Shown: one piece after another, positions 1 through 64,000 of the stretch
How the letters are laid out: every line of letters begins with the position of its first letter
Numbering within the stretch: position 1 is the first letter of the stretch
From: Candidatus Flexifilum affinis
GTDB lineage: Bacteria > Chloroflexota > Anaerolineae > Aggregatilineales > Phototrophicaceae
Assembly: GCA_016713325.1 (NCBI GenBank)
Contig: JADJPJ010000006.1
Location: forward strand, 472,188-536,187
Reading direction: 5' to 3'
Length of the DNA: 64,000 bases
The notes under the pieces: model-generated
Seen by the model: only the letters and a program-made list of their open reading frames with translations
Databases searched by the model: none
What the model was told of the DNA's origin: nothing
Program-made: the position numbers and the translations under genes

Positions 1-198
1 ACACCCCCGGCAACCCGTACGCTTGTCGCGACACCACCTGTCGAACCGAGCGCCACACCGGCCGCGCCAGTTGAACTGGAAGCCGACCGTGACGAAGCGG
101 ATGTCGCTCCCAGCCCAGACGGACGCCTGTTCATCGGGCTAGGCGTTCTGCTTGGATTTGTCGCAGTCTTCTTTGCGGTGTGGGCGCGGCGGCAGTGA
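1..198 (+). CDS. C-terminal end of a membrane-anchored protein (partial)
   Basis: The reading frame is open from base 1 and stops with TGA at 196-198, so only the last 65 residues are in the window. The visible part is a Pro/Thr/Ala-rich linker, then a charged Glu/Asp stretch, then one hydrophobic segment (LFIGLGVLLGFVAVFFAVWA) and a short basic end (RRQ). This is the layout of an extracellular or periplasmic protein held by a single C-terminal membrane helix with a positive cytoplasmic tail. No catalytic domain is visible, so the function cannot be named. It converges on the phosphoesterase that ends at 213. Confidence 0.6.
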   Translation, partial: TPPATRTLVATPPVEPSATPAAPVELEADRDEADVAPSPDGRLFIGLGVLLGFVAVFFAVWARRQ

Positions 199-212
199 TC
201 GCCGCGCCTAGC

Positions 213-809
213 TTACTCGTGATGTCCGTTGAGCAGTGAGTGCTGGCGCATTTCGCTGCGGATGTCATAGACGTCGAAAGTCAGTTCCGGCAGGTGCAGC
301 ACGCCGTAGCTGTGCGACGTCGAGCGTGAATTGCTGAACGTGTAAAGCGAACCCGGGTTGATCACGCAGCCATGCCCGACGCGCGCGTACAGCGGCACGT
401 GGGTGTGACCGGTGATCAGCACTTCGACATTGAGCGACTTCAACATCATATCCAGCAGCGTATCGGAGATGTGGTCTCGGTACAGGCCCCAGAGATTGTT
501 GCCTGGTTTGCCATGACACATATAGACCATGCTGCCGTTCAGGCTGCCGCGCCAGTCCAGCGGCAAACCACGCAAATAGGATCGGTTCTCTGGCGAAAGC
601 GAATAGCTTAGCTCGTCGTGATTCCCTCGCACGGTCGGAATCCCGCGCTCACGAATCAATGTCACCACCTCGTTGGGCAACGGACCGCGCCCGACAAGAT
701 CACCAGCACATAAGATGTGGTCGACCTTATGAACCTGGTCGAGACGGTCTAGAGCACTAACTAACGCTTGGAGATCGCCGTGAATGTCTGAGACAACGCC
801 AACATTCAT
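213..809 (-). CDS. YfcE/MJ0936-type metallophosphoesterase
   Basis: A 198-aa calcineurin-like phosphoesterase. All metal-binding blocks of the family are visible in order: DIHGD near the N-terminus (about residues 8-12), GDLVGRG, RGNHDE, CHGKP and GHTHVP. These ligate a two-metal centre in MJ0936/YfcE-type phosphodiesterases, and the length fits that family. The physiological substrate cannot be told from sequence. The ATG start at 809 has a Shine-Dalgarno-like AGGA seven bases upstream. The gene stands alone between the etf operon, which is in the same direction and ends in its own terminator, and a convergent partial gene. Confidence 0.85.
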   Translation of the reverse strand: MNVGVVSDIHGDLQALVSALDRLDQVHKVDHILCAGDLVGRGPLPNEVVTLIRERGIPTVRGNHDELSYSLSPENRSYLRGLPLDWRGSLNGSMVYMCHGKPGNNLWGLYRDHISDTLLDMMLKSLNVEVLITGHTHVPLYARVGHGCVINPGSLYTFSNSRSTSHSYGVLHLPELTFDVYDIRSEMRQHSLLNGHHE

Positions 810-894
810 CCTGCGTTCCTAACGGGTGTACGAAAGTACCTCAATTATATCAGGATCAGGTCCGGGTTTGCCCGTCATTCCGATGGGGGACGGC

Positions 895-939
895 AAAATA
901 AAACCCTGGCAGAGCCGGCATAATGACGGTCCGCCAGGG
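895..939 (-). terminator. Intrinsic terminator of the etfBA operon
   Basis: On the minus strand a CCCTGGC/GCCAGGG stem (933-939 with 904-910) is followed by TTTTATTTT (903-895). It lies 19 bases after the etfA stop codon. Confidence 0.75.
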
Positions 940-957
940 GTAAATTGAGGGGAACAA

Positions 958-1998
958 CTATTTGCCGAGGCGCTGCTTTACTTCGGCAGTGATGGCCGGG
1001 ATGATCTGATACAAATCTCCAACCAGGCCATAACGCGCCATCTTGAAGATCGGCGCTTCCTTGTCCTTGTTGATAGCCACAATGATCTTGCTGGTGCGCA
1101 TACCGGCCTGGTGCTGAATCGCACCGGAAATCCCGGCGGCGATGTACAGATCCGGCGCGACCACTTTGCCGGTCTGGCCGACCTGATGCGCATACGGAAT
1201 GTAGCCGGCGTCCACCGCAGCGCGGCTGGCGCCAACCGCCGCACCGAGTGCATCGGCCAGCGGCTGGAGGATGTTGGTAAAGCCATCCTGCGCCTTCCAG
1301 ATGGCCGCGTCGGCCACACCTGCCGGAGCTTCCTTCGGGTTGTTGGCCATGCCGCGTCCGCCAGAGACAATCACGGCCGCATCGGTCAGGTTGACCGTAC
1401 CCAGCTCGGCCTCGAAGCTCTCGACCTTGCTGGCGATCTGATCCTCGCTCAGAGCCGGGGCGACTTGAGTGACCTTCGGGGAGGCGGCCGCGTTCGGTTC
1501 CAGCGCCTTGAAAGCGCGTGACCGTACAGTCAGGAACTGCGTATCGCCGCCGAGTATCTGAGAGTCACTCAGAACCTTGCCGGCATAGGCCGCACGTTCG
1601 GCCGTGATCAGGCCGTCGTCGCCCACATTGATGCTCAGCACGTCGCCCAGCATCGGGCTATCCGTGTCAGCGGCAGAAGCAGCCACCAGCTCACGTCCAC
1701 GGCTCGTGGCCGCGGCCACGACGGCCTTGGCCCCACGCTCGCGTACGAGATTGGTCAGGACCGCGGCGTAGGCCTCCAGGCGATAGCTGTTCAGCGACGG
1801 ATCGCTGCACACGACCACCTCGTCGGCGCCAAACTGCCCGGCTTCCGCGACCACGTTGTCGCCTGCGTCGCCGAGAATCAAACCGGCGACCGGCACACCG
1901 AACTTGTCCGCCAGCATGCGCGCAGCCGCCAGGGCCTCCAAGGTCGCCGGAATGGTTTTCCCGTTGCTTACTTCGACAAAGCAGATGACAGCGCTCAC
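958..1998 (-). CDS. etfA: Electron transfer flavoprotein alpha subunit
   Basis: EtfA, 346 aa, binds FAD and with EtfB passes electrons from acyl-CoA and other flavin dehydrogenases to the membrane quinone pool. The C-terminal FAD-binding signature is clear: GISGAIQHQAGM followed by SKIIVAINKDKEAPIF and ARYGLVGDL. The N-terminal half is the usual ETF Rossmann-like domain. The start is GTG at 1998, and it overlaps the etfB stop by four bases (GTGA), so the two subunits are translationally coupled. An acyl-CoA dehydrogenase lies about 4 kb away on the same strand and is a plausible electron donor, although it is not in the same operon. Confidence 0.95.
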   Translation of the reverse strand: MSAVICFVEVSNGKTIPATLEALAAARMLADKFGVPVAGLILGDAGDNVVAEAGQFGADEVVVCSDPSLNSYRLEAYAAVLTNLVRERGAKAVVAAATSRGRELVAASAADTDSPMLGDVLSINVGDDGLITAERAAYAGKVLSDSQILGGDTQFLTVRSRAFKALEPNAAASPKVTQVAPALSEDQIASKVESFEAELGTVNLTDAAVIVSGGRGMANNPKEAPAGVADAAIWKAQDGFTNILQPLADALGAAVGASRAAVDAGYIPYAHQVGQTGKVVAPDLYIAAGISGAIQHQAGMRTSKIIVAINKDKEAPIFKMARYGLVGDLYQIIPAITAEVKQRLGK

Positions 1999-2774
1999 AG
2001 GACCTTCTCCTCGATCAGACGATCGACCAGCTTCTTCGCTTGTTCCTCGGGCGTACCCTCGATCAGCTCGAAGCGCGCGTCACGCGGCGGCAGATTCCTG
2101 TAGCCCGCGACCTTGGTACGGGCCGGCGGCGCGGCAACGCCCAAGTCGCCCAGCGTCCACACTGGGATAGCCGCCTTCGACGCCTTGCGGATGCCAATAA
2201 ACGACGGATAGCGAGGCTCGTTGATATCCTTCAAAACGCTAATGACGACCGGCAGCTTGCTGGTCACCACCTGCTTGCCTTCTTCCAGCATGCGCTCCAC
2301 CTTGACCGTCTTCGCCGCATAGTCGACCGCGACGATCCTGGACACGTAGCTGAGCAGGGTCCAACCCAACTTGCGGGCCGTCTGGGCAATATGCTGATCG
2401 GTGCCCACGTCGATGCTTTCCTTGCCGAACAGGACCACTTCGACATCGCCCACCTTCTTAACTGCGGCGGCCGCCGCGGTGGCATACGCCAGGGAGTCAG
2501 TCGGGTCAACGGCCGGGTCCTCGACGCGGGCGGCTTCATCCAGGCCCATGGCCAGGCTGTGCTTCAGGGCATCGTTGTGCAGCTCACCACCAATGGCAAT
2601 CACGACGGCCTTGCCCGCGCCCGCCTTCGCCTGAAGAATGCCCTCCTCCAGCGCGTATTCGTCCCAGGGGTTGACTACCGTTGCGGCATCACCCCAGGAG
2701 ACGCCACCACTGGCGTCGGCTTCGACTTTCGCCGCTGTGTCCGGCGTGCTTCGTGTAAATACAACGACTGACAA
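1995..2774 (-). CDS. etfB: Electron transfer flavoprotein beta subunit
   Basis: EtfB, about 259 aa, is the AMP-binding partner of EtfA. The N-terminal family pattern VVVxxxSTPDTxAKVE and the interior DEYALEEG are visible, as is the conserved C-terminal block with KASKAAIPVW. The open frame reaches upstream to 2831. The start chosen is TTG at 2774, because an AGGAGG Shine-Dalgarno (2782-2787) sits at ideal distance and because family members begin right before this VVVFTRSTPDT block. Longer starts would add an unconserved, Ser/His-rich extension. It is the first gene of the etfB-etfA operon and overlaps etfA by four bases. Confidence 0.93.
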   Translation of the reverse strand: MSVVVFTRSTPDTAAKVEADASGGVSWGDAATVVNPWDEYALEEGILQAKAGAGKAVVIAIGGELHNDALKHSLAMGLDEAARVEDPAVDPTDSLAYATAAAAAVKKVGDVEVVLFGKESIDVGTDQHIAQTARKLGWTLLSYVSRIVAVDYAAKTVKVERMLEEGKQVVTSKLPVVISVLKDINEPRYPSFIGIRKASKAAIPVWTLGDLGVAAPPARTKVAGYRNLPPRDARFELIEGTPEEQAKKLVDRLIEEKVL

Positions 2775-2845
2775 GGGGTGTCCTCCTGATGAATGCTCGT
2801 CTGTGAAAGAAAAGACGTTACCATTTCGCATGTTCTTCTAAGGCG

Positions 2846-2851
2846 ATTGTA
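2846..2851 (-). promoter_or_regulatory. Possible -10 element of the etf operon promoter
   Basis: TACAAT reads on the minus strand about 72 bases upstream of the etfB TTG start. A good -35 at 17 bases is not present (only an A/T run), so this is tentative. Confidence 0.3.
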
Positions 2852-2911
2852 ACGCATAGCAATGCACGAAAAAAGGGAGTAATCTAATCGCGATTCGATT
2901 ATCTCCACCCT

Positions 2912-2940
2912 TTCGATCCCCGATTTGGCGGCTCTATACT
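2912..2940 (+). promoter_or_regulatory. Possible promoter of the permease gene
   Basis: TATACT (2935-2940) is preceded after 17 bases by TTCGAT (2912-2917), 50 bases before the ATG at 2990. The -10 is good and the -35 is weak. Confidence 0.35.
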
Positions 2941-2989
2941 GACAGCCTACAACCTCTATCAAAAACACATTTCGCTGGAACAGACCGAC

Positions 2990-4211
2990 ATGACGTCAGC
3001 CCTGAATATCGCCTCCTTTGTGCTCATCGCGGTGACCTATGTCGGTGTCGCCATAGGTTACATTCCCCGTTTGCGCATGAACCGCGCGACGATCGCGCTG
3101 GTCGGCGCAGCCGGTCTGGTCGCGCTCGGCGCGCTGAGCGAAGAGCAGGCGCTGGCTTCGATTGACCTGGGCACGCTGATCTTGCTCGGCGCGATGATGG
3201 TGCTCAACAACAACCTGCGCGCCTCCGGGTTCTTCGCCTACATCACCTTCCGCATCGTCCGCATGGCACGGACACCGGGCATGCTCCTGGCCGTGATCAT
3301 TGTGGCGTCTGGCATCCTCTCGGCGATCTTTCTCAACGACACCATCTGCCTGATGATGACGCCCCTGGTGCTGGAGATCACGCTGCGCCTCAAACGTCAG
3401 CCGCTCCCCTATCTGATCGGGTTGGCCACGGCGACCAATGTCGGCTCGACCGCGACGATCACCGGCAACCCGCAGAACATCATCATCGGGCAGGCCAGCG
3501 GCATCCCCTACCTGACCTTTCTGCTCTATCTGGCGCCGGTAGCGCTGCTCGGCTTAGGGGTATGCTGGCTGGTGGTTCGATTGGTCTTTCGAAGCGAGTT
3601 TCGCCAGGAGTTCGCCGGCACCGCCGAGATCTTCACAGCACCAGTGACCTATTCGCCCCTGCTGCGCCGCTCGGTCGGCGTGGTCGTGATCCTGATGGTG
3701 GCATTCCTTGCCGGCCTGCCGACGATCACCTCGGCGGCGGTGGCCGCCGGCGCACTGCTCATCTCGCGCGTACGGCCTCAGAAACTGCTCTCTGGACTGG
3801 GAATTGCTGGTTTTCTTCGCTGGCTTGTTCGTCGTGACCGGTGCGGTCGAGTCGCTGGGGATCAGCGAGCGCTTCTTCGAGCTGCTGGCGCCGCTGCTCA
3901 ACGGCGGGATCGCCGGGTTCAGCGTCGCCACAACCATGCTCAGCAACCTCGTCTCCAACGTGCCGGCCGTGCTTCTGATGCGCAGCGAGATCCCCGGCTT
4001 TGCCGATCCGCAGCGCATGTGGCTAGCGCTCGCCATGGCCTCGACGCTGGCCGGCAACCTGACTCTGCTTGGCTCGGCGGCGAATCTGATCGTCGCCGAA
4101 ATCGCCGATCGGCGTGGGGTCGATCTCGACTTCATGACCTACCTGCGAGCCGGACTGGTGATCACCTTGCTTACGATCGCGATCGGCGTCGTCTGGCTGA
4201 GTGTGATCTAG
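2990..4211 (+). pseudogene. Anion/arsenite-type permease (SLC13/ArsB-NhaD superfamily), frameshifted
   Basis: A multi-spanning inner-membrane permease of the ion-transporter superfamily that includes YbiR and ArsB/NhaD-like proteins. The N-terminal frame from ATG 2990 shows hydrophobic helices plus the family blocks FLNDTICLMMTPLVLE and NVGSTATITGNPQNIIIG. Around 3775-3800 the conserved sequence jumps to the +1 frame, which continues with DWELLVFFAGLFVVTGAVE and a second half-repeat (TTMLSNLVSNVPAVLLM, LAGNLTLLGSAANLIVAE) to the stop at 4209-4211. The span is 1222 bases (3 x 407 + 1), so one surplus base explains the break and restores a 406-aa protein of normal family length. The original frame stays open to 4252 by chance. 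Either a real frameshift or a sequencing error; the substrate is unknown. Confidence 0.8.
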
Positions 4212-4239
4212 TCAGCGAGACGCCGTCAGTAAAGAAGAA

Positions 4240-4262
4240 AGCGGCTCCGTGAACGAGCCGCT
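4240..4262. terminator. Hairpin between convergent permease and yqaE genes
   Basis: An 8-bp perfect stem AGCGGCTC/GAGCCGCT with a 7-base loop lies between the permease stop (4211) and the yqaE stop (4293). On the plus strand it is followed by CTCTTAAG, a weak T-tract. It could serve both directions. Confidence 0.5.
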
Positions 4263-4292
4263 CTCTTAAGCGCCAGCCGATAGATCGCCAGC

Positions 4293-4463
4293 CTATAGGG
4301 TTCTATCCTGCGCCGCCATGTAATTGAGGACGAGCGCAGCGATGGCGCCAGGCACCCATCCCGCCAAGGTAAGCAGGAAGACGATCAGAACGGTGCCGCA
4401 GCCACGGTCGATAACCGCCAGCGGCGGGAAGACGATGCACAGTATTGCGCGGAGACATCCCAT
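4293..4463 (-). CDS. YqaE/Pmp3-family small membrane protein
   Basis: A 56-aa protein that is easy to miss because of its size. It matches the YqaE/Pmp3 (UPF0057) pattern: a first hydrophobic helix ending FPPLAVIDRGCG, then a second helix TVLIVFLLTLAGWVPGAIAA followed by LVLNYM. Family members are two-helix plasma-membrane proteins; in yeast and plants they affect membrane potential and salt tolerance, while bacterial roles are poorly known. The ATG at 4463 is preceded by AAAGGAA about ten bases upstream. It is monocistronic and converges on the permease. Confidence 0.85.
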   Translation of the reverse strand: MGCLRAILCIVFPPLAVIDRGCGTVLIVFLLTLAGWVPGAIAALVLNYMAAQDRTL

Positions 4464-4558
4464 GATGTGTGCGGTTCCTTTCAGAACGCCGTCGTAAGGT
4501 TCTCACACAGCCTATTACGCAGGCGCCGCCGAAAAGTTGTCGTCTGAGCGATTCGTCC

Positions 4559-5242
4559 CTACCCTGTTTGCACGCGGATGAAGTCGGCAAGGGCTTCTGC
4601 GATCTGCTGCGCGCCCTCGTGCGTCGGGTGCAGGCCGTCGAACGACCAGGTATAGCCGCCGGCAGCTCGCGCTCCTTCGTAATCGTCCCAGCCCCGTTTC
4701 TCCCGCCCACCGATTGTCAGAATGTAGCCGATGTCCAGATCGGGCCGCTCGGCCACGCCGTCCGGGGGCAGCGCTTCCATCAGATCGAGCACCGGCACAT
4801 TCAGCGGACGGGCGGCGTCTTTGGCCAGCGCGTTGTATTCGCTCAGCGCTGCGACGGTTGTCGGGCTATATTCGTTCGGTTCCAGCGCGACCCAGGTCAG
4901 TACGTGAGCGGCCTGCAGGCGCGTCAACAAATCGCGATAGCCCGCCTGGAAGGCCTCCGGCGAGACAAACGTCTCCGCAATGTCCTGTCCCTGACGGTAG
5001 TAGGAGCGCGTCTTCGGTTGACTATAGGAAATGGCATCATTGCCGCCAACCATGATCAGCACCGCGTCCGGCTCGTGCACCAGCACATCATCGTCCAGCC
5101 GGCGCAGCAAATTGATCACGGTGTTGCCGCCGACCCCAGCATTGACGAACTCATGCTCGGGCATCAGGCGGCGCAAAGCATCGACGTAGTTCCCGCCGTA
5201 GCCGCCCCAGGTCAGGCTGTCTCCCAGGCAGACGATCTTCAC
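4559..5242 (-). CDS. GDSL/SGNH-type hydrolase (lipase/esterase)
   Basis: A 227-aa SGNH hydrolase with no signal peptide, so cytosolic. Block I is GDSLTWGG with the nucleophile Ser9. Block II is the Gly in VNAGVGGNT. Block III is VGGND with Asn68. Block V is DGLHPTHEG with the Asp202/His205 pair. This completes the catalytic set of arylesterase/lysophospholipase-type enzymes; the exact substrate is open. The GTG start at 5242 lies three bases after the stop of the upstream acyl-CoA dehydrogenase, so the two are probably co-transcribed and may act on related acyl compounds. Confidence 0.85.
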   Translation of the reverse strand: MKIVCLGDSLTWGGYGGNYVDALRRLMPEHEFVNAGVGGNTVINLLRRLDDDVLVHEPDAVLIMVGGNDAISYSQPKTRSYYRQGQDIAETFVSPEAFQAGYRDLLTRLQAAHVLTWVALEPNEYSPTTVAALSEYNALAKDAARPLNVPVLDLMEALPPDGVAERPDLDIGYILTIGGREKRGWDDYEGARAAGGYTWSFDGLHPTHEGAQQIAEALADFIRVQTG

Positions 5243-5245
5243 CCG

Positions 5246-6475
5246 TCAGTCCCCAACCGCCTGAACCTCGGCCTCGTTCTGCCAGAAGTCGGCATCATAG
5301 GCGGGCAGTTCACAGCGCAGCGGATGATCGGTGCGATTGCCAAAGGCGTAGTCGGCCTGCATCAGCGTGTGGATCTCGCTGGTGCCTTCGTAAATGACCG
5401 CGCCCTTGCTGTTGCGCAGGTAGCGTTCCACCGGGTACTCGTCGCTGAAGCCATAGGCGCCGTGGACCTGCACCGCTTCCAGTGCCGCCTGCACACTCTG
5501 ATCGGTGGCATACCACTTGGCGACGCTCGTCTCGCGGGTGTTGCGAACGCCCTGGTTCTTCATCCAGCCGGCGCGCAGATAGAGCAGCCGGGCGGCGTCG
5601 TACCACTGCATCATGTTGCCGATCTTCTGCTTGATGAGCTGGTGTTCGGCGATCGGCTTGCCACCCGTCTTGCGTTCCTGAGCGTACTTGATGCTGTCCT
5701 CCATGCAGGCACGGATCAGGCCGGTCGCGCCGGCGGCCACGGTATAGCGTCCGTTGTCCAGCGAGGCCATGGCGATCTTGAAGCCCTCGCCCTCTGCGCC
5801 CAGGCGGTGTGACACCGGCACTTCGACATCCTGCATGGCGATCCAGCCCGTCGAGCCGGCGCGCACGCCTAGCTTGCCGTGGATATCGCCCGTCGTGACG
5901 CCGGGCATGTCGCTCTCCACGATGAAAGCGGTCATGCCGCGGTGACCGGCGGACGGATCTGTCTTGACGACGACCAGGAAGTTGTGTGCCTTGCTGGCCA
6001 GGCTGATCCACATCTTCTCGCCGTTCAGGATGTATTTGTCGCCAACGCGGCGGGCCGTCGAGGTCATACCGATGACATCACTGCCAACGCCTGGCTCGGT
6101 CAGGCCGAAGCCGGCGTACTTCTCACCGCGCGACTGTGGCGCCAGGAAGCGCAGCTTCTGCTCCTCCGTGCCCCACTGCAAGATCGACAGACTGTTCAGG
6201 CCCATATGGACGGACATGACGACGCGCAGCGTGGTATCCGCACGCTCCAGCTCTTCGCAGACCAGCCCGAGTGTGATGTAGTCGAATCCCTGACCGCCGT
6301 AGCGCACCGGGATGCTGATGCCGAGGATGCCCAGTTCCGCCATACGCGGCAGAAAGGCAGGGTTCATTTCCTGCCTGCGATCCCACTCGCCGATGACCGG
6401 GATAACCTCCTTCGCGGCGAAATCGCGCACCATCTTCTGTGCTTGCAGGTGTTCTTCATTCAGTGCAAAGTCCAT
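5246..6475 (-). CDS. Acyl-CoA dehydrogenase
   Basis: A 409-aa FAD enzyme that oxidises an acyl-CoA to the 2-enoyl-CoA and hands electrons to ETF. The middle-domain signatures [11 protein letters not shown] and KMWISLA are present. The C-terminal [18 protein letters not shown] block carries the likely catalytic glutamate and resembles glutaryl/short-chain members ([19 protein letters not shown]). The open frame extends to 6598, but ATG 6475 is preferred: it has TAGGAAG seven bases upstream and starts [10 protein letters not shown], the normal N-terminus. It is followed directly by the GDSL hydrolase. Substrate chain length is not determinable. Confidence 0.93.
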
Positions 6476-6635
6476 GAGAATCTTCCTACCAACGACCGCA
6501 AATCTTTGGCCGAGATTATAACACTTTGTGTTGCCATGGCTCATCCATAGGCTTCGGCCGCATCGCGAAGCACCCCATCGCAGCCCGCCTGGGTACAATC
6601 GCCCGCGTCATCAGGTCAAGCATGGAGGGTCGCGA

Positions 6636-7712
6636 ATGACTGCAACACTTTTGGAGCGCGCTCGCAAGGAAGGCACACCGCTCGTCGACGGCGAACAGGC
6701 CACTTTTGTCTGGGAAGGGAGCGATCCGCCGCTGCTGGTCGGCGATTTCACCAACTGGACCGAAAAGCCAATCCAGCTTCAGGAAGAGGAGTCCGGTGTC
6801 TGGACAACCTCGGTAATACTCCCCCGAGAGGCCTATGTCGAGTATGCCTTCCTGTACCGCTTCCGCGAGGATGATGAGGACACCGACATCGACGAGCGCA
6901 TCGTCGATCCGTTCAATCTGCGCATGCAGTACAACGGCATGAACGCCATGAACAACACCTTCACCATGCCCGACTATGCGCCCAGCCCACTCACCCGACG
7001 CGGAGCCGGGGTCAAACGCGGCAAGATCAGCCAGCATCAGATCGCCAACGACATGCTCGGCGGCCGGCACCGACTGCTCAGCCTGTATCATCCGCCGGTC
7101 GAGGAGCCCGTGCCGCTTGTCGTCGTGTGGGACGGCCCGGATTATCTGAACCGCGCCAATCTCAACATCATCGTCGACAACCTGATCGCCCAGGGTCGCA
7201 TTCGACCAATCGCGCTGGCTATGATCCAGAACGCTCATGAAGGCCGCTTCACCGAATACGTGCAGAACGAGGCGACCGTCGGCTTCGCCATGTACGAACT
7301 GCTGCCCTACGCGCGCAAACATCTCCAACTGGTGGACGAGAAAGAGCATCCCGGCTGTCACGGCGTGCTGGGGGCGTCGATGGGCGGGCTGATGGCCCTC
7401 TACACTGGCCTGCGTGCCCCGCACGTCTTCGGACATGTGGTCAGCCAATCGGGTGCGTTCCACATCGCGCCGAATGACGACCCCATGCTGATTGACGAAC
7501 TGGTCCGCCTGCTGCCACGGCCACCGCTCAGGATTTGGCAGGATGTCGGGCAGATCGAATGGCTGCTGGACGGCAACCGCCGGATGCACGCCCAGCTCAC
7601 CGAACGCGGGTACGATGTGACTTACCTCGAATACAGCGGCGGTCACAACTTCCCGATGTGGGCGCAGGTCGTCGGACAGGCGCTGAAAGCGGTCTACCCG
7701 CCGGAAGCGTAG
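6636..7712 (+). CDS. Enterochelin-esterase-like alpha/beta hydrolase with N-terminal E-set/CBM48-like domain
   Basis: A 358-aa putative esterase of the Fes/esterase-D superfamily. Residues about 1-110 resemble an Ig-like E-set/CBM48 module (LVGDFTNWTEKP), the arrangement known from Fes. The catalytic domain has the nucleophile elbow GASMGG with Ser248 and a late GGHNFPMW with His337. The ATG at 6636 is favoured over the longer open frame from 6528 because GGAGGGT lies just upstream (6624-6630). There are no siderophore genes nearby, so a siderophore substrate is not supported. It is divergent from the acyl-CoA dehydrogenase and convergent with the lipid kinase. Confidence 0.82.
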   Translation: MTATLLERARKEGTPLVDGEQATFVWEGSDPPLLVGDFTNWTEKPIQLQEEESGVWTTSVILPREAYVEYAFLYRFREDDEDTDIDERIVDPFNLRMQYNGMNAMNNTFTMPDYAPSPLTRRGAGVKRGKISQHQIANDMLGGRHRLLSLYHPPVEEPVPLVVVWDGPDYLNRANLNIIVDNLIAQGRIRPIALAMIQNAHEGRFTEYVQNEATVGFAMYELLPYARKHLQLVDEKEHPGCHGVLGASMGGLMALYTGLRAPHVFGHVVSQSGAFHIAPNDDPMLIDELVRLLPRPPLRIWQDVGQIEWLLDGNRRMHAQLTERGYDVTYLEYSGGHNFPMWAQVVGQALKAVYPPEA

Positions 7713-7725
7713 ACGCGCAGGCCGC

Positions 7726-8637
7726 TCACTTCGTCTCTGGCGGGGATGGCACCACGACACGCAGCGACTGTGGCCGGGCGGAGATCACCGTCGGAGTCTC
7801 TCCGCCTGGCGACGCCTCGCCATCGACGTATACCCGCTGACCCGGGTCAGCCTCCATACGAATTTCCCGCGCCTGCCAGTGGTTGAGCCCGCTGGCCAGG
7901 GGCTGGACGCCAGCGACCGAGCCGAGGCCCGCCAGGATGGTGCCCAGCGAGGCGTCGAACAGGAAGACGTCGAGGAGCCCGTCGTCAACGACAACCTCCT
8001 GAGGGAGTGTCAGTTTGACCGCGCCCAGCGCCGTGATGTTCGCCACCACGCAGGCGACAGCATCCTGTTCGATTATCTCGCCGTCCAGGTTCAGTCGATA
8101 GTGACAGAGCTGCGGCTGCGTCGCGGATCGCAGACCGGCGATTAGATACGCCAGCCAGCCGTATTTGTCCTTCTGCTCGCGATCGGTGGCTTCGGTGAGC
8201 TGGCCGTACAACCCTGTGCCAGCAGCGGTCAGAAAGCTGTTTCCGGCGATCACGCAGGTGTCAATGGCGCGAATCGTCGGCACACCGGTCAGGGCCAGCC
8301 GCAGTGCCGAGGAGAGATCGCGCGGTATGCCCAGATAAGTGGCCAGCGCATTGCTCGTCCCACCAGGCAGGATGCACATGGGCACGTCTGAGCCAATCAG
8401 GGGTCGCGCCGCCTCGGTCAAGGTCCCGTCTCCGCCGTAGACCACGACCAGATCAGTCCCCTGCTCCAGGGCTTCAGCAGCGTATTGTTCGGCGGGTCGT
8501 TTTGGCTGTGTGACGCTGATGTTCCAGTCGAGTTCAAACTCTTTGAGAACGTCGTTCAGGGGGTTCAAGATGGGTTCATTATTGCCTGAAGCCGGGTTGA
8601 TGATGATGTCAATCCGCTCAAACACTGACTTTTCCAA
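7726..8637 (-). CDS. Diacylglycerol/lipid kinase (DagK/YegS/BmrU type)
   Basis: About 303 aa, with the catalytic pattern of the DAG-kinase family: NPASG (residues 14-18), VYGGDGTLTE (GGDGT at 68-72) and PGGTSNALA (91-99), then a beta-rich C-terminal domain with VDGE. It phosphorylates a lipid such as diacylglycerol using ATP at the membrane face. The frame is open to 8826. TTG at 8637 is preferred because GAGGAGG sits seven bases upstream and the family N-terminus starts right there; the upstream extension overlaps the terminator of the next operon. Confidence 0.88.
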   Translation of the reverse strand: MEKSVFERIDIIINPASGNNEPILNPLNDVLKEFELDWNISVTQPKRPAEQYAAEALEQGTDLVVVYGGDGTLTEAARPLIGSDVPMCILPGGTSNALATYLGIPRDLSSALRLALTGVPTIRAIDTCVIAGNSFLTAAGTGLYGQLTEATDREQKDKYGWLAYLIAGLRSATQPQLCHYRLNLDGEIIEQDAVACVVANITALGAVKLTLPQEVVVDDGLLDVFLFDASLGTILAGLGSVAGVQPLASGLNHWQAREIRMEADPGQRVYVDGEASPGGETPTVISARPQSLRVVVPSPPETK

Positions 8638-8689
8638 CTTCCTACCTCCTCGACTCCTGACCGTCGATTTAGACGAGCTGAATTTGCCG

Positions 8690-8728
8690 AAAAAAAGTGA
8701 ACCGCCCATTGCTAAGCGGTTCACTTTT
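8690..8728 (-). terminator. Intrinsic terminator of the sulfur-carrier/methionine operon
   Basis: A perfect 13-bp stem (8716-8728 with 8693-8705) with a 10-base loop, followed on the minus strand by a run of seven T. It lies about 110 bases after the moeB stop and ends the operon before the lipid kinase gene. Confidence 0.88.
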
Positions 8729-8840
8729 ACCACAATCCTGGCTATTGTGCTGTGCGACAAGGCAAACCCAACCGGGGGACGCTGCGAGAAACGAGAGGTT
8801 CTATCTCTTTTCTCATCTCTCGTCACATGCGTTCTCTCGC

Positions 8841-10115
8841 CTAGTACATCGGCATCGACGCGTCGACGTCCCGCGCCCAGGCAAGTATGCCGCCGTCGAT
8901 ATTGACGAGTTGGGTCGGGTTATACCCCAGTTCGCGCAGGCCGTAGATCACATCGGTGCTGCGAATACCCGACCGGCACAGAAAGAGTACTTCACGGTCG
9001 CGCGGGATCTGGCCGATCACCGTGTCCGCGATCGCTTTACGGCCGGACTGGATGTCATCCACGGCAATCATGATCTGCGGCTTGGGGATAAGCACAGCAT
9101 CCTCCAATGCGGAGATCTCCAGTTCCGGTGGGTTGCGCACGTCGATGATCAATGGCGCATCGCCACGGTCATAACGTGCCTTGAGCTCCAGCGGAGTGAT
9201 CTGTGGCACGGGGATGTCCACCTCGACCACTTCTTCCACCGGGCCGGAGCCGTTGGAATGGACCGCGCCGTTGACCGCGACATGATCGTGCGCGGGCACG
9301 CCGCAGAACTGCTCGTAGTCGATCAGCTCGACCTGTTCCGCGGGGATGCCGCAGACCGGGCAGTTCGGATTCTTGCGCACCTTGATGGTCGTGAAGCTCA
9401 TTTCCAGCGCATCGTACAGCAGCATGCGGCCGATCATCGGATCTCCGATGCCGGTCAGCAGTTTGACGGCTTCCGTGGCCTGCATCGTGCCGATGGTGCC
9501 GGGCAGAACGCCCAGTACGCCCGCTTCGGCGCAGTTTGGCACCAGGCCAGGAGGCGGCGGCTCCGGGAACATGCAGCGATAGCAGGGGCCTTCTTTGGCG
9601 TAGAAGACACTCAACTGCCCTTCAAAGCGCAGGATGCTGCCGTAGACGTTGGGCTTGCCCAGCTTGACACAGGCATCGTTGACCAGGTAGCGCGTCGGGA
9701 AGTTGTCGGTACCGTCAATGACCAGATCGTATGGCGTGATGATCTCAACAGCATTGTCCGAGGTGAGCGGCACGTCGAAGCGCTCAATCACCAGGAAGGG
9801 ATTGATATCCTTCAGGCGACGTTCCGCGCTCTCGGTCTTGGGGATGCCCACAGTGCTCTGTCCGTGGATGATCTGGCGCTGAAGGTTGCTCTCGTCCACG
9901 ACATCGTAGTCGACCAGGCCGATTCGCCCCACCCCGGCGGCCGCGAGATACAACGCCAGCGGGCTGCCCAGGCCGCCCGTGCCGACGATCAGCACACTGG
10001 AAGCCTTCAGGCGCCGCTGCGCATCCATGCCAAACTCCGGCATGATCAGGTGACGCCCGTAACGGCGAATTTCATCGTTCGATAGTGCTCCGAAATCAGA
10101 GATGACCGGTTTCAT
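8841..10115 (-). CDS. moeB: MoeB/ThiF-type E1-like adenylyltransferase with C-terminal rhodanese domain (sulfur-carrier activation)
   Basis: A 424-aa two-domain protein. Residues 1-260 are the E1-like enzyme: nucleotide loop GTGGLG (45-50), DGTDNFPTR (134-142), candidate active cysteine C195, and zinc ligands C178/C181 (CYRC) and C252/C255 (CPVC). After a linker, residues about 300-424 are a rhodanese domain with the loop LCRSGIR and C380 as the persulfide cysteine. Such enzymes adenylate the C-terminal glycine of a ubiquitin-like carrier and convert it to a thiocarboxylate. The operon carries its own carrier (11017-11292) and homocysteine enzymes, so it probably serves homocysteine synthesis rather than molybdopterin. 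No molybdenum-cofactor or thiamine genes are nearby, but dual use cannot be excluded. Confidence 0.9.
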   Translation of the reverse strand: MKPVISDFGALSNDEIRRYGRHLIMPEFGMDAQRRLKASSVLIVGTGGLGSPLALYLAAAGVGRIGLVDYDVVDESNLQRQIIHGQSTVGIPKTESAERRLKDINPFLVIERFDVPLTSDNAVEIITPYDLVIDGTDNFPTRYLVNDACVKLGKPNVYGSILRFEGQLSVFYAKEGPCYRCMFPEPPPPGLVPNCAEAGVLGVLPGTIGTMQATEAVKLLTGIGDPMIGRMLLYDALEMSFTTIKVRKNPNCPVCGIPAEQVELIDYEQFCGVPAHDHVAVNGAVHSNGSGPVEEVVEVDIPVPQITPLELKARYDRGDAPLIIDVRNPPELEISALEDAVLIPKPQIMIAVDDIQSGRKAIADTVIGQIPRDREVLFLCRSGIRSTDVIYGLRELGYNPTQLVNIDGGILAWARDVDASMPMY

Positions 10116-10133
10116 GCTCGTCCTTTGCTCAGT

Positions 10134-10538
10134 CTAACTGGCACGCGCGGAGATGCCGGCAAGCTGCCGCATCAGTTTGTCGAAATCTGCGACTCCGTGA
10201 TTCACGGCATGGGTCTTGCCGTGCGGGTCGATGACGAAGGTCGTTGGCGCGCAGAAAACGCCCCAGCGGTCGGCCGCATCCGGCTGTTCGGTCGCATCCA
10301 CCCGAATCACGGACACCTGTGTCTCCTGCAGCACGCGATTCAGCGCGGGAAGCTGCACGGTCTTGCAGGGGATGCACATCGGCGTCGTGAAATACAGGAT
10401 CACCGGCACACCCGTGGGCGCGTCGGCCAGTAGTGGATCGCTTTGAAGGGGCCGGGCGAGCTGCCTACGCACGTACAGGCGATAAACGACGAAACCGACA
10501 ACGAGCAAAACGAAGGCAATCAGGAGACGTTCGATCAT
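10134..10538 (-). CDS. Membrane-anchored thioredoxin-like protein
   Basis: 134 aa. An N-terminal hydrophobic helix (residues about 5-20) with a basic flank (RRQ) precedes a thioredoxin fold. The active site is CIPC (C55, C58) in a YFTTPMCIPCKT context, and the cis-proline loop is APTT (P98). Charge distribution does not settle on which side of the membrane the domain sits. ATG 10538 lies two bases after the DUF4395 stop, so the pair is tightly coupled. Within this sulfur operon it could reduce a disulfide or persulfide on the carrier-activating enzyme or on DUF4395, but that is inference. Confidence 0.85.
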   Translation of the reverse strand: MIERLLIAFVLLVVGFVVYRLYVRRQLARPLQSDPLLADAPTGVPVILYFTTPMCIPCKTVQLPALNRVLQETQVSVIRVDATEQPDAADRWGVFCAPTTFVIDPHGKTHAVNHGVADFDKLMRQLAGISARAS

Positions 10539-10540
10539 GG

Positions 10541-11008
10541 TCAGTTCGCGCTCAACCTGGCCTGCGTGAAGCCAGGCACGCCCAGCCGGTTGAACTGGTA
10601 GTACATCCAGCATCCGACGCAGAAGTTCAGCCAGAAGTTGAGGTTAGCCAGTGCGATGACGATCCAGACCGGGATCCAGCCCGCACCGCTGCCGCTCAGG
10701 AGCAGCAGAAACGCGACGCCGTTGAAAATTGCCCCGACCAGCATGGAGAAGCGATGCGGTTCCGGGTTGTCGGCGATCACGTTCGGCTTCACAAGACCGT
10801 AGGGCTTGAAGACCAACTGGTAGGCAAGCCGATAGGGCGCATACGGCAGGTCCAGCGCGCCGGCAAGCTGCGCGACGGCGACGATGGCCACCAGCAGCGG
10901 GCTGTCCAGCACGAAAGCCGCAAGCAGCAACAGGATGGTGAGCGCCTGCCCGACCCGCAGTCCAGACTGATCGACTTTGCGAGATGCGATCGATTCCGAC
11001 ATGGTCAT
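10541..11008 (-). CDS. DUF4395 membrane protein with NxCxGC motif
   Basis: About 155 aa with several hydrophobic segments (residues about 20-50 and 90-130) and the DUF4395 hallmark NFCVGCWMYYQ near the C-terminus, holding two cysteines at the membrane interface. DUF4395 has no established biochemical role that I know of. Here it sits between the sulfur-carrier protein and a membrane thioredoxin with gaps of 8 and 2 bases, which points to a thiol-handling role with the thioredoxin. Two in-frame ATG codons (11008 and 11002) are possible starts. Confidence 0.85.
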   Translation of the reverse strand: MTMSESIASRKVDQSGLRVGQALTILLLLAAFVLDSPLLVAIVAVAQLAGALDLPYAPYRLAYQLVFKPYGLVKPNVIADNPEPHRFSMLVGAIFNGVAFLLLLSGSGAGWIPVWIVIALANLNFWLNFCVGCWMYYQFNRLGVPGFTQARLSAN

Positions 11009-11016
11009 CGCACCTT

Positions 11017-11292
11017 CTAGCCCGTACCGCCAGCAATGCTGGGAATGATGCGCAGGCTGTCCGAATCCTCAAGCGTCGTTTCCAGGCCGTCGAGGAAGCG
11101 CACATCTTCGTCGTGCAGATAGACATTGACGAAACTGCGCAACGTTGCACCGTCATACAGGTGCTGTCGCAGTTCGGGATACCGGTTCGTCAGGTCGGAG
11201 AGGACTTCGCCTACTGTGCCACCGCTGACGTTCACCTGCGACTCATTGCCGGTGAAGGGACGCAGCGGCGTCGGGATACGAATGCTGGGCAT
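11017..11292 (-). CDS. CysO/HcyS-like ubiquitin-fold sulfur-carrier protein (MoaD/ThiS family)
   Basis: 91 aa, beta-grasp carrier of the MoaD/ThiS/CysO family. The body resembles CysO (NRYPELRQHLYD, VNVYLHDEDVRFLDGL, LRIIPSIAGG). The C-terminal Gly88-Gly89 is followed by two extra residues, Thr90-Gly91. The Gly-Gly must be freed before adenylation, and a JAMM peptidase is encoded in the same operon. ATG 11292 is preferred because AGGAGA lies ten bases upstream; an alternative TTG at 11316 overlaps the metX stop by four bases. The carrier would be thiocarboxylated by the MoeB-rhodanese and then used by MetY to sulfurate O-acetylhomoserine (inference from the CysO and HcyS systems). Confidence 0.87.
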   Translation of the reverse strand: MPSIRIPTPLRPFTGNESQVNVSGGTVGEVLSDLTNRYPELRQHLYDGATLRSFVNVYLHDEDVRFLDGLETTLEDSDSLRIIPSIAGGTG

Positions 11293-11312
11293 AGGATTAC
11301 TGTCTCCTGAGT

Positions 11313-12494
11313 TCAATCAATCGATACGGTGCTGCTGCGTTTTGTCCACTGCTCGTTGAGGTAGCCGCCGACCACGTTGGTCATCAGGTCCACCTCGACA
11401 AGAAAGGAATCGTGTCCGAAATCGGCGTGTATCAGGTGATACCGGACTTCACGCCCTATAGCTTCCAATGCGGTGACCAGATCCAGCGCCTGCTCCGGCG
11501 TGTAGAGCCAGTCACTCGAGAAACTCACGACCAGGAACCGCGATTTGGTGTCGCGCAGGGCATCGGCCAGGGAAGGCGTCCCCTCGCCGATGTCGAAGTA
11601 ATCGCACGCTTTGGTGACGTAGAGATAGCTGTTGGCATCAAAGCGCTGGACGAACTTGTCTCCCTGGTACTGCAAATAGCTTTCAACCGCATACTCCGGT
11701 TCGACGAACTGGTATGGCAGGGTCTCGTGGTTTTGCAGCCGCCGCCCGAACTTCTGCTCCAGCGAATGCTCGCTCATGTACGTGATGTGGCCGATCATCC
11801 GCGCCACCGCCAGGCCACCGACCGGCGGTTCTTTGCCATAGTAGTCGCCGCCGTTCCAGCGCGGGTCGGAGTAAATGGCCTGCCGTCCGATCTCGTTGAA
11901 AGCAATGTTCTGCGCCGATGAACGCGGCGTGCTGGCCAGAAACAGACAGTGCTCCACAAAATCCGGGTAGTCGACCGCCCATTGCAGCGCCTGCATACCG
12001 CCGAGGCTGCCGCCCGCCACCGCGAACAGCGACTCGACACCCAGATAGCCCATCAGGTGGCGCTGCGCCCGCACCATGTCCTGCACCGTGACCGCCGGGA
12101 AGCGCAGTCCGAAGGGTTTCCCATCGGCCGCCAGCGTCGACGGCCCGGTGCTGCCCTGGCATCCGCCGATCACGTTGGAGCAGATCACGAAGAAGCGGTT
12201 GGTATCGAACATCTTCCCCGGTCCCACCGCTTCATCCCACCATCCCGGCCTCTCCGCCGGCTCCTCTGTGTAGTAGCCCGCCACGTGCGAGTCGCCGGAG
12301 AGAGCATGACAGATCAAAATGACGTTGGAGCGATCGTCGTTGAGCGTCCCGTAGGTCTCGTAGGCCAGGGTGAACCGATCCAGCGTCCTGCCGCTGCGCA
12401 GATGCAGCGGCCTGTTGAAGTGGGCATATTCCCGCTTCACCACACCCACAGAACCGACGAGATTGCGTTGCGATTTCGCTCCGTTGACCGACAT
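11313..12494 (-). CDS. metX: Homoserine O-acetyltransferase
   Basis: 393 aa, alpha/beta-hydrolase-fold acyltransferase of the MetX family. It activates homoserine with an acyl-CoA to give the MetY substrate. Diagnostic sequence: HALSGDSH (63-70), the NVIGGCQGSTGPS loop (107-119), the nucleophile elbow GGSLGGMQ with Ser163, and the late DWLYTPEQ and HADFGHDSF blocks carrying the catalytic Asp and His. Acetyl versus succinyl specificity cannot be decided safely from sequence, but pairing with a MetY-type sulfhydrylase favours acetyl. ATG start at 12494. It is downstream of metY and upstream of the carrier gene. Confidence 0.93.
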   Translation of the reverse strand: MSVNGAKSQRNLVGSVGVVKREYAHFNRPLHLRSGRTLDRFTLAYETYGTLNDDRSNVILICHALSGDSHVAGYYTEEPAERPGWWDEAVGPGKMFDTNRFFVICSNVIGGCQGSTGPSTLAADGKPFGLRFPAVTVQDMVRAQRHLMGYLGVESLFAVAGGSLGGMQALQWAVDYPDFVEHCLFLASTPRSSAQNIAFNEIGRQAIYSDPRWNGGDYYGKEPPVGGLAVARMIGHITYMSEHSLEQKFGRRLQNHETLPYQFVEPEYAVESYLQYQGDKFVQRFDANSYLYVTKACDYFDIGEGTPSLADALRDTKSRFLVVSFSSDWLYTPEQALDLVTALEAIGREVRYHLIHADFGHDSFLVEVDLMTNVVGGYLNEQWTKRSSTVSID

Positions 12495-12636
12495 CCCCCT
12501 GCCGACCTTTCGAGATGGTTATACGCTGGAAGTTGCAGGCGACGGCCCGCACCCCAACATCTTAGCGCAAGGTGGCGGATCTGCACGGGCGAAATCTGCA
12601 TTCCGTCCCCTCTCCGCCACCCGCGCTCAACTGCGC

Positions 12637-13953
12637 TTAGGACACGGACTGAACAGAAACACCCTGCGACACCGTCAGCGCCTGGTCCAGATCCTGGAGG
12701 ATATCGTTGATGTCCTCGATGCCGACGGCCAGACGGATATAATCGTCGGTCACGCCGGTGGACGCCTGTTCTTCCGCGCTGAGCTGGCTGTGGGTCGTAG
12801 ACGCCGGATGGATGGCCAGCGAGCGCGCATCGCCGACATTGGCCAGATGCGAGAACAGCTTCAGGTTGTCGATGAAAGCGCGGCCGGCCGCTTTGCCGCC
12901 CTTGATGCCGAAGCCGATGACCGCACCCGCGCCCTTGGGCATGTACTTCTGCGCACGCTCGTAGCTGGGATGGCTGGGCAGTCCAGGATAGTTGACCCAG
13001 CTCACCGACGGGTTCTCGCTCAGCCATTGGGCGACGGCCAGCGAATTGCTGACATGCTTCTGGATGCGCAGCGACAGCGTCTCCAGACCGATGATGTTCA
13101 GAAAGCTGTTGAACGGCGACTGGCTGCCACCGAAGTCGCGCAGGCCGACGATGCGCGCGCGACCGATAAAGGCCGCCGCACCGAGCACATCGGCAATCAC
13201 CGCGCCATGGTAAGCCTCTTCCGGCTGGACGATACCGCGGTGGCGGCCGCTCGCCTTCCAGTCGAAGGTGCCGCCGTCGATGATCACGCCGCCGATACTC
13301 AGGCCGTGCCCACCGATCCACTTGGTGGTCGAGTGCAGGCTGATGTTGATGCCCCACTTGAACGGCTGGAACAGGTAGGGGGTGCCGAAGGTGTTGTCGA
13401 CCACCACCGGAACCTTGCGCTGCTTGGCGACGGCTACGATCGCCTCAAAATCGGGGATCTCCAGCTTCGGGTTGCCAATCGTCTCCAGGTAGATGAGACG
13501 GGTCTTGTCGTTAATCAACGACTCGATCCGGTTCGGGTCGGCATTCTGGACGAAATGGGTCTTGATGCCCAGGTGGCGGAGGCTCTGAGAGAAGAGCGTA
13601 TAAGTGCCGCCGTACAGCGCCGACGTGGAGATGATCTCGTCGCCGGCGTCGGCCAGTGTCAGGACAGTCAGCGTCTCGGCAAACTGACCGGATGACGTGG
13701 CCAGGGCGCCAATGCCACCCTCAAGGGCCGCAATGCGCTTCTCGAACACGTCGTTGGTCGGGTTCATGATGCGGGTGTAGATGTTGCCGGGCTCTGCCAG
13801 AGCAAACAGAGCAGCAGCATGGTCGGTATCGCGGAACTGATAGGAGGTGGTCTGATAGATCGGCACGGCGCGGGCGTTGGTCGTCGGATCGGGCTGGTAT
13901 CCCGCGTGCAATGCCAGCGTATCGAAACCCTGCTGATGTCCGTTGCTGCTCAT
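12637..13953 (-). CDS. metY: O-acetylhomoserine sulfhydrylase (PLP enzyme)
   Basis: 438 aa, Cys/Met-metabolism PLP family. It replaces the acetyl group of O-acetylhomoserine with sulfur to give homocysteine. The PLP lysine is K211 in SLHSTTKWIGGHG. Other family blocks are NIYTRIMNPTNDVFEKRIAALEGG and YLETIGNPK. The length matches MetY (about 430) rather than cystathionine synthases (about 390). In HcyS-type systems the sulfur donor is the carrier thiocarboxylate instead of free sulfide, and the neighbours suggest that here. ATG 13953 has AAGGAGAG just upstream. Confidence 0.93.
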   Translation of the reverse strand: MSSNGHQQGFDTLALHAGYQPDPTTNARAVPIYQTTSYQFRDTDHAAALFALAEPGNIYTRIMNPTNDVFEKRIAALEGGIGALATSSGQFAETLTVLTLADAGDEIISTSALYGGTYTLFSQSLRHLGIKTHFVQNADPNRIESLINDKTRLIYLETIGNPKLEIPDFEAIVAVAKQRKVPVVVDNTFGTPYLFQPFKWGINISLHSTTKWIGGHGLSIGGVIIDGGTFDWKASGRHRGIVQPEEAYHGAVIADVLGAAAFIGRARIVGLRDFGGSQSPFNSFLNIIGLETLSLRIQKHVSNSLAVAQWLSENPSVSWVNYPGLPSHPSYERAQKYMPKGAGAVIGFGIKGGKAAGRAFIDNLKLFSHLANVGDARSLAIHPASTTHSQLSAEEQASTGVTDDYIRLAVGIEDINDILQDLDQALTVSQGVSVQSVS

Positions 13954-14015
13954 TCACTGCTCTCCTTGAAAAGAGGTTCTGGACCTGGCCAAAACAGAGT
14001 AAGAAATGCGGTGCT

Positions 14016-14441
14016 CTACTCGACTAACAATGTATCGGCGCTGAACGCCTGCCGATCGTCTTGCAGGTGCCACGCCAGCATTTCGCGGGCGCCATTGGCC
14101 ATGACTGAGGTGATCAGGTACGAGAAATTGGGTAGCGCGTGATCCCGGTCGTACAAGGAAGGAATCGCCGGAGAGTCCGGGTGGCTGTGATAGTAGCCTA
14201 CGAGCGTCAGACCACGCTCATCCGCCTCATCCTCCAGTCGCATCCAATCGACCGGCGTCATGGCATAGCGGTGGTAGCGTTCCGAAGGCTCAAAGATATT
14301 CTCGATCGGCATGACACTCTCGATCGAGACCCACTGGTCGCGGCGCGTGCCCAGGAGAAAGCCCCCTGCCTCGTCGGGATGCGCTGCCACAAGCTGCTGG
14401 AATATTTGCTGCTGTAGCGACTTCTTCAGGAGTACGTTCAT
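14016..14441 (-). CDS. JAMM/MPN+ metallopeptidase (Mec/HcyD-like)
   Basis: 141 aa, the minimal JAMM peptidase. The zinc motif is complete: Glu24 in PDEAGGFLLG, then H85-S-H87, seven residues, Ser95, two residues, Asp98 (HSHPDSPAIPSLYD). Relatives are Mec, which releases cysteine from the CysO-Cys adduct in mycobacteria, and HcyD, which processes the HcyS carrier and its homocysteine adduct. Here it would plausibly trim Thr-Gly from the carrier and release homocysteine. ATG 14441 has GGTGGAG nearby, and the open frame upstream of it runs into the attenuator. It is the first structural gene of the operon. Confidence 0.88.
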   Translation of the reverse strand: MNVLLKKSLQQQIFQQLVAAHPDEAGGFLLGTRRDQWVSIESVMPIENIFEPSERYHRYAMTPVDWMRLEDEADERGLTLVGYYHSHPDSPAIPSLYDRDHALPNFSYLITSVMANGAREMLAWHLQDDRQAFSADTLLVE

Positions 14442-14461
14442 GCACACTCCACCCGATTCAC

Positions 14462-14499
14462 AAAATAAAAAGAGCCAGTCCCGCACCGGAACTGGCTCT
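14462..14499 (-). terminator. Intrinsic terminator in the operon leader (candidate attenuator)
   Basis: On the minus strand AGAGCCAGT (14499-14491) pairs with ACTGGCTCT (14479-14471) around an 11-base loop and runs directly into TTTTATTTT. It lies between a 39-codon Cys/Met-rich ORF and the first structural gene, which starts only 21 bases after the T-run. A terminator here makes sense only if it is conditional. A competing fold is possible: GGCT and GACCT (near the end of the small ORF) can pair with AGGTC and the AGCC of the terminator arm. Confidence 0.85.
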
Positions 14500-14522
14500 C
14501 GACCTGCAACTGCTAGGTAGGT

Positions 14523-14642
14523 CTACGTATCAGCCTGCCGCTCCGGGCGTGACGTTTCCGTGGCACAACACATCATGCAGCACATGCCCATGAGGCCGCC
14601 GAAACAGAAAACACCCAAAGCGTTAGAAGGAGTGGTAGACAT
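14523..14642 (-). CDS. Cys/Met-rich 39-aa leader peptide
   Basis: A 39-codon ORF starting MSTTPSNALGVFCFGGLMGM and continuing CCMMCC before a hydrophilic tail. The codon block TGC TGC ATG ATG TGT TGT puts four Cys and two Met in a row, with another Met two codons earlier and another Cys in FCF. It is followed after 23 bases by an intrinsic terminator and then by genes for homocysteine synthesis. That is the structure of an attenuation leader peptide: the ribosome would stall when charged Cys or Met tRNA is scarce and let transcription continue. The promoter places the transcript start at or next to the ATG, so translation would be leaderless. A functional Cys-rich metal-binding miniprotein is the alternative. 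Confidence 0.7.
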   Translation of the reverse strand: MSTTPSNALGVFCFGGLMGMCCMMCCATETSRPERQADT

Positions 14643-14649
14643 GGATCTA

Positions 14650-14678
14650 AACCTAGCATGATTTCGCAAAACGCGCAA
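14650..14678 (-). promoter_or_regulatory. Promoter of the leader peptide/methionine operon
   Basis: On the minus strand TTGCGC (14678-14673), a 17-base spacer ending in TGC, and TAGGTT (14655-14650) form a -35/extended -10 promoter. The predicted start is about 14643, immediately before the ATG of the leader ORF. Confidence 0.6.
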
Positions 14679-14851
14679 GGGATGAGATTCGCGCGCCGCC
14701 CAATCAGTGCGTTGGCCCTGACGCCGGCACAGCAAGTGTATTTCATCTAGTGAAAGCCGTGTCACATGTAATGTCTAATCCCGGAACTTTCAGGTAATTT
14801 AGAGCCTTCAGCAACTTGTAAACGCACAGTTCTACTGAACGGAAAGTTAAT

Positions 14852-16126
14852 ATGTCCACCGCAAAACTCACCTTAAATGAGAAAGAGTATGAATTCCCCG
14901 TATTTGAGGGATCGGAACATGAACCCGCTATCGACTTCACGAAGCTGCGGGCCCAGACCGGAGCCGTCGCCTACGATCCTGGCTACGGCAACACCGGAGC
15001 CTGCACCAGCGCCATCACCTACATCGATGGTGAGCAGGGAATCCTGCGCTACCGCGGGTATCCGATCGGGCAGTTGGCAGAAAAGTCGAGCTTCGTCGAA
15101 GTCTGCTACCTCCTTGTCTATGGGCGGATGCCCAACGCAGAAGAACTGGCGGCGTTCAGCCACAAGCTGACACACCATACTCTGCTGCATGAGGATATGA
15201 AAAAGTTCTTCGAAGGTTTCCCGCCAACCGCGCACCCGATGGCGATTATGTCGGCCATGACGATTTCGCTGTCCGCCTACTACCCCGATCTGCTGGAGGA
15301 CGAGATCGTCGACTTGAACATCATACGCCTGCTGGCGAAGTTCAAGACGATTGCGTCGTTCGCGTACAAGAAGTCCATAGGGCAGCCGTACATCTATCCG
15401 CGCAACGATCTGGGTTATACCGAAGATTTCCTGCACATGATGTTCGCGGTGCCGTCGGAAAAGTATGAGGTGAACCCGGTCGTCGCCAAGGCGCTCGACA
15501 TGATCCTCATCCTGCACGCTGACCACGAACAGAATTGCAGCACTTCAACCGTGCGGATGGTTGGCAGCAGCCAGGCGAACGTGTTCGCATCCGTCGCGGC
15601 GGGGGTTAACGCGCTGTGGGGACCGCTGCACGGCGGTGCGAACCAGGAAGTCATCAACATGCTCCAGGAAATCGCGCGCGATGGCGGCGATGTCAAGAAG
15701 TATGTCGGTTATGCCAAGGACAAGAACTCAAAGTTCCGGTTGATGGGCTTCGGACACCGCGTCTACAAAAACTTCGACCCGCGCGCCAGAATTCTCAGGA
15801 AGGCGACGGATGATGTGCTCGGCGCGCTCAACGTCAGCGACCCTCTCCTGGAGATCGCGCGTGGTTTGGAAGAGGCAGCGCTCAGCGACGAATACTTCAT
15901 CGAGCGCAAGCTGTACCCCAACGTCGACTTCTACAGCGGCATCATCTACCGCGCGATGGGCATCCCGACAGACATGTTCACCGTCATGTTCGCCCTCGGT
16001 CGCCTGCCCGGCTGGATCGCCCAGTGGAAGGAAATGAATGATGATCCTGCCACGCGGATCAATCGCCCGCGTCAGATATACACCGGCGAGACAGCGCGTG
16101 ACTACCCGGCTTTGAGCGAACGCTAG
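14852..16126 (+). CDS. gltA: Citrate synthase
   Basis: 424 aa, condenses oxaloacetate with acetyl-CoA at the entry of the TCA cycle. Catalytic blocks are WGPLHGGANQEV (active histidine), MGFGHRVYKNFDPRA (second histidine and arginine) and LYPNVDFYSGIIYRAMGIPTDMFT (with the catalytic Asp region). The N-terminal beta domain (MSTAKLTLNEKEYEFPVFEG) and the length make it the E. coli GltA-like form. ATG 14852 has GGAAAG at ideal distance. A second, shorter citrate synthase follows 200 bases downstream. Confidence 0.95.
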   Translation: MSTAKLTLNEKEYEFPVFEGSEHEPAIDFTKLRAQTGAVAYDPGYGNTGACTSAITYIDGEQGILRYRGYPIGQLAEKSSFVEVCYLLVYGRMPNAEELAAFSHKLTHHTLLHEDMKKFFEGFPPTAHPMAIMSAMTISLSAYYPDLLEDEIVDLNIIRLLAKFKTIASFAYKKSIGQPYIYPRNDLGYTEDFLHMMFAVPSEKYEVNPVVAKALDMILILHADHEQNCSTSTVRMVGSSQANVFASVAAGVNALWGPLHGGANQEVINMLQEIARDGGDVKKYVGYAKDKNSKFRLMGFGHRVYKNFDPRARILRKATDDVLGALNVSDPLLEIARGLEEAALSDEYFIERKLYPNVDFYSGIIYRAMGIPTDMFTVMFALGRLPGWIAQWKEMNDDPATRINRPRQIYTGETARDYPALSER

Positions 16127-16137
16127 GGCTTCTTGAA

Positions 16138-16168
16138 CGTGGGGGCGAGGCATGACCTCGTCCCCACG
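16138..16168. terminator. GC-rich hairpin between the two citrate synthase genes
   Basis: A 13-bp stem with one G-U pair and a 5-base loop (CGTGGGGGCGAGG with CCTCGTCCCCACG), 12 bases after the gltA stop. There is no T-tract, so it may be a processing or stabilising hairpin instead of a strong terminator. Confidence 0.45.
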
Positions 16169-16325
16169 CCCGTCCATCTCCAACAGATGTCGGACGCGAA
16201 TTTTCCACAGGTGAAGTCCGTGTCGTTTTCTATAGGTCTTCTTACGTCGCTGCGCTTGTTCCGTCATTGACAAACCGCTATACTCTCCCCCACACACGAA
16301 ACCACCCTGTAAGGAGTCCACACTG

Positions 16326-17468
16326 ATGAGTCAGGCGAAGAAGGGGCTCGACGGCGTTTCCATTGGGGATAGCCGGTTGAGTCTTGTCAACGGTACCGAA
16401 GGCAAGCTCATTTACGCCGGCTACAAGATCGAAGATCTGGCCGCCAACGCCCTTTATGAAGAAGTCGTCTACCTTTTGTGGAACGGTCGGCTGCCGAACG
16501 CCGCCGAACTCGAGGAGCTGCGCTCGACACTGGCCAAGAACGCGGTCGTTCCGGCCGAGGTTCTGGATCAGATGAAGGGCTTCCCGAAGACAGCCAACCC
16601 GATGGCCGTCCTCCGCACGACGACGTCAGCGCTGGCCTTCTATGACCCGGACAGCGAGGACACCAGCATTGAAGCGCAGAAGCGGAAAGCACTGCGCATG
16701 ACGGGCCAGGTCACGACTCTGAGCGCTGCCTGGTACCGCATTCGCCAGGGCCTGAATCCGCTCGCCCCGCGCGCAGATCTCAACCTGTCGCAGAATTTTA
16801 TGTATATGATTACCGGCGCCGAACCTGAGCCGGCCGCCGTCAATGCCCTGAATGCCTACATGGTGCTCCTGACCGAGCACAGCATGAATGCCAGCACCTT
16901 CGCGTCGCGCGTGGCAACCAGCACGGGCGCGGACATGCACAGCGCGATCGTCGCCGCCATAGGCACCCTCAAGGGGCCGGCCCACGGTGGCGCCAACGAA
17001 GAAGCCATGCGCATGTTCATGGAAATCGGCGAGGTCGCCAACGTTGAGCCCTGGTTCGTCGAGAACATCAAATCTGGCAAGCGCCGCATCATGGGCATCG
17101 GCCATCGTGTCTACAAGGCGCTCGACCCGCGCGCTGCTGTCCTCTACGAACGCGGCGCGGCACTGTCGAAGGCTTCGGGCAATACCAAGTGGTTCGACAT
17201 CGCCGACCAGCTCGCCAAGCTGGCACGCGCTGACCAGTACTTCATCGAACGCAACCTGTATCCGAACGTCGACTACTACAGTGCCATCGTGCTGTACACC
17301 TTGAAGCTGGATGTCGACATGTTCACGCCGCTTTTCGCCATGAGCCGCATGGCCGGCTGGACCGCCCACATCATCGAGCAGCAGACGGACAACCGCCTGA
17401 TCCGCCCGACCGCCGACTACGTGGGCCTGATGGATCTGTCCTGGGTGCCGATCGAACAGCGTTCGTAA
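16326..17468 (+). CDS. Citrate synthase/2-methylcitrate synthase-like protein
   Basis: 380 aa, the short form of the citrate synthase family. Active-site blocks are complete: GPAHGGANEEAMRM, MGIGHRVYKALDPRA and LYPNVDYYSAIVLYTLKLDVDMFTPLFAMSRMAGW. Short enzymes of this type include dimeric citrate synthases and propionate-pathway 2-methylcitrate synthases. Sequence alone does not separate them, and no prpB/prpD genes are nearby. The ATG at 16326 has AAGGAGTCC immediately upstream (16312-16320). It lies in tandem with gltA; the two share the fold but are clearly not recent duplicates. Confidence 0.9.
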   Translation: MSQAKKGLDGVSIGDSRLSLVNGTEGKLIYAGYKIEDLAANALYEEVVYLLWNGRLPNAAELEELRSTLAKNAVVPAEVLDQMKGFPKTANPMAVLRTTTSALAFYDPDSEDTSIEAQKRKALRMTGQVTTLSAAWYRIRQGLNPLAPRADLNLSQNFMYMITGAEPEPAAVNALNAYMVLLTEHSMNASTFASRVATSTGADMHSAIVAAIGTLKGPAHGGANEEAMRMFMEIGEVANVEPWFVENIKSGKRRIMGIGHRVYKALDPRAAVLYERGAALSKASGNTKWFDIADQLAKLARADQYFIERNLYPNVDYYSAIVLYTLKLDVDMFTPLFAMSRMAGWTAHIIEQQTDNRLIRPTADYVGLMDLSWVPIEQRS

Positions 17469-17492
17469 GCCTCTGACAACAACCCAACCAGT

Positions 17493-17531
17493 AAAACGGC
17501 GAGGTGGAAAGTGTCCACCTCGCCGTTTTTT
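17493..17531 (+). terminator. Strong intrinsic terminator after the second citrate synthase
   Basis: A 15-16 bp perfect stem (17493-17507 with 17515-17529) ending in six T. The A-run on the other side may also let it act for the convergent sensor gene that ends at 17558. Confidence 0.92.
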
Positions 17532-17557
17532 GTCCGCCGGGATCGCCTCGATGGTGT

Positions 17558-19201
17558 CTAGTCCGATGCGCTGCGTAGTCGCTGCTCCGTAAGCCTTCGC
17601 TCGATCTCCAGGGCCTGACGCAGCTCCTTTTCGACCTGTCGTCTTTGCGTCACGTCCTGCAGGCTGCCGATCGCCAGGCCGGCCAGATCCGCAGCCGCCA
17701 GCACGCGCTCCCCCTCCACGGTAGTGAAGGCGTCGCCTCGCTCACTGTCCAGAATGATCACCCCAATGACGACTCGCTGTGCACGGATAGGGACGTACAG
17801 CCGGTTTCGTACCCATTCCAGTTCCGTCGCGCCGATGAGCTGAGGGTGTTCCGATAACTGCGGCACGAGCACGACCTTGCCCCAGCGGGCCACCGCCTCG
17901 CGAGGGGCGAGCGTGCGCACGTCGACCTGGAAAACCGTCTTCCAGTCGGCCATGCCGCGCTCTGCATACCCCGTTCCCCACGCCACATGCAGTTTTTCCC
18001 GCTCGATCAGCGCGACGCAAGCCGCGTCGTAGGGGGCAATCTGAGCGACATGCTGCGCAAAGACGTTCACCGCTTCAGAAATCTCCAGCACGCCGGTGAG
18101 AGCGGCCACAACGGCGCGCAGTTGGTCAGAGAACATCATCTGGTTCTGCGCCTGCTCCTCGGCACGGCGCCGGTCGGTGATATCGGTCAATGTGCCGGCG
18201 GTTCCCACAATGCCGCCCTGCTCATTGCAGATGGTGCGTGCGTTGACTTCCACCCACTTGAAACCACCAGTCCTGGTACGCATGCGTAGGTGATAGAGTA
18301 CCGAGTCCCGCTGCCGGCTGATCAGCAGGCGGCGATTGCGATAGGCGTTGCCCGCATCATCCGGATGATTGAAGATGACGATCGGCTTGCCAATCGTCTC
18401 CTCGACACTGAAGCCGGTGATGCGCGTCCAGGCCTGATTCACAAAAGTGAGCTGTCCTTCCAGATTGGTCTGATAGATCACTTCGCCGAGGTTGTCGACC
18501 AGCGTTTGATAGCGCTCCTGGCTCTGGCGAATTGTCGAAAACAGGCGCGCGCGCTGAATGGCCAGGCTGACATGATCGCTGAGGGCGACCAGCGTGCGCA
18601 GATCCGGTTCGTTCAGGCGCTGCGGCGGAAAGCTTTCGACGTTCAAGGTCCCGACCACCTGCCCTTCATCAAAGAGGGGCACGCAGATTTCTGAACCTAT
18701 CCCGGCGACGGCTTCCAGGAATTCCGGATCGGTCTGAACATCCTCCAGCAGTATGGGTTGGCCTGAACGCACGACCCGTCCGGAGACACCGGATTGAACC
18801 GGGATCCGTTCGATGACCTGGTCGTATCCGACCTGGTGCTGCAAGACCAGTTCGTCGTTTTCACGCAGATAAAGGCTGACCAGGACGTAGCCGAAGCTGG
18901 CCGCCGTGCTCTCGACAATCGTGCGTATCAATTCCTTTACGTCGAGCTGGCGCGCCAGGGCGTTGCGAGCGACTTCCAGAAGTTTTAGTTCTTCGGCCTG
19001 GCGCGCCAGCTCGTGCATCAGGGTTGCTGCAGCGTGATCCTCGGGCACAGTAGCCTTGTGAAGGGCCTCCGCCTGCTCGCGGAGGCTTTCGCGCAAGGCG
19101 GGATCGTTGACCTGCTGGATGGTTTGCCTGAAGTGCTCAAATCGAGATAGAAGTGCCGTGGGATTCATGACCGGTTCTTTGCGCTGAAGTCGCCGCATCA
19201 T
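17558..19201 (-). CDS. GAF-PAS-GAF sensory protein without a recognisable output domain
   Basis: 547 aa, cytosolic. After an alpha-helical N-terminus, residues about 75-225 form a GAF domain (GVSGRVVRSGQPILLEDVQTD, ICVPLFDEGQVVGTLNVES). Residues about 230-350 form a PAS-PAC unit (YQTLVDNLGEVIYQTNLEGQ, ITGFSVEETIGKP, TLTDITDRRRAEEQ). Residues about 360-520 form a second GAF. A short coiled coil ends the protein exactly where a histidine-kinase HisKA domain would normally begin; no kinase, GGDEF or phosphatase follows. It may be a truncated kinase or a sensor for a separate partner. ATG codons occur at 19201 and 19168. TATAAT (19216-19211) lies just upstream, so the first could be leaderless. 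Confidence 0.85.
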   Translation of the reverse strand: MMRRLQRKEPVMNPTALLSRFEHFRQTIQQVNDPALRESLREQAEALHKATVPEDHAAATLMHELARQAEELKLLEVARNALARQLDVKELIRTIVESTAASFGYVLVSLYLRENDELVLQHQVGYDQVIERIPVQSGVSGRVVRSGQPILLEDVQTDPEFLEAVAGIGSEICVPLFDEGQVVGTLNVESFPPQRLNEPDLRTLVALSDHVSLAIQRARLFSTIRQSQERYQTLVDNLGEVIYQTNLEGQLTFVNQAWTRITGFSVEETIGKPIVIFNHPDDAGNAYRNRRLLISRQRDSVLYHLRMRTRTGGFKWVEVNARTICNEQGGIVGTAGTLTDITDRRRAEEQAQNQMMFSDQLRAVVAALTGVLEISEAVNVFAQHVAQIAPYDAACVALIEREKLHVAWGTGYAERGMADWKTVFQVDVRTLAPREAVARWGKVVLVPQLSEHPQLIGATELEWVRNRLYVPIRAQRVVIGVIILDSERGDAFTTVEGERVLAAADLAGLAIGSLQDVTQRRQVEKELRQALEIERRLTEQRLRSASD

Positions 19202-19281
19202 ATAGACTCGATTATATTCAGGCCGTCGTGTAGAAACGTAAGCTTTCCGCCGGTTCGGTAACGAGTTCAGAATGATGCGTC

Positions 19282-20334
19282 GTGAATAGCATTCAGAAGC
19301 CCGCCCCCGGCATAATTCGTGCCGCTGAAGAACCCATTTTCAACTTCGTCGCGGCGCTGCCAGGTCGTGTGAGCAGCGAACACACCCACCGCGCCTACTA
19401 CCGCTGGATCGACCAGTATCTGGTCGACATCGCCGGCCTGACGCCGACACAGGGGCGACAGCGGATCGCGCGAATGGAACGCCTGCCCGTCTCTCTGCTG
19501 CAGGCACACCTCAGCCCGGCCCGGCTCCGAGCCTGGATGGGCATCCTGGTGCAGCAGGACCACGGCAAGCAGGGGCTGAATCAGGCCCGCGCGGCCGTGA
19601 TCACGCTGACCGGCCTCCTGGCCGAAGCGGAATGGCTGGACGATTACACCAGTGCGGCGATGGGCAGGGTGCGCGTTCCGAAGGCGGAAGAAGGCCAGCG
19701 TCCTGGTCAGTGGCTCTCCGTCGATCAACTCCGGGACTTGATGGTCTCATCCCGCGCCATCGCCACCTCCGAGAATCAGAGCCTGCGCAATCACCTCGTG
19801 ACCACAATTCTCTGCACCATGGCGCTGCGCCGCGAAGAGCTGGCCTCGGCGCGCTGGGACGATCTCAGTGTGCAGAACGAACGCCCCGTGCTCCGCGTCC
19901 ACGGCAAGGGACGGCGGGTGGCCACTATCGACGTGCCCCGGCCGGTGATGAACGTCCTGTCGCAATGGCGGCGGGCGTTGGCCGCCTCAAATCAGTTGGG
20001 TTCGGCGCACAGCCCAATCGCGCGGCGGCTCTGGAAAGGGGGGCGCATCAGCCGCTTTCCCCTGACACCCGAAGGGATCTGGCTGATCGTCGGCGAAGCG
20101 GCCCGGCATGCCCAGCTTCCACACGTCGCGCCGCACGACCTGCGCCGGTCCGTGGCGGGCGCGCTCCACGACTCCGGGGTACCCATCGAGAAGATCAGCC
20201 GGCTGCTGCGCCATCAGAACGTCGCCATCACCGAGCGCTACCTCTCCCGGCTGCCCCGGCGCAACGAAGGTGCGGTGCTGATGAGCGGAGTGCTCGGCCT
20301 GGACGACGACGATCCCTTCGACCAGATCGGCTGA
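19282..20334 (+). CDS. Tyrosine recombinase (XerC/D or phage-integrase family)
   Basis: 350 aa. An N-terminal SAM-like core-binding domain (residues about 15-130) precedes the catalytic domain. The catalytic residues are present: Arg183 (MALRREEL), a beta-hairpin Lys in GKGRRVATI, His285/Arg288 (HDLRRS), a histidine in LLRHQNVAITERYL and nucleophile Tyr320. Start is GTG 19282. It lies alone, with no adjacent tRNA, excisionase or phage genes, so a cellular Xer-like role or an orphan integrase are both possible. The enzyme looks intact. Confidence 0.85.
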   Translation: MNSIQKPAPGIIRAAEEPIFNFVAALPGRVSSEHTHRAYYRWIDQYLVDIAGLTPTQGRQRIARMERLPVSLLQAHLSPARLRAWMGILVQQDHGKQGLNQARAAVITLTGLLAEAEWLDDYTSAAMGRVRVPKAEEGQRPGQWLSVDQLRDLMVSSRAIATSENQSLRNHLVTTILCTMALRREELASARWDDLSVQNERPVLRVHGKGRRVATIDVPRPVMNVLSQWRRALAASNQLGSAHSPIARRLWKGGRISRFPLTPEGIWLIVGEAARHAQLPHVAPHDLRRSVAGALHDSGVPIEKISRLLRHQNVAITERYLSRLPRRNEGAVLMSGVLGLDDDDPFDQIG

Positions 20335-20344
20335 CAGGGATCGG

Positions 20345-21001
20345 CTATTCGAAGCTGATCAGGTCCTTGATCTGCTCAACCAGCACTGGCCCGATACCGC
20401 GGATGTTCATCAGCGTGTCGAGGCGCGAGATCCTGCCGTGAGCGGTCCGGTATTCGATGATCCGCTCGGCCAGCGCCGGCCCGATACCGGGCAGCGACAC
20501 CAGATCTTCAAACGTGGCAGTGTTGATACGCACGATCGCCGTGGCATTCTCTGTCGGCAGCAGATCAGCTTCGCTCTGCGGCGCCGGGGTGCCGCCAGGC
20601 AGTGTCGGCGCCGCTGTCCGGGTGGGCGACTGCGTTGCCGTCGGGGGTGGCAGTTCGAAGATGTGAATCTGATCGCCATCGTGCACAAACGAGGCCAGAT
20701 TGATGCGCGACAGATCGGCGTTTTCCAGGGGACCGCCGGCGGCGTTCAAGGCATCCTGCACGCGACTGCCCGAAGGCAGCGTATAGACCGCATTCGGATT
20801 CCGCACTGCGCCGGTCACGTAAACCACCACCGGGGCAGGCGTCGCTGTCGGTGCGTTCGTGCTCGTCGGGACCGGTGTGGCAATGGTGATGCTGGAAGCC
20901 GCCGGACGGGCGGCAGAGAGGAGAATCACCGCGCCGACGATCAGCAGGATGGCGAGGACGAGGAGTAGAATGCTGATGGTCGGCGCGACGTTGCGTTTCA
21001 T
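20345..21001 (-). CDS. ComEA-like DNA-binding protein (SLBB plus helix-hairpin-helix)
   Basis: 218 aa. An N-terminal signal anchor (residues about 8-30) is followed by a Thr/Pro linker, an SLBB-type domain (VYVTGAVRNPNAVYTLPSGS, LNAAGG), a second Pro/Thr linker and two helix-hairpin-helix motifs (LVSLPGIGPALAERIIEYR and LMNIRGIGPVLVEQIKDLI). This is the ComEA architecture: a membrane-held protein that binds incoming double-stranded DNA during natural transformation. ComEC or pilus genes are not in the window. It is 33 bases downstream of the nitrilase-fold gene in the same direction. Confidence 0.85.
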   Translation of the reverse strand: MKRNVAPTISILLLVLAILLIVGAVILLSAARPAASSITIATPVPTSTNAPTATPAPVVVYVTGAVRNPNAVYTLPSGSRVQDALNAAGGPLENADLSRINLASFVHDGDQIHIFELPPPTATQSPTRTAAPTLPGGTPAPQSEADLLPTENATAIVRINTATFEDLVSLPGIGPALAERIIEYRTAHGRISRLDTLMNIRGIGPVLVEQIKDLISFE

Positions 21002-21034
21002 GCGGGTATGCCCGGTGACGCACCCCGGTACGGA

Positions 21035-21871
21035 TCAATAGCGGCGGACGATGGTCTTGTACACCGTAGGCTGACGATTCTGAATGAGCTGATGCTCTTC
21101 ACGGCTGTGGCGCACTTCATCGAGATCGATGCGCGCGACGGCAAAGCCCTCCAGCGGGGCGCCCGTCTTCTCGTCGGTTTCGCCGGCCAGCGAAGCGAAG
21201 ATTTGCCCACGCGGCCCGACGATCATGCTCTCGCCGCCGAAGGTCAGGGTCACGTCCTCGCCAATGCGGTTCGCGCCAATCATGTAGACGGCGTTCTCAT
21301 AGGCCCGTGCCCGCAGATACGTCTTCCACTCGTCGATCGCCGACGCTTCCCAGTTGGCCAGCACGCAGACGATCTCCGCGCCATCCAGGACAAGGCTGCG
21401 CGCCACTTCCGGAAATGCCAGATCGTAGCCGATCATCAGACCAATGGTGCCCATTTCGGTCTCGATCACCGGCATCTTGAAGCCCTCGCGAAAAGCCATG
21501 CGCTCTTCGCCGCGCAGGTGCACCTTGTTGTACACCTCGACCAGATCACCCTCCGGACCGATCAGGATAGCCGAGTTGTAGAGAACGCTTTCCACGCGTT
21601 CCTTGACCACCATGCCGAATGCGACATAGACGCCATATTCATTCGCGCGCTGGGCCACCAGGTTAACGGCGGGGCCGGGAACACGCTGCGCCATTTCTGT
21701 GAAGCGCACGCCCAGTTCATAGCCACTGGTAATCAACTCTGGAAAGACGATGAGGTCGACCCGCTGCTGCGAGGCGATTGTCGAGATCATCTCCGACATC
21801 TTGACGAGATTGTCTTCAATTTCACCAAGGCGCGGTTTCAACTGCACCGCTGCGACCGTGACTTCACGCAT
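21035..21871 (-). CDS. Carbon-nitrogen hydrolase (nitrilase) fold protein lacking the catalytic cysteine
   Basis: 278 aa with the nitrilase-superfamily core. Glu45 (IVFPELITSGYE) and Lys116 (YNKVHLRGEE) are in place. At the cysteine position, normally CYD before FPE, the protein has MIGYDLAFPE, so residue 148 is Gly (codon GGC at 21430-21428). Cys would need only TGC, one base away. The protein is therefore either a pseudoenzyme, a member with another chemistry, or a sequence error. The rest of the fold (VCVLANWEAS, RARAYENAVYMIGANRIG) is well conserved. It may be co-transcribed with comEA. Confidence 0.85.
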   Translation of the reverse strand: MREVTVAAVQLKPRLGEIEDNLVKMSEMISTIASQQRVDLIVFPELITSGYELGVRFTEMAQRVPGPAVNLVAQRANEYGVYVAFGMVVKERVESVLYNSAILIGPEGDLVEVYNKVHLRGEERMAFREGFKMPVIETEMGTIGLMIGYDLAFPEVARSLVLDGAEIVCVLANWEASAIDEWKTYLRARAYENAVYMIGANRIGEDVTLTFGGESMIVGPRGQIFASLAGETDEKTGAPLEGFAVARIDLDEVRHSREEHQLIQNRQPTVYKTIVRRY

Positions 21872-21936
21872 GGATTGTCCCTAATTGATGCGGATACACG
21901 TTTGAGCAAACCCTATTTTATCCAATTCAGGCCGAT

Positions 21937-22863
21937 TCAGCGAGGTTCTGTGCGCAGATGTTCGACCACTTGTTCTAATTCTGTCGGAAGCGGCGATTCA
22001 AAGCAAAGTCGTTCGCCCGTCCGCGGGTGGTCGAAGCACAACTTGAAAGCATGCAGGAACTGGCGCGACAAAGGCAGCGATTGATTCCGCCGGCCGTAGA
22101 CGCGGTCGCCGACGATAGGCGTTCCGATGAAGGCCATGTGCACGCGAATCTGGTGGGTGCGCCCGGTGAGCAGATGTACTTCGACCAGCACGCGGCCATC
22201 ATTGAAGTACTCGATACAGCGGTATTCGCTCTCTGCCGGCCGACCGGAGCGAAGCACCGCCATCTTACGCCGGTCGGAAGGATCGCGGCCAATGGGCGCC
22301 GTGATACGACCCACGGGCGTCGGCGGCGCTCTTTCGAGCAGCGCGAGGTAGCGCTTCTCCACCGTGCGCTTCTGAAACGGCGTCGATAGCCGCTGAAGGA
22401 TCTGCCCTTTCCGGGCGATGACCAGCAGACCGCTGGTATCCTTGTCCAGGCGGTGGACGATACCCCGCCGCTCTGGGGCGTAGTTCATGCGCTCGATGTC
22501 CGGGTAGCGCGACAGAATCGCATTGACTAGAGTCCCCTGTTCGACCCCGGCGCCGGGATGCACCACCAGGCCGGCCGGCTTGTCGATCACGGCCAGATCG
22601 TCGTCTTCGTAGACGACGTTGAGCGGGATGGGCTGCGGCACGATCAGATCGTTTTGCGGCGGTTCGGGCAGCGTGATTGTGATGTTCTCGCCTCCGCGCA
22701 GTTTGACGCCCGGCTTGACCGCCGCGCCGTTGACGGTCACCCCACCGTCGCGAATGACGGCCTGCACCTGACTGCGGGTCAGCCGTTCACCGAGAAAACG
22801 GGTCACGATTTGATCGAGGCGTTCCCCAGAATCCCGTACGACAAATGTCAGTTGTTCCGTCAT
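21937..22863 (-). CDS. rluD: Ribosomal large-subunit pseudouridine synthase RluD-like
   Basis: 308 aa. An N-terminal S4 RNA-binding domain (GERLDQIVTRFL, TRSQVQAVIRDGGVTVNG) is followed by the RluA-family catalytic domain with HRLDKDTSGLLVIA, which holds the catalytic aspartate, and the later LLTGRTHQIRVHM. RluD modifies helix 69 of 23S rRNA and is important for ribosome assembly. Assignment to RluD rather than RluA/C rests on the S4 domain and length. The ATG start at 22863 faces the divergent rsfS gene. Confidence 0.9.
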   Translation of the reverse strand: MTEQLTFVVRDSGERLDQIVTRFLGERLTRSQVQAVIRDGGVTVNGAAVKPGVKLRGGENITITLPEPPQNDLIVPQPIPLNVVYEDDDLAVIDKPAGLVVHPGAGVEQGTLVNAILSRYPDIERMNYAPERRGIVHRLDKDTSGLLVIARKGQILQRLSTPFQKRTVEKRYLALLERAPPTPVGRITAPIGRDPSDRRKMAVLRSGRPAESEYRCIEYFNDGRVLVEVHLLTGRTHQIRVHMAFIGTPIVGDRVYGRRNQSLPLSRQFLHAFKLCFDHPRTGERLCFESPLPTELEQVVEHLRTEPR

Positions 22864-22973
22864 TGAATGGGCGCTTCCTACTTCAGCTAACCTGCGGGGA
22901 TGAATTGATCCGGAAATGTACTATGATACAATCAGATGAATAATCCAAATGTCAGACCGACAGGAGCTTGAAA

Positions 22974-23321
22974 CTGGACTCGCTTGAATTTGCCCGCGAC
23001 ATCGTTGACGCGGTAGAAGATAAGAAAGCCGAAAATATCGTCCTGCTTGATCTCCGCCCAGATGCTATTATCTCAGACTTTTTCGTCATCTGCACGGCGG
23101 GAAGTGACCGCCAGATCCGTGCTGTGACAGAAAGTGTGCGGGAAGCGATCAAGAAGAAGTACAGCCGGCTTCCGGTCACCGTTGAAGGACAGCCGCAGAG
23201 TGGCTGGGTGCTGATCGACTATGGCGATGTGATTGTGCACGTGTTCGGCGCCAATGAGCGCACCTACTACAACCTTGAAGGGTTCTGGCGGCAGGCGAAC
23301 GTCCTGCTGAGCATCCAGTAA
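22974..23321 (+). CDS. rsfS: Ribosomal silencing factor RsfS
   Basis: About 115 aa, Iojap/RsfS family. It binds protein L14 on the large subunit and blocks subunit joining when nutrients are scarce. Family blocks: DIVDAVEDKKAENIVLLDLR, SDFFVICTAGSDRQI, GQPQSGWVLIDYGDVIVHVF and YYNLEGFW. The start is unusual. TTG at 22968 has its CAGGAG (22961-22966) only one base away, whereas CTG at 22974 has that same Shine-Dalgarno seven bases upstream and matches the usual N-terminus (Met-DSLE). I therefore favour a CTG start. Confidence 0.9.
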   Translation: MDSLEFARDIVDAVEDKKAENIVLLDLRPDAIISDFFVICTAGSDRQIRAVTESVREAIKKKYSRLPVTVEGQPQSGWVLIDYGDVIVHVFGANERTYYNLEGFWRQANVLLSIQ

Positions 23322-23342
23322 CCGCATCACTGCCACTACTTC

Positions 23343-23382
23343 GAAGGGCGGACCGCGCAGGTCCGCCCTTCTTCGTTACTTT
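23343..23382 (+). terminator. Intrinsic terminator after rsfS
   Basis: A perfect 12-bp stem GAAGGGCGGACC/GGTCCGCCCTTC with a 5-base loop, followed by a T-rich tail (TTCGTTACTTTT). Confidence 0.75.
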
Positions 23383-23399
23383 TACAGGCAGCACAGCCG

Positions 23400-23849
23400 C
23401 TATTCGTGAATCCACGCTTCCGTAGACCGCACCCAGCCGAACAACTCACTGGTGTTGAACCACAGCGCGATTTCCCGCTCGGCGCTGGTCGGCGAGTCCG
23501 ACCCGTGCACCAGATTGCGCCCAACCTCGACGCCAAAATCACCGCGGATTGTGCCCGGCGCGGCTTCGACCGGCTTCGTCTTGCCGATCGAGTTGCGGGC
23601 CAGTTCAATGCAGTTCTTGCCTTCGAGCACCATGACGACCACAGGGGACGAGGTGATGTAGCTGACCAGCCCCTCGTAGAAGGGCTTGCCCTCGTGTTCG
23701 GCGTAGTGCTTCTGCGCCAGTTCGCGGGGAACCTGCATGAACTTCATACCGACGAGCTTCAGGCCGCGCTGCTCAAAGCGGCGGATGATTTCGCCGGAAA
23801 GACCCCGCTGAACGGCGTCGGGCTTCACAATGATCAGTGTACGCTCCAC
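23400..23849 (-). CDS. ndk: Nucleoside diphosphate kinase
   Basis: 149 aa, the normal length for Ndk, which exchanges gamma-phosphates between nucleoside tri- and diphosphates. The N-terminus is [21 protein letters not shown]. The active-site histidine is in [16 protein letters not shown]. The frame is open to 23915, but the GTG at 23849 has AAGGAG six bases upstream and gives the canonical N-terminus. It lies downstream of the large TPR gene, separated by a hairpin. Confidence 0.95.
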
Positions 23850-23876
23850 GTCGCACTCCTTGTTGGCAGAAATAAT

Positions 23877-23901
23877 GAACGGGTCAACTGGTGACCCGTT
23901 C
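23877..23901. terminator. Hairpin between the large TPR gene and ndk
   Basis: A perfect 10-bp stem GAACGGGTCA/TGACCCGTTC with a 5-base loop. On the minus strand it is followed by ATTATTTC, a weak T-tract. It may end the upstream TPR transcript or cap the ndk leader. Confidence 0.5.
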
Positions 23902-23952
23902 GTGGATTTTAGCACAATGCGCGATGAAGTTAGAGAGCGGCGGTCTCAGGGC

Positions 23953-26433
23953 CTAGAGCTGGTTGAGCGCATTACGATAGGTGTCCAGCGCCGCCTGTAG
24001 CTTGCCCTGCCGCATCAGGCCATCGCCCAGGACGCGATATACCGCCGGAACCGTGCGGTAGGACTTGACCAGTTGGCTGAGATCCTCGACCACAACGTCG
24101 AGCGCGCGGTTGGAGCGAATCAGACCTTCGTACTCCACCAGGGAGGTTTCCAGATCGCCGGCCTGTTCCAGGTCCCGCGCGGCCTGCAGGACTTCCATCG
24201 CCTCTTCGTCGTTGACGACCGACGGGCGTGCCGGAGCAGGCGCCGGTTTCGGCGCGGGAGGCGGTGCGACGGGCCTGGCTGCCGCAGGCCTGGGCGGTGG
24301 TTCCGGTTCAGGCCCCGGCTCGGGCTGGGGTTCCAGCTCGACCGTGAACAGATTCTCCGGCTCGATTGGCGCCACCGCGTAGCTGTCTTGCAGCCAACCG
24401 GGAATCTCGTCGGCTGGGACCTCGATGTCTTTCAGCCATTCGGGCATGTCGCCAATGAAAGCGGTGGCTGGAGCAGCTTCCGCCGCCGCAGTCAGGTTCT
24501 CGAGGCCGACTATCCAGGACGGCAGCGGATGGGGCTGGCCGAGGGGCAACCCGGTCTCGGCCGGGAACGGCGCCTCAGCAAGCGGTTCGCGAACGTCGTC
24601 GACGCCAAAGCGCCGATCGACGGCCGCGACGCGTTCCGGATCATTGATATTGCGCTCGTACCAGGCCGGAACAACGTCCGGGTCCTGCGCCCCCTCGTCC
24701 AACTCCTGATCGAACGCCTCAACCCAGGGATCGTGCGGATCGACCTCGATGACGTAAGGCTCAATGTCGTCCGTTACATTCATCGTGATGGCGGGCACCG
24801 CGGGTTCTTCGTTATCGCCGGCAAAGATGTCGTCAACCTGAACCGTAACGGCACCTTCTGTTTCCAGCAGCCAGTCTGGAATATCCAGACTGGTCGGCTG
24901 GCCATCTTCAGTGAACAGGGCCTGGAATGATTGTTCTGCTTCCTCTTGAACCTGTTCCGTCTCTTCGATGGACTCAGCCTCGACCGGCTCAACCGCATCG
25001 AACCAATCCGGAATCTCGGCTTCGGCCAGCGGCTGAATCTTGCCTGCTAACAGCGCTTCGAGAGCCTTGTTATCTTCAGACGCCGTCGATTGCTCGGGCG
25101 GCTGCATTTCCCTCAGCCATTCGGGGATCTCGGCCACCAGCGGCGGTTCCTCGGCGACCTCTTCTTCGTCACCCATCAGCAGTTCGGGGTGTTCTGCCAG
25201 ATGATCGGCCTGCGCGTCGAGGAATTGCTGCATCTGATCCGCGGTCACCGTGCCCTTGGAGAGAGCGTCCTGGATCTCCTCCAGCGAGTAGTCGTCGTCC
25301 AGTCCGTGAATGTCTTCCAGCTCATCGACGGGTTCCGGCTGGCGAGGGAGTCGGGTGGCGACGACGCCATCCTCGTTGTAGCCCTCGGCGAGGCTGGACA
25401 GAAAATCAGAGGGGTTGACCGGCGTGCTGTCTTCATCCACAGCGCGCGGCCGAGACAGCGGCGTCTCGAACCTGAACTCTTCGTACCTGGGGGGTTCCAC
25501 GGCGTCTGCGGCAGGCGTCGGGATATTGAACTGAGTGCTCGTTATCAGCTCATCAGGATCAGCGCCGCCACGTCGTGCCAGCGTTTCCAGCCAGGTGACC
25601 GGATCGGCCTTGGAAGCGAACGGATCGATCTTCTCTGAGTCGCTGATGATGTCGTCGTCGAGCGTATCCAGCTCGAAGGCAAGCGGCGAATCCTGCTCTC
25701 CCTGGGAACGAGCCAGATCCTCCAACCAGTTCATAGGATTATCAAGCTGCGCAGAGACTTCCGGCTGGTCGGTCACCCCGATGCCGGACAAATCGAGGTT
25801 GAAGAGGTCTTCACCCTGCTCTGCAGCCAGACTTTCCAGCCAGGCAAGCGCCCCGGAATCGACCGCTTCCGCGGCCGGCGGTATTGCCGCCGGCGGCTGC
25901 GGAGGCGGTGCGGGTGGTTGAACCGGCCTGGCCGCAGCCGGAGGTTCTACGGTCTTCGGACGGGGCGCGGGCGCGGTATCGGGCGGAGTCACGGGCCGTC
26001 GTGGCGGCTCGCTGGACGAAGCGGCGGCCGGACGGGATGCTGGCGTGTCCCACGGTGGTGTCGAAGCAGCAGGGCGCAGCGCTTCGCGCGCAGGAGGGGT
26101 CGGCGCGGGCGGTGCAGGAGGAGCCTGCCGTACAGGCGGCGGCTGGCGCGCTGCAGGCGGTGGTGCCGCTGGCGCTTCCTTCGGCGCAGACTTGAATGTG
26201 CTCTCTTCGCCAAAGGGAATATAACCGGGCTCGTCGATTGTCACCTTACTGGCATCAATGGTCGGCAGTTCGAGGTTGTTGTCTGTGGAAGTCACGCCCT
26301 CGGTTGCCCCCTGCCGGAGCGCCAGCAGATTCATGAACTCCATGAGTTCCTCTGGCGACAGAGAGGCAGCCCATGCCTCCATTTCCGCCTCGGTCATGTT
26401 CTCCAGATCAGGTATTTTGTCGGCGAGCGCCAT
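23953..26433 (-). CDS. Large acidic, Pro-rich protein with TPR-like C-terminus and W-L motif repeats
   Basis: 826 aa. I recognise no enzyme. Residues about 1-60 are helical (MALADKIPDLENMTEAEMEA). Residues about 80-200 are Pro/Ala-rich and disordered. The long acidic middle carries repeated short motifs such as LAWLESLA, MNWLEDLA, VTWLETLA, IPEWLREM, IPDWLLET and MPEWLKDI. The last 80 residues look like TPR helices (LEQAGDLETSLVEYEGLIRS, QGKLQAALDTYRNALNQL). There is no signal peptide or membrane segment. ATG 26433 has GAGAGGG seven bases upstream. It belongs to a three-gene operon whose members share the W-L motif, suggesting a scaffold or assembly role. Confidence 0.75.
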   Translation of the reverse strand: MALADKIPDLENMTEAEMEAWAASLSPEELMEFMNLLALRQGATEGVTSTDNNLELPTIDASKVTIDEPGYIPFGEESTFKSAPKEAPAAPPPAARQPPPVRQAPPAPPAPTPPAREALRPAASTPPWDTPASRPAAASSSEPPRRPVTPPDTAPAPRPKTVEPPAAARPVQPPAPPPQPPAAIPPAAEAVDSGALAWLESLAAEQGEDLFNLDLSGIGVTDQPEVSAQLDNPMNWLEDLARSQGEQDSPLAFELDTLDDDIISDSEKIDPFASKADPVTWLETLARRGGADPDELITSTQFNIPTPAADAVEPPRYEEFRFETPLSRPRAVDEDSTPVNPSDFLSSLAEGYNEDGVVATRLPRQPEPVDELEDIHGLDDDYSLEEIQDALSKGTVTADQMQQFLDAQADHLAEHPELLMGDEEEVAEEPPLVAEIPEWLREMQPPEQSTASEDNKALEALLAGKIQPLAEAEIPDWFDAVEPVEAESIEETEQVQEEAEQSFQALFTEDGQPTSLDIPDWLLETEGAVTVQVDDIFAGDNEEPAVPAITMNVTDDIEPYVIEVDPHDPWVEAFDQELDEGAQDPDVVPAWYERNINDPERVAAVDRRFGVDDVREPLAEAPFPAETGLPLGQPHPLPSWIVGLENLTAAAEAAPATAFIGDMPEWLKDIEVPADEIPGWLQDSYAVAPIEPENLFTVELEPQPEPGPEPEPPPRPAAARPVAPPPAPKPAPAPARPSVVNDEEAMEVLQAARDLEQAGDLETSLVEYEGLIRSNRALDVVVEDLSQLVKSYRTVPAVYRVLGDGLMRQGKLQAALDTYRNALNQL

Positions 26434-26483
26434 ATCACGACCCTCTCAAACCAGTAGCGATAGCACGGCAGCACATAGGCGTT

Positions 26484-28082
26484 CTACTCGTCTTCGTCCA
26501 GGACCCAGTCAGGGAAGTCATCGTCGGGCTGTGCCTGACGCGTCCAGGCCGGCTGTCGCGAGAAGACAAAACGAGGCAGCGCCGGCATTGGTGCCGAGTC
26601 GGAAGCAAGTTCCTCCGCCACAATCCGCTCCAACCAGGCGAATTCGGTCGCTTCTTCAGCCTCGTGAACCGGGATCGGCGTTTCGACAACCTCTTCGAAT
26701 TCCTCGTCAGGCAGGACATTCTCCTGCTCTTCGTAGTCGACATCGATCCCGGGGACCATGGCATTCAACCAGTCGGGAGCATTCTCCGCCGGCGTCGGCG
26801 CCACTGCCTCATCATGGAGGCTGGCCGCTGCGAATTCAAAACCTTCTTCGGCGGGCTCTTCGGTTCCAAACGGATCCTGGCTCACCGCATACGTCTCTTC
26901 GAACTCTTCTTCAAACGACGGTTCCTCCTCAAACGAGGTTTCTTCCGAGACTGCGAACAGATCCTCGTCCTCATCGTCAGTCGCGCCCTCAAGGCTCATC
27001 GCTGCCCCAGCAGTCGCCGCGCCCAGCACCAACCTGGAGTCATCCTCCGGTTCAGAGTCCTCCGGACCAACGCCGAACATCTCGGCGACCTGTTCCTGCT
27101 GCGGCGTCGTTTCAACCGGGGATGGCTCTTCGGGTGTCGTCAGTTCCCAGGCGAATTCATCTTCGTCCCATTCGCCGGTTGGTTCGCCAACTTCCGACAC
27201 CTCCGAGACCAGATCCTCGACGCCTTCAGCCGGAGCGCTCAACTCACTGGACGTCTCCAGTCCCGCAAGCCAATCGGGAACGGCGGCTTCAGCAGGTTCC
27301 AGCGCGGCCGATTCTACCGAGATCGGTTCCTCTGCAATGGGTGTTGGCGTCTCCTCGAGGGGCTCCTCTGCTCCGGTTGGCAATTCCGCCTCAGGCAGTG
27401 TGTTGAGCCAGTCAAACGTGTCTTCGTCGATCGCCGACACAGCGGCCTCCGGCACGGCGACCGCTGTCGCCTCGGCTTCCGTCTGCATCTCGGAGAGCCA
27501 GTCCGGAACGGCTTCTTCCAATTGCTCTTCAACTTCGCTGCCTGCGGCCGAACCCATCGCAACCGCATCAGCCGGCAGATCTTCGAGTTCGCTCAACCAA
27601 GCCAGGTCGGCGTCGGCGACCGCATACGTTACTTCCGGTTCGGTAACCGGAACCCCGGCGGGCGCTTCCGGCGTTTCAGTCTCATCCAGAGGCTCCTGCG
27701 CGGTCAGTTCGGACAGCCAGTCCACCTCGGCAGCCGTAGGTTCAGCCTCGAATGTAGAAGGCTCAGCGTCCATCGGCAGGGGCGCCTCGGCGGTCACGGG
27801 GAAATCCGTAAGCCACTTGTCTTCGCTCACAGCAGCGGCATCTTCGAAAGACGCCGAAGCACCTTCAATCGCCTCTTCCGTCAGCCAGTCGAACTCGCTC
27901 GGTTCGGACGATTCAGACGCGACGGGCGGCGATGCTGCCCCACTCAGATCGAGCGGCGAGGACTCGCGCAGCCAGTCCGGCAGGTCACCTTCTGTACTGG
28001 ACGATTCCTCCGCCTCCGATTCGGCGAACTCGGACAGGCTGTCCCATGGGAAGTCCTCATCGCCTGTCGCGGACGCGTCCAC
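26484..28082 (-). CDS. Acidic W-L-motif repeat protein, probably continuous with the upstream TPR gene
   Basis: The open frame gives 532 aa, almost entirely acidic low-complexity sequence with at least eight strict copies of [PFV]DW[LV] (LPDWLRES, FDWLTEEA, VDWLSELT, VPDWLSEM, FDWLNTLP, VPDWLAGL, APDWLNAM, FPDWVLDE). There is no catalytic domain. The only start is a GTG at 28082 inside the previous gene. Its frame is open further upstream and reads EEQQQPVDASATG. The upstream gene ends in a frame that turns basic (CGRVRDRR), so a single surplus base in the GGG near 28105 probably splits one gene of about 1190 codons. Translational coupling of two genes is the alternative. Confidence 0.65.
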   Translation of the reverse strand: MDASATGDEDFPWDSLSEFAESEAEESSSTEGDLPDWLRESSPLDLSGAASPPVASESSEPSEFDWLTEEAIEGASASFEDAAAVSEDKWLTDFPVTAEAPLPMDAEPSTFEAEPTAAEVDWLSELTAQEPLDETETPEAPAGVPVTEPEVTYAVADADLAWLSELEDLPADAVAMGSAAGSEVEEQLEEAVPDWLSEMQTEAEATAVAVPEAAVSAIDEDTFDWLNTLPEAELPTGAEEPLEETPTPIAEEPISVESAALEPAEAAVPDWLAGLETSSELSAPAEGVEDLVSEVSEVGEPTGEWDEDEFAWELTTPEEPSPVETTPQQEQVAEMFGVGPEDSEPEDDSRLVLGAATAGAAMSLEGATDDEDEDLFAVSEETSFEEEPSFEEEFEETYAVSQDPFGTEEPAEEGFEFAAASLHDEAVAPTPAENAPDWLNAMVPGIDVDYEEQENVLPDEEFEEVVETPIPVHEAEEATEFAWLERIVAEELASDSAPMPALPRFVFSRQPAWTRQAQPDDDFPDWVLDEDE

Positions 28083-30054
28083 AGGCTGCTGCTGCTCCCT
28101 CAGGATTCAGGTCGGAAAGCCAATCTGGCAGGCCGCTGTCCTCCGGCTGTGCCTGGTCTTGTGGGCGCTCAGATTCGCTCATCCACTCCAACTCCTCATC
28201 CTGTTGCTCGAAAGTTGCCGCGAAAGAATCTGCTGCCGGGATCTGCGCGACCGGCTCAGCCAGTTTAGCCGGTTCGTTCAGCGTATCCAACCAGTCCGGC
28301 GTACTCGGCTCTTCGCTCTTCGCCGGCGGTGTCGCACCAAACTGGTTCAACCAGTCATCCAGCTCCTGATCGGACACGACCGGAGCGCTGCTGCTTTCAG
28401 ACGACTGGAGCCAGTCCGGACTTGCCTCGCTCAGGAAAGAGGTCAGGCCGCGCATCTTGCCCTGGCTCGTTGGTTCCGAGGGCTGCGCAGGCACGTCTTG
28501 CTCGGCCTCAGGCTCCACTTCCGGGTCCGAGTACCGGCTCCGAGTCGGCGGCGTGATCAGCCAGTCCAGTTCCTCCAGGGCATTATCCTGCACCCCGTGC
28601 CCAAACGCCGGCTCGTCGTCGTCTCCCTCCGCCGTATACGGATCGTAGACAGGCGCACCAGGCAGCGAATCGCGCTGGAACAAATCAACATCCCGATTAT
28701 ATTCAGGTTCGTCGGAAGCGGTATTCGAGGTGTACTGTGTCATCCAGGCCAGGGGATCCGGCTCCATATCCAGCACCGGCTCACCAGCGTCATCGGCGAA
28801 AAGATCGGCAAATTCCTTCTCTTCCGGTTCTTCAATGAACTCGATACCCGACTCCTGCGCCCAGGCAAACGGATCAAAACCCTCGGAGTCACTGCCCGTA
28901 GTCGGCGCTTTGGCAGACGGACTGGCCGGCAGCACAGCCGGCGGCGGTTCGGAAGATGATCCGAACAGCGCTTCGAGATCACCCGTGTTGACCCCACGCG
29001 AATCAAACTGGGGCACGTCGCCGCTGAACAGGTCGTCGTCAGGCAAATCATCATCCGACGAGTCGGATTCACGCATGGGGAAGGCGCTCAGCCAGTCCAG
29101 TTCTTCGCCGGCGGCGCCTCTGGGGGATGGTTGAGCGGACGGAGGCGAAGCCGCACTTGAAGCAAGCATCCCGCTGGACCAGGTGGACCATTCGTCGTCC
29201 GTATCCCCAGGCTCGGCACCGGAAGGGGCAGCCGCGCCAATTTCCTTCAGCCAGTCCGGACGGGTGGCCACCGCCTCCGACTGGGCAGACCGGCGGAAAT
29301 CCAGCTCCTCGATGCGGAAGGTATCGTCGTCCGGCGGCGCTCCCTGGACGATCTCCACCGCCATATAGGGTTCGACGGATTCGATCCGGTTCACGTAATG
29401 CTGCGCGTCGGATGGGCGATCGTAGGACAACCAGAGTTCGGCGAGTATACGGTTGGCATCCAGACAATCGGGAAGCGAGTCCACGACCTCCAGCGCGATC
29501 TCGGCAGCATCCTCGTGCCGTCCGGAGGTCCACAGGATGCGCGCCAGCAGGAGTTGCAGGTCGACGCGATCCGGCGAGTTCTTGAGGGTCGATCGCAGAG
29601 TCTCCAGCGCTCGGTCGGTGTCTCCCGCCCGCATATACTGTCGGGCTACGGCCCCGGCCGTCATCTGGATTTTGCCCTGCGTCGACTTGCGGCAGCGGTG
29701 GTTGAGCACACGCAGCGCATCAATGACCGACTTTTCGCTGGGTCGTTGATCCAGAGCCCGTTCCAGATGCCAGATCGCATCCTCACAGTTCTTGGTGCGC
29801 TCATAGACCTCGCCCAGAAGCACGTGCGCCTCGAAGTCGTCGGGGACGACACTCAGTACACGACGGAGGGCAGCTTCCGCTTCATCCAGCCGACCGATGA
29901 CCACCAGCGCGCGCCCCAGAAACCGATAGACCGCGACGTTCTTGGGAAAATAGAGCAGAATATGCCGACAGTGATGGATGACCTCATCGGCAGCATTCTG
30001 GTCGAGAAGGGCCTGAATTCGGCTGAAATAGTCCTTCAAGTTCGTTTCAGACAT
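28057..30054 (-). CDS. TPR protein with acidic W-L-motif tail
   Basis: 665 aa in this frame. Residues about 1-230 are TPR repeats (AVYRFLGRALVVIGRLDEAEAALRR and similar, DRALETLRSTLKNSPDRVDLQ). The rest is acidic and disordered with recurring motifs RPDWLKEI, LDWLSAFP, LDWLITPP, SPDWLQSS, TPDWLDTL and LPDWLSDL. No signal peptide. ATG 30054 is clear. The last eight residues are basic and unlike the rest, because the frame leaves the conserved composition at about 28105, where the next open frame takes over. It is divergent from the BMP gene. Confidence 0.75.
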   Translation of the reverse strand: MSETNLKDYFSRIQALLDQNAADEVIHHCRHILLYFPKNVAVYRFLGRALVVIGRLDEAEAALRRVLSVVPDDFEAHVLLGEVYERTKNCEDAIWHLERALDQRPSEKSVIDALRVLNHRCRKSTQGKIQMTAGAVARQYMRAGDTDRALETLRSTLKNSPDRVDLQLLLARILWTSGRHEDAAEIALEVVDSLPDCLDANRILAELWLSYDRPSDAQHYVNRIESVEPYMAVEIVQGAPPDDDTFRIEELDFRRSAQSEAVATRPDWLKEIGAAAPSGAEPGDTDDEWSTWSSGMLASSAASPPSAQPSPRGAAGEELDWLSAFPMRESDSSDDDLPDDDLFSGDVPQFDSRGVNTGDLEALFGSSSEPPPAVLPASPSAKAPTTGSDSEGFDPFAWAQESGIEFIEEPEEKEFADLFADDAGEPVLDMEPDPLAWMTQYTSNTASDEPEYNRDVDLFQRDSLPGAPVYDPYTAEGDDDEPAFGHGVQDNALEELDWLITPPTRSRYSDPEVEPEAEQDVPAQPSEPTSQGKMRGLTSFLSEASPDWLQSSESSSAPVVSDQELDDWLNQFGATPPAKSEEPSTPDWLDTLNEPAKLAEPVAQIPAADSFAATFEQQDEELEWMSESERPQDQAQPEDSGLPDWLSDLNPEGAAAACGRVRDRR

Positions 30055-30325
30055 TCTTCATCCGTTCGTCGATCGGTCGACGTTGTTTTTGTTTACAATT
30101 CGCCCAATTTTCGGCGTGTCTGAAGTCGGATACGGTGTTCGTTTATGCATGGATAGCATAACACATTTGACGCGAAACCACAGTTTAATCCGGCGGAGAG
30201 TACTGGATGGACCGCAATTTGCAGCAATGCCTTCAGAACGGGTAGTCTCAGTGAGGATTTGTGCAAATCAATCCATGGGTCTGCGATCGCAGAGCAGCCC
30301 AACACGTTAAGGAGGATGCTTTACG

Positions 30326-31525
30326 ATGAAGAAGAGGCTTGCGCCCGTGATTCTCCTCATGATTGCGTTTCTCGCGCTGGCGATTGTTCCCGCCGCCGCC
30401 CAGGATGAGTTTGTATTCGGTTTAGTGCTGGTTGGTGCCCAGGACGATCGAGGCTGGAGCCAGGCGCATTACGAAGCCGGGCAGTATGTTGTTGACCATG
30501 TGCCGGGCACCCGCATGCTCGTCTTCGAGAGTTTGAACGAGGTGGACAATCCCGGCCGGACGGTGCTGGATGTGACGGCAGAATTCGTGGCCGAGGGGGC
30601 CCAGGTCATTTTCACCACATCCGACACCTTTGAAGAGGCGACGATCCCGGCGGCAGAGGCCTATCCGGATGTAACGTTCATCGCCATCTCTGGTGACGAT
30701 GTCCTGACCGGGAACGCGCCGCCCAACCTGGGCAACCTGATGGGTCAGATCGAGTGGGCGAAACTCATGGCCGGGTGCGCCGCCGCGGTGACGACGCAGA
30801 CTGGCAGCATTGGCTACCTTGGCCCGCTGATCAATGCCGAGACGCGTCGTCTGGCCGCCTCCGCTTACCTGGGCGCACGCTACTGCTACGAGCACTATCG
30901 CAACCAGGACCCGGCTGAACTGATCTTTACGGTAATCTGGATCAACTTCTGGTTCAACATCCCGGGGGTCACGCTCGACCCCACGGAAGTCACCAACAAC
31001 TTTTTCGACGACGGCGCGGACGTGGTGATCAGCGGCATCGACACTTCGGAAGCGATTACGATCGCCGGGGAGCGCGCGGCGCGCGGCGAGGCGGTCTGGG
31101 CGGTACCCTTCAATTATGTCGGCGCCTGCGAGACCGCGCCTGAGGCCTGCCTGGGGGTGCCCTATTTCCGCTGGGGGCCAGACTATGCGCGCATCGTCCA
31201 GCAGGTGATGGAAGGCACCTGGGCGCAGCGCTGGGAATGGGTGGCGCCGGACTGGTCGGATATCAATAACCCCGACACCTCCCCCATCGGCTTTGTCCCA
31301 GGGGATGGCCTGACCGAGGAGGCGCTGGCCGGACTGGAGAATTTCATCGCCGACGTGACGGCCTATGGCATAAACCCGTTCATCCCCAGCAGTGTCGCCC
31401 TCTGGCGCGGGCCGCTCCGCCTACAGGACGGTACGCTGCTCACGCAGGCAGGCCAACTGGCCGATCCTCTGGACATCTGGTATCTCAGCCAGCTTCTGGA
31501 AGGCATGATCGGTCTGAGTAACTGA
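30326..31525 (+). CDS. BMP/PnrA-family substrate-binding protein (exported)
   Basis: 399 aa. A typical Sec signal peptide (MKKRLAPVILLMIAFLALAI, cleavage near AAA-QDE at residue 25) precedes a periplasmic-binding-protein fold of the BMP family. Characteristic stretches are GAQDDRGWSQAHYEAG, IFTTSDTFEEATIPAAEAYP and IGYLGPLINAETRR. BMP proteins usually bring nucleosides to an ABC transporter, but no permease or ATPase gene is adjacent, so it is an orphan here. AAGGAGG lies nine bases before the ATG. The 270-base upstream region (30055-30325) shows no riboswitch that I recognise. Confidence 0.85.
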   Translation: MKKRLAPVILLMIAFLALAIVPAAAQDEFVFGLVLVGAQDDRGWSQAHYEAGQYVVDHVPGTRMLVFESLNEVDNPGRTVLDVTAEFVAEGAQVIFTTSDTFEEATIPAAEAYPDVTFIAISGDDVLTGNAPPNLGNLMGQIEWAKLMAGCAAAVTTQTGSIGYLGPLINAETRRLAASAYLGARYCYEHYRNQDPAELIFTVIWINFWFNIPGVTLDPTEVTNNFFDDGADVVISGIDTSEAITIAGERAARGEAVWAVPFNYVGACETAPEACLGVPYFRWGPDYARIVQQVMEGTWAQRWEWVAPDWSDINNPDTSPIGFVPGDGLTEEALAGLENFIADVTAYGINPFIPSSVALWRGPLRLQDGTLLTQAGQLADPLDIWYLSQLLEGMIGLSN

Positions 31526-31531
31526 CCGCCA

Positions 31532-31581
31532 GAAAAAAAGAGCGGGTGGAAGGCGCTGCGACTAGCCCCCTCCGCCCGCTC
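31532..31581 (-). terminator. Intrinsic terminator of the TPR membrane protein gene
   Basis: An 11-bp stem with one G-U pair (31571-31581 with 31540-31550), then CTTTTTTTCT on the minus strand, just after the stop at 31607. It separates this gene from the convergent BMP gene. Confidence 0.78.
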
Positions 31582-31606
31582 ACAGACCCCGTGATATGAC
31601 GGTCCG

Positions 31607-33769
31607 CTAGCTCCGCAGGGCCAGCAGTCGTTCCTCGACATCGCCCCGGAATGGATACGGATACACCCGGCTCCAGGCGAGCACAAATTCGTAGTCGACG
31701 ATCGCCTCGTCATCCCGATTGCGCGCTTCGTTGATGCGCCCACGCCAGTAGCGGCGGCTGCCCGTCTCGCCGACGTCCAGGGCGCTCTCGATCGTGTCAG
31801 CGGCATCCACAGTAGCGCCCAGTTCAAGCTGCGCCCGTGCCAAAAACTCGAGCGCGACGCCTCGCAGGGGGCTGGATGCGATCTCGGGTGCGGCGAGCGC
31901 CTGCTCCAGGACTGTCTGTGCCTCCTGATGCAGCGTGCGGTCGCCTGGGGAGGCGCTTTCGACCAGCGCCCGACCGCGCACCAGGCTGACCATCCCCTGC
32001 GGAACCTGTGGTTCACGCGCCAGCACTTCGGCGTCAGCCAGCGCTTCCGTGAAGCGCCCTCCCTCAACCGCGACTTCCATACGCAGCAGCCGGTAATCCA
32101 CGTCGTTGGAGATTTCGAAGGCTCGGCTGTAGTCGTCAATGGATGCCTGCGTCTCGCCCAGGTCGCGGTAGATCTGCGCACGGGACGCCAGCATGGCAAC
32201 GGTATCGGCATCGGTGGTGCGTCCGGTCAGGCCGCGGTTGTAAATCGACAGCGCCAGATCGATCTTGTCCTCTTCCCGATAGGCATCGGCGAGCAGGCGA
32301 AAAGCGCGCGTCGAGCCAGGGTAGTAGAAAAGATAATCCTGCGCCGCCAGCACTGCGTCACCCGGCCGGTTGCGATCCAGGGAGATCTGCACCTTGAGCT
32401 CATACCCTTCTTCAATCGAGGGATCGATGTAGTGGACCAGGAAGATCTGGTAGAGTGCCGCATCGAAGCTGCGCTGCTCGTAGTACACTCGCGCTTTGGC
32501 CATCAGCAGCCGGGTGTTGCCGGCCAGTTCGGTGACGTTCAGGCCCTGATTGAGAATCTCCACCGCGTCGGCAAAGCGGCGGGAACGCAGTTCCGCGTCG
32601 GCCAGCAGCAGATAGGGCTCGGCCAGCCTGGCATCGCCTTCGACGGCCAGTTCGGCCTTCTCCCGCATCAGCGCCAGGGCTTCATTCTGCCCGGCGATGT
32701 TGCCGTTCTCTTCGGCACGCTGGGCCTGAAGAGCATAAACCTGCGCGTAGGCCGAGTCCAGAAAGGGCCGGAACTGGGCGATGTTTTCGGGACGCTCGCC
32801 CAGGCGCTCGTCGGCCTCCTGGAGCGCTTCCAGCGCGGTGTTGAAACTGCCATCACGCGCCAGGCCAATGGCATAGTAGTAGTAGATGTTGGCGTTGAAG
32901 GTGGTATCAAAGTTCTGCTCGCGTTCTCGGTCGAGCGTGGCCAGCGCCTGCGGCACCTCACCCTGGTCGAGAAGCTGGATGGAATTGGCTACGAAGCGAT
33001 CGAGCACCTCAGGATAAACCTCGGTCGCCCGAGGCAGCGCCGGCGGACTGGCTGCCGGGATATTCAGCGCGACGGTCGCGCTGGGAGTCGGCGAGACGCG
33101 CGGCGTCGCCGACGGGGTGGCCGTGAAGCCGGGTGTAAACGTCGGCGTGACGGTTGGGGTCAATGTCGCGGTCGGACTGGGGCCGTAGACGACGTATTGC
33201 AGATCCGAGTTGGTCTGAAGGGCAATGAAGAAGCCGATGACCAACAAGATCAGCACGACCAGGGCGGCCGCCAGGACTTGCAGGCGATAGGCGATGATAT
33301 CTCGCTCGCCAGCGCGACCGCGAGTCTTATGCGACCAGTTTGTCCGTTTGGGAATCGGCCTGCTATAGGAGCGAGCGACTTTTTCCAGCTCGCCCTGGAT
33401 GCCCGCGATCCGATCTGGCGTGGGAATCGGAATCCCCGGCTGCTGGCTAGTCAGCTCATCGATTTTTGTTCCCGGCGTTGGCGCGGCGGGCGCCGCCGAC
33501 CGGGCAGGCGCCTGCGGAGTCAACGGCGGCTCATTGAGATTCTCCAGCGCACGGAGGGCCGTCTCATTGATGGGGTTGAGTTCTAGCACCTTATTCAGGC
33601 AGAACACGCGCTCACGGTTATTGTTGGCAACGCTGGCCAACCAGAGCCATGCCGCCTCATTTTCAGGTTCAAGCCGCAGCGACTGCTGAAGAAGGGTTCG
33701 TGCTTCTTCTCTTTGCCCTGCTTTTGCCGCCCTGATCCCTTGCTGTCGCAGTTCCCTTGCGTCGTCCAA
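31607..33769 (-). CDS. Single-pass membrane protein with cytosolic TPR start and large extracytoplasmic TPR domain
   Basis: About 720 aa. The N-terminus has a TPR pair (AAKAGQREEARTLLQQSLRLEP, VFCLNKVLELNPINETALRAL). A hydrophobic helix (about residues 180-205, LAAALVVLILLVIGFFIALQ) is followed by a Thr/Pro linker (PTATLTPTVTPTFTPG) and about ten further TPR-like repeats (residues 270-715). It probably scaffolds protein interactions outside the membrane; no enzyme domain is seen. The TTG at 33769 has GGGGAG six bases upstream and is preferred over GTG at 33796. Monocistronic with its own terminator. Confidence 0.8.
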   Translation of the reverse strand: MDDARELRQQGIRAAKAGQREEARTLLQQSLRLEPENEAAWLWLASVANNNRERVFCLNKVLELNPINETALRALENLNEPPLTPQAPARSAAPAAPTPGTKIDELTSQQPGIPIPTPDRIAGIQGELEKVARSYSRPIPKRTNWSHKTRGRAGERDIIAYRLQVLAAALVVLILLVIGFFIALQTNSDLQYVVYGPSPTATLTPTVTPTFTPGFTATPSATPRVSPTPSATVALNIPAASPPALPRATEVYPEVLDRFVANSIQLLDQGEVPQALATLDREREQNFDTTFNANIYYYYAIGLARDGSFNTALEALQEADERLGERPENIAQFRPFLDSAYAQVYALQAQRAEENGNIAGQNEALALMREKAELAVEGDARLAEPYLLLADAELRSRRFADAVEILNQGLNVTELAGNTRLLMAKARVYYEQRSFDAALYQIFLVHYIDPSIEEGYELKVQISLDRNRPGDAVLAAQDYLFYYPGSTRAFRLLADAYREEDKIDLALSIYNRGLTGRTTDADTVAMLASRAQIYRDLGETQASIDDYSRAFEISNDVDYRLLRMEVAVEGGRFTEALADAEVLAREPQVPQGMVSLVRGRALVESASPGDRTLHQEAQTVLEQALAAPEIASSPLRGVALEFLARAQLELGATVDAADTIESALDVGETGSRRYWRGRINEARNRDDEAIVDYEFVLAWSRVYPYPFRGDVEERLLALRS

Positions 33770-33910
33770 GACCGGCTCCCCTACAGAAGAAGGCACACAC
33801 TCGCGAACCGATTCTCACGTCTTTTGGATTGTAGCGCAAACACCGCGGAGCAAACACAAAGTTCGCCGCTTCACGTCACACCAATGCCTCTCCCCGGCAG
33901 CTCATGATGG

Positions 33911-33943
33911 AAAACAAAAAGGGCGGCCCCGCGGACCGCCCTT
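33911..33943 (-). terminator. Intrinsic terminator of the 5'-nucleotidase gene
   Basis: An 8-bp stem AAGGGCGG/CCGCCCTT with a 9-base GC-rich loop and TTTTTGTTTT on the minus strand, 22 bases after the stop codon. Confidence 0.8.
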
Positions 33944-33965
33944 CTCTTACAGGTTCCGATATACC

Positions 33966-35573
33966 CTATTCAACCGGCGGCAGCGTCGCGTTGACGACGG
34001 TGATTCGGCCCTCGGTCGACGGCTCGACGACAACCATCTCGGCCAGGTATTCAGCCAGCACCTGATCAAGCGGCTTGCCGAAGTCATAGGCATTCACCGA
34101 GTTCTCGGCAAAGGTGGTATAGCCATCGCCGCCAAGACGCATGAAGTCATTTGACGCGACCGTGTACATGGCCTCGGGATCGATCGGCGCATATTCACCG
34201 TTCTCGCCCATCACCTCGACGCTGACGACCCGGCTTCCCGCTTCCAGCGTCGGGTCGAAGGAGAAGCGCAGACCGCTGACCTGCGGGAATCGCCCGCTGG
34301 CCCCGGAACGAACTACCGCGCCGTCTTCGACGGTGATACTCGACACGCCATTCTCCAGCGCCGCCACGACATCGGCACCACTCAGTTCGAAAGTTGCCGT
34401 CAGGTTACCGAAGGGCAGCACCGTCAGGACCTCGCCCAGGGTAATCTCGCCTTCTTCGATGTTGGCACGGATACCGCCGCCATTGGTGATGGCAAGCTGG
34501 GCGCCGGTCTCAGCCCGAAGTGCATCGGTGATCAGGTTGCCGAGCAGGCATTCCTCGACGCGGCAGACCGCGCGGTCGCCCACCAGGAAGACTTCGGCGG
34601 TCGCCCCGATGGGGGTGGCACGCAGTTCTTCGATCGGGCCGGACAGCTCTTCAACAATCGCTTCCAGTTCCGGATCGGGGCTGATATAGCGCGAAAGAAG
34701 GATGGTATCGCCGCTGGCCGCGGTGACCACGCCTTCGGCGTCGAACGTGACGTTCAGACGGCCGAGATGCACGTCATACTGCCCCGCCTGGACGATATAG
34801 ACGGGTTCGGCATTCGGGTTTTCGACCACAACCGGGTACTCGGCCACTGATGCGACATAGGCATTCCCGAGCAGTGTATGGCTGTGGCCGCCGACAATAA
34901 TGTCGAGGCCGGTGACGCCGGCCGCAATTTCGCGGTCCGCATCAAGACCGACGTGCGTGACCAGAATGATCTTGTTCACGCCTGCGGCGGTCAGCTCATC
35001 GACCATGGCCTGAGTCACGCCGACCAGATCGTCATTGAAAACCAGTTCCGCGCCGGGGCTGGAGATGATCGGGGTTTCCGGGGTGACCAGACCGATCACA
35101 CCGATCTGCTGACCGTTCACTTCCACGATCGTGTACGGGTCAATCTTGCCGGCCAGCGCGGGCGATTCGCTGAAATCGACGTTCGCCGTTACCACCGGGA
35201 AGGTCACCGCATCGACAAAAGCCGATAGAACGTCATCGCCGTCGTCGAACTCGTGATTGCCAAGCGTCATGGCGTCATAGCCGATGGCGTTCATGATGCG
35301 AGCGCTGTCCTGGCCGCGATACTGCTGATGGAAAAGCGTACCGGTGAAACGGTCGCCACCGTCAAGGAGTAGAACGTCACCGCCCTCGGCACGCATCTGG
35401 TTGACCCCCGCCGCCTGTCGGGCTGCGCCGCCATCGCCGCTGCTCTGCGGTTCGTGATGGCCATGGACATCGTTGGTGTGCAGGATGGTGATACTGAAAC
35501 TATCTTCCTGAGCAAGCGCGGGCAGCGCACTCAGGAGGGCAAGAGCGCCCAGGACTACAAGTTTTCGCAGCAT
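33966..35573 (-). CDS. Exported 5'-nucleotidase/2',3'-cyclic phosphodiesterase (UshA family)
   Basis: 535 aa with a signal peptide (MLRKLVVLGALALLSALPALA). The N-terminal metallophosphoesterase domain shows LHTNDVHGHHEP, LLDGGDRFTGT, LGNHEFDDG, THVGLDADREIA and GGHSHT. The C-terminal nucleotide-binding domain has ITNGGGIRANI and ASNDFMRLGGDGYTTF. The enzyme hydrolyses nucleotides or UDP-sugars outside the cell, supplying phosphate and nucleosides. A TGAGGAGG Shine-Dalgarno precedes the ATG. The divergent arrangement and terminator make it monocistronic. Confidence 0.92.
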   Translation of the reverse strand: MLRKLVVLGALALLSALPALAQEDSFSITILHTNDVHGHHEPQSSGDGGAARQAAGVNQMRAEGGDVLLLDGGDRFTGTLFHQQYRGQDSARIMNAIGYDAMTLGNHEFDDGDDVLSAFVDAVTFPVVTANVDFSESPALAGKIDPYTIVEVNGQQIGVIGLVTPETPIISSPGAELVFNDDLVGVTQAMVDELTAAGVNKIILVTHVGLDADREIAAGVTGLDIIVGGHSHTLLGNAYVASVAEYPVVVENPNAEPVYIVQAGQYDVHLGRLNVTFDAEGVVTAASGDTILLSRYISPDPELEAIVEELSGPIEELRATPIGATAEVFLVGDRAVCRVEECLLGNLITDALRAETGAQLAITNGGGIRANIEEGEITLGEVLTVLPFGNLTATFELSGADVVAALENGVSSITVEDGAVVRSGASGRFPQVSGLRFSFDPTLEAGSRVVSVEVMGENGEYAPIDPEAMYTVASNDFMRLGGDGYTTFAENSVNAYDFGKPLDQVLAEYLAEMVVVEPSTEGRITVVNATLPPVE

Positions 35574-35708
35574 CTAAGAATGCCTCCTCAAGATAGGAAT
35601 AAAGTGTGGCAGTTCACCACGCTCGGAGTGTATTCTGTTTGAGCGAAGTTATGACCAGCCTACGGCTATTTTAAGGAATTGTTAAGCTATAGGCAAGCGA
35701 ATCGGTCA

Positions 35709-36458
35709 CTAGACGGGAGGCCAGGGGTAATTTGGTCCCGGTCCGGGCATGGGATACCGCCTGGTCTTGACCATCTTCACGACGCGGCGGCGAAAGGCGG
35801 CGATCTCCTGCTCGGAGAGCAGCTCCGCGAGCGCGCAGGAAAAGGCGCTGTTCGGTTCGTCCAGGCGCTGCATCACCCGATCGAGATCTTCCAGCAGCTC
35901 ATCGGGGACGGACTGGCCGGCAAAATCCCAGATGACCGTGCGCAGCTTGTGCATGGCGTTGAACGAGATGCCGTGGTCGATGCCCCAGATGTGGCCACTC
36001 GAGTCGAGGAGGCAGTGCCCACCCTTCCGGTCGGCGTTGTTGACCAGGTAATCGAACGCCGCAATACGCTGGAGCTGCGGCGCGAATGTTTCATTGAAGG
36101 TGAAGTAGTTGATCTGCGGATCGTGCTCGATGTAGTACTGCATTGATCCGAGCCCACGGGGTCCCTCACGCAGCACGGTCGGCGGGACGATGGCCCAGCC
36201 CAGAAGCTGCGACGTGAGAAATGAGGCCTGTTCCCGATAGCACAGCGAGCCATCGGGAAAATCCCAGAGCGGACGCTCGCCACGCTGCGGCTTGTAAACC
36301 GCCGTCACATCCTCGTTGTCCCAATGGATGTTGATGAGGAAGGCATAGTTGGAACTCCACCGCAGGATGCCATACTCGGAATTGATTTCACCCTTGTTGA
36401 GGATATCGAGAACCCGGTCGCAAGGAGGTATCGGTCGAGCAGCAGGCTGGTCGCTCAT
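35709..36458 (-). CDS. SCO1664-family kinase-like protein (PI3/4-kinase-related fold)
   Basis: 249 aa. It resembles the SCO1664 family, a small PI3/PI4-kinase-like or HipA-like fold. Visible kinase-type elements are AVYKPQRGERPL (a possible ATP-binding lysine), then AAFDYLVNNADRKGGHCLL (catalytic-loop-like N-x-D) and GIDHGISF (metal-binding DFG-like). In Actinobacteria this family neighbours DUF3090 and an MSMEG_4193-type phosphatase near the mycothiol gene mshC. The same trio occurs here, with a 6-base gap to DUF3090, but mshC is absent from the window. Substrate unknown. Confidence 0.82.
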   Translation of the reverse strand: MSDQPAARPIPPCDRVLDILNKGEINSEYGILRWSSNYAFLINIHWDNEDVTAVYKPQRGERPLWDFPDGSLCYREQASFLTSQLLGWAIVPPTVLREGPRGLGSMQYYIEHDPQINYFTFNETFAPQLQRIAAFDYLVNNADRKGGHCLLDSSGHIWGIDHGISFNAMHKLRTVIWDFAGQSVPDELLEDLDRVMQRLDEPNSAFSCALAELLSEQEIAAFRRRVVKMVKTRRYPMPGPGPNYPWPPV

Positions 36459-36464
36459 GGCTGT

Positions 36465-36995
36465 CTAGGTCCAATAATAGATCAAACGGCCGTTTTGCTT
36501 CGGGTCGGGGCGCCCCTGGCGCACCGTCTGCGACGAATGTTCACTTAAGGCTCGCATCTGGGCGCGACTGCACCACATTCGCACAACGCCCGGTTTGTTC
36601 TCACTCTCATCGAGAGCTTCCTGGTCCTCTTGATCCTCTTCATCCTCTTCGTCGCCCAGTGGCACCAACTCCTGAGCGATCAGGACGACCAGATCGTGCT
36701 CCTCGTCGTAGCCCAGACCCATCTGCGCGACACGAAAGAGCGGCTCTACCGGATCGCGCAGTTCCATGTTGGTCATCGGACTTCGTCCGCTGGGCGCCGG
36801 CACACGCTGATCGAGGTCATCGATCAGCTCGCGCAACGCTTCGCTCAGCGCGCCAGCCTGCTCTTTTTCGATGATGAGCGTGATCAGACGATCGCCCTTT
36901 GCAGCCTGCAAGTGGAAGACGCGCTGCCCTTTGGGGCCAATCGTGCCGATGGTGATGAAATCTACCGGATTAAGATCGATATCGATATTGGGCAT
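36465..36995 (-). CDS. DUF3090 family protein
   Basis: 176 aa. The N-terminus DLNPVDFITIGTIGPKGQRVFHLQA and the middle block (LEKEQ-like IIEKEQAGALSEALRELIDDL) match DUF3090. The C-terminal part carries an acidic Glu/Asp run (EEDEEDQEDQEALDESE) and ends with cysteine-containing VVRMWCSRAQMRAL, which resembles a metal-binding or LysE-like end. No biochemical function is established. ATG 36995 lies 16 bases after the phosphatase stop. The frame extends to 37088, but that extension overlaps the phosphatase gene. Confidence 0.85.
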   Translation of the reverse strand: MPNIDIDLNPVDFITIGTIGPKGQRVFHLQAAKGDRLITLIIEKEQAGALSEALRELIDDLDQRVPAPSGRSPMTNMELRDPVEPLFRVAQMGLGYDEEHDLVVLIAQELVPLGDEEDEEDQEDQEALDESENKPGVVRMWCSRAQMRALSEHSSQTVRQGRPDPKQNGRLIYYWT

Positions 36996-37011
36996 TCCTT
37001 CACCCGTCTGG

Positions 37012-37671
37012 TTACTGCGGCACGGTCTGCGACTGCTGTTTCGCCAGACGCCGCTCTTGCTCAAGCTGCGCAATGTGGGCGACATCATTCATCGTCGCCA
37101 CGTAAGGACGCCCAAAGCCCAGCATCAGCGTACTGATCGATGCGGGTGAAATCACGATACGCTGAAACAGATCGAGGTGCATCCCCAGATAGTGCGCCAT
37201 GACCATCTTGATCAGGTCTGCGTGGCTGACGACCGCTACCAACTCACGGGGGTGCGCCGCCGCCAGGCGCTCAATCTCGTTTACGGCCCGTTCCTGAACG
37301 CCACGCATCGTCTCGCCATTGGGAAAAAAGGCGCGTGAGGGGGTCTCCTGGACGAGCTGCCACATCTTCCTGGCGCGTAATACCGCGATGGACTGGCCTT
37401 CCCAGTCCCCATACCGCACTTCGCCGATCTCCAGGTTGGGCACGATCTCCAGAGAGGATTGGTATCTCTGGATGGCCTCAGCAGTCTCCATGGTTCGTTC
37501 CAGCGGGCTGGCATAGAGATGCCGGATCGGCACATGACTCAAGCGCTTACCGAGCGCCTCAGCTTGTTCGCGACCTTCGTCATTCAAGTGCACCCCAGGG
37601 GTCCACCCTGCGAGCTTATTGGTCTTTACGAAGTCGTTGACTGCATGCCTGATCAACAGAATCTGCGTCAT
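37012..37671 (-). CDS. Histidine phosphatase (MSMEG_4193-type phosphoglycerate mutase family)
   Basis: 219 aa, histidine-phosphatase superfamily. The catalytic RHA is at the N-terminus (MTQILLIRHAVNDF), followed by SPLERTMETAEAI and the second catalytic histidine in VVAVVSHADLIKMVMAHYL. It starts the SCO1664/DUF3090 trio operon. The ATG at 37671 gives the family N-terminus; the upstream open frame to 37752 is unconserved. Substrate unknown. The N-terminal phosphohistidine mechanism is known for the family and is inferred here. Confidence 0.88.
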   Translation of the reverse strand: MTQILLIRHAVNDFVKTNKLAGWTPGVHLNDEGREQAEALGKRLSHVPIRHLYASPLERTMETAEAIQRYQSSLEIVPNLEIGEVRYGDWEGQSIAVLRARKMWQLVQETPSRAFFPNGETMRGVQERAVNEIERLAAAHPRELVAVVSHADLIKMVMAHYLGMHLDLFQRIVISPASISTLMLGFGRPYVATMNDVAHIAQLEQERRLAKQQSQTVPQ

Positions 37672-37808
37672 TGACGTTTGATTTCCACCGAAGCGCCTGA
37701 GTACATTTTTCTGGATCATAGCATACACATTCCAAATACGCATCGCTGCCACACTAGACTTTCGTTAGAGGAACGGCGCGATTCACTTACAATTCAGATT
37801 ACAGCACC

Positions 37809-37837
37809 TTTACAATATGGGCCAACTTTGCTAGAAT
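37809..37837 (+). promoter_or_regulatory. Promoter of ssrA
   Basis: TTTACA (37809-37814), an exact 17-base spacer, and TAGAAT (37832-37837), 11 bases before the 5' end of mature tmRNA. Close to the sigma-70 consensus. Confidence 0.8.
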
Positions 37838-37848
37838 TCAGGCTACAT

Positions 37849-38232
37849 GGGGGTGAACCAGCTTCGACGTTGGAGGCTGACTCCGTGTGGCAGGTCGTGG
37901 CGCCTCACCACGTAAAAAGGGGCAAGGCATTAACTGCCAACAACAACAAACCTGCTCTGGCTTACGCAGCCTAAGGCTGTTTGACCGGAGTGCTGGGCCA
38001 TAGTAGCCCAGCCGTTCGCCCTGATCGGCTCCACCCGGTCAGACTGGCGGGCGTCATAAATGGTGGGGTGCGGCTTCCGTCACGCCGATAAGCGGAGGCC
38101 AAAGATCCATCGGCTAGCAGGGCGCGTACCGGGCCGTCTGGGGCTACGCACTGCGAAACTCAACAGACGGCTAAACCTGTAGAAGCACGGTTTCGAGTTC
38201 AGCGGACCAGGGTGCAACTCCCTGCACCTCCA
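37849..38232 (+). ncRNA. ssrA: tmRNA (ssrA)
   Basis: The transfer-messenger RNA that rescues stalled ribosomes. The 5' end GGGGGUG (37849-37855) pairs with CACCUCC (38225-38231) to make the acceptor stem; A38232 is the discriminator. CCA is not encoded. The messenger part matches the CGUAAAAAG...CAA context seen upstream of the tag in other tmRNAs, followed by resume codon GCC. The tag reads ANNNKPALAYAA (37936-37971) with stop TAA at 37972-37974. The short hydrophobic LAYAA end is the usual protease signal. The T-arm is CAGGG-TGCAACT-CCCTG, where the loop has UG in place of the usual UU. One-piece form, not permuted. Confidence 0.95.
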
Positions 38233-38242
38233 CAAGCAGTGA

Positions 38243-38278
38243 AGCAGGCGACCAGAACCGGTCGCCTGCTTTGTTATT
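38243..38278 (+). terminator. Intrinsic terminator of ssrA
   Basis: A perfect 11-bp stem AGCAGGCGACC/GGTCGCCTGCT with a 6-base loop, followed by TTGTTATT, 11 bases after the tmRNA 3' end. Confidence 0.85.
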
Positions 38279-38298
38279 CGGTCGTACTCTTTTGTGCG

Positions 38299-39129
38299 CT
38301 AGAGTTCGTCCAGGTGGGCATCTACCCACTCCAGATAGCTCACCCGCAGCGTATGTGTCCGTGGGCCGGGCGTTCCGCTCCCGATCACCCGGGCATCGAT
38401 TTCCACGACCGGCACAATGTTCCGGCTGGCGCTGGTGATGAACGCTTCCGAAAGCCGCACGATATCCCGCACATTTACCGCCTCGTGGCGAAGGGGCAGC
38501 ACCTTCGGAGCAACCTCGAAGACGATCTGCTGGGCGATTCCCGGCAGCATACCCTCCGCCGCTGTCCGCAGCTCACCGTCGAGCACCGCATAGAAGTTGC
38601 TGCTTAGGCCCTCCAGGATGTCGCCTTCCGGTGAGAGCAGCAGGCCGGTATAAATGCCGAGGGGCATGGCTGCCTCCACACTCTTGCGATCGTGCATCCA
38701 GCCTGTGGTCTTGGCGGCCGGGTCATGTCGCGCCCTGTCTGGGACGGTCACGACGCGAACCCCGCTTTCATAGAGCGCCGGGTCGACTGGCTTAAAGGGC
38801 TCGATGGTCAGGATCAGGGTATCAGGCGACTGCCTGGAGACCGTAATGCGGAAACGTACGTCGCCAAATCCGGATTCAAGGATCATCTGCCGCAGAGCGG
38901 CGCGCAGCCGAGGCCGATCCAGCTTCAGCGGAATGCCTGCGCGCCCGGCCGAGTCTTCAAGCCGATTCAGGTGGGCATCGAGCTTGATGACTTTTGTGGC
39001 CTCAAAGGTGTTGGTCACGGTGTAGACGCCGTCGAGCGGCTCGCTGTCGGCGGCTTCGGCCAGAGAAGCGGCTGAAGTCTCCACATGCTGAACGGCGGTC
39101 GGGGTCAGGAGACGGATCAGGCAGGGCAT
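38299..39129 (-). CDS. Class IV PLP aminotransferase (branched-chain aminotransferase/aminodeoxychorismate lyase-like)
   Basis: 276 aa, fold-type IV PLP enzyme. The N-terminal domain has DGVYTVTNTFEATKVIKLDAHLNRL. The PLP lysine is probably in AAKTTGWMHDRKSVE, and the phosphate-binding part is ILEGLSSNFYAVLDGELRT. The C-terminal LSEAFITSASRNIVPVVEID is typical. It could be a branched-chain or D-amino-acid aminotransferase or 4-amino-4-deoxychorismate lyase; the residues do not decide. ATG 39129 is chosen over the frame start at 39216, which overlaps the ask promoter region. Confidence 0.82.
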   Translation of the reverse strand: MPCLIRLLTPTAVQHVETSAASLAEAADSEPLDGVYTVTNTFEATKVIKLDAHLNRLEDSAGRAGIPLKLDRPRLRAALRQMILESGFGDVRFRITVSRQSPDTLILTIEPFKPVDPALYESGVRVVTVPDRARHDPAAKTTGWMHDRKSVEAAMPLGIYTGLLLSPEGDILEGLSSNFYAVLDGELRTAAEGMLPGIAQQIVFEVAPKVLPLRHEAVNVRDIVRLSEAFITSASRNIVPVVEIDARVIGSGTPGPRTHTLRVSYLEWVDAHLDEL

Positions 39130-39181
39130 AATGCGGTGCGCACCTCGCAAATTCGCAACAAACTGACCACTAGCATATCTC

Positions 39182-39210
39182 TTGACAGGCGTGGAGAAAA
39201 CCGTTACATT
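39182..39210 (+). promoter_or_regulatory. Promoter of the aspartate kinase leader
   Basis: A perfect TTGACA (39182-39187), 17-base spacer and TACATT (39205-39210). The predicted start near 39217 gives a leader of about 200 bases containing the small ORF and terminator before ask. Confidence 0.8.
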
Positions 39211-39258
39211 CACCATATTGATTTCTCAAGGCGGACAATCGTGCTGAGTCAGCAGCGA

Positions 39259-39327
39259 ATGACCACTATGGGTATGGGTATGACCACTATGCGGAGAATG
39301 CATAGCTGGTGTTTGCGCGTGCCTTGA
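39259..39327 (+). CDS. Thr/Met-rich 22-aa leader peptide
   Basis: A 22-codon ORF (ATG 39259, TGA 39325-39327) beginning MTTMGMGMTTM and followed by RRMHSW. Six Met and four Thr occur within the first 14 codons, including two Thr-Thr-Met blocks. Thr and Met are end products of the pathway that the next gene, aspartate kinase, opens. Twenty-two bases after the stop comes an intrinsic terminator, and then ask. The arrangement parallels the E. coli thr leader but reads Met as well as Thr. The Shine-Dalgarno is weak. The ORF can be extended upstream to 39085, but that would place its start before the promoter, so the short form is favoured. Confidence 0.75.
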   Translation: MTTMGMGMTTMRRMHSWCLRVP

Positions 39328-39349
39328 GAGATTGACCGAACTCGGAACC

Positions 39350-39386
39350 AAAGGGCGTGTGGGACACCAACCACACGCCCTTTTTT
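39350..39386 (+). terminator. Intrinsic terminator in the ask leader (candidate attenuator)
   Basis: A perfect 13-bp stem (39350-39362 with 39371-39383) around an 8-base loop, ending in six T (39381-39386). It lies between the Thr/Met leader ORF and ask with no other gene to terminate. A competing pairing is possible between CCTTGAG at the end of the leader ORF and CTC...AAGG, which includes the base of the terminator arm. Confidence 0.88.
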
Positions 39387-39420
39387 GTTGATTCACGCTT
39401 TGCAGGGGAGTCGTTCTCGA

Positions 39421-40842
39421 ATGTCTACGCTGACGATGAAGTTTGGCGGCACATCAGTGGGCAGTCCGGAAGCCATCGCGACAGTCGTCCGAATCGTGAA
39501 TGAAGCGGTGCAAGAGGGGCATCGGGTCGTCGTCGTCGTCTCGGCGATGGCGGGCGTCACCGACATGCTGATCACCTCGGTCCGCGAAGCCGCAGCGGGC
39601 AACCGCTGGGTGTACCTGTCAACCTCGCAGAAGATACGCGACCGGCACATTGAAGCGGCCAATCTGCTGATCCAGCCCGGCAGCGATCGCAACGCCATCA
39701 TCGCAGAAATCGAGACGCTGATGGAGCAGCATGTCGAGATGTGCAACGCCATCAACATGCTCGGCGAGTCTACGCTGCGGATCGACGATGCCGTGTTCGC
39801 CTTCGGGGAGCGCCTCAGCAGCCGCGTGATCGCCGCCGCCATGCGCAGCCAGGGACTTAAGGCAAAACAGTACGACGCCAACCAGCTGGTCATCACCAAC
39901 GACCATTTCACGACCGCCATCCCGATATGGGACGAGACCGAGACGCACATTCGGGCGGAACTGCTGCCCGCGCTGGATCGTGGGATCGTGCCGGTCATCA
40001 CCGGGTTTGTGGGCGGGACGAAGAGTGGTCATATCACCACACTTGGCCGGGGCGGCAGCGACTACAGCGGCGCCATCTTCGCGACCTACACCGACAGTGA
40101 CGAACTGGTCATCTGGACCGATGTCGATGGCGTCATGACCACCGACCCGCGCGTAGATCCGCGGGCGCGCGTGCTGCCCAGTATCTCCTACCAGGAGGTC
40201 GGCGAACTGGCCTTCTACGGCGCCAAGGTGCTGCACCCGAAGACGGTGCAGCCCATTCTGAACCGCGGCATTCCGATGCGCGTGCGCAACACTTTCAACA
40301 CCAGCCATCCCGGCACGCTGATCACCAAGGTTGCCGAGCCGATCAACACGATCATCAAAGCGGTGACCAGCATCAAGGCGGTCAGCCTGCTGACGGTCAG
40401 CGGCAAGGGAATGATCGGCGTGCCGGGCATCGCCGGACGCACCTTCCTGGCGACGGCGCATGCCGGCACCAGCATTCTGATGATCTCCCAGGCGTCATCG
40501 GAACAGAGCTTCTGCTTTGTGGTGCCGCAGGAGCGCGCCAAGACGGTTGCGGATGCGATCGAACGAGAAATGAACGCCGAGATCGCCCGTGAGGATGTGG
40601 ATGGCGTGGATATCCTGAACAATGTAGGGGTGATCACGGTCGTCGGCGCGGGCATGCGCGGCACACCGGGCGTCGCCGGACGCGTGTTCAGCACGCTCGG
40701 CAATCACCGCATCAACGTGATCGCCATCGCTCAGGGCGCCTCAGAATGCAGTATTTCGTTCGTGATCAGCGAAGAAGAACGCGATCGCGCAGTCCTGGCG
40801 CTGCACGAACTGGCGTTGGAGGAGAGCGCAGTGGCGGTCTAG
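39421..40842 (+). CDS. lysC: Aspartate kinase
   Basis: 473 aa, phosphorylates aspartate with ATP, the first step to Lys, Thr, Met and homoserine. The N-terminus TMKFGGTSVGSPEAI holds the nucleotide-binding KFGGTS. The kinase core continues with GFVGGTKSGHITTLGRGGSDYSG and WTDVDGVMTTDPRVDP. Two ACT domains fill the last about 150 residues (VSLLTVSGKGMIGVPGIAGRTF, VGVITVVGAGMRGTPGVAGRVF), so it is probably feedback-inhibited by Thr and/or Lys. The ATG at 39421 follows GGGGAG. No homoserine dehydrogenase domain is fused. Transcription appears to be controlled by the Thr/Met leader peptide and terminator. Confidence 0.95.
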   Translation: MSTLTMKFGGTSVGSPEAIATVVRIVNEAVQEGHRVVVVVSAMAGVTDMLITSVREAAAGNRWVYLSTSQKIRDRHIEAANLLIQPGSDRNAIIAEIETLMEQHVEMCNAINMLGESTLRIDDAVFAFGERLSSRVIAAAMRSQGLKAKQYDANQLVITNDHFTTAIPIWDETETHIRAELLPALDRGIVPVITGFVGGTKSGHITTLGRGGSDYSGAIFATYTDSDELVIWTDVDGVMTTDPRVDPRARVLPSISYQEVGELAFYGAKVLHPKTVQPILNRGIPMRVRNTFNTSHPGTLITKVAEPINTIIKAVTSIKAVSLLTVSGKGMIGVPGIAGRTFLATAHAGTSILMISQASSEQSFCFVVPQERAKTVADAIEREMNAEIAREDVDGVDILNNVGVITVVGAGMRGTPGVAGRVFSTLGNHRINVIAIAQGASECSISFVISEEERDRAVLALHELALEESAVAV

Positions 40843-40881
40843 CGACCGTCCGTGAGTCAGTGCGCGGCAATCCTTACGAGA

Positions 40882-40919
40882 ATTGGGCCGGGTATCCCAG
40901 TTGGCATGTCCGGTCCAAT
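40882..40919. terminator. Hairpin between convergent genes
   Basis: A 10-bp stem with one G-U pair (ATTGGGCCGG with CCGGTCCAAT) and an 18-base loop, between the ask stop and the stop of the membrane-anchored gene. No T-tract. Confidence 0.35.
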
Positions 40920-40923
40920 ACCC

Positions 40924-41670
40924 TCATTCCCCTTCAGGCATTCCGCGTCCCTGTGTCTCGTAGGACCAGTAAGCGGCAAACCCGCGCCACGGCGACTCCA
41001 CCGCGCAGGACGTGCTGGCCAGCAGGTCGTTCAGCGTAAACTCCAGGTCGGCAGTGACGGCCAACCGGTTGATCTTCATATCGGGCGTCAGGCGAGGGAT
41101 TACAGTCTCACCGGAGAAGGCGTAGGTCTGCTTCTCCGGGGCAATCTCGGCGATGATGTCCTGGCCAAACACCAGCAGCAGCCGCGAATTCCCTGCCTCG
41201 CACGACGCGAACACGCGGGACGGGGGCGGCATCTTCAGCAGCAGATCCCCCACCCGCCAGAGCCGGGCCGGCGGCATTTCGTAGATCCCCACCGAGCGCA
41301 CGCCGAGGGTCGGAGTCTGCTGGAAGCGTACCAGCGCCAGCGCCAGCGGGTCGGCGTCGGTGTCGGCGCTTGAAGCCGCCATACCTGCAGCATCCGCCGT
41401 ATGAGTCCCGATCCGCAGGGTATAGGAAAAGTGCGTCGCGGTCAGAAACGACGCGGGCTTGACCGCCATCTGCTGGTAGGTCGACTCCGCCGTCTGCCGG
41501 TCGGTCAGCCCAGGTGTCACCCCGAACGCGCACGGCAGGTCGCAGTTGTTCTGGGCCATGATCAGGTCGGGGTCGCCCAATGCCAACGTGCCCGCGCCCA
41601 TGAACAGCAGCATCAGAACCAGGGCGCCAGCGGTCAGCAACACGGCGACGCGTCCTAAGCTGGAAGCCAT
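40924..41670 (-). CDS. Membrane-anchored exported protein of unknown function
   Basis: 248 aa. An N-terminal helix (residues about 8-30, VAVLLTAGALVLMLLFMGAG) serves as signal anchor. The rest is soluble with four cysteines in two spaced pairs (NNCDLPC near residue 45 and later SC, TSC), which may form disulfides outside the membrane. I do not recognise a family. AAGGAGG stands before the ATG at 41670, 10 bases after the stop of the phosphodiester-glycosidase-type gene, so the two form an operon of exported proteins. Confidence 0.7.
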   Translation of the reverse strand: MASSLGRVAVLLTAGALVLMLLFMGAGTLALGDPDLIMAQNNCDLPCAFGVTPGLTDRQTAESTYQQMAVKPASFLTATHFSYTLRIGTHTADAAGMAASSADTDADPLALALVRFQQTPTLGVRSVGIYEMPPARLWRVGDLLLKMPPPSRVFASCEAGNSRLLLVFGQDIIAEIAPEKQTYAFSGETVIPRLTPDMKINRLAVTADLEFTLNDLLASTSCAVESPWRGFAAYWSYETQGRGMPEGE

Positions 41671-41680
41671 CGGCTCCTCC

Positions 41681-42529
41681 TTACCGTGGGTAGACCGCCA
41701 GCACCGCTGGAACGGGGTCGAACGAAAGAATGCGGGTCGTCTGACCTGCAGGCAGTTTCAGCGAGAGCATGGTCGAGCCACCGCCGTCAAGGTTGACCGC
41801 GTTCACCAATCCCAGGTCGGTCGTCGGCAGATAGGCGCTCAGAGCCGTGAGTGTGATGCCGGTCAGCGAAGGCGTCGCCAGGATCACAATCCGCCCCAGG
41901 TTGTCCTGCCCGACCACCGTTCTGCGGGTAGCCCGATCGCCGCGCGTATTGGAGAAGGAGGCCGCCCCGTCGGTCACCAGCATGGGAAACGCCTGCACCG
42001 CCTGCTCCAGCGGCTCGCCCTGGTACGGCTCGATCAACGTCGAACGCACCCGAAAGCTTCCGTTCTGTAGCTGGACCAATCCGCCCCGATCGGTGTAAGC
42101 CTGGCCATAGGGCACACCATCTGCCACAAGCAAACCGAGGATGCGATTCTCACGATCGAAGAAGTTGGCGTTCACGAAGACGGTGGCATCCGGCAGCAGC
42201 GCCGACCACTCCGAGATGTTGCGCGCGACTCCTGACTCGTAGTGCGCGCGCAGGGTGTACAGCGCCGGGTCGATGCGCAGCGCCAGCAGCGAGGTGAAGG
42301 GGTGGTCGCCTCCTGGAAAGTATGTTCGCTGATCCAGACCAGGGGCGATGGTCTGCCAACCCGCATCCGCGCCCTCGCCATCCACGGGCGGAACCGCTGT
42401 GGCAGAACCCGGCAGTGCGCAGCCCACCAGCGAAACAGCGGTGATCACGGAGGACCAGCTTAGCCGCCGAAGGAACAAAATTCGTGCCCACAATCGGCGT
42501 GCCGCAAAGGTCACGGCGCGTGAATTCAT
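41681..42529 (-). CDS. Phosphodiester glycosidase (NAGPA)-family exported protein
   Basis: 282 aa. The N-terminal hydrophobic segment ends in LVGC, a possible lipobox, so it is probably a lipoprotein. The mature domain resembles the NAGPA/phosphodiester-glycosidase family (PF09992 type): a conserved FVNANFFD block, MLVTDGAA, RRTVVGQDNLGRIVILAT and the signature NLDGGGSTML. Bacterial members act on sugar phosphodiesters in envelope or exopolysaccharide material; the substrate here is unknown. ATG 42529 has AAGGTGAG upstream. First gene of a two-gene exported operon. Confidence 0.85.
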   Translation of the reverse strand: MNSRAVTFAARRLWARILFLRRLSWSSVITAVSLVGCALPGSATAVPPVDGEGADAGWQTIAPGLDQRTYFPGGDHPFTSLLALRIDPALYTLRAHYESGVARNISEWSALLPDATVFVNANFFDRENRILGLLVADGVPYGQAYTDRGGLVQLQNGSFRVRSTLIEPYQGEPLEQAVQAFPMLVTDGAASFSNTRGDRATRRTVVGQDNLGRIVILATPSLTGITLTALSAYLPTTDLGLVNAVNLDGGGSTMLSLKLPAGQTTRILSFDPVPAVLAVYPR

Positions 42530-42653
42530 GGACTCACCTTAGAACAGGCTGTCGATTTCATTGGCAAAGCGAACATTTGACGTTGCCGATTTCTCATTAT
42601 TATAGGTATTCTATCATGCACGCTTGGCGGTCAGGTTTTCGAAAGGCAATGAC

Positions 42654-44027
42654 ATGCTGGAACGCGTCAGCGCGATGCCACAGTTCGCGCAGTTCCCACA
42701 GGACGAGCTTGAGAGGCTGCTCCAGCAGAGTCATGTCATCGATCTGCCGGCGGGCGAGTTCCTGTTCTATGACGGGGATGCGCCTACCGGTTTCTATGTG
42801 ATTCTCGAAGGCGAACTGGAGATCACCAAGACCATCGGTGGGCAGACCGTCATCCTGGCGCACCAGGAACCCGGCGCCTTCGTCGGGGAGATCGGCTTTG
42901 TGACCGGTCAGAGGCGCAATGCCTCGGCCCAGGCGCGCGGCGATACGCGCCTGCTCGAGTTTCACGCGACTCTGATCAACACCATGACCCTGGCGTCGCC
43001 GATGGCCGAACTGCTGCACGCCACCATGGCGCAGCGCCTCCGCGACACGGAAGCCCAGATTCGCCAGACCGAAAAGCTGTCCGCGCTCGGGAAGCTGGCC
43101 GCCGGGCTGGCCCATGAGCTCAACAACCCGGCCTCGGCCAATGTGCGCGCCGCCCGGCAGATCCCGGAGATGCTCGTCGAGACGCAGCGGCAGGCCTTCG
43201 CCGTACCCTATCTCGGTCTGAACGAAGAACAGATGAATCTGATCAGCGAGCTGAGCCAGCGGATCATCACGCAGCCTGCTCCGCCCCCACTCGATGCCAT
43301 GCGCCTGGCGGATCTGGAAAATGCCATGGTCGACTGGCTGGAGGAGCACCACATCCCCGAGTCCTGGCAGATCGCTCCGACGCTGGCCGCCGAGGGAATC
43401 GGCCTGGATACGCTGGACATGCTGGCAGAGATTCTGCCGGGCGAGGCTCTGGCCGGGGTCCTCCAGTGGCTCGATGCCACACTGAATCTGGTCGGCCTGG
43501 CCCGCACTGTAGCTTCCAGCGCCACACGCATCTCCGAGATGATCCAGGCGGTCAAGGCCTACACGTACATGGATGAAGCGCCGCTGCAAGTCGTGGACCT
43601 GCATGAAGGTCTGGAGAACACGCTGACCGTGCTTTCCAACCGGCTGAAGCGAGTCGCCGTCGAGCGCGAATTTGATCGGACCTGCCCGCGTCTGAACGTC
43701 TATGCCAGCGAACTGAACCAGGTGTGGACCAAGGTCATCGAGAATGCGCTGGACGCCATGAACGACCGGGGCACGCTGACCATTCGCACCGAACTCGGCG
43801 AATCGTTCGTCCGCATTACCATTTCCGATACCGGCCGCGGAATCCCTCCGGAAGTGCAGTCGCGCATTTTCGAGCCGTTCTTTTCCACCAAACCGATGGG
43901 CACAGGGCTGGGATTGGACATCGCCCGGCGCATTGTGCTCGACAAACATCACGGCGATATTCAGTTCACCTCGCAGCCAGGCAAAACATGCTTTATCATC
44001 ACGCTGCCTCTAACGCAGGGTGGTTAG
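42654..44027 (+). CDS. Histidine kinase with N-terminal cyclic-nucleotide-binding-type domain
   Basis: About 457 aa, soluble. Residues about 10-125 form a cNMP-binding beta-roll (LPAGEFLFYDGDAPTGFYVILEGELEI, PGAFVGEIGF), as in CRP. Residues about 140-170 form the dimerisation helix with phospho-acceptor His154 (GLAHELNNP). Residues about 300-455 are the ATPase domain: N box ENALDAMND, DTGRGIP, FEPFFSTKPMGTGLGLDIA. No receiver or response regulator is adjacent. The ATG at 42654 has AAAGG upstream. It is followed after 66 bases by the P-type ATPase in the same direction, which may be its target or a co-regulated partner. Confidence 0.9.
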   Translation: MLERVSAMPQFAQFPQDELERLLQQSHVIDLPAGEFLFYDGDAPTGFYVILEGELEITKTIGGQTVILAHQEPGAFVGEIGFVTGQRRNASAQARGDTRLLEFHATLINTMTLASPMAELLHATMAQRLRDTEAQIRQTEKLSALGKLAAGLAHELNNPASANVRAARQIPEMLVETQRQAFAVPYLGLNEEQMNLISELSQRIITQPAPPPLDAMRLADLENAMVDWLEEHHIPESWQIAPTLAAEGIGLDTLDMLAEILPGEALAGVLQWLDATLNLVGLARTVASSATRISEMIQAVKAYTYMDEAPLQVVDLHEGLENTLTVLSNRLKRVAVEREFDRTCPRLNVYASELNQVWTKVIENALDAMNDRGTLTIRTELGESFVRITISDTGRGIPPEVQSRIFEPFFSTKPMGTGLGLDIARRIVLDKHHGDIQFTSQPGKTCFIITLPLTQGG

Positions 44028-44093
44028 CCTTCGGTTCGCAAGGTGAGAATTGTCGGATGAGGCCTCGTAATTGAATGCACTGAGGAGTACGCC

Positions 44094-46493
44094 TTGTCTG
44101 CGCAAGCCCCCCCGCCACAGGGTCTGACGTCCAGTGAGGTTCAACAGCGCGTCCGGCGCGGTGAAGTCAACGACTTCCGAGCGCGAGTCGGCCGCAGCTA
44201 CTGGGATATCTTTCGCGACAACATCCTGAACCTGTTCAACCTGATCTTCGGCACGCTGCTGGTCATCGTGTTCCTGTTTCGCGACTACGGCACGTTCTTT
44301 TTCGCCGGGTTCAGCGTCGTCACCAACTCTTTCCTGGGCATGATTCAGGAGGCGCTGGCCAAGCGGCAGTTGGATCGGCTGGCCGCCCTGGCCGCCGACG
44401 ACATCCGCGTCTGGCGCGATGGCCGCCTGGTTAGCATTTCGCCGCTGGCCCTGGTCAAGGACGACATCATTCCCATACAGCCGGGGATGCGCATCCCGGT
44501 CGACGGCGCGCTGGTGCACGGCGACGCGCTGGAGATGGACGAGTCGCAGCTCACCGGCGAATCCGACGCCGTCCTGAAGAACGAGGGGGATCCCATCGTC
44601 TCGGGATCGTTCTGCATCGCCGGCAGTGGCACGATGGTCGCCACGCGGGTCGGCCGTCACAGCACCATCAATCAGCTCTCCGAGACAGCCAAGGCTTACA
44701 AGCAGGTGCTCACCCCCACCCAGCAGCGCATCTCACTGCTGGTCCAACTGACGGTGATCATCATGCTGCTTACGCTGCCGATGGTCTTCATCTCCGGCTA
44801 TTTGCAGAATGGGGAGGTCCTCACGCTGCCCACCTTCCGCAGCGCCGTGGTCTTCGTCGCCAGCATTGTCCCGCAGGGACTGGTGCTCACCGCGGTACTG
44901 GCGCTGACCATCGGCGCGGTCAACATCAGCCGCAAGCAGACGCTGGTGCAGCGCGTGAACGCCGTCGAATCGATGGCCAACGTGACTACGCTGTGCTTCG
45001 ACAAGACCGGCACCCTGACGCAGAATCTGCTGACCGTCATGAAGATCGAGCCGCTGGGGGTGCTGCCCCAGAACGAGATCGTCGAGCGGCTGGCGCTCTA
45101 TACCGGCAACCTCTCTAATCAGAACCGTACAGCCGCGGCAGTCGCCAGCTACGTCAACGGCGATTCCGCTCTGCCTGCCCTGCCCGCCGTGACCAAGACA
45201 CGAGAAGTGCCTTTCACGTCGCAGCGCAAATGGGGGGCGATCGTCCTACCACAGGAAACACTCATCCTGGGTGCGCCGGAACGGGTGCTGACGCTCCGCA
45301 ACGTGCAGGCTTTGGAGCGCGCCCGCGAACTGTCTGCCCAGGGACTGCGCGTGCTGGCCTTCGCCCGGTCTTCCATGGCGATGGTCGAGACCGCGCTCGA
45401 CGAAACGCGCGAGCCGCTGGCCCTGATCGTCCTGCACGATCAGGTGCGACCGGGCATCCAGAACACGCTGGCCGAGTTCGCCGCGGAAAACGTTGCGCTC
45501 AAGGTGATCACGGGCGACAACCTGGAGACGGCGATGGAGATCGCCCGCGAAGCCGGCCTGACCATCGAAGCAGCCTACTCAGGGGACCAGCTCACGGCCA
45601 TGGACGACGAACGATTTGCGGAGGCCGTCCACACCGCCAATCTGTTTGCCCGCATCGAACCCGAAACCAAGCGGCGCATCGTCCGAACGCTCAAGCAGCA
45701 GGGCGAGTATGTGGCCATGGTCGGCGACGGGGTCAACGATGTGCCGGCCCTGAAAGAGGCGCATCTGGCCATTGCCATGAACGACGGCGCGCAAATCACC
45801 AAGGATGTGGCCGATCTGGTGCTGCTGAACAACGCCCTGACCACCCTGCCCCTGGCCTTCCGCGAGGGCCGGGCCATCCGCCAGTCCGTGTTCGGGACGA
45901 TGAAGATCTTTCTGGTCAAGAACTTCTACAGCATCATCTTCTTCATCCTGGCCGGCTTCATGCTGATGCCCTTCCCGATCAATCCGATCCAGATCAGCTG
46001 GCTGACTTTCGGCGTGATCAACGTCCCGGCGACGCTGATCGCCTTCCGTGTCATCAAGCCCACGCCCATGGCCACGTTCCGCGCGGGCGTGCTCGACTAC
46101 GCCGTCACGGCCGGCTTCATCGGCGCGGCCTCGATGAGCCTGGTCTACGCCATCGCCTACATTGGCAGCGGCGAAGACGTTCAGATCGCTCGCAGCGCCG
46201 TCACTCAGTACATGACGCTTTTCGGGCTGCTGGCCTTTTGGAATATTCACGGAATCGAGTTGTTCCAGGTGGATACCATCCGCAGCCGCAACCGAATCTT
46301 CTGGATCGGCATCGTCTTCTACATCGTGACCGTGATCGGTTTCTACATGCTGCCCGGCCTGACGGAATTCACCGCCTTCTCGCTGGAGTACACGGTGGTG
46401 ATCGCGCTGACGTTCGTCGGCGCCGCGCTGGTGCTGCATGTGTCCACAAGGATCCGCTTCATCAACCGTCTCTGGCGCCTCGTCGCCCCCTGA
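44094..46493 (+). CDS. P-type cation-transporting ATPase (HAD-IC, CtpE-like)
   Basis: 799 aa. All P-type ATPase signatures are present: LTGES in the actuator, the membrane motif IVPQGL, phosphorylation site CFDKTGTLTQ with Asp303, KVITGDNLETA and MVGDGVNDVPALKEA. The IVPQGL form and the N-terminal layout resemble the CtpE group, which in mycobacteria is linked to calcium uptake. Ion choice here is inference, and the lack of an N-terminal metal-binding CxxC domain argues against copper or zinc. TTG start at 44094 with GAGGAG six bases upstream. About eight to ten membrane helices. Confidence 0.92.
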   Translation: MSAQAPPPQGLTSSEVQQRVRRGEVNDFRARVGRSYWDIFRDNILNLFNLIFGTLLVIVFLFRDYGTFFFAGFSVVTNSFLGMIQEALAKRQLDRLAALAADDIRVWRDGRLVSISPLALVKDDIIPIQPGMRIPVDGALVHGDALEMDESQLTGESDAVLKNEGDPIVSGSFCIAGSGTMVATRVGRHSTINQLSETAKAYKQVLTPTQQRISLLVQLTVIIMLLTLPMVFISGYLQNGEVLTLPTFRSAVVFVASIVPQGLVLTAVLALTIGAVNISRKQTLVQRVNAVESMANVTTLCFDKTGTLTQNLLTVMKIEPLGVLPQNEIVERLALYTGNLSNQNRTAAAVASYVNGDSALPALPAVTKTREVPFTSQRKWGAIVLPQETLILGAPERVLTLRNVQALERARELSAQGLRVLAFARSSMAMVETALDETREPLALIVLHDQVRPGIQNTLAEFAAENVALKVITGDNLETAMEIAREAGLTIEAAYSGDQLTAMDDERFAEAVHTANLFARIEPETKRRIVRTLKQQGEYVAMVGDGVNDVPALKEAHLAIAMNDGAQITKDVADLVLLNNALTTLPLAFREGRAIRQSVFGTMKIFLVKNFYSIIFFILAGFMLMPFPINPIQISWLTFGVINVPATLIAFRVIKPTPMATFRAGVLDYAVTAGFIGAASMSLVYAIAYIGSGEDVQIARSAVTQYMTLFGLLAFWNIHGIELFQVDTIRSRNRIFWIGIVFYIVTVIGFYMLPGLTEFTAFSLEYTVVIALTFVGAALVLHVSTRIRFINRLWRLVAP

Positions 46494-46515
46494 TGCCGGC
46501 GCGACCCAGACCATA

Positions 46516-46565
46516 AAGCGAGAGACGGCACCTGACAGATGCCGTCTTTCGCTTCATTTTTCTGT
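46516..46565 (+). terminator. Intrinsic terminator of the P-type ATPase gene
   Basis: A 15-bp stem with one G-U pair (46516-46530 with 46540-46554) and a 9-base loop, followed by CATTTTTCTG. Confidence 0.85.
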
Positions 46566-46732
46566 TCTCTGCGGAAGACTAGGCTGGTCCGCCCGTACGC
46601 GAGGATGCATGAGCAGATTTGGTCGCAAGGGCGAACCCATGCGTGCGCACGGAAGAAACCGCCAAACCCAGACTTCGCAAACACGCGCTCAATCGTCAGC
46701 GCTCCTTTTCCTAACTTCTCGTCCCTCATACC

Positions 46733-47485
46733 TCACACTGTAATATCCCATGCGGCCAGATCGGCCAGCAACCGGTGCGCGGTCAGGTCCAGGTGAATGG
46801 GCGTGAGGCTCGCAAAGCCGTTGTAAACCGCCCACAGATCGGTGCCCTCTTCATCGGTCACACCGGATGGCGCCGGGCCGACAATTCGGTAGATTTCGCC
46901 CTTCACGTCCAGTTCGTCCTGGTAGATGCGAATGCCCTGGCGGGTCAGGCGAATGCCTTTGACGCGAGGAACATTGGGGACATTGACATTCAGGATGGTC
47001 AGCGGAGGCAGCTTGCGCACCAGAATAGAACGGGCCACCTCCTGCGCGATACGCGCCGCCTCGGCGTAATGCTCGTCCTCATCGGCGTCGCGCCGGTCGA
47101 GCGACACGGCAATGGCCGGCAGGCCGTTGATGCTGGCTTCGAGCGCGGCCGTTACAGTACCACTGTAGGTGATATCCTGACCCATGTTGGCGCCACGATT
47201 GATTCCCGAGACGACGAGATCGGCGTTCCACTCGACCAGCCCCAGCGCCGCCAGCGCAATGCAGTCCGCGGGAGATCCCCCCACCGCCAGCGCCGGCGTT
47301 CCATCTTCGAGTTCGGTCTCGGTGACCATGATGTCCTGGAAGAGTGTTTTCTTGTGTCCGCTGGCGCTCTGGTTGATAGCCGGGGCGATCACCCGCACTT
47401 CACCAAACGCCCGCATTGCTTCCGCAAGTACGCGGATGCCAGGAGCATGTACGCCGTCGTCGTTCGTCACGATGATTCGAGTCAC
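46733..47485 (-). CDS. surE: 5'/3'-nucleotidase SurE
   Basis: 250 aa. SurE hydrolyses nucleoside monophosphates and short polyphosphates. Metal-binding N-terminus is IIVTNDDGVHAPGI. The diagnostic VSGINRGANMGQDITYSGTVTAALE and the later LNVNVPN are present. Start is GTG 47485 with AAAGGA a little far upstream. It is monocistronic. A long intergenic region lies before the next gene. Confidence 0.94.
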   Translation of the reverse strand: MTRIIVTNDDGVHAPGIRVLAEAMRAFGEVRVIAPAINQSASGHKKTLFQDIMVTETELEDGTPALAVGGSPADCIALAALGLVEWNADLVVSGINRGANMGQDITYSGTVTAALEASINGLPAIAVSLDRRDADEDEHYAEAARIAQEVARSILVRKLPPLTILNVNVPNVPRVKGIRLTRQGIRIYQDELDVKGEIYRIVGPAPSGVTDEEGTDLWAVYNGFASLTPIHLDLTAHRLLADLAAWDITV

Positions 47486-47629
47486 GATGTTGTTTTCGTC
47501 CTTTGTGAAGCCAGAGCCGGAAGCCAGCAGGTAGGCAACCTGCGGCCATCATGTCAATTCCCTACGTTCACCTGACGCTATGGGAGCATCCATGAGCGAT
47601 TGATGAATCCTCATCAAATCTTTCACGGG

Positions 47630-47726
47630 ACATAACAATTTATGTGAAATCCTGCACGAAACCTCTTGTAGAATAATTGTGCAGTCCTCGTATTGTACGA
47701 ACTCGAACATGCCTGTACAGTACGAA
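47630..47726. promoter_or_regulatory. Palindrome and direct repeats upstream of the ParB-fold gene
   Basis: The 352-base gap between surE and 47838 holds no gene I can support. It contains the inverted repeat ACATAA-CAAT-TTATGT (47630-47645), a TAGAAT stretch, and a direct repeat GTACGAA at 47695-47701 and 47720-47726, 25 bases apart. These could be operator sites. No regulator is identified. Confidence 0.3.
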
Positions 47727-47837
47727 ATGAACACAGCGACATGGCGCCACACAACGATGCAACGCGCTGCGGGGCTCGACGCTTTCGGCTGCGCAACACG
47801 AACCTTCCCGCTGTGCTCTAGCACTTGGAGGATATGA

Positions 47838-48830
47838 ATGCCGGACGACGCTCAAGACTTGAACTATCTCGCTGGGGTCAGCGCCTTTCAGAGCGCGCGC
47901 ATGCGCGCCTTCTGGACTGAGATGCTGAGCCTGGTCCGCGGTAAACCGGCGGAACTTCTTAGTTTCGAAGACATTCGCGCGCGGCTGCGGCTGCGCGAAG
48001 AAAGCTATCTGGGCCTGCACGATGTGCCGCTCGACAAGATCGTCGGCAGCGTCGGGCGCTATCGCGACTTTACACGCGGATTCCTGCCGCGCTCCGCGAA
48101 GATGCAGGAGCGCTGGAGCCGGGTCTACGCACAGGCGACCGGTATGACCGGACTGCCACCGATTGAACTGTACAAGGTTGGCGACGTTTATTTCGTCCGT
48201 GACGGCAACCACCGGGTATCCGTCGCGCGCCAGTTAGGCTCCGAGACAATACAGGCGCACGTGACCCTGCTGCCGACCACGATCACGGTCGAGCCGGGGA
48301 TGTCGCCCGACGAACTGGACGAGTTGGCCGCCTACGCCGATTTCCTGGACGCGACACGCCTGCCCTACACGCGCCCGCAGCACCAGTCGATGCTGCTCTC
48401 CGAGCCGTCGCGCTATACCGACCTGCTGGGTCACATTCACGTGCACCGCGCCGTGCTTCAGCAGCAGGGCCGTGACTTACCGCTGGAAGAGGCAGCCGCC
48501 GACTGGTATGACAGAGTCTACCGCCCGGCGCTGACGCTGATCCGTAAGTATGACGTGCTCAAGTACTGGCAGGGGCGTACGGAAGGCGACCTGTACCTGT
48601 GGATGATCGACCACCTGCGAGACGTTCAGGCGGCTCTCGACGCGCCGGACGACGCCAGCGCGGCCCGCCGGTTCAGCGATGCGCTGGTCGACTTCCTGGC
48701 CAGCCGGCGCATTCCTGTGCCCAAGGACCTGCTCACCGAGAAGACGATACCGTGCGTCTGGCGCGGGCGGACGTCGATGCCGGACTCGCCGAAATTCGCG
48801 CGCGTGAAACCGCCCGGCCGACCGATATGA
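47838..48830 (+). CDS. ParB/sulfiredoxin-fold domain protein of unknown function
   Basis: 330 aa. The clearest element is VYFVRDGNHRVSVARQLG (around residue 120), the ParB/Srx-type phosphate-binding loop that binds nucleotide in ParB, KorB and sulfiredoxin-like proteins. The flanks are helical and charged, with no DNA-binding helix-turn-helix that I can point to, no membrane segment and no signal peptide. ATG 47838 has TTGGAGG just upstream. Possibly a nucleotide-dependent regulator, but no partner gene is linked. It ends in its own hairpin. Confidence 0.7.
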   Translation: MPDDAQDLNYLAGVSAFQSARMRAFWTEMLSLVRGKPAELLSFEDIRARLRLREESYLGLHDVPLDKIVGSVGRYRDFTRGFLPRSAKMQERWSRVYAQATGMTGLPPIELYKVGDVYFVRDGNHRVSVARQLGSETIQAHVTLLPTTITVEPGMSPDELDELAAYADFLDATRLPYTRPQHQSMLLSEPSRYTDLLGHIHVHRAVLQQQGRDLPLEEAAADWYDRVYRPALTLIRKYDVLKYWQGRTEGDLYLWMIDHLRDVQAALDAPDDASAARRFSDALVDFLASRRIPVPKDLLTEKTIPCVWRGRTSMPDSPKFARVKPPGRPI

Positions 48831-48892
48831 TCGAAGAGTAGCCGCAAGACAGCATCCTGAGAACCAGCCACCCAGTCCGATCAGCAATCCGC

Positions 48893-48932
48893 GACCTCCT
48901 GCGAGACAATCCTCCAGGAGGTCTTCATTTTC
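48893..48932 (+). terminator. Probable terminator of the ParB-fold gene
   Basis: A 9-bp stem GACCTCCTG/CAGGAGGTC with a 13-base loop and a TTCATTTTC tail. Confidence 0.6.
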
Positions 48933-49061
48933 AAGCTCCCCGTCTCTCCGGCGCACGGCCTGAGTCCTGGGGTATATGTCGAGGGATGCGCCTGAAAATT
49001 CCACACCACATTCTCATAGGGAGTAGGTTACAATTTCGACTGTTTCTGTGAGAGTGATCGA

Positions 49062-49903
49062 GTGTACAACGTGAAACGTCAGCCACTAACCGCCATTCCC
49101 TCGAAGCTCCGGTTCAGCAGTCCGCCTTTGACTTGATTCAAACCTTGACCGGTTCGCTGGAAAAGGCGGAGGAGTCGCTCCAGGATGGCGATGTGCTTGC
49201 CATCTCCAGCAAGTATGCCGCCATCTCGGAAGGGCGCGTCGTCAACCTTTCCGACATCAAGGTCAGCCCACGCGCCCAGGCCCTGGCCGAGCGCTACCAG
49301 ATGATCCCGATGATCGTCGAACTGGTTCTCTCCCAGGCCGACCATGTTTTCGGCGGCATCCCCGGTTTTCTGCTCACGCACAAAGACGGGATCATCTCGC
49401 CCAACGCAGGCATCGACCGTTCGAATATCCCACCCGGCTTTGCGGTGCTGTTCCCGGTCGAGCCGTATGCCGCCGCCGCCCGCATTCGTGCCGATATTCG
49501 CGCCCGCCTGGGCACAACCGTGGGCGTAATCCTGACCGATAGCTGGCTGATGCCCGGCCGCCTGGGCTCCACGGGTGTGGCGCTGGCGACCGCCGGGTTC
49601 TCACCGGTCAGCGACGAGCGCGGGATGACGGACCTGTTCGGGAACAAAATGCAGGTGACCCGCCGCAGCATTGCCGATCAGATCTGCACCGCCGCGCAGC
49701 TTGTCATGGGCGAACGCGACGAAGCGACGCCCTTCGTGATCGTGCGCGGCACCGGCGTGGTCATGTCCGACGAACCCGTCTCGGCAGCCAACGTCGCCAT
49801 TGATTGGACCGAGTGCATTTACGTGCAGTCGCTTACTGAGGGGCTACTCGAGCGTTCGGAAACTGGAACCCCTCACCCGTCCCAAGGAGATTTAGAAGGA
49901 TGA
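49062..49903 (+). CDS. Coenzyme F420-0:L-glutamate ligase-like protein, probably frameshifted near its N-terminus
   Basis: The main frame (from 49133) gives about 256 aa of the F420 ligase (CofE) family: LQDGDVLAISSKYAAISEGR, DGIISPNAGIDRSN, GVILTDSWLMPGR and a late RGTGVVMSD. The enzyme adds glutamate to the deazaflavin F420. No ribosome site fits the TTG at 49133. A second frame starting GTG 49062 encodes VYNVKRQPLTAIPSKLRF, which looks like the missing family N-terminus and would join at about 49125 if one base were lost in CCGCCTTTGAC. It overlaps the next gene by four bases (ATGA). An LLM-type oxidoreductase, which may use F420, lies nearby. Confidence 0.78.
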
Positions 49904-51103
49904 GCCTGCCACTCGTTGAACTCGCCGAAGACCAGCGCGCAAGGGCAATTCGGCTTCTGGACTATATCGAGCAGCGCCAGCTCAGCGGCGTGGTGTTGTT
50001 CGACCGTTCCTACATCCTTTACTACACGGGCTTTGCCTTCATCCCCACCGAGCGACCGATCGCCTTCGTGATGAACCGGCAGGGCCAGCGAGCGCTCTTC
50101 GTGCCGCAGTTGGAACGAGAACATGGCAAGGCCAATGCCCAGGTCGAGCATGTGGCCACCTTACCCGGAGTATCCGCACGACCCGCACCCCATGCAGCAC
50201 CTCAACGCGCTGCTGCGCCAGATGAACATGATAACGCCGGGCGCGGCGATCGGCGCGGACAGCGACGGCTATCCTTGGATTTTCGGTTATCGCGGTGTGC
50301 CTCTTTCCGAAACTACCGGTCAGGATGTGCGCAGTGTGCGCACCTTCGTGGAAGATCAGATGATGATCAAGTCACCAGTGGAGGTCGCGCTGATCCGCGA
50401 AGCCTGCCGCTGGGGCGACTATGCCCATCGCCTCCTCCAGGACTACACTGCCGTCGGAGTCACCGAGACGGAGGTCAGCCGCCGGGCCAGCGCCGATGCC
50501 ACCAGCGCCCTGCTGAACGAACTCGGCAGCGAATACCGTTCAGCCAGCGAATACTACTATGGCGCCATGGCCGGCTATCGCGGGCAGATCGGGCGCAACG
50601 CGGCTATCCCCCATGCCCTGGCCAACAACATTGTCTTCGAACCGGGGGACACGCTGGTGACGGGTGCGGCTTCTTCGGTGTGGGGCTACAACTCTGAGCT
50701 GGAACGAACCATGTTCGTCGGCGAACCGAATGACGACCAGAAGTACTTCTTCGACCACATGCTGGCCCTTCAGTCGCTGGCCATCGACACGATTCAGCCC
50801 GGCCGCGCCTGCGGTGAAATCGACATGGTCATCCGCGGCTACTACAGATCGCACGACCTGATGCCTTACTGGAAGCACCACGTCGGCCATGCTATTGGCA
50901 TGCGCTACCACGAAGGTCCCTTCCTGGATATTGGCGGTGCGACGGTCATTCAGCCGGGCATGGTGTTTACCGTCGAACCCGGACTGTATGTCCCGAATCT
51001 GGGCGGATTCAGACATTCGGATACAATTCTGGTCACAGAAAACGGCACGGAGTTTCTGACGGATTATCCCCGTGACCGTGAGAGTCTGATCATCCCAACC
51101 TAA
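49900..51103 (+). pseudogene. M24 family peptidase (Xaa-Pro aminopeptidase-like), frameshifted
   Basis: The N-terminal creatinase-type domain reads from ATG 49900 (LDYIEQRQLSGVVLFDRSYILYYTGF) to NAQVEHVAT, then continues in the +1 frame as YPEYPHDPHPMQHL. One surplus T at 50161-50162 (ACCTTACCC) accounts for it; 1204 bases equal 401 codons plus one. The catalytic pita-bread domain follows: a metal-binding set with TGAASSVWGYNSELERT, HHVGHAIGMRYHEGP and VFTVEPGLY. It is close to the proline dipeptidase/Xaa-Pro aminopeptidase group. It overlaps the F420 ligase gene by four bases, with AGAAGGA as ribosome site. Real break or sequencing error. Confidence 0.85.
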
Positions 51104-51116
51104 GGACAACCTCTCT

Positions 51117-52022
51117 ATGCACAATCTACCGTTCGGAAGACCGGGACGCTGGTACCGCGCCAATCTTCACACGCACTCGACCCGTTCCGACGGCCGACTT
51201 TCGCCTGAGGCCGTCTGCCAGTACTATCGAGAACACGGCTACCACATCCTGGCCATCACCGATCACTTCATGGATCGTTTCGGCTACCCCATCACCGATA
51301 CGACACCCTTTCGCACGGATGATTTCACCACCCTGCTCGGCGCCGAACTGCACGCCGGGCAGACGCTCACCGACGAACTGTGGCACATTCTGTCCGTCGG
51401 GCTTCCGCTCGACTTCGCGCGACCGGCCGATGACGAAACCGGTCCGCAGATCACCCAGCGGGCGCTCGACGCGGGCGCTTACGTCAGCGTGGCGCACCCC
51501 GCCTGGTACAACCTGACCGAGGAGGATGTTGTCTCGCTCAAGGCCGCGCACAGCATCGAGGTCATCAACGGCATCTCTGCCGATCACAACGACCGCATCG
51601 ACAGTTGGTACATGGTCGACGCCATGCTGGCCCGTGGTTACCGTTTCACTGCCCTGGCCACCGACGACACACACTTCAAAGCCGGTTACAACGACTCTCT
51701 ACGCGGCTGGGCCTGGGTGCGCAGCGAGGAGCTAACGCCGGAGGCAGTCCTGGAATCGCTCAAGCAGGGGTGGACCTACAACAGCACCGGTCCGCAGATC
51801 TTCGACGTGCGGCTGAAGGGCAGCGACAGCGTCAGCATCCGCTGCTCGCCGGTGAGCAGCATCTTCGTCACCGGCAAGGGCGCGCGGGCGGTCCAGCACC
51901 ATGGCGGCGGCCTGACCAACGTCGACATCAACATCCGCCGCCTGGATTCCCCTTATTGCAGAGTCACCATCCGCGATCCCTTCGGCGGTCGCGCCTGGAC
52001 CAACCCCATCTGGCTTGGCTAG
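51117..52022 (+). CDS. PHP-domain metal-dependent phosphoesterase
   Basis: 301 aa. The PHP fold is marked by NLHTHSTRSDGRLSPEAV at the N-terminus, AITDHFMDRFG, VAHPAWYN and TALATDDTH, which together supply the metal ligands of the family. The last about 100 residues form a beta-rich domain. Members hydrolyse phosphoesters such as histidinol phosphate or nucleotides; the substrate here is unknown. It starts 14 bases after the M24 peptidase, so it is the third gene of the F420 ligase/peptidase operon. Confidence 0.87.
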   Translation: MHNLPFGRPGRWYRANLHTHSTRSDGRLSPEAVCQYYREHGYHILAITDHFMDRFGYPITDTTPFRTDDFTTLLGAELHAGQTLTDELWHILSVGLPLDFARPADDETGPQITQRALDAGAYVSVAHPAWYNLTEEDVVSLKAAHSIEVINGISADHNDRIDSWYMVDAMLARGYRFTALATDDTHFKAGYNDSLRGWAWVRSEELTPEAVLESLKQGWTYNSTGPQIFDVRLKGSDSVSIRCSPVSSIFVTGKGARAVQHHGGGLTNVDINIRRLDSPYCRVTIRDPFGGRAWTNPIWLG

Positions 52023-52049
52023 AACGTATCTGAATATTCGGCGGTTCTG

Positions 52050-52110
52050 TCGTAGGGACGGCATTCTTGCCGTCCGGGACCGGCGGACACGCAGAAGCGT
52101 GTCCCTACGA
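52050..52110. repeat. Nested palindromic repeat (three-stem, MITE/REP-like)
   Basis: A 61-base element bounded by a perfect 10-bp inverted repeat (TCGTAGGGAC at 52050-52059 and GTCCCTACGA at 52101-52110). Inside are two further hairpins, GGACGGCA-TTCT-TGCCGTCC (52056-52075) and GGACACGC-AGAA-GCGTGTCC (about 52085-52104), so the strand can fold as one long stem or as a cloverleaf-like junction. It lies 27 bases after the PHP gene stop. The regularity suggests a dispersed repeat, but there is only one copy in this window. Confidence 0.65.
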
Positions 52111-52169
52111 AGTGCGTTTCTATGCCGCAACGAATGCAAAAGGACAATTATCAGATACGCTCTAGGAAA

Positions 52170-52215
52170 ACAAACCTCCCCGATGAGCCGCCAGAGCTGG
52201 CAGGCCATCGGGGAG
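52170..52215 (-). terminator. Intrinsic terminator of the LLM oxidoreductase gene
   Basis: A 10-bp stem CTCCCCGATG/CATCGGGGAG with an internally paired loop, followed on the minus strand by GTTTGTTTTCC. It lies 75 bases after the stop at 52290. Confidence 0.7.
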
Positions 52216-52289
52216 ATTCAGGGGTGTCAGGCGCGAAAGTGAGGTTGGTTCCCCTGCACCTCCTCATCCCTCATTTCTCATCACTCGCC

Positions 52290-53240
52290 CTACTCCGTAA
52301 CGCCATCATCCTCGTGGAGATGAGGCAGTACCTTCTGGGCGATCAGTTCCAGACCGGGAATATCATCGAGATCGAGCCACTGGAGCATAAAGCGCTCCAC
52401 GCCGGCATCGACATAGGCGCCGATCTGGTCGACCATCATCGAAGCCGTGCCAAAGATGATCCGCCCTTCCCTGGCCATCGTGTACCCGCGCTGCTCATGC
52501 TCTGCCTCAAGCTGGGCCAGATGAGCGTCGTCTCGGGCGAGAATGGCGCGGGTCATCAGCGAACGCCGCACTTCACCGGGTGCGCGCCCGACATCGCGCA
52601 GGAGCCGGTTGAGCACCTGATTCCGCTCGCGGTATGTCGCGGCCGAAATGTAAACGCCGTTCCACTCATCGGCAAATTCCGCCACCAGCGGCAGCGTCTT
52701 CTGGACTCCATTGCCACCGATCAAAATCGGGGGGCCGCCCGCGCGCTGCGGACGCGGCAGCAGCAGCGCGTCATCCAGTGAGAAGTGTTTGCCGTGATAG
52801 GTCACCGGTCTTTCACTGAGGAGCAGCGAGACCGTCACTTCGAGGGCGTCGCGCAGCATCTCGAAGCGGGTCGGCATGTCATAGAAGGGCACGCCGAAGG
52901 CCTGGTGTTCGCGCACCTGCCAGCCGGCGCCCATGCCCAGGACCAGACGCCCATCGCTGAGGTCATCCACCGCCGAAGCCATACGCGCCAGCATCGCCGG
53001 ATGCCGAAACGTGACCGGCGAAACCAACGGCCCGAACTCTATCCGGTTGGTATAAGTCGCAGCATAGGTGAGAGACACCCAGGCTTCCAGCGAGGCCTGA
53101 TCAGGCGGCTCGGGGTCTGTGAAGTGGTCGGAACGAAACACGCACTGATAGCCGAGCTGTTCCGCACTGGTCAGAATGCGCCGCCAGGCTTCCCAGTTCA
53201 GCCCTGATTGCCCCTCAATCATCAACCCTATGGATGCCAT
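52290..53240 (-). CDS. LLM-class flavin/F420-dependent oxidoreductase
   Basis: 316 aa, luciferase-like TIM barrel. Typical segments: ILTSAEQLGYQCVFRSDHF, ATYTNRIEFGPLVSPVTFRHP, SDGRLVLGMGAGWQVREHQAFG and GPPILIGGNG. Family members oxidise or reduce small substrates with FMN or F420. The upstream F420 ligase makes F420 plausible, but the cofactor is not proven by sequence. ATG 53240 has AAGGGGGA upstream and is preferred to the longer frame from 53258. Monocistronic with its own terminator. Confidence 0.88.
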   Translation of the reverse strand: MASIGLMIEGQSGLNWEAWRRILTSAEQLGYQCVFRSDHFTDPEPPDQASLEAWVSLTYAATYTNRIEFGPLVSPVTFRHPAMLARMASAVDDLSDGRLVLGMGAGWQVREHQAFGVPFYDMPTRFEMLRDALEVTVSLLLSERPVTYHGKHFSLDDALLLPRPQRAGGPPILIGGNGVQKTLPLVAEFADEWNGVYISAATYRERNQVLNRLLRDVGRAPGEVRRSLMTRAILARDDAHLAQLEAEHEQRGYTMAREGRIIFGTASMMVDQIGAYVDAGVERFMLQWLDLDDIPGLELIAQKVLPHLHEDDGVTE

Positions 53241-53327
53241 GCCGCTGTCCCCCTTCACCGTTCATGACGTCGTCTGCTATCACTGCTGCATCACAACTCG
53301 TCTCTCATTATACCTAGTTCGAGCGTA

Positions 53328-54098
53328 TTACGCCTTTCTAGCGATTATGAGAGTCGTAAAATTGAACGCCCAGGGCAGAACGACTTTGAGGATGCGGCCG
53401 GCGATCTCTGCGATCGCGGTGGTACGGTAGTAGCCCGGCGACTGGAAGATCCCGCCCAATCCCCACAGCGTATAGGCGTGACTGGTGGGGATGGCGCGGA
53501 CGAGTTCATAGCCGACGGAGCGCACCGCGTCGACCAGCGCGTCACGGGTGTAGGTGCTTTCGAAGAATTCTTCGTCGGTCAATACCGACACGCCCTGGCT
53601 CTGGCGACGCCAGCGCACGAACTCGTGCACAACGTTGGGATACGGGATAGTCAGCACCAGCACGCCGCCGGGGCGCAGCACACGGAAGGAATCGGCCAGC
53701 GGCTTGACCATACCGGACTCGAAGTGCTCAAAGACGCCAAAGGACAGATAGGCGCCAATCGTGTTGTCGGCGAATGGCAGCGCGTGCACGTCGCCGGCGG
53801 CCAGACGCAGTGCCGGATCGTAGTCGTGTGAGATGTGCAGGGCGTTCTCGGCGTAATCGAGGCCGACCACCTGATACCCTTGCGCCTTGAGTGGGATCAA
53901 CGCTGCGCTCAGGCCGCTACCCGCCTCCAGGATGATGCCATCCTTGGGTAAATACGGCAGATAATGTCCGACGGTCTCTTTTGCCCGCGCGTAGTTCTGC
54001 GTGTCCAGCTCGACTTCTACCGAGGCGTTGGCCCAGATATCCTGCCATGCCTGGCGCGTACTGTCATAGCGTTCGCCCTGTTGCTTCGGCTGTTGCAT
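53328..54098 (-). CDS. Class I SAM-dependent methyltransferase
   Basis: 256 aa. Motif I is ILEAGSGLSAALIPL, motif II acidic residue is in VVGLDYAENAL, then AAGDVHALPFADNTIGAYLSFGVFEHF and the post-motif RVLRPGGVLVLTIPYPN, as in UbiE-like enzymes. A hydrophobic C-terminal tail (ILKVVLPWAFNFTTLIIARKA) may associate with membrane. It is the last gene of the surface-glycan operon, eight bases after the acetyltransferase. ATG 54098 has GAGGG seven bases upstream. The acceptor is unknown, probably a sugar or lipid-linked intermediate. Confidence 0.88.
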   Translation of the reverse strand: MQQPKQQGERYDSTRQAWQDIWANASVEVELDTQNYARAKETVGHYLPYLPKDGIILEAGSGLSAALIPLKAQGYQVVGLDYAENALHISHDYDPALRLAAGDVHALPFADNTIGAYLSFGVFEHFESGMVKPLADSFRVLRPGGVLVLTIPYPNVVHEFVRWRRQSQGVSVLTDEEFFESTYTRDALVDAVRSVGYELVRAIPTSHAYTLWGLGGIFQSPGYYRTTAIAEIAGRILKVVLPWAFNFTTLIIARKA

Positions 54099-54106
54099 CG
54101 ATTCCC

Positions 54107-54709
54107 TCAATCCAGATGGTCTGCTTCACGATCAAGCTGGCGAATCACACGCGCCGGGACACCGGCAACAACGGTGTAGGGCGGCACATCGTCACGAACC
54201 AGCGAACCGGCTCCGACCACCGCGCAACGTCCGATCCGCACGCCCATCAGCACCGTCGCACCCGCGCCGATGTAGGCGCCGGACTCAACGATGACTCTCT
54301 GCTTGCGCGTGGGAAATGCCGACTTCGCCAGCGGAGAATAGCCAACATCTTCGTGGGTCAGGATGATCGTGTGCAGCGAAAGCGTGCAGCGGTCTTCCAA
54401 CACAATCGGCGCAGTCAGGTCGAGCGTGACCCCCGGACCCAGATGACACCAGGCTCCAATGCGCAGTTTCCCGCCCATCTCGTAGGTGCCATGCAGGTTC
54501 AGCCGGCCGTGAAAGTCGATGCCTTCGCCGATCGCAACGCCAAAGGCCTTCAGAATTCCCAGCGCCAACCAGGGGGGGCAGTGAAAAACGGCATGTTCCA
54601 GGGCACTGTTACCCCAGATGGCGATGCGAAACCGCAGCCAGAGGACGTAGACTGGCGTCCAAAGGGTGCGCAGCGCCACCCGGATGCCTCCGGCAAAGAG
54701 ACTGTTCAC
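54107..54709 (-). CDS. Left-handed beta-helix O-acetyltransferase (WcaF/WbbJ type)
   Basis: 200 aa. Imperfect hexapeptide repeats (IGEGIDFHG, IGAWCHLGPGVTLD, IVLEDRCTLS, IVESGAYIGAGATVLMGVRIG, VVGAGSLVRDDVPPYTVVAGVPARVI) form the trimeric beta-helix of sugar acetyltransferases. The GTG at 54709 overlaps the glycosyltransferase stop by four bases (GTGA), and the frame upstream of it is unconserved. It probably acetylates a sugar of the surface polysaccharide. Confidence 0.87.
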   Translation of the reverse strand: MNSLFAGGIRVALRTLWTPVYVLWLRFRIAIWGNSALEHAVFHCPPWLALGILKAFGVAIGEGIDFHGRLNLHGTYEMGGKLRIGAWCHLGPGVTLDLTAPIVLEDRCTLSLHTIILTHEDVGYSPLAKSAFPTRKQRVIVESGAYIGAGATVLMGVRIGRCAVVGAGSLVRDDVPPYTVVAGVPARVIRQLDREADHLD

Positions 54710-55578
54710 ACGAGAGCTTTTCGCTCGCCACGTGACCGCTGGGCGAAATCCATCAGAATGCGCGTCGGCACGATCAGCAAACGCAGCGTCACCGCCGCCA
54801 GCCCGCCGTACCACTTGCGCGTGAAGACGATCAGATCGTCGAAATACACCTGCGAGGCCAGTCGCTGCACCAGCCGGGTGCTGGCGTGTTCCTCGTGCAG
54901 GATCAGCGCCTCGGCGACGAAATGCACCTCATGGCCGCTGTCCAGAATGCGCTTGCAGATGTCATCTTCGGTGAAGTACAGCCGCAGCGCTTCGTCGAAC
55001 AGTTTCAGCTTCCGCAGCAGCGAGGTCGGCGAAATCATACACGAATCCGGGATCACCTCGACCGACCGGGTACTGGCGCGGTCCCACTCCTCGTACCACA
55101 TCTGTTTACGACGGTTTGACCGCCAGAACGAGAGCATTGCCCCCAGGAAGGTGTAGCCAAGCAGCAAGTCGACGAACCCAGGTATGCGGGAACACGTCCG
55201 CTGCAGGCCGCGGTCCAGGCCGCGCATCTGACAGGTGACGGCGCCGACGTTCGGATGGGCGCGAAGATAGGCGAGCATGATCTGAAAGGTACCAGGCTGT
55301 ATGACCGTATCCGGGTTCAGGATCAGGGTGTAGTCGCCCGTCGCCTTCTCGAAGCCGAGATTGTTACCGCCGCTGAACCAGGTATTGCGGCCGGGTTCGA
55401 CCAGCACCACCTGCGGAAACTGGTCGCGCACCATGGCGGCGCTGTCGTCGCGCGAGGCATTGTCGACCACGATGATCTGCACGTCGAGATCGCCGCGTTC
55501 GCGCAGAATCGACTCCAGCGTGCGGCGAAGCGGCTCGCGCGTGTTGTAATTGACGATGATGATGGACAGATCGGTCAT
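54706..55578 (-). CDS. Glycosyltransferase family 2
   Basis: 290 aa. GT-A fold with the N-terminal LSIIIVNYNTREPLRRTLESIL, VVDNASRDDSAAMV, an EPGRNTWFSGGNNLGFEKATGDYTLILNPD region carrying the DxD-like NPD, and a late acceptor helix LYFTEDDICKRI. It resembles rhamnosyl- or mannosyl-type transferases of surface polysaccharides (the GGNNxGF pattern). It sits between the DegT aminotransferase and the acetyltransferase in one operon. Donor and acceptor are not determinable. Confidence 0.88.
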   Translation of the reverse strand: MTDLSIIIVNYNTREPLRRTLESILRERGDLDVQIIVVDNASRDDSAAMVRDQFPQVVLVEPGRNTWFSGGNNLGFEKATGDYTLILNPDTVIQPGTFQIMLAYLRAHPNVGAVTCQMRGLDRGLQRTCSRIPGFVDLLLGYTFLGAMLSFWRSNRRKQMWYEEWDRASTRSVEVIPDSCMISPTSLLRKLKLFDEALRLYFTEDDICKRILDSGHEVHFVAEALILHEEHASTRLVQRLASQVYFDDLIVFTRKWYGGLAAVTLRLLIVPTRILMDFAQRSRGERKALV

Positions 55579-55599
55579 CGAGGTGCCTCGTCGGCGCAG

Positions 55600-56754
55600 T
55601 TAAGCCGGAAAGGCGCGAATGACCTGAATGATGTAATCCACATCCTGGTCGCTCAGACCGGGATACAGCGGCAGCGTGAGCAGACGCAGCCATTCCCGCT
55701 CCACCACCGGCAGTGGTTCACGGGCGTACTCGCGATACATGGCATGCAGGTGGTTCGGAATGTAGTGCATCCCGGTGGCCACGCGATGCTGGCGCAGCCA
55801 ATTTCCCAAATCGTCGCGGCGGTCGCAGCGCACCACGTAATTATGCCGCGAGGAGTACACCCCCTCGCGCTCGACCGGAAGCTGGAGCCATTCCAGATCG
55901 CGCAGCCCATCGTCATAGCGCGCCGAGATCGCGCGCCGGCGGGCGTTGGTGTCGTTCAGACGACCCAACTGCACGAGCGCAATCGCCGACATGATGTCAT
56001 TGCTGTGATACTTGTAGCCCAGCTCCTCCACATCATACTGCCAGGCGTACTGCGCTGCATCGCCGGAAGCGCGCACCCACGTATCGCGGTTGATGCCCAC
56101 CCAGCGCACGCGGCGCAGACGCGCATCCCACTCTTCGTTCTCCAGCGTGATCATGCCGCCGTCACCAGTCGCCAGATTTTTGACCGGGTGGAAGCTGAAG
56201 CAGGTCATCGGCGAGAGCGCGCCAATCGGACGGTCGTGGTAGCGAGCGCCGGCGGCATGGGCGGCGTCCTCGATAACGATCAGATTGTGCTGGCGGGCCA
56301 GTTCGTGGATGCGATCCAGGTCGCAGGGATGTCCGCCATAGTGAACGACCAGCAGGGCGCGGGTATTGGACGTAATTTTCCGCTCAATGTCGTCCGGGTC
56401 GATGTTCAGCGTGTCGGGTTCGACATCGGCGAAGATCGGCGTCGCGCGGTTGTACAGGATGGCGTGGTTGGTCGAGACGAAGGTCATCGGTGTGGTGATC
56501 ACTTCACCGCCTTCAGCCCCGGCAACCAGCAGCGCCAGGTGCAGCGCTGCCGTAGCACTGTTCGCCGAGACGGCGTAAGGCGCCGCGACGTACTCGGCGA
56601 AACGCTTCTCGAATTCCGCCGTTTTTGGACCCAACCCCCACCAGCCGGATCGAATAACTTCAGCAACGGCTGCGATCTCCTCCTCGCCGTGGAATGGCGT
56701 GAAGACCGGGATTGAATGGTCAATCAGGGGAATAGTCGGGTTGGTTGAGAGCAT
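55600..56754 (-). CDS. DegT/DnrJ/EryC1/StrS-family sugar aminotransferase
   Basis: 384 aa PLP enzyme. It transfers an amino group to a nucleotide-linked ketosugar. Blocks: FHGEEEIAAVAEVIRSGWWGLGPK, SANSATAALHLAL, VIEDAAHAAGARY, and the PLP lysine K192 in FHPVKNLATGDGG. The C-terminal substrate part is normal (GMHYIPNHLHAM). Its presence indicates an amino sugar in the polymer made by this cluster. ATG 56754. Its stop is 21 bases before the family 2 glycosyltransferase start. Confidence 0.9.
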   Translation of the reverse strand: MLSTNPTIPLIDHSIPVFTPFHGEEEIAAVAEVIRSGWWGLGPKTAEFEKRFAEYVAAPYAVSANSATAALHLALLVAGAEGGEVITTPMTFVSTNHAILYNRATPIFADVEPDTLNIDPDDIERKITSNTRALLVVHYGGHPCDLDRIHELARQHNLIVIEDAAHAAGARYHDRPIGALSPMTCFSFHPVKNLATGDGGMITLENEEWDARLRRVRWVGINRDTWVRASGDAAQYAWQYDVEELGYKYHSNDIMSAIALVQLGRLNDTNARRRAISARYDDGLRDLEWLQLPVEREGVYSSRHNYVVRCDRRDDLGNWLRQHRVATGMHYIPNHLHAMYREYAREPLPVVEREWLRLLTLPLYPGLSDQDVDYIIQVIRAFPA

Positions 56755-56900
56755 TGTTACAGCCTGTGTGCACCAAAACAGCGTCGGCCCCATTGTACAG
56801 TGCCGATCTGCCCTTTTCCATACAGGTGCATTACAGGCGCATTGCCCCGCACGTCGCTGGACGGACCTACTGGCGCGCTGCCAAGGGATGGCGAGCGCGC

Positions 56901-58028
56901 TTACCGCAGCAGTTCCTCGAACAAGGCTTCCAGGCGTTCGGCCCGCCGGGCGTACGAATGATGGGCATAAACATGTGCCTGCGCCCGCGCCGCCGCCGCT
57001 TCGCGCTCCGCGTCGTGCGCCAGGTAGTAGCGCACCTTCTCACGCAAGTCGTCAACATCGCGGTAGGTGAGCAGCATCGGCTTGCCATCCTGCTCCGGGA
57101 ACCATTCGCGCACACCGGGCAGGTCGTCGCAAAGCTGGAAGACGCCCGCACCAGCCACTTCGAACAAACGCATGTTGCCCCCGTAGTGGACGAAGTCGCC
57201 GTGGGTGTTCACGCAGATTTTGGCCGCCGACAGGATGCGCTGCATTTCCTCGCCCAGGGCCCGGCCGCGCACGTGTCCTTGCAGACTTGCCGGCACCTCA
57301 TGCACACTCCAGATGCCGAGGTCAAAGTCGCGCAGCGCCTCCAGCGCCCGAACGCGCCGGCTGTACAGCTCGTTGGGTACCAACGTCCCGACGAAGGCGA
57401 TGTCGCAGGCCAGCCGCTGACGGTCAGCCGGGTCGAGCGGGTACGGCTTGTGAAAATCCGGGTCACAGGCCGAGATCGGCAGGCACTCCATGCGCGCCGC
57501 GCCCATCTCCAGCCACTGGATGCCGTGGTAGTAATCACTGGTCACGATTAGATCGTACAGGCGGGCGGCGGCGCGGTCGATGGGATGCGAGAAGACAATC
57601 GGCGAGGTGCCGCAGAAGTAGGCCAGCTTGCAGCCCACCTCGCGCTTGAGCGCCGCCAGCGTCTCCGGCAGAATGTGCGTATTGTCGCCCACCATCCACA
57701 GGATGTCCGGCCGAAAGTCGCGGGCGCGGTCCAGCAGAGCGCGGTTGCGCCCCAGCACCACCGGGTTGACCTGCGGCGGCACCCGGTTGAGCGCGGCATT
57801 GGCCAGCTTTCCCAGCGACAGCCCATCCGAGTAGCGGGCCGTCTGCGCACCCGGCGAATTGCGCCAGAAGACGGCCAGTTCATGTCCACGACCCCGCAGC
57901 GCCCGCTCGTAAAAGTGCTGCGTGGTCGAGGGGGGAAAGAGCGGCACCGGTTCGCCCGGCGGGGTTGCGGCCACGGCCTTGCGCAGCACTTCCGGATGAT
58001 GCAGCGAGGCGACGAAGAGAATGCGCAT
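56901..58028 (-). CDS. CgeB-like glycosyltransferase
   Basis: 375 aa. GT-B-like, similar to the CgeB/DUF3880 glycosyltransferase group: RILFVASLHHPEVLRKAV at the start, an N-terminal ILWMVGDNTHILPETL segment, and a C-terminal nucleotide-sugar part CVNTHGDFVHYGGNMRLFEVAGAG (glycine-rich, acidic). Members of the group glycosylate spore or cell-surface components. No signal peptide. A gap of 146 bases separates it from the next gene in the cluster; it probably still belongs to the operon. Confidence 0.83.
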   Translation of the reverse strand: MRILFVASLHHPEVLRKAVAATPPGEPVPLFPPSTTQHFYERALRGRGHELAVFWRNSPGAQTARYSDGLSLGKLANAALNRVPPQVNPVVLGRNRALLDRARDFRPDILWMVGDNTHILPETLAALKREVGCKLAYFCGTSPIVFSHPIDRAAARLYDLIVTSDYYHGIQWLEMGAARMECLPISACDPDFHKPYPLDPADRQRLACDIAFVGTLVPNELYSRRVRALEALRDFDLGIWSVHEVPASLQGHVRGRALGEEMQRILSAAKICVNTHGDFVHYGGNMRLFEVAGAGVFQLCDDLPGVREWFPEQDGKPMLLTYRDVDDLREKVRYYLAHDAEREAAAARAQAHVYAHHSYARRAERLEALFEELLR

Positions 58029-58061
58029 GATTCAGGCCCTAGACCGTGACAACGTACGTCG

Positions 58062-58568
58062 TCATTCGTCCGACGGGTCCGCGGCGGACGAGGTCGGGTT
58101 GCGCAGCAGGCCGGCGTAGATACCGGGCGTCGAGTCCGGGATGATGACCGCGCCACACGCCCCGGCATAAAACTCGGCCGGCCCTACCCCGCCGATGATG
58201 GCGTAGCCGTAATCCTGCGCCAGCATGTCGTGCAGACAGGCCAGGAGCAGCGCCTTGCCGATCTTCCTGCCGCGGTAGGTATCGTCGACGCCGGTCGGAC
58301 CAAAGAAACCGCGCCGTGTCGCATCGTAGCAGGCGAAGCCGACGACCTTACCCTCGTGGGTGGCGATGAAGCAGGACAGCGGCAGGCGGGCGAAGGAGAC
58401 TTCCGTCTCGCTCACCCAGTAGGGGCTGAAGTGCTTGCCCACCCATTCGGTCACGAAGTGCTTCTCCGGCGCTTTGGCCCGCCGCACCGTGATCCCCTGC
58501 TCCGCCAGGCTGGCCAGCAGCGTATGCTGTTCCGGCAGCTCGTAAAGTTTCACCAGCATATCCGGCAT
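58062..58568 (-). CDS. GNAT-family N-acetyltransferase
   Basis: 168 aa. The acetyl-CoA site is visible as GVDDTYRGRKIGKALLLACLH (the Q/RxxGxG/A pattern as RGRKIGKAL), preceded by GKVVGFACYDATRRGFFGPTG. A C-terminal tail is variable. Its ATG shares one base with the TAA of the CrtI-like gene (TAATG), showing tight coupling. The acceptor could be an amino sugar made via the DegT enzyme or an amino acid; sequence does not say. Confidence 0.83.
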   Translation of the reverse strand: MPDMLVKLYELPEQHTLLASLAEQGITVRRAKAPEKHFVTEWVGKHFSPYWVSETEVSFARLPLSCFIATHEGKVVGFACYDATRRGFFGPTGVDDTYRGRKIGKALLLACLHDMLAQDYGYAIIGGVGPAEFYAGACGAVIIPDSTPGIYAGLLRNPTSSAADPSDE

Positions 58569-60064
58569 TATGTCGTTTCCTTTCGTAGATCGCGCAGCAG
58601 CAGCCGAGCCGCCGCCGCGCCAGAGAGCATCACCATGGGCACGCCACCACCGGGGTGCGCCGTGCCACCGGCATAGTACAGCCCGCCGATCCGCGCATCG
58701 CGGTTGTGCGGCCGGCGCAGCGCCGAGAAGCGGTCGTTCGACCCGGCGCCATAGAGCGCGCCGCGGCGCGCCCCGGTCAGCCGTTCCAGATCGACCGGCG
58801 TCAGCCGGTGCTCGACGCGAATCTTGCCGCGCACGTCGAAGCCGAAATCGGCCATGCGCGCCAGGACCCGATCGCGGTAGGCATCCCCTTCAGCCGTCCA
58901 GTCAAACTCCTGCCCCAGCGGCGGCGCGTTGATCAGCACGAACCAGTTCTCGCAGCCGGGCGGGGCATGCTCGGCATCTGTCTTCGAGGTGATGGCGACG
59001 TAGATCGTCGGATCATCGGGCGGCGTGCCCTGCCTGAAAATCGCCTCGAATTCGCGCCGGTAGTCCCGGCTGAACAGGATGTTGTGGTGCGCCAGCCGCT
59101 CGTACTGCCCTTCTATACCCAGGAGCAGGATGAAGCCGGAGCACGACGGCTCGGCATTAAGCAACTGTCGCAGGCGGGCATTCCGCGCGGGCGACTCGGG
59201 GAGCATATGCTCGTACACCGTTGCCACGTCGACGTTGGCGATCACCGCAGAAGCGGCGACGCGCGTCCCATCCTGCAACAGGACGCCGGCAACCTTCTCC
59301 TGGTTCAGGACGATCGACCGCACGCCGCAGTTGAAGTGGATCTCCACGCCCAGCTCTTCGGCCAGCCGATGCAGCGCCCGCGCAATCGCGTAGATGCCGC
59401 CGCGGGGGTACCACACGCCGCCGGTCAGCTCGACGTGGGCGATGACGTTCAGCGTCGCCGGGGCCAGATACGGACTGGCGCCGACGTAGGTGGCGAACCG
59501 TCCCAGGAACTGGCGCAGCTTGGGCGAACGCACAAAGGAGCGGATGGCGCCGTCCATCGTCCGCAGCGGATCGACTGCCAGCATGTCGCCGGGGGCGGTG
59601 CGCAGCAGCTTGCCCACCGTCGGCGGATCGCCATAGATGAACTTCTCCCCGGTGATGCGGTGGATGCGCGCGGCGTAGGCGAGATAGCCCAGGTAGCCCT
59701 CGACGTCGCGCTCGTCCAGCGCGCCCACCTGCCGGATCATCTCCGAGAGGTCGCGGGCGGCGTCGAACACTGTGCCGTCGTCGTAGAAATAGCGCGTCAG
59801 CGGGTCGACGGGCAGCAGCGTCAGGTAGTCTTCCAGGCGCCGACCTGCCGCGCGAAAGAGCGCTTCGAACACGCCGCGCATGGTGATCACCGACGGGCCG
59901 GTGTCCCAGCGGAAGCCGTCGGCCTGCACCTCGTTCATCTTGCCGCCGGGTCGCGGTCCCTGCTCGTAGACGACGACTCGCTCGCCGCGGGCCGCCAGGT
60001 GAATGGCCGCGCTCAGTCCGCCGATGCCGGCGCCAATGATGAGGATCGGGTCGCGTTCAGCCAC
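58568..60064 (-). CDS. CrtI/phytoene-desaturase-like FAD oxidoreductase
   Basis: About 498 aa. The N-terminal dinucleotide fold is ILIIGAGIGGLSAAIHLAARGERVVVYEQGP with the family PGGKMNE next. The substrate domain and C-terminal FAD contact GLYYAGGTAHPGGGVPMVMLSGAAAA match the carotenoid desaturase/CrtI-CrtN-CrtD group. No phytoene synthase, cyclase or other carotenoid gene is in the window, and it is linked to a GNAT and surface-glycan genes, so a carotenoid role is not certain. GTG 60064 is the chosen start; its ribosome site is weak. The long open frame to 60574 overlaps the neighbour and is not coding. Confidence 0.85.
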   Translation of the reverse strand: MAERDPILIIGAGIGGLSAAIHLAARGERVVVYEQGPRPGGKMNEVQADGFRWDTGPSVITMRGVFEALFRAAGRRLEDYLTLLPVDPLTRYFYDDGTVFDAARDLSEMIRQVGALDERDVEGYLGYLAYAARIHRITGEKFIYGDPPTVGKLLRTAPGDMLAVDPLRTMDGAIRSFVRSPKLRQFLGRFATYVGASPYLAPATLNVIAHVELTGGVWYPRGGIYAIARALHRLAEELGVEIHFNCGVRSIVLNQEKVAGVLLQDGTRVAASAVIANVDVATVYEHMLPESPARNARLRQLLNAEPSCSGFILLLGIEGQYERLAHHNILFSRDYRREFEAIFRQGTPPDDPTIYVAITSKTDAEHAPPGCENWFVLINAPPLGQEFDWTAEGDAYRDRVLARMADFGFDVRGKIRVEHRLTPVDLERLTGARRGALYGAGSNDRFSALRRPHNRDARIGGLYYAGGTAHPGGGVPMVMLSGAAAARLLLRDLRKETT

Positions 60065-60090
60065 GGTCAGGGTCGGCCCCAAAGCGGGCG

Positions 60091-61359
60091 TCAGTCGGTC
60101 TCCGGGACCGCGAAGACGATGGAATCCAGGATCGCTTGCAGTTCCGGCGTCGCGATGTCGACCGCCTCGATCGGCTCGATATAGGCGTAAAAAACAAAGT
60201 TGAGGTCGTACTGGCGCAGGCCGGCAAACCAGCCGCGCGTATCGGCGAGCTGCGGGCAGTCCACCGCCGCAAACTGCGTGCCGACGGCCTGCATGCCGCC
60301 GATGCTGTAGGTGCGCCGCACGTCGGTGCCGACGTTGCATTCCTGCTCGACGATGGCCAGACGCAGCAGACGCCGGCCGTCGTTGTACAGGTCGAGCATC
60401 TCCGGCGGCAGCGTGCCCCCCAACGACGGAGCAGCCACCACCAGATTCGGGAAGCCCCACAGCAGCACGATCGTGCCCGTACCCCCCGTCACCGGCCCGC
60501 TGTACACGGTGAAGGGAATATTGCGGATGGCGTCGACATCCTGGAGCACCAGCACGTCGCTGCCGCTGACCCACCCCGCGGGCAGTGTCATCGTCAGCGG
60601 CGGCGGCACCACCTGCCCGGTCACCGGGTCCAGTTCCAGCGTCTCCACCTCTTCGGTGGCCTCGGGGTCGGGCGTCGGCGTGGTCAAGTCGGCGGTCAGA
60701 TCGGCGTTGGCCTGGGCCAATTGGGTGTCGATGGCGAAGTTCAGGCTGTCGATGTCCATCAGGGTTGGTGCGTCGTTGATCTTGACGTAGGGGATGGCGG
60801 TGTAGAAGGCATCGCGGCTGGCGGCCAGTTCAGCATCCTCCAGGATGGCCGCGTAGCCAGGGTTGTTGGCCGCGCACTGCTGATAGCGCCCCAGGTCCAG
60901 CCCCAGATCGCGCGCCGTGCGGTCGAGCAGATCGCCCGTAAAGAGATTGGGGTCCCCGTTCAGCACCTGCGGGAAAATCCGTTCGGCATACTGCCAGAAC
61001 AGCCCCTGCTCCGCCGCGCAGATGGCCGAGCGCGCCGCCAGCCGACCGCCGGGAATGGGGCCGTCGGACACCATCGGCACGAAAACGAGCTGGATCTCGC
61101 CCGTCTGCACGCGCGGCAGCAGTCCGCGGTAAGCTCCCACCCAGAACTCGGCGCTGGCCGGGTCGTCGAAGGCGGCATAGATGATGACGTTGACCAGCGC
61201 GCTGGGATAGCCGAGCTGTGGAAAGCCGGTCAGTCCCTGCGACTGGGGAATGTTGGCATAAGGATCGTACTGCTGCGCGTGAAGGACGGTCGCGGCCAGC
61301 AGCAGCCACCCCGCCACCATCCACCGTATCGTTGTTCCGATCAGCGCCTTCGTCGTCAA
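60091..61359 (-). CDS. Exported DsbA/thioredoxin_4-like protein with a degenerate active site
   Basis: About 422 aa. The N-terminal signal (about residues 12-28, MVAGWLLLAATVLHAQ) is followed by a DsbA-like domain: VNVIIYAAFDDPASAEFW aligns with the usual DxxCPxC region, and SAICAAEQGLFWQYAERIF is a hallmark of this family. The CxxC itself is replaced by DPAS (residues about 66-69), so it cannot be a thiol oxidase. Residues about 240-420 are a separate beta-rich domain of unknown role. The TTG at 61359 has AGGAGG seven bases upstream and is preferred to ATG 61383. Confidence 0.75.
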   Translation of the reverse strand: MTTKALIGTTIRWMVAGWLLLAATVLHAQQYDPYANIPQSQGLTGFPQLGYPSALVNVIIYAAFDDPASAEFWVGAYRGLLPRVQTGEIQLVFVPMVSDGPIPGGRLAARSAICAAEQGLFWQYAERIFPQVLNGDPNLFTGDLLDRTARDLGLDLGRYQQCAANNPGYAAILEDAELAASRDAFYTAIPYVKINDAPTLMDIDSLNFAIDTQLAQANADLTADLTTPTPDPEATEEVETLELDPVTGQVVPPPLTMTLPAGWVSGSDVLVLQDVDAIRNIPFTVYSGPVTGGTGTIVLLWGFPNLVVAAPSLGGTLPPEMLDLYNDGRRLLRLAIVEQECNVGTDVRRTYSIGGMQAVGTQFAAVDCPQLADTRGWFAGLRQYDLNFVFYAYIEPIEAVDIATPELQAILDSIVFAVPETD

Positions 61360-61444
61360 GGCTGAGCCTCCTGCCGCCAACATAGAAGCCTACTATATCG
61401 GCATTTGGCATGAATTTCATGGCTGAAGTCGAAGGCCGCGCAAC

Positions 61445-61490
61445 GACCAGCGCCCCCGCACTGATGATGCTCAGGACGGGGGCGCTGGTC
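61445..61490. terminator. Long GC-rich hairpin after the haloperoxidase fragment
   Basis: A perfect 14-bp stem (61445-61458 with 61477-61490) and an 18-base loop, about 50 bases beyond the stop of the minus-strand fragment. No T-tract. Confidence 0.5.
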
Positions 61491-61538
61491 CGGTCGGCAC
61501 GCTTGCGCCGCGGATTGAGGTCTCGGCGTTCGTGCTGG

Positions 61539-62057
61539 CTAGCCGCCCTCGGCCAACGACCAGTCATACACCGCGTGTGCAATCTGCCGGCCGAATGCAT
61601 CCGAGCGATGCAGGACGATCGCTTCTTCGGTATTCCAGACATAGGGGGGCGCAGCAGTTTCGGCATGCAGTTCGATGATGGCCGATCGGTAACCGTTACC
61701 GGTGGGAAACATCAGGCGGGTGATCTCGGCCAGCGCGCCATTGGCGACCGCATCCCAGCGGTAAACAGCGTCAGACTCCGGCTGCGGCAGATCGCCGAGA
61801 CCGCTGAGCTGACCGGCCGCAATCGCCTCGTGCAGGACAACGCTGCTGTAGCCGAAGGCACGGGAAGCAGTGGCGGGCGTGAACCCTGGCGTGTTGCGCA
61901 CGATGTCGCGCTGGAGCGCAAACCACTTGAGCGCCACGGCCGACGCATTGTCCACGACCGGCGAATCCGGCACGCTTTCCTGGGCCTGGACCGGCACAAA
62001 AGATGAGAACGTCAGGAAGACGGATAGAACGATCAAGAGCCACGCAGAAGTGCGCAT
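61539..62057 (-). CDS. N-terminal fragment of an exported vanadium-haloperoxidase/PAP2-like protein
   Basis: 172 aa with a signal peptide (MRTSAWLLIVLSVFLTFSSF, cleavage near AQE). The mature part (VALKWFALQRDIVRNTPGFTPATASRAFGYSSVVLHEAI) resembles the start of vanadium-dependent haloperoxidase-like proteins, which are normally about 400-450 aa. The vanadate/phosphatase-type active-site region at the C-terminal half is missing, and the frame stops after YDWSLAEGG. No continuation was found in other frames. It is probably a truncated remnant, although it has a normal start and a downstream hairpin. Confidence 0.6.
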   Translation of the reverse strand: MRTSAWLLIVLSVFLTFSSFVPVQAQESVPDSPVVDNASAVALKWFALQRDIVRNTPGFTPATASRAFGYSSVVLHEAIAAGQLSGLGDLPQPESDAVYRWDAVANGALAEITRLMFPTGNGYRSAIIELHAETAAPPYVWNTEEAIVLHRSDAFGRQIAHAVYDWSLAEGG

Positions 62058-62250
62058 CTCAACTTACTCCTGTTGAATTGGAAGGCTGACGAATTGTGGC
62101 CACACACGCATACTACGACAGGAGTGGGAGGGCGATCACCCTCTCCAGAGGTGGACTCTGGGGTGGTTGACAGGGGTGGTTTGGGAGATGGTGGGCTGGC
62201 CGCCCTGCGCTGGAGTTGTACAGGGCGGACCGATGCGGGGGGATTCTCGC

Positions 62251-63011
62251 TTACGCCTGCTGCTCGCGCCGCTTGATGGCCCCGCGATACTCCGCCGTGC
62301 GCAGCTCGATTTCGTAGTAGTTCAGCTCCGGCAGGCCGACCCGCGCGCCTTCGGCCAGCTCGGCGTCGATGTCGTAGGACAGGCGCACGAAGTCGATGGC
62401 GAGGCTGCCGGGAGTCTGGCTGCCGTACTGGCCGCTGAGGATGGCATAGGTCGCCAGCGGCATGTCCAGCGGATTGCCGACGCTGCCGGCGTTGAAGGCG
62501 GTCTTGTTGAAGTCGCGCATGGGCAGCATGTAGGCCGCGTGGATGTCGCCACAGCCGACGATGTCGGGCGATGGGTTGTCGAAGCCGGTGAATTCGGTGT
62601 TGTCGAACATGGCCTGGAGCACCTCCGGCGGTCGCCAGGGATGCACGCGCCTGTACACCCCTCCTGCGAGGCGTGGTAGAGCCGCACGCGCTGGCCGCTC
62701 AGCCAGAAGTCGTACACGTTGGGGAGGGTGTCGAGGTAAGCCAACCGCTCCGGCCCGACCTGCGCCCGGTACCACTCCAACTGCGGATCGTCCTCCTGCT
62801 TGTGGACAAAGAAGTCATCCCAGTTGCCGCGCAGGATCACCTGGCAGACCTCCCGGCAGCGGTCGATCGACAGGTCAGAGCGCGCACCCTTGCCGCCCAG
62901 GTCGCCCAGGTTGAAGATCAGGTCGATGCCGCGCGCCTTGAGATCGGCAAGGACCACTTCCAGCGCCGGCATGTTGCCGTGGATGTCCGAGATCACCGCG
63001 ATTTTATCCAT
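62251..63011 (-). pseudogene. Metallophosphoesterase (YfcE/MJ0936-like), frameshifted
   Basis: The first part (ATG 63011 with GAGGG upstream) carries AVISDIHGNMPAL, FNLGDLGGKG, LRGNWDD and RLYHASQEG. Just after this, near 62660-62670, the conserved sequence continues in another frame as VYRRVHPWRPPEVLQAM and PDIVGCGDIHAAYML to the stop at 62251. One base missing from the GGGG of GAGGGGTGTAC explains it (761 bases plus one equals 254 codons). The second half has GCGDIHAAY where GHTHVP is usual, so metal ligands may differ. A homopolymer loss suggests a sequencing error. Confidence 0.8.
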
Positions 63012-63147
63012 GCTGCCCTCACTGAAGCGTTGACCGGCGCATTGTACGAGTCCGCCACCGCCGCGCCAACCCCAATCGGTCGTCAAGTGCCGCCGATCGG
63101 CAATTTCCCCTATACTGGACTGCGTGCATCCCACGGGAGGACAACCC

Positions 63148-64000
63148 ATGGACCTGACTGCTCAACGACTGACTCTGCGCGACGGGCGCGCCCTGGGCTA
63201 TGCCGAATGGGGCGACCCGGACGGCCTGCCGGTCTTCTTCTTCAGCGGCCTGAATGGCGCGCGGCTGTTCCGCCACCCCGACGCGAGCATCGACCGGGAG
63301 CTTGGCGTCCATCTCTACACCTTCGACCGCCCCGGCCTCGGCCTGTCCGATCCGCACCCCGGCCGGTCGCTGCTCACCTGGGCCGACGATGTTCGCGACT
63401 TCATCGACCAGAAGGGGATCGCCCGCTTTCATCTGATGGCCGTCTCACTGGGGGGACCCTATGGCGCGGCTTGCGCGCTCAAGCTGCCCGACCGGGTGAC
63501 GCACCTCACCCTGGTCAGTTCGATTTCGCCGCTGGACGACACCGAGGTCTATGCCGCGCAGACGATGCAGGGCAAGAGCATGGTCTTCATGGGCCGGCGC
63601 ATGCCGTGGGCGTTTGCCGCCTTCATCAACGTGCTGCGCGGGTCGCTCACCAGGCCAGACGCCAAACCCTTCCTGCCGCCCACCCTGGGCAAGATCCCGC
63701 CCGACGACCAGGCCACGCTGGACCTGGACGGCATGAACCTGATGCTGGTGGCGGATCAGATCGAGGCGCTGGCGACAAACGCATCCGGTGTCGCGCAGGA
63801 TCTGCATTTCGCGGTGACGGAGTGGGGATTCGAGCTGACCGACATCACCACGCCGGCGACGATCTGGCAGGGCGACATGGACATCGTCTTTCCGCCGATC
63901 ATGGGTGAGACGATTCACCACCGCCTGCGCGGCAGCCGCTACGTGCTGGTGCCGGGCGCCGGCCACCTGCTGATCCTCAGCCGCTGGATGGAGATCCTGG
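63148..64000 (+). CDS. Alpha/beta hydrolase (partial, runs off the window)
   Basis: 284 codons are visible and the frame is open at the window end. Typical fold markers: oxyanion-type FFFSGLNGARLF, YTFDRPGLGLSD, nucleophile elbow MAVSLGGPYGAA, and late GAGHLLILSRW carrying the catalytic histidine. The nucleophile motif is A-V-S-L-G, not the usual G-x-S-x-G, a common variant. ATG 63148 has GGGAGG at good distance. Substrate unknown. Confidence 0.85.
   Translation, partial: MDLTAQRLTLRDGRALGYAEWGDPDGLPVFFFSGLNGARLFRHPDASIDRELGVHLYTFDRPGLGLSDPHPGRSLLTWADDVRDFIDQKGIARFHLMAVSLGGPYGAACALKLPDRVTHLTLVSSISPLDDTEVYAAQTMQGKSMVFMGRRMPWAFAAFINVLRGSLTRPDAKPFLPPTLGKIPPDDQATLDLDGMNLMLVADQIEALATNASGVAQDLHFAVTEWGFELTDITTPATIWQGDMDIVFPPIMGETIHHRLRGSRYVLVPGAGHLLILSRWMEIL

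Follow-up and report, generated by a model that had tools for sequence, protein, structure and literature searches.

The window, i.e., the whole stretch of 64,000 nucleotides from Candidatus Flexifilum affinis analysed here, harbors on the forward strand an ask gene (39421..40842) coding for an aspartate kinase of 473 residues (TIGR00657, 402.8 bits against a cut-off of 208.7). Of the bifunctional models, just the kinase portion is matched, and hence the protein represents a stand-alone enzyme. Upstream of the gene, and on the same strand, all the elements listed in a first-pass annotation were found, that is, a consensus promoter, a 22-codon ORF rich in threonine and methionine codons, a perfect 13-bp terminator with six T residues and then ask. 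The sigma-70-like promoter (39182..39210) is composed of the hexamers TTGACA (39182-39187) and TACATT (39205-39210), separated by 17 nt, with 10 of 12 consensus matches; a consensus scan of the region 38000-41500 retrieved one promoter-like site, compared with 1.1 expected in shuffled sequences, and the match is weak evidence when taken alone. The intrinsic terminator (39350..39386) has arms (39350-39362 and 39371-39383) that are 100% complementary over 13 bp, with the T6 tract at 39381-39386.

As regards the surroundings, a tmRNA gene (37849-38235; Rfam RF00023, 148.1 bits) is located some 1 kb 5' of the leader, and an ORF resembling class IV aminotransferases (38299-39216, minus strand) diverges from it; the true start of the latter is probably further in, since the start of the longest ORF, at 39216, overlaps the leader promoter.

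The 22-codon ORF starting with ATG (39259-39327, MTTMGMGMTTMRRMHSWCLRVP) does exist and contains, as had been counted, six Met and four Thr codons; its start, however, is less likely to be the true one than the GTG at 39241, which opens an ORF of 28 codons (39241..39327, MLSQQRMTTMGMGMTTMRRMHSWCLRVP). The GTG is preferred because a Shine-Dalgarno-like AAGGCGG (39228..39234, plus strand) is located 6 nt 5' of it, whereas no clear stretch of this kind was read from the window sequence ahead of the ATG at 39259. Both versions of the ORF end at the TGA codon 39325-39327 and share the Thr/Met block (39259-39291). Among 983 short ORFs of 12-60 codons on both strands, this leader ranks first, with nine Thr plus Met per 12 codons (six for the runner-up). 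Thus, a short ORF enriched in codons for end products of the pathway lies between promoter and gene, and an intrinsic terminator lies between that ORF and the gene, which is the arrangement of an attenuator.

The segment 39216-39392 folds better than its shuffled versions (z = -6.5), and three pairings on the plus strand can be drawn upstream of the terminator. The first is a long-range pair (39221-39232 with 39321-39332) that encloses the leader ORF and covers its Shine-Dalgarno-like stretch; a similar, partly altered counterpart was seen in the loci L001 and L033. The second is the 1:2 hairpin (39283-39293 with 39299-39310; z -2.0 in the window), whose 3' arm overlaps the strand described next. 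The third involves a candidate antiterminator strand (region 2, 39307..39325), which reaches the leader stop codon and whose duplex with 39352-39369 has an energy of -23.2 kcal/mol, with 3 of 200 shuffles being as good. It had been proposed that CTCAAGG and CCTTGAG form the antiterminator; this was rejected, as the two arms fall on the Shine-Dalgarno region and on the stop-codon region of the leader (39221-39232/39321-39332), and the pairing of 39307-39325 with 39352-39369 represents the candidate.

To place the window among its relatives, genome contigs were scanned, and of the 249 ask relatives retrieved the best 80, picked by similarity, were joined to it, giving 81 loci. A Thr/Met-rich leader ORF followed by a terminator precedes ask in 68 of the 81, so the conservation asked for in the first-pass annotation does exist; in these 68 loci the gap between leader stop and terminator is 19-40 nt. 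The 13 loci failing the leader test are L025, L050, L055, L057, L064, L066, L067, L068, L072, L073, L077, L079, and L080. The nearest loci by ask identity (84-85%, among the best 80 of 249) belong to the Anaerolineae MAGs L001 and L033, and the window grouped with both in the protein tree. Typical leader blocks are MTTMGMGMTTM, MMTMGMGTSS, TTTTMMTTM, and STGTTTTMSMTMM; the script picked as leader start the start codon maximizing Thr plus Met, and some listed leaders are over-long. TTGAC followed by a -10-like hexamer was found upstream of 39 of the 68 leaders, versus 2 of the 68 reverse complements. Loci and locus pairs are phylogenetically related, so that the counts are not independent. The element is a real, conserved feature, and this conservation, as judged from the sequences compared, is a stronger argument against chance than the ranking of the window ORF or its folding z-score.

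The composition of the leaders was compared with that of the Ask proteins (68 leaders, at most 27 codons each). Threonine accounts for 20.3% of leader residues versus 7.0% in Ask (2.9-fold), and methionine for 13.3% versus 2.4% (5.6-fold); the ratios for the other residues are 0.5-fold for isoleucine, 0.9-fold for lysine and 1.3-fold for glycine. At least three Thr and at least two Met are present in 63 of the 68 leaders, and the Met count goes down to one in L016 and L078. The Thr/Met codon signature ahead of a stand-alone ask, noticed initially in one genome, is therefore borne out both by the anatomy of the locus and by comparative genomics. Leaders favour ACT, the rarest threonine codon in their ask genes: the 364 leader Thr codons comprise 168 ACT, 127 ACC, 48 ACG, and 21 ACA, while the 2140 of the pooled ask genes comprise 184, 837, 829, and 290, respectively. 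This ACT/ACC bias suggests that the gauged tRNA-Thr is the one reading ACU/ACC. Between related leaders (34 non-independent pairs), codons with a single difference are synonymous in 73 out of 159 cases (46%, 24% being expected), and changes at codon positions 1, 2 and 3 number 43, 41 and 75.

These data also bear on the idea of an arrest peptide, in which the nascent Thr/Met-rich chain would bind a small molecule in the exit tunnel and thereby halt its own ribosome. Main-group leaders do finish in recurrent motifs, such as RGxFRLP; however, that motif is encoded by a conserved RNA strand, GGGGnnUUUCC, which pairs with the terminator, so a constraint on the RNA explains it. Moreover, the order of residues in the Thr/Met block varies while the composition is kept, and arrest by the nascent peptide appears very improbable to us.

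The terminator is well supported by base-pair covariation in relatives, with 98.8% of cells paired and two-sided changes in six out of ten pairs (the alignment kept 62 of the 68 leaders, six near-duplicates being removed, and the model alignment 52 rows, after removal of ten more). The antiterminator pairing, which brings the last part of the leader ORF together with the 5' arm and loop of the terminator, is kept in most loci in spite of a varying sequence. When each leader strand was compared with its dinucleotide shuffles, the duplex had z < -2 in 45 of the 68 loci and was not significant in 23. The mean energy with a locus's own partner is -21.6 kcal/mol, versus about -17.2 kcal/mol with the terminators of dissimilar loci; in this swap, the own pair ranks within the best tenth at 33 of the 68 loci and within the better half at 59. 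In both the duplex and the swap tests, the fixed strand window shortens the antiterminator where the stop falls early in the strand (e.g., L004, L007, L013, and L069). According to these per-locus tests, an antiterminator pairing exclusive of the terminator is present. Covariation of the antiterminator in fixed columns, on the other hand, was not above that of shuffles (74.1% versus 74.3% of cells paired), and sliding the columns by 1-3 positions lowered the paired cells to 33-60%, versus 74% unslid. The flat result is probably due to shifts of register and loop length between lineages; it counts against the antiterminator, although such shifts blunt this test.

Ribosome position was then considered in the folding. 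Placing a ribosome 16 codons short of the stop brings the terminator's equilibrium probability to less than 0.5 in 15 of the 68 loci, versus 2 of 340 shuffled controls; none of the 68 goes that low when the ribosome sits at the stop codon. In the window the same probability stays at 1.0 even with a stalled ribosome; hence, any switch at this locus would need to act kinetically. Before the 3' arm of the window terminator is made, the probability that its 5' arm is engaged upstream is 0.82 if a ribosome has stalled, 0.13 if it has reached the stop and 0.63 if there is no ribosome. This kind of engagement barely separates real from shuffled sequences (48 of 68 versus 168 of 340), and 37 of the 68 leaders engage the 5' arm above 0.5 without any ribosome. 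Overlap between the 1:2 hairpin and the antiterminator strand was seen in 66 of the 68 loci, but the hairpin reaches z < -2 in just 25.

A different reading is that the terminator is constitutive, belonging for instance to a small RNA, and that ask is driven from another promoter. The stem is indeed very stable; nevertheless, the consensus scan, which detects promoters of the consensus type only, retrieved no promoter-like site between terminator and ask, so the separate downstream promoter that would have undermined the first-pass annotation was not seen. Furthermore, a chance terminator would not jointly keep the ORF, the codon bias and the antiterminator complementarity, and we give this reading a very small probability.

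Folding and comparative results together fit a scheme of the trp/thr type, and it is highly probable, judging from the sequence evidence, that the element is a ribosome-mediated transcription attenuator on a stand-alone ask, bivalent for threonine and methionine. From the ORF, the codon bias, the terminator, their conservation and the computed alternative pairing, we infer the following course of events. RNA polymerase would start from the promoter at 39182-39210, and a ribosome would translate the short leader peptide. With Thr-tRNA and Met-tRNA plentiful, the ribosome would reach the stop codon at 39325 and cover the antiterminator strand, the terminator (39350-39383) would form, and ask would be off. 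If charged Thr-tRNA or Met-tRNA were scarce, the ribosome would presumably stall in the Thr/Met block; the stalled ribosome would block the 1:2 hairpin, freeing 39307-39325 for pairing with the 5' arm and loop of the terminator (39352-39369), and the antiterminator so formed would allow readthrough into ask.

Among the closest known systems is the thr leader of E. coli (thrL; Rfam Thr_leader, RF00506), which carries Thr and Ile codons and precedes the bifunctional thrA of the thrABC operon. Runs of regulatory codons, a terminator before an aspartate kinase gene and, as predicted for the leaders studied here, overlapping hairpins and a threonine signal are shared by the two systems; the chloroflexotal leaders differ in belonging to another phylum, in carrying Thr and Met codons, with isoleucine at half its frequency in Ask, and in preceding a stand-alone ask. 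The distinction from the E. coli system drawn in the first-pass annotation is thus upheld by the residue frequencies and by the Rfam search, in which the window leader gave no match to the covariance model of RF00506. The window leader would work like the E. coli one while standing outside the Rfam family. A further likeness is with the leaders of ilvGMEDA and ilvBNC, bivalent and multivalent attenuators in which a single leader responds to more than one end product of a branched pathway; there they are the branched-chain amino acids, and here they would be threonine and methionine, a pair that, to our knowledge, is not among the known bivalent or multivalent attenuators.

It might also be supposed that the region is a riboswitch for some metabolite or a leader that binds tRNA (T-box), the ORF being fortuitous. 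The strong closed fold of the window and the occurrence of SAM-I riboswitches before ask in relatives (see below) speak for this; against it, no Rfam match was obtained in the window region at E values up to 10, apart from two far below their cut-offs, and what is conserved is codon content with a coding type of substitution rather than a known aptamer core. For the window, known riboswitches (SAM, lysine) and the T-box were accordingly rejected, no Rfam model matching upstream of ask, and on these grounds we hold the whole class of explanations to be very improbable.

Aspartate kinase feeds the synthesis of lysine and, via homoserine, of threonine and methionine. When 22 genomes were searched with the Ask of the window, 15 showed a second ask, 32-38% identical over nearly its whole length; this copy is present in 14 of the 18 genomes with a leader on the first ask and in one of the four without (G016). 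No Thr/Met leader precedes the 14 copies of this paralogue inspected, and none was found before the homoserine dehydrogenase gene hom in 19 cases, in which the gene starts were assigned with a motif rule and may be wrong in part. A wider Thr/Met regulon including hom or the second ask was rejected on these counts (0/19 and 0/14), and, since both genes are without it, the leader is specific to the first ask among the genes tested. The distribution fits a division of labour, which these gene sets may reflect, between one kinase serving the homoserine branch and one acting elsewhere. At L112, L118, and L119, the second ask is immediately preceded by a GC-rich inverted repeat with trailing T residues, and by no Thr/Met leader.

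SAM-I riboswitches (RF00162), aptamers reading SAM directly, are absent from the window and were found before ask in related Chloroflexota. They lie upstream of ask, on its strand, in at least nine of the 109 loci of the class-wide survey described below (L151, L156, L170, L174, L189, L196, L204, L206, and L223), a lower bound since 20 of the 109 regions were run against Rfam, nine of them selected because they fitted a pattern of the SAM core, and also at L067, outside the survey and one of the 13 leaderless loci. These riboswitches independently suggest methionine status as a signal for this gene; because they replace the leader before some ask genes, methionine is a plausible signal. Leaderless ask genes at L068, L072, L077, L080, L185, L187, and L209 follow the 3' end of a threonine synthase-like gene, which we take to be threonine synthase from its LTGHGLKDP motif, and this suggests a possible thrC-ask operon at these seven loci.

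The phylogenetic distribution of the leader was checked in a census of 150 genomes drawn evenly from the class, 105 of which have an Ask at E <= 1e-100. The 109 ask upstream regions taken comprise 103 best copies (two truncated ones being dropped) and six second copies; the three truncated ask hits left out are those of G527 and G489 and the second copy of G466. The strict cut required at least six Thr plus Met in 12 codons, with at least two of each. It was passed by 16 of the 109 regions (93 fail), versus none of the 109 reverse complements and none of 218 shuffles; a leader could be missed in five of the 109, which have less than 220 nt upstream, and L216 begins inside the gene. Because 16 of 109 pass in an even sample, only a minority of ask genes across the whole class has such a leader. 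Eleven of the 16 positives are new, and five repeat genomes of the first set (G006, G008, G019, G020, and G262, the last judged the same as L044 for its identical leader). L171 resembles a weak leader below the strict cut. A covariance model built on the main group, run over more than 400 genomes of the phylum, had matches at E <= 0.01 in 27 genomes, many of them ordinary terminators, and is too narrow for a census.

On a tree of 104 Ask proteins (L218, L228-L232 and L071, the last ended by its contig, were not included), the leader is present in 63 of the 67 members of the window's clade, the four without it forming one subclade, and in eight out of ten members of a second clade; by a quick method, presence and absence require five label changes, versus 28.2 in shuffles. 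Leaders of the type MTMTGMMTTG occur in L218 and L228-L232, where the terminator sequence is wholly different from that of the main group; in L228, the terminator 5' arm CCCCCCGGCC is, as read from the sequence, complementary to GGCCGGGGGG within the leader. Thr and Met together thus recur in leaders of seemingly unrelated RNA, in L070/L075/L161 and in L218/L228-L232. One survey locus, L165, shows a Thr-rich, Met-free leader (YTTTTGTPATG) with a terminator before ask, possibly a Thr-only version.

Whether both amino acids are read is the point on which an attenuator of the same type admits two interpretations. The sensor might respond to threonine only, the Met codons deriving from RNA structure, codon neighbourhood (ACT-ATG) or drift. 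The E. coli thr attenuator, with Thr and Ile codons, has no Met signal, the leader of L165 has no Met, and those of L016 and L078 have one each; set against this are the enrichment in methionine, which exceeds that in threonine (5.6-fold versus 2.9-fold), the recurrence of both residues on apparently unrelated RNAs, and the SAM-I riboswitches ahead of ask in at least ten related loci. We regard a threonine-only sensor as unlikely, though far less so than the other alternatives discussed above. The sequence comparisons make sensing of threonine very likely and that of methionine likely, with less certainty than for threonine. If the Met codons truly sense, Chloroflexota would use a bivalent Thr/Met attenuator to adjust the homoserine-branch aspartate kinase to the two end products of that branch. 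In at least three ask lineages such control would have been reconstructed on RNA that appears unrelated, and it would have traded places with SAM-I riboswitches; this fuller account we somewhat favour.

Two further loci harbor possible leaders of another kind. At L090 (G103:C98, about 1501-1632), a short ORF rich in Tyr, Phe and Trp (CAYYFYRFFWYYAA) and a terminator precede an ORF that we assume, from its protein start, to code for DAHP synthase; it is a candidate aromatic leader-peptide attenuator in Chloroflexota. At L110 (G262:C230, about 1501-1625), the leader MMLNTAKNLYNFYYFYF... and a terminator precede an AroH-like and then a DAHP-synthase-like ORF, presumably chorismate mutase AroH and DAHP synthase, and this would be a second candidate.

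As to published systems, the excerpts of a study of Actinobacteria (PMC1262725) report classical attenuators for trp, trpS and leuS, with ilvB and cys as further genes bearing candidate leader peptides, and state that no conserved RNA structure was seen there ahead of threonine, lysine or methionine operons. Those leader peptides were also predicted by comparative genomics outside Proteobacteria, and in the same excerpts none concerns threonine or methionine (PMC1262725). In 2010, as stated in the excerpted text of PMC2965389, leader peptide systems were known, to its authors' knowledge, only in Proteobacteria and Actinobacteria, before Firmicutes were added. Among the open-access full-text matches listed, there was neither a Thr/Met leader on an aspartate kinase nor a description of a leader-peptide attenuator in Chloroflexota. 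Four open-access papers combining "leader peptide" with Chloroflexi or Anaerolineae concern, in their retrieved portions, general leader-gene statistics (PMC4833913), histidine regulation in Firmicutes (PMC9413887), twin-arginine leaders (PMC4959651), and lantipeptides (PMC6497799).

If the proposed interpretation is true, attenuation of the trp/thr type would extend to a phylum for which the literature searched holds no description, and methionine would join the amino acids read through leader codons. The sensing of methionine by codons would be unusual, as methionine starvation threatens initiation with fMet too, and the leader would make it possible to examine how the cell may use Met codons as a gauge of starvation while initiation itself needs methionine. 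Moreover, with ask preceded by a Thr/Met leader, by a SAM-I riboswitch or by neither in related lineages, these bacteria offer a comparative system in which the replacement of one RNA sensor by another may be traced.
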